Below, piece after piece: positions 1 through 8,168 of a stretch of 8,168 bases of DNA. The DNA comes from an uncultured Verrucomicrobiota bacterium. Its GTDB lineage: Bacteria > Verrucomicrobiota > Kiritimatiellia > RFP12 > UBA1067. Each line of letters opens with the position of its first letter. Position 1 is the stretch's first letter. The position numbers and the translations under genes are program-made. The stretch is from positions 1-8,168 of the forward strand of contig CAMPAF010000128.1 in assembly GCA_946631535.1 (NCBI GenBank), written 5' to 3'. The notes beneath the pieces are model-generated. The model saw nothing but the letters and a program-made list of their open reading frames with translations, had not been told where the DNA came from and searched no databases.

Positions 1-570
1 TTCTTCGTCTTCTTCCTCATGCGCCCCGACATGCGCGGCAACGACTACGTCAGCCAGCTGCCGTTCCTGAAGGACGAGACAAAGGGCTTCGTCGCAAGGC
101 AGATCGACGCGTTCATCGACATCCTCGTGAACTTCTTCCAGCGCCAGGTCGTAATCTGCCTGATTGAGGGAATGCTCTACGGCACCGGCTTCATGCTCGT
201 GGGCCTGCCTTACGGGTTCGTCATCGGCTTCCTTCTCGGCGTCATCAACCTGGTGCCTCTCCTCGGCTCTGTCCTCTGCCTGCCGATCGCGGCATCGATA
301 GCCTTCTTCGGCGACGGCGGAAGCAGCCTGCGCCTGATAGGCGTCCTCTCCGTCTGGCTCACGGGCCAGTTCCTCGACGGATACCTCATCACGCCAAAGA
401 TCCAAGGGGAGAAGACCGGCCTCGGCTACGCGGGCGTCATATTCAGCTTCTTCTTCTGGGGCGTCGTTTTCCACTCGATGCTCGGGCTCCTCCTCGCCAT
501 CCCCCTCAGCGCCTTCTGCGTCGTCCTCTGGCGCGCACTGAAGGACCGCTACATCAGGGGCGTCATCTGA
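1..570 (+). CDS. AI-2E family transporter, C-terminal part (5' end outside window)
   Basis: This is the last 189 residues of a multi-pass inner-membrane protein; the reading frame is open from base 1, so the true start lies upstream. The features match the AI-2E/YdiK/PerM-type permease family (Pfam PF01594): a central amphipathic stretch, then a hydrophobic run holding GVINLVPLLGS, which corresponds to the family's conserved G-[IV]-x-N-[LF]-[IV]-P-x-[LIVF]-G segment, then a QFLDGYLITPKIQG segment matching the usual Q-x-[IL]-[DE]-x-x-[IVL]-x-P-x-[IL]-x-G motif, and a last hydrophobic hairpin ending in LLLAIPLSAFCVVLWR. Family members export or exchange small solutes, but substrates vary (autoinducer-2, Na+/H+ exchange and others), so none can be assigned. 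The gene converges on the minus-strand operon with only 3 bases between the two stop codons, so it is probably not functionally tied to it. Confidence 0.86.
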   Translation, partial: FFVFFLMRPDMRGNDYVSQLPFLKDETKGFVARQIDAFIDILVNFFQRQVVICLIEGMLYGTGFMLVGLPYGFVIGFLLGVINLVPLLGSVLCLPIAASIAFFGDGGSSLRLIGVLSVWLTGQFLDGYLITPKIQGEKTGLGYAGVIFSFFFWGVVFHSMLGLLLAIPLSAFCVVLWRALKDRYIRGVI

Positions 571-573
571 CCT

Positions 574-1941
574 TTATCGCCCGAACGCCAACCGCGGCCA
601 GCTCGGCAGGAACTCCGCAACGCCAGGCAAGACGGTCAGACCTTCCGCGTCTTCCGCCGGACAGGCTTGCGCGAACTCGCCGCAGACCACGCTGACAGAC
701 GTCTTCTTCCCGCGCGCCGCCAGCCAATCTTCCGGTCGGTTCGGCGAAAGCACGCGCACGTCGGCAAGCGACGTGAATCTCGACAAGACCGCCGGCCCCG
801 CATCGGCCTCCGCGCCGCAGATCGCAAGCAGACGCACGTCCGCAGGCACCGCCGCCAAGTCGCGCGCAAGGCCATATGCCCGACCGTTTCCATCTGGCGT
901 CTTCATGAAAGCCCGCAGCGCACGCCCGCATGCGGCACCTCCCATCGTCTTCGCATCACAGACTATCCAACCGTCCGGCACACCGTCTCCCGCTGTCAGG
1001 CGCGCGCCGTCTGCCGACCTGTGGATCGGCAAGGCTTCCGCCGGACGGCATGCGATGCCGAGAACGACAAAGACACTCAACAGCAGTCCGCTCGCCAGCA
1101 ACGCCGCCGCCACGACCAGACGCTTCCGCACCGCATCGGCAGCGAAGAATGTCCTGATCGCCGGCACTAGCGTCGCAACCGGCACCACGCCAACGCGCCA
1201 GTCCTCCGCCACCGAGCTGAAGAAGGCCGCCGTGGCAAAACTTGTCCATACGGCAAGCGGCAACGGGTCACCGCGCTCCTTCCATCGCAGGACTCCAAAG
1301 CCGAATGCGAACATCCACGCGCAGACAAGCGCAAACCGCCCCACCCATCCGAACTCTACCAGCCATGTGAAATGGCTGTTGACGAGCGTGCGGTAGCGCT
1401 CGTGCCTTTCTAGCGGCTGATACCAGCTCATGAAAGCGTCGCCCGCAGAGCCATGCCCCCAGCCTCCCGGCGCGTCCACCATCATGCTCGGCACGTTCCG
1501 CCAGATCGCGAGACGGTTGCCCACGGAGGCGTCGTCCGCCGGAGAGCTTCGCGCAACCCGCCCGGCGAAGCCCGTCCACGCCGCCGTTCCCGCCATCAGG
1601 AGCGCAACGAAAAGGATGGGCCACCATCTTCGGAACTTGCGCTGGCCTTTCCACGACCCGATGAACAGAATGGACACTCCGAGGAGAAAGGCGACCAATC
1701 CGCCACGTGAAAAGGTGTGGACGAGACAATAGCCGGCTGCGGCGGCGGTCGCGACTAGCACACCCATCCCGATGCGGTCGCGCAGGAGCGCGACCCTCCC
1801 GCGTGGGGCGCGCAGGAGCGTCCACAGCAGCAGGACAAGGACGAAGGCGAGCACGGCCGCCGCCTTGTTGGGGTTGTCCATGCCGAACGACCAGCGCGAC
1901 ACGCCCTGGTAGAAGAAGGCATCTGCGTCAAGGAACATCAT
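574..1941 (-). CDS. O-antigen ligase-like membrane protein (Wzy_C core only) with extra C-terminal domain
   Basis: This is a 455-residue membrane protein, last gene of the operon. Residues 20-245 match the O-antigen ligase/polymerase core (Wzy_C, PF04932): GMDNPNKAAA (20-29), a membrane span, then HTFSRGGLVAFLLG (75-88) with the family's SRG signature. A large extracytoplasmic loop follows with GNRLAIW (141-147), GGWGHGS (159-165) and NSHFTWLVEFGWVG (188-201), whose Arg and His correspond to residues usually essential for glycan transfer. Further spans lie near 200-217, 228-244, 250-268 and 276-296. The start is the first ATG of an ATGATG pair and overlaps the upstream stop by four bases; its Shine-Dalgarno is weak (GAGG 13 bases away). 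Two oddities stand out. The four to six N-terminal membrane spans normal for WaaL/Wzy proteins are absent. Residues 297-455 form an added soluble alpha/beta-type domain (IVCDAKTMGGAACG at 326-339, LLAICGAEAD at 371-380, SVVCGEF at 417-423) that looks like a degenerate hydrolase. Substrate unknown. Confidence 0.68.
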   Translation of the reverse strand: MMFLDADAFFYQGVSRWSFGMDNPNKAAAVLAFVLVLLLWTLLRAPRGRVALLRDRIGMGVLVATAAAAGYCLVHTFSRGGLVAFLLGVSILFIGSWKGQRKFRRWWPILFVALLMAGTAAWTGFAGRVARSSPADDASVGNRLAIWRNVPSMMVDAPGGWGHGSAGDAFMSWYQPLERHERYRTLVNSHFTWLVEFGWVGRFALVCAWMFAFGFGVLRWKERGDPLPLAVWTSFATAAFFSSVAEDWRVGVVPVATLVPAIRTFFAADAVRKRLVVAAALLASGLLLSVFVVLGIACRPAEALPIHRSADGARLTAGDGVPDGWIVCDAKTMGGAACGRALRAFMKTPDGNGRAYGLARDLAAVPADVRLLAICGAEADAGPAVLSRFTSLADVRVLSPNRPEDWLAARGKKTSVSVVCGEFAQACPAEDAEGLTVLPGVAEFLPSWPRLAFGR

Positions 1942-2888
1942 TCGGCAATCCAGGCCTCGCAAACCGCCGCCGGCAGCAGCATCCGGAACTCAAGCGGCAC
2001 GCACAGGTAGTCGAACTTCGAGTAGACCGCCTGGTTGAAGATGTCCGCGACAGACGCGGAAGAGGAAAAGATGTCCGCCCAGTCGGGCCTGGCAGGCTTG
2101 CCGCCGTTGAGGCGCGTGGCGCGCGCCTGCTCCGCGAGCGCGTAGTCGAAGCAGGCCAGCCCGAGCGCCGTCACCTTAGCGTTGCCCTCGTGCCCCAACC
2201 CGGGATATGCCTTGTAGACGATCGGGTAGAACAGGTCGCGCGCGGCCTTGAAGAACCGGCGCGAGCGCGCATAGCCCAGCTCGTTCTCGCCGGTCGTCAC
2301 GCACCAGAGGAGCGACGCGCCTTTTTTTGTCGGGACGTCGAAGCTGCTGGCGATGTGGATATGCACGGCCAAGAAACGTTCCGGACGCCGCAGCGCCAGA
2401 CGCTGAGCGTACTGCGCCGCACCCGAAGAGCCTTTCATCAGGTACCCTGACTCGGGGATGCCGTACTTCTTCACGAAGAAGCTGATGCCTGCGTCCCATG
2501 CGTTCGCGACGAGGTCGAAATCCGCATCGACCTTCTTCGCCTCCGCACGCGGGAGCTCGTCCCAGTTGCGCGAAGGGTCCCACAGGCGGTGCGCCCCCCA
2601 CGCCACAACAGCGAGGTTGCGCTTCCGCGCGAACTCGAGCGCACGATCTGCCGAACGCTTTTCGGCGGTTCCGAGGAGCTGCGCGCGTACTTCCTCTGGG
2701 CTCTTGGCCAGCAGGCTCAGGCAGAGGACTCCGTCCGCCCGTCCGCCCTGCGGCATCATCAGGAACAGGGTCAGCTGCTCGTAGTTCTTTAGCTTCGTCT
2801 TGACAGTATGTGAAACTATATCGCCAGACGCGAAAGGCGCCAGGCTGACTATCAAAGCGGTCGCCGCAAGGGCGGCGAGCTGGCTCAC
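1938..2888 (-). CDS. Exported alpha/beta-hydrolase-like protein
   Basis: This encodes 316 residues starting at a GTG that overlaps the precursor-peptide stop (GTGA); an AGAGGA Shine-Dalgarno sits 9 bases upstream (2898-2903). The frame stays open further upstream to 3047, but that stretch is an Arg-rich out-of-frame reading of the peptide gene, whereas starting at this GTG gives a clean signal peptide (hydrophobic residues 4-19, likely cleaved near FA-SG). The mature part has an alpha/beta-hydrolase layout: a strand NLAVVAWGAH (91-100), a nucleophile-elbow candidate GSSGA at 153-157 (Ser155 in a small-x-Nu-x-small pattern) followed by the helix AQYAQRLALRRPERF, a strand plus acid-loop candidate LLWCVTTGENELG (193-205, Glu rather than the more common Asp), and a His candidate in YPGLGHEG (228-235). 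It resembles secreted esterases, PHB-depolymerase-like or peptidase-like proteins, but no specific family is clear. Its position right after the peptide suggests it could process or bind the modified product outside the membrane; this is inference. Confidence 0.66.
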   Translation of the reverse strand: MSQLAALAATALIVSLAPFASGDIVSHTVKTKLKNYEQLTLFLMMPQGGRADGVLCLSLLAKSPEEVRAQLLGTAEKRSADRALEFARKRNLAVVAWGAHRLWDPSRNWDELPRAEAKKVDADFDLVANAWDAGISFFVKKYGIPESGYLMKGSSGAAQYAQRLALRRPERFLAVHIHIASSFDVPTKKGASLLWCVTTGENELGYARSRRFFKAARDLFYPIVYKAYPGLGHEGNAKVTALGLACFDYALAEQARATRLNGGKPARPDWADIFSSSASVADIFNQAVYSKFDYLCVPLEFRMLLPAAVCEAWIAE

Positions 2889-3157
2889 TCCACGTGATCC
2901 TCTTTGCCGCCGGCAGAACTGCAGGCGGGCGGCGGGGTCTGGTCCTGCCCGATGCGCGCGTTGGACTTGCAGGCGGGCGGCGGCTGGACCGTATCGGCCT
3001 TCGCGCCGTTCCCGTGGCACTGGTCGGCCTTGCCGTGTCCGTTGCACGGATTGCCGTTGTTGCCAGAACCAGGACCGTGCGTACCGGCAACGAGCGCGAA
3101 GTTGGCCAGCGTACCAGCCGCCAGCAACGCACCCGTGAACTTTCTGCGTGTTGTCAT
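2885..3157 (-). CDS. Candidate RiPP precursor peptide with Tat-like leader and four Cys-x(6-7)-Asp modules
   Basis: This is a 90-residue protein directly after, and overlapping by ATGA, the radical SAM maturase. The ATG at 3157 has a strong AAAGGAG Shine-Dalgarno 10 bases upstream (3168-3174). Residues 1-25 form a twin-arginine-type signal: TRRKF at 3-7 (consensus [ST]RRxF), then a weakly hydrophobic Ala/Leu/Gly stretch to about residue 25. The remaining 65 residues are Gly/Pro/Ala-rich, lack ordinary domain character and contain exactly four Cys: C38, C47, C63, C79. Each is followed by Asp: C38-D45, C47-D55, C63-D71, C79-D87. Modules 1 and 2 share a C-[NH]-G-x-G-(A)-K-A-D pattern; modules 3 and 4 share PPPAC and lie 16 residues apart. 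Gene order, size, repeated Cys modules and lack of homology fit a substrate of the neighbouring SPASM maturase. I do not recognise a named precursor family. Alternatively it could be a small exported Cys/His metal-binding protein, but the coupling to a maturase makes a substrate role more likely. Confidence 0.77.
   Translation of the reverse strand: MTTRRKFTGALLAAGTLANFALVAGTHGPGSGNNGNPCNGHGKADQCHGNGAKADTVQPPPACKSNARIGQDQTPPPACSSAGGKEDHVE
2920..2983 (-). repeat. 16-base direct repeat in the precursor peptide gene
   Basis: The 16-base sequence TGCAGGCGGGCGGCGG (plus-strand reading) occurs at 2920-2935 and 2968-2983, offset by 48 bases, or exactly 16 codons. On the coding strand both copies encode the PPPAC segment that opens modules 3 and 4. 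The exact DNA identity amid divergent flanks suggests a recent module duplication, or selection on both copies. Confidence 0.85.
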
Positions 3158-4563
3158 TCTGTCTTTTCTCCTTTGCCGTGACCGACCGAGCCGGCCACGG
3201 CGAGATAGTATACTCCCTCTTTGACCCAAGCGCAAGTGTCTTCGCACATGCGCGACGTCATCCGGAAAGTCCCGTCCGAGCGCGCGATCTCCCATGGGCA
3301 CGGCCCGCCGCAGACGCGATACGCCCAGCAACTCCCGCACGTCCCTTTCATAGCGGCGCGGTAGTCGCGCCAGAACGCCTCGCACTTGCCCCTGTCCAGA
3401 CCGTCCGCCAGCCGCCCAAGCGCCCACTTCTCCATCCCGACGAACCTGTGGCACGGATAGAGCGTGCCGTCCGGCCCCACCGCCATCGCCCCGTGGCAGG
3501 CGCCGCACCGCAATCCAGGCACCTTCTCGGGATGCGTCTCCTCGCCTTGGAACTGTCCGATCTCCTCGAACGGATCGTAGATCGGCGTGCGGCCGGCAGC
3601 CCGCTCGGCAAGCATCCAGGGAATCACCTCATCGCGCATGCACCTGCGGAACGCGCGATCGTCTTCCACGGTGAAGTCGCACGCGCTGGGGAACGTGGGG
3701 TTGTACACTGTTCCCAGCACCACGCGCGAAACGCCGAAACCGGCAAAGAAGCGGATGAGGTCCATCGCGTTCGGAGCCGGGTGGGCCATCGTGCACCGCA
3801 CCGTCACCCGCGCGCCGCGCGCCAGCAGCAGGCGGATTCCGGCGGACGCCGCGGCGAACGATCCGTGTCCGTCGCGCGTCGGACACTGCCCGTCGTGCAG
3901 CGCCTGCGGCCCGTCCAGGCTCGCCATCAGGCCGAAGTTGTTATCGACTATCAGCGCCGCCATTTCTTCGTCCATCAGCGTGGCGTTCGTCGTGATGGAA
4001 TAGCCGGCCTTCTGTCCGCGCGCCGCGGCCAGCTCGTTGCAGCGCGCCACAACCTTTCTGATCACCGGCTTGTTCAGGAGCGGCTCGCCGCCGAAGAACG
4101 TGACGCGCACGCCCACTTTCGGGTCGGCGGCGGCGAACAGGCGCTCCACGGCCAAAAGCGCAGTCGCCTCGTCCATCAGCCCCTTGTTCGGCAGCTCGTC
4201 GCGGCAAACTCCGCAGTAGCAGTAGCGGCACGCCAGGTTGCAGCCAGACGCCACCGAGAGCACGAGCGTGTTGCACGGCCCGGAAAACCTAGCGTCAAGC
4301 TCCGCCTCGAATGCGGCATCGTCAAGGACCGGCTCCTCGGCCGGCTCGAAGAACCCGTCCGCCTCGAGAGCAGCGACGTCGTCCAGCACGCCGGTCTCGC
4401 CAGGATGGCTCGCGCGGAACGCCGCCTCCGCATCTGCCGCCGACATTGTCTCGCGCAGTTCCAGCAGTTCGTACGCCGCCGGACTCACCCGGATGAACCG
4501 TCCTGAATCGAGATGGTAGGCGAAGCATGCTTCTTTTTCGCGGAAGAGGTAATATGGCTTCAT
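3154..4563 (-). CDS. Radical SAM/SPASM peptide maturase with PqqD-like N-terminal domain
   Basis: This 469-residue enzyme starts at the ATG overlapping the upstream stop (ATGA), with AGGAGGT 9 bases upstream (4573-4579); the in-frame extension to 4626 lacks this support. Residues 1-75 (YLFREKEACFAYHLDSGRFI, then helices ending EADGFFEP) look like a PqqD-type winged-helix recognition element, the domain that binds RiPP leader peptides. The radical SAM core runs from about 97 to 300: C108-x3-C112-x2-C115 for the SAM-binding 4Fe-4S cluster, FFGGEPLL at 156-163, and SITTNATLM at 189-197. The SPASM domain is complete: C356-x9-G-x4-C371, then C409-x2-C412-x5-C418-x3-C422 and C440, enough for two auxiliary clusters; C353 and C444 are extra. 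Enzymes of this class use a 5'-deoxyadenosyl radical to form thioether or C-C crosslinks in peptides (PqqE, QhpD, sactipeptide and ranthipeptide maturases). The likely substrate is the next gene's product. A sulfatase-maturase-like activity is less likely because no sulfatase is present and a PqqD-like domain is. Confidence 0.95.
   Translation of the reverse strand: MKPYYLFREKEACFAYHLDSGRFIRVSPAAYELLELRETMSAADAEAAFRASHPGETGVLDDVAALEADGFFEPAEEPVLDDAAFEAELDARFSGPCNTLVLSVASGCNLACRYCYCGVCRDELPNKGLMDEATALLAVERLFAAADPKVGVRVTFFGGEPLLNKPVIRKVVARCNELAAARGQKAGYSITTNATLMDEEMAALIVDNNFGLMASLDGPQALHDGQCPTRDGHGSFAAASAGIRLLLARGARVTVRCTMAHPAPNAMDLIRFFAGFGVSRVVLGTVYNPTFPSACDFTVEDDRAFRRCMRDEVIPWMLAERAAGRTPIYDPFEEIGQFQGEETHPEKVPGLRCGACHGAMAVGPDGTLYPCHRFVGMEKWALGRLADGLDRGKCEAFWRDYRAAMKGTCGSCWAYRVCGGPCPWEIARSDGTFRMTSRMCEDTCAWVKEGVYYLAVAGSVGHGKGEKTE
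3155..3174 (-). promoter_or_regulatory. Ribosome binding site of the precursor peptide gene
   Basis: AAAGGAG (3174-3168, minus strand) lies 10 bases before the ATG at 3157 and inside the last codons of the maturase gene. It fixes the start of the 90-residue peptide and rules out the longer upstream readings. It is among the better Shine-Dalgarno matches in the operon, consistent with a substrate peptide needing higher output than its enzyme. Confidence 0.8.
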
Positions 4564-5783
4564 TTCGCCGGCACCTCCTCGCCGTTCACGCGCCGACGGA
4601 ATATCGTGCCGGACGTGTCCAGCCACACCTCGTCCGTCTTGGTCTCTTCGCCCGTGCGCGTGATCCGACGATAGACCACGCGCCCGGCCTCGTCGTAGGT
4701 GTAGTCGGTGCGGACGCCGGACCCGTCACTCCCGGTCTCCTTCGTCCAGCGCACGCGTCGATACGCGAGCGGTCCCGAAGTGAACACCTTGTGCGCCCGG
4801 CTGGTGCCGTTCGTGAATTCCTGCACGAACATCCCCGTCTTCCTGTTGAAGGAGTACGACTCGCGGCATCCGTCCGACCGGTGCCGCGCGAAAGACGGCT
4901 GGCCGTCCTCGTTCTTAGGCATCCCTATCGTGTATGCCCAGTCTCCGCAGGCAAGTATCTTTCGCGTGCGCGGATCCCACATCCAGCGCATCTCGCCGGC
5001 CGAGAAGAACGCCGTTCCGCGTTCGCCGCCGTATGCGAACTGCAGGAGGCCGTCAGAGGTCTGCAATGTCGCCAGGCTCCTCTCCTGCGACGACGCCAAG
5101 GACGATGATGCCCCCTGCACGCCAAAGGCGACGGCAGGGCGGCAAGTGGCCACGACCTGCGAGCGGCCGCCGTTGAACCGGAACGTAACGCGGTCCTCTG
5201 GAGACGTCTCCCGCGTCACCTCCAGCAGCGTCTTTCCGCGAGAGACGATGCGGTCCGCGGAACGCCCCGTGTACTTGATCTCGAAATCTCCCTCCTCGCA
5301 CGACATGCGCACGAGACGCCCCTGCCTGAAGTGGAACTCGGACTTCGGACCGCCGTCGTGCGGATCGGCCGTGACGCGGATCGCGTCGCCCTTGCAGACC
5401 GCCGCCCAGGCGGAACCGCCCGTCAGCACGCTGTCGTCGCCCGGCGCCGCGCGCACGAAGATCCGCAGGTAGCCGTCGGGCTGATAGAACCCCCACCTGC
5501 GCTCGTCGAGCGGAACAAACCGAGATTCGAGCGCAGGGACGGACCATCCAAATCCAAACAACGGCGATCGCTCGGTCCTGGCTGACGACCAGTAGGCGCA
5601 GATAGGCCAGCCGCCCGCGTCGCCAAGCGGCTGTATGTGGAGCGCCTCGCCGGAGACACTGGTCCCCTCGTAGGGGCCGCGCAGATCGTCCAGTCCGGCG
5701 AATGGCAGGCTCGCCCCTTCTGCGGACAGCAGCGTCCACAGGCAAAAGGCCAAGGCGATCCAACTTTTCAAATGTCCGGTCAC
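4560..5783 (-). CDS. Secreted YD-repeat / RHS-like protein, small
   Basis: This 407-residue protein is the first gene of the operon. Its GTG start lies 9 bases after a good -10 box, leaving no room for a Shine-Dalgarno. Residues 1-24 form a signal peptide (basic start, hydrophobic IALAFCLWTLLS, likely cleavage after SAEGA). The body is rich in beta-strand patterns with aromatic and charged alternation. SPLFGFGWSVPALESRF resembles the G-x-GW segment that opens RHS/SpvB-type repeat regions, and YTYDEAGR at 361-368 is a canonical YD repeat. Between them are strands such as FHFRQGRLVRM and FEIKYTGR, which look like degenerate YD units. RHS proteins usually exceed 1,000 residues and encapsulate a C-terminal toxin; this one has neither the size nor a toxin-like tail, so it is probably not a polymorphic toxin. 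It may be a secreted beta-rich scaffold or binding protein. Its stop overlaps the maturase start (ATGA), tying it to the peptide system. Function unknown. Confidence 0.75.
   Translation of the reverse strand: MTGHLKSWIALAFCLWTLLSAEGASLPFAGLDDLRGPYEGTSVSGEALHIQPLGDAGGWPICAYWSSARTERSPLFGFGWSVPALESRFVPLDERRWGFYQPDGYLRIFVRAAPGDDSVLTGGSAWAAVCKGDAIRVTADPHDGGPKSEFHFRQGRLVRMSCEEGDFEIKYTGRSADRIVSRGKTLLEVTRETSPEDRVTFRFNGGRSQVVATCRPAVAFGVQGASSSLASSQERSLATLQTSDGLLQFAYGGERGTAFFSAGEMRWMWDPRTRKILACGDWAYTIGMPKNEDGQPSFARHRSDGCRESYSFNRKTGMFVQEFTNGTSRAHKVFTSGPLAYRRVRWTKETGSDGSGVRTDYTYDEAGRVVYRRITRTGEETKTDEVWLDTSGTIFRRRVNGEEVPAK
4561..4579 (-). promoter_or_regulatory. Ribosome binding site of the maturase gene
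   Basis: AGGAGGT (4579-4573, minus strand) lies 9 bases before the ATG at 4563 and within the end of the YD-repeat gene. It selects this ATG over the in-frame upstream start at 4626 and supports translational coupling at the ATGA overlap. Confidence 0.8.
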
Positions 5784-5822
5784 GGTTTCGCAATCATATC
5801 AGATTCCCCCTTCTCCCGTCAA
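5781..5822 (-). promoter_or_regulatory. Promoter of the five-gene peptide operon, predicted leaderless
   Basis: On the minus strand, TTGACG (5822-5817) is followed after 18 bases by TATGAT (5798-5793), which is preceded by TGA, giving a TGn-extended -10. Only 9 bases separate the -10 from the GTG start at 5783, so transcription should begin within a few bases of the start codon. Its -35 region lies in the space the divergent promoter for the 5856 gene would use, so the two could compete for RNA polymerase or share a regulator. No clear operator palindrome is seen. Confidence 0.72.
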
Positions 5823-5838
5823 TCGCGCGAGCGAATTG

Positions 5839-5858
5839 TGGTATAATTGCCGCGCATG
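5839..5858 (+). promoter_or_regulatory. Extended -10 promoter for the 5856 gene, predicted leaderless
   Basis: TGGTATAAT at 5839-5847 is a perfect -10 hexamer with a TGn extension. No convincing -35 hexamer lies 16 to 18 bases upstream, which the extended -10 may compensate for. The ATG begins 8 bases after the hexamer, at about the expected transcription start, and no Shine-Dalgarno is present. Confidence 0.74.
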
Positions 5859-6962
5859 AGCGACGAGGACCAAGACATTGACCTTGATGAATCCTCCATC
5901 AGAGAGGAGGAGGTCGAGGAAGAGTCCATAATCCCGGAGGAAGACTTCCGGGAAGCCATTGCCGTCTGCCGGAAAGATCCACAGCTCAACCGCCTGTTCG
6001 AGATGGCGCCGCCCGGCGCCAAGCTCTTCATCGGCCTCGGCTTCTACTCCACGCATTTCGGCGACAAGGTGGATCCGCGCCAATACGCGGAGTGCCAGTC
6101 CGAGATCGAGCCGTCACTCACGCCAATCGACCTCAAGTACCTCATCCGCTTCGAGCGCGACAAGAACACCAAGCAGTACCTGCGCGAACTCCTCGCCCAA
6201 CGCGAGTCCGAAGAGGCCGCGGCGGAAGAGGCGCCTGCGGAGACGCCCGATGCGCCACTGTCCATTCCGAAGCGGAAGCGTCGGCGGAAGATTCCCAAAG
6301 CCGACCTCCATTCCGAGGCCGCATCGGAAGAACCGGGTGCCGGGATTCCAATTCCATTCAAGATCGCCGCCATCGTCGCGATCCTGCTCGGCGGCGCGTT
6401 CGTCATGTACGTTGCGACAAGGCCGTCCGCACCGCAACCAGCCGTGCGCCAGCAAGCCGAGACGACGCCCGTCGCCCTCGAACAGGACGACAAGCCGCAA
6501 ACCGCCGCAGCGCGTCCTGCCGCGACGCCGAAGCCGCCATCGCGCCCTGGAGGGACCTACGCCCTGATCGATGCGGACGAGGAGGACGCGCGCCTACATG
6601 GCGCAGACGCGCCTGTCGGGATGGAAGAAGTCGCCACGCTCGCGCCTGCCGAAACGAACGCGACCTCGACGGCCGCAACGGAGAACAGGAAACGCCCTGC
6701 CCGCAAGCCACGCGTGGTATTCACCGACGGAAAGAAGATCGTCAAGCGTCCCGGCGGACAGATCGAGGTGCCGCGGGTCTTCTCCTGCGCGGGAGCAGGA
6801 GTCAAGCCCTTCTGGGTGTACGGCGCGCATCCCGAAGCCGACGCCGCACAGGAAAAGAAGGCGCGGGACGAATGGCAGGCGCTCGTGAAACAGGCCCGCC
6901 AGGCCGAAGAAGAAGCGTCCGGTGCCGATGCCAGCGCAGAGTCGGACGCAAATATGCTATAA
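5856..6962 (+). CDS. Acidic single-pass membrane protein of unknown function
   Basis: This encodes 368 residues. The ATG at 5856 is preferred over an upstream in-frame TTG at 5847 because the TTG overlaps the -10 box and would lie upstream of the transcript start. The N-terminal 30 residues are strongly acidic (about half Asp/Glu). Residues 31-110 look folded and helical (DFREAIAVCRKDPQLNRLF, then a stretch near 86-110 ending FERDKNTKQYLRELL). A Glu/Ala/Pro linker and a basic cluster KRKRRRK (139-145) come before one membrane span at about 168-187. A Pro/Ala/Thr-rich linker follows, then a short basic segment with VVFTDGKKIVKRPGGQIEVPRVF (287-309) and a C-terminal Glu/Ala-rich helix. There is no signal peptide, so a cytoplasmic N-terminus and an exported C-terminal part are likely. 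I do not recognise the family. It is upstream of the helicase and divergent from the peptide operon, sharing only the promoter region with the latter. Its TAA stop lies inside the helicase -10 box. Confidence 0.82.
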   Translation: MSDEDQDIDLDESSIREEEVEEESIIPEEDFREAIAVCRKDPQLNRLFEMAPPGAKLFIGLGFYSTHFGDKVDPRQYAECQSEIEPSLTPIDLKYLIRFERDKNTKQYLRELLAQRESEEAAAEEAPAETPDAPLSIPKRKRRRKIPKADLHSEAASEEPGAGIPIPFKIAAIVAILLGGAFVMYVATRPSAPQPAVRQQAETTPVALEQDDKPQTAAARPAATPKPPSRPGGTYALIDADEEDARLHGADAPVGMEEVATLAPAETNATSTAATENRKRPARKPRVVFTDGKKIVKRPGGQIEVPRVFSCAGAGVKPFWVYGAHPEADAAQEKKARDEWQALVKQARQAEEEASGADASAESDANML

Positions 6963-6973
6963 TTATTGCCATG
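6955..6973 (+). promoter_or_regulatory. Extended -10 promoter for the helicase, overlapping the upstream stop codon
   Basis: TGCTATAAT at 6955-6963 again combines a perfect -10 with a TGn extension, and the helicase ATG begins 7 bases later (6971). The TAA stop of the upstream gene (6960-6962) is part of the hexamer. No -35 hexamer is evident. The helicase can therefore be transcribed independently of the upstream gene although only 8 bases separate the two. Confidence 0.7.
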
Positions 6974-8168
6974 CAAGAGAGATTCAAGCGTTCGGGCGGC
7001 GGAAAGGGATTCCGCAGCGGAAAGCCCATGTTCTTCAACAAGCGGAAGCGTCGTCACGGTCGTCCCCACGGCGACCGCAAGCCCCATTTTGGCCTCGCGG
7101 AGCGCGATGCGGCGCCCGCAATCCCGCCATTGCCGGAAACGCCGCCCCCGGCGGCGTTCGAGGCGAACGTGTTCGGCAAGCTGGATATCCGCCTGCAGCA
7201 CGCCGTCGCCGACGCGGGCTATGCTGTGCCTACGCCAATCCAGGAGAAGGCAATCCCCTACCTGCTGGAGGGCCGCGACCTTATCGGCTGCGCCCAGACG
7301 GGCACTGGCAAGACCGCCGCGTTCATGCTCCCTATCCTCAACAAGCTGTTGGCTGGAACAACTAGCAACCAGCCACTAGCCACTAACCACGAAGCAGGGC
7401 ATCCGCGCGCGCTCATCCTCTCGCCGACGCGCGAGCTGGCGGCGCAGACCGCAGAGAACACCGCCACCTTCTCGAAGTACACCGGGCTGCCCTTCGCCGT
7501 CGTGTTCGGCGGCGTCTCGCAGTTCCCGCAGGTGAAGGCCCTGCAGAAAGGCGCCGAGACGGTCATCGCGACGCCGGGCCGCCTGATGGACCTGATGTCG
7601 CAGGGCGTAGTGTACCTCGACCGCGTGGAGATGTTCGTCCTTGACGAGGCCGACCGCATGCTCGACATGGGCTTCCTGCCCGACATCCAGCGCATCATCG
7701 CAAAGCTGCCGCCGAACAAGTCCGTGCCGGGAGCCGACGGCAACGGCCGCCAGACGCGCCAGTCGCTATTCTTCAGCGCCACCCTCTCGCCGGAGATCCT
7801 GAAGCTCGCGGGCGAACTGGTGGTCGACCCGATGCAGATCACCATCTCCCCTGAAGCGCCGACGGTCGAGAAGATCAACCAGAAGTGCATGTTCGTGGAG
7901 AAGGGAAACAAGGACAACCTCCTCATCCACCTCCTCGAAAGCCACAACGAGTGGTTCCGCGTGATAGTATTTGCGCGCACGCGCCACGGCGCGGACCGCA
8001 TCGAGCGCAAGCTGCGCCAGCGCGACATCCCGGTGGCGGCGATCCACTCGGACAAGACGCAGAACCAGCGCACGCGCGCCCTGCAGGGCTTCAAGAACGG
8101 CAAGGTGCGCGTCCTCGTGGCCACGGACATCGCGAGCCGCGGCATCGACGTGCCGGACGTGGACCTCG
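6971..8168 (+). CDS. DEAD-box ATP-dependent RNA helicase, RhlE-like (3' end outside window)
   Basis: The first 399 residues of an RNA helicase that unwinds or remodels RNA duplexes using ATP, typically in ribosome assembly or RNA decay; the frame runs off the window end. After a basic, Gly/Arg-rich N-terminal tail (1-45), the core motifs appear in order: upstream Phe and Q motif (F68 and PTPIQ 87-91), motif I AQTGTGKT (108-115), Ia PTREL (152-156), GG (180-181), TPGR (201-204), DEAD (225-228), SAT (269-271), IV VIVFAR (331-336), and V ATDIASRGID (384-393). Motif VI lies beyond the window. The closest family style is RhlE/CsdA-like; a subfamily symbol is not safe without the C-terminus. Two loops are longer than usual: residues 129-144 between motifs I and Ia, built partly from a 7-base tandem repeat, and residues 250-262 before SAT. 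No Shine-Dalgarno is present and the ATG lies 7 bases after a -10 box, so a leaderless transcript is predicted. Confidence 0.97.
   Translation, partial: MQERFKRSGGGKGFRSGKPMFFNKRKRRHGRPHGDRKPHFGLAERDAAPAIPPLPETPPPAAFEANVFGKLDIRLQHAVADAGYAVPTPIQEKAIPYLLEGRDLIGCAQTGTGKTAAFMLPILNKLLAGTTSNQPLATNHEAGHPRALILSPTRELAAQTAENTATFSKYTGLPFAVVFGGVSQFPQVKALQKGAETVIATPGRLMDLMSQGVVYLDRVEMFVLDEADRMLDMGFLPDIQRIIAKLPPNKSVPGADGNGRQTRQSLFFSATLSPEILKLAGELVVDPMQITISPEAPTVEKINQKCMFVEKGNKDNLLIHLLESHNEWFRVIVFARTRHGADRIERKLRQRDIPVAAIHSDKTQNQRTRALQGFKNGKVRVLVATDIASRGIDVPDVDL
7361..7390 (+). repeat. 7-base tandem repeat inside the helicase gene
   Basis: Four consecutive heptamers, ACTAGCA, ACCAGCC, ACTAGCC and ACTAACC, followed by AC, fill 7361-7390. 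The unit is lower in GC than the surrounding gene. It stays in frame and encodes TSNQPLATNH in a surface loop between helicase motifs I and Ia (residues 131-140), a place where RhlE-type proteins tolerate length variation. Confidence 0.75.

Follow-up and report, generated by a model that had tools for sequence, protein, structure and literature searches.

What does a radical SAM enzyme make when a short Cys-containing peptide is encoded directly behind it? This question is raised by a window of 8,168 nucleotides (the whole stretch of DNA that was analyzed) in which the first-pass annotation had marked a maturase and a 90-residue peptide as a candidate new RiPP pair. The two genes are members 2 and 3 of a five-gene operon, which belongs to uncultured bacteria related to Kiritimatiellae. 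All five genes lie on the (-) strand and are joined by four 4-base overlaps, in the order half-Rhs-shell protein, maturase, peptide, secreted hydrolase-like protein, and Wzy_C membrane protein. Gene 1 (4560 to 5783) encodes an all-beta protein of 407 aa that resembles Rhs/YD-repeat proteins and has a signal-peptide-like N-terminus; the stop codon shares an ATGA with the start of the maturase gene. Gene 2 (3154 to 4563) encodes the radical SAM/SPASM maturase of 469 aa. Gene 3 (2885 to 3157) encodes the 90-aa precursor peptide directly downstream; here, the annotated 4-base overlap (ATGA) and ribosome binding site were confirmed, the latter as the Shine-Dalgarno sequence AAAGGAG (3168 to 3174), of which GGAG is kept in 11/11 related loci checked. 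Gene 4 (1938 to 2888) encodes a 316-aa hydrolase-like protein with a signal-peptide-like N-terminus and a G-x-[S/C]-x-A motif. Its GTG start was placed at 2888 because of the GTGA overlap with the peptide stop and because of its homologues. Gene 5 (574 to 1941), which overlaps gene 4 in another ATGA, encodes a 455-aa protein of the Wzy_C (O-antigen ligase) superfamily. The five-gene operon is kept in 12 of the 13 loci of the class searched and, with two extra genes, in one genome of another class. The first-pass annotation had overlooked this five-gene arrangement.

The peptide and the maturase are tightly coupled. In the class search (345 genomes), a Cys/Asp peptide was found directly behind 13/13 maturases (E<=1e-60), a count to which four distant maturase places in other classes do not belong. 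Likewise, a maturase adjoins the peptide in 10/10 genomes of the class with a strong peptide match (E<=6.2e-31; 12 further weak matches were left out of this count). The peptide has 105 homologues, and a chance open reading frame was rejected. The proposal of a maturase with its own precursor is thus well supported in the class, where the strongly matching peptide was always accompanied by its radical SAM neighbor.

We then asked what the peptides have in common. The window peptide had no family match in Pfam or NCBIfam at E<=1. Behind its leader, each of its four Cys residues is followed by an Asp: C38 to D45 (+7; 3023 to 3046), C47 to D55 (+8; 2993 to 3019), C63 to D72 (+9; 2942 to 2971), and C79 to D87 (+8; 2897 to 2923), all on the (-) strand. 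The four Cys modules annotated earlier are therefore present, but the rule that governs them had been missed: the repeat unit is Cys-x6..8-Asp rather than a plain Cys module. In the window core, D/E occurs at +6 to +9 of 4/4 Cys, compared with 1.4 in shuffled sequences (p 0.003). Across 106 peptides, Asp is found at +6 to +9 for 412 of the 421 Cys located after residue 20, and the exact +7,+8,+9,+8 pattern is present in 84/89 four-Cys peptides (the 17 of 106 peptides without four Cys were left out). The homologue P0106, at 38% identity, keeps four C-to-D pairs at +9,+8,+8,+6. Linker 2, which follows module 2, differs in length among the peptides (2 to 21 residues). Since linker 1 (2 residues in 87/87 peptides) and linker 3 (7 in 86/87) are fixed like the modules, and since conservation extends to many positions with Gly, His, or Lys, spacing alone leaves other pairings possible.

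The maturase has the features annotated earlier, with a CxxxCxxC radical SAM cluster motif (C108-C115; 4219 to 4242) and the SPASM cysteines (C353 to C440; 3244 to 3507). Its residues 1-69 (4357 to 4563) form, in the structure model, a putative RRE/PqqD-like domain with strands at 4-9, 12-17, and 22-26 and helices at 28-39, 42-52, and 57-68; PqqD was not detected in the N-terminus by the Pfam search. By sequence, the enzyme is related to the PapB, QhpD, and SCIFF maturases. The best-scoring NCBIfam model was PapB (NF047865; 211.1 bits, cut-off 340), and QhpD (TIGR03906; 200.9 bits, cut-off 453), the nif11-type maturase (TIGR04064; 177.6 bits, cut-off 518.7), and SCIFF (TIGR03974; 138.6 bits, cut-off 425) were also matched. 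Membership in a named family was rejected, as the score lies under the cut-off of every model among the best 25 of the 71 matched (E<=1). In a tree that included no PapB, the maturase family forms a separate clade, and in a scan of genome contigs five family members were followed by loci that include QhpD, with SCIFF further down. The best PDB match, by both sequence and fold, was 5wgg/5why, which we take to be CteB, the SCIFF maturase. The match of the whole-enzyme model to 5wgg is full length and takes in the N-terminal domain. The SCIFF precursor differs in having six Cys in 45 residues, compared with four Cys in the window precursor.

The closest parallel for the spacing is QhpC, for which thioether pairs Cys7-Glu16, Cys27-Asp33, and Cys41-Asp49 (+9,+6,+8) are given in an excerpt of PMC8172795 and a leader of 28 residues in an excerpt of PMC7876137. 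In Paracoccus onchidii, the QhpC peptide (Pfam QH-AmDH_gamma match) has these pair residues in place after a 28-residue leader, and its maturase and precursor genes share the 4-base overlap and the gene order seen in the window. Both precursors thus have Asp/Glu at +6 to +9 of Cys. However, the window enzyme reaches only 201 bits against the QhpD cut-off of 453, the partner genes are Rhs-like, hydrolase-like, and Wzy_C, and the peptide was rejected as a CTQ-enzyme subunit, as it has no Trp and no Pfam gamma-subunit match. PapA, the precursor of the ranthipeptide freyrasin, has several modules with Cys-Asp thioethers in a row, a layout predicted also for the window peptide, but its gap is Cys-x3-Asp, compared with 6 to 8 residues in the window peptide. 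As expected of a ranthipeptide, the window precursor is encoded beside a radical SAM/SPASM maturase. According to the same excerpt, PapB does not process Cys-x4-Asp and requires the acceptor carboxylate (PMC8172795). The Asp conservation in the window family is consistent, by analogy, with a carboxylate-requiring enzyme of this kind.

These data suggest that the five-gene operon makes and exports a thioether-stapled peptide in which each Cys is joined to the Asp 7 to 9 residues downstream, a reading to which we assign a probability of about 0.68. The predicted N-terminal recognition domain of the maturase would bind the leader, and the radical SAM centre would take a beta-hydrogen off Asp. The auxiliary clusters would then help to bond the sulfur of the upstream Cys to the Asp beta-carbon. 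Judging from sequence, the products are probably long-range thioethers, and with the predicted partners four consecutive rings would arise (C38-D45, C47-D55, C63-D72, and C79-D87), comparable to the action of QhpD on QhpC and of PapB on PapA.

The RRxF leader makes Tat the most likely route by which the stapled chain would leave the cytoplasm. The leader-like residues 1-25 (MTTRRKFTGALLAAGTLANFALVAG; 3083 to 3157, (-) strand) are Tat-like, with an RR pair that is present in 100/106 peptides, and TatC was found in 6/6 genomes. No Tat model was matched in the NCBIfam search of the peptide. Outside the cytoplasm, the hydrolase-like, Wzy_C, and Rhs-like proteins may cut, decorate, or anchor the chain. 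Gene 5 matched Wzy_C (PF04932) with 57.5 bits (gathering score 31.7; E 1.8e-15). Gene 1 scored below the cut-off of Pfam RHS_repeat (18.5 bits, cut-off 22; E 0.0028), and its homologue P0301 just above it (23 bits). The AlphaFold model of gene 1 (pLDDT 90) had Rhs effectors and teneurins as best Foldseek matches, with a query TM-score of <=0.44 to any Rhs/teneurin shell among the matches listed, and a single match, at chance level, was obtained when the Rhs-like alignment was searched against PDB sequences. Gene 1 shares the Rhs-like strand pattern with the shells of T6SS Rhs effectors, Tc toxins, and teneurins, but it has only about 400 aa, corresponding to half of a shell, and no toxin domain was found; 66 of its 75 homologues are 391-442 aa long. 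For gene 4, there was no Pfam match and no meaningful PDB sequence match. A PHA-depolymerase match (E 0.016) was weak, came from the over-long open reading frame 3047 to 1938, and was dismissed.

The product could instead be a diffusible RiPP antibiotic or signal, with the partners acting in processing or immunity. Its size and architecture resemble those of many RiPPs, but neither an ABC exporter nor a C39 peptidase domain was found by Pfam among the five genes, related precursors reach 382 aa with 29-31 core Cys, and the Rhs-like and Wzy_C partners suggest work at the cell surface. We therefore consider such a role possible but rather doubtful. A stapled peptide of the surface or matrix is weakly favored, because partner genes of the same kinds accompany precursors with anything between 2 and 31 core Cys. 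Tentatively, and with the odds against it, the operon may even represent a dedicated system by which Kiritimatiellae and their relatives build extracellular proteins with 2 to about 31 Cys-to-Asp thioether staples, followed by Tat export and by surface assembly or glycan linking by the partners. This group is presumed anaerobic, and thioethers could replace disulfides in anaerobes because they need no oxidising milieu.

The bond itself also has to be weighed. Chains rich in Cys, Asp, and His may bind metal, and the peptide could remain free of crosslinks, with its Cys and Asp serving as metal ligands or the Cys forming disulfides and the maturase performing epimerisation or acting on another substrate. 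This is improbable given the gene coupling and co-occurrence described above, an enzyme nearest to thioether-forming ones, and Cys and Asp residues kept through divergence. Cyclophane-type chemistry is also unlikely for the window's family, as W, Y, and F are absent after the first Cys in 102/106 peptides (the long precursors discussed below carry 8-10 each). A sactipeptide-like product, with Cys sulfur bonded to alpha-carbons rather than to the Asp beta-carbon, is quite improbable: such enzymes belong to the same superfamily, SkfB and SuiB appear in the fold-match list, and the deposit title of the best match mentions sactipeptides, but the top models by sequence are PapB, QhpD, nif11, and SCIFF, and conserved Asp residues as acceptors are in keeping with an enzyme that needs a carboxylate. 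The excerpt of PMC8172795 groups the QhpD, PapB, and SCIFF products with the non-alpha-carbon thioethers.

If the long-range staples are real, QhpD-type Cys-Asp stapling would reach beyond one amine dehydrogenase subunit and would be a repeatable module on apparently secreted chains, with up to about 31 rings in a single chain. It would add a new substrate logic beside QhpC and PapA, link Rhs-fold and Wzy_C proteins to peptide maturation, and provide an example of redox-proof crosslinks in presumed anaerobes. A maturase accepting 6-8-residue gaps could be useful for peptide stapling. The suggestion of a new class holds as regards the precursors as a family, the clade formed by the maturase, and the operon of five genes; the likely chemistry, in contrast, is already known, because the enzyme has the PapB, QhpD, and SCIFF maturases as relatives and its precursor shares the C-to-D spacing of QhpC. 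No published description of this system was found in a search limited to open-licence papers.

Diverged loci encode, behind diverged maturases, precursors with 2, 6, 29, and 31 core Cys and the same Cys/Asp habit, the longest reaching 382 aa. An Asp lies between each Cys and the next in 28/29, 28/29, 30/31, 6/6, and 2/2 cases, so that each long precursor has one Cys without a following Asp. The leader pair is RK in L128 and L129 and absent in L137. In L128, Cys-to-Asp offsets are as small as +3 and +4, and enrichment of D/E at +6 to +9 over shuffled sequences did not reach significance in L128 (p 0.14) or L129 (p 0.29); of the two L130 precursors, one showed a weak enrichment (p 0.02). A sharper signal in the long precursors is Asp at -2 of Cys (26/29, 28/29, and 29/31, compared with 5-6 expected). 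Together with the invariant linker 1, this would fit tiny Asp-x-Cys rings, with the Cys-x7-Asp spacing as a by-product of a ten-residue repeat, but such rings are very improbable, as the window peptide has Asp at -2 for 1/4 Cys and at +7 to +9 for 4/4, no Asp precedes C38, no Cys follows D87, and L129 has 0/2 at -2.

Beyond the class, the pairing of maturase and peptide is mixed. Among four places with distant maturases in genomes of another class, one (G366) fits well. In G365, the maturase frame, read from the first usual start codon, has no N-terminal domain, and the peptide behind it breaks the Cys/Asp rule. One contig of G350 carries a partial maturase, and no peptide was seen there. On the other G350 contig, an IS110 transposase gene splits the precursor, and CHTC repeats follow on the far side of this gene.

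The first-pass annotation had paired a radical SAM/SPASM maturase with a small Cys-module peptide downstream at a 4-base overlap. This was borne out: the maturase gene (469 aa, 4563..3154) and the peptide gene (90 aa, 3157..2885) meet at an ATGA junction on the minus strand. The two sit at the centre of a closed operon, since five genes are joined by overlaps and flanked by convergent and divergent genes. The other members, on the same strand, are an Rhs-like gene (407 aa, 5783..4560) ahead of the maturase, and a hydrolase-like gene (316 aa, 2888..1938) and a Wzy_C gene (455 aa, 1941..574) behind the peptide. The four junctions of these consecutive genes read, in order, ATGA, ATGA, GTGA and ATGA. 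A convergent AI-2E transporter fragment flanks one side; divergent genes, one without a known family and one for a DEAD-box helicase, flank the other. The divergent 371-aa protein at 5847-6962 (plus strand) showed no convincing family, and a homologue lies close to the operon in 6 of 13 loci from the class searched.

Neither Pfam nor NCBIfam contained a family matching the peptide at E<=1. Homologues numbered 105 (106 with the window's own), and against six orthologous genes synonymous codon changes were more frequent than other changes (9:3, 15:3, 27:12, 27:12, 20:7 and 19:6). Four Cys past residue 20 were present in 89 of the 106 peptides, 84 of them with Asp at exactly +7, +8, +9 and +8; over all 106, Asp lay at +6 to +9 for 412 of 421 Cys. 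Modules 2 and 3 were separated by 2 to 21 residues; the remaining linkers were nearly constant. The C-terminal residue was Glu in 102/106. Modules were repeated in several homologues with 5, 6 or 8 Cys. In-frame module duplication or loss was seen in P0003, P0004, P0005, P0014, P0025, P0047, P0096 and in P0087 and P0100, as if repeats recombine. Two homologues are fusions, as from deletions within the operon or assembly faults: P0104 joins the maturase start to the peptide end, and P0089 the peptide start to an end resembling that of a Wzy_C protein.

The maturase was found at E<=1e-60 in 13 of 345 genomes of the class searched. A close peptide was present in ten, and strong peptide matches were confined to exactly those ten; 12 further matches were weak (E 1.8e-4 to 0.0096). 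The remaining three genomes carry a diverged precursor directly behind the enzyme. A Cys/Asp peptide accompanied the maturase in 13/13 genomes, and none of the ten strong matches lacked a radical SAM neighbour. The G187 precursor has 97 aa and six core Cys; that of G229 has two core Cys in a frame overlapping the enzyme end. The two long precursors of G163 (locus L130, minus strand; 370 aa and, further on, 382 aa; 29 core Cys each) are a tandem duplication, and the 382-aa copy sits behind a partial maturase copy (residues 365-453). In a phylum sample, the homologous protein P0208 was matched at E<=1e-60 in 5/387 genomes, two of them from the class. In G366, from another class, the maturase is followed by a precursor of 348 aa that contains 31 core Cys; the two places in G350 and the one in G365 fit the precursor pattern poorly. 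On contig 1 of G350 (L138, minus strand), an IS110 transposase gene splits the precursor, and CHTC repeats replace Cys-x7-Asp modules beyond the insertion. Asp preceded the next Cys for 28/29, 28/29, 30/31, 6/6 and 2/2 Cys of the diverged precursors.

Thioethers between Cys and a downstream Asp are the probable outcome in the window peptide by analogy with known enzymes (about 0.68). PMC8172795 gives the QhpC pairs as Cys7-Glu16, Cys27-Asp33 and Cys41-Asp49 (+9, +6, +8) and states that PapB accepts Cys-x3-Asp and rejects Cys-x4-Asp. Paracoccus onchidii QhpC (Pfam QH-AmDH_gamma) has the published pair letters at the expected places, and its gene shares four bases with qhpD, just as the peptide and maturase genes of the window do. 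From these spacings, close to the +7, +8, +9 and +8 of the window peptide family and unlike the Cys-x3-Asp of PapB substrates, and from this overlap, we infer that the window system works like QhpD/QhpC, although by score, substrate and gene company it is no member. The main alternative, a bond from Asp to the Cys two residues on, draws on the three long precursors, where Asp stands at -2 of 26/29, 28/29 and 29/31 Cys versus 5-6 in shuffles; it fits the window badly, since no Asp precedes C38, no Cys follows D87 and 1/4 Cys has Asp at -2.

For the Cys-to-downstream-Asp pairing, the ring chemistry is proposed from QhpD and PapB biochemistry. The N-terminal domain of the maturase would bind the leader, the enzyme would abstract the Asp beta-hydrogen, and Cys sulfur would couple to Asp, forming four rings. 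The ringed peptide would then be exported, probably via Tat, and processed or attached outside the cytoplasm. TatC was found in 6/6 genomes checked. Any particular biological role is much less probable than the rings; an attractive idea is that, where oxygen is absent, thioether staples may take the place of disulfides.

Conservation was assessed by tblastn over the 13 class loci, five of which were taken as the same records as L026-L030. Gene order was identical in all. The Rhs-like gene and the maturase were each found in 13/13 and the window-type peptide in 11/13, with no peptide match in G229 and G163, which have diverged precursors. The hydrolase-like and Wzy_C genes were each found in 12/13 (one Wzy_C gene cut by a contig end) and were absent only from G163. 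The order also holds in G366, where two additional genes separate the precursor from the hydrolase-like gene; they encode a CarboxypepD_reg protein (L137:8678-9358) and a 285-aa protein without Pfam match (L137:9377-10234).

The Rhs-like protein had 75 homologues, 66 of them of 391-442 aa, in a search admitting 0.55-1.75x query length, with longer Rhs proteins outside this range. Its model (pLDDT 90) matched Rhs effectors and teneurins best, followed by OspA mutants and Tc shells, all at low TM-scores. The invariant His233 and G-x-[S/C]-x-A motif of gene 4 (Cys at the S/C position in 2/13) suggest a putative secreted Ser/Cys hydrolase. In the proteins of loci L128 and L129 the presumed nucleophile is Cys, not Ser (G-S-C-G). 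The gene 5 product has a Wzy_C domain above cut-off.

In G001, the genome nearest to the window, 40% of the sampled 31-letter words are shared and the maturase is present at 98%. Five related loci come from assemblies named uncultured Verrucomicrobia (two), Lentisphaerae, Kiritimatiellae and "bacterium"; the RUG isolate codes stand for rumen.
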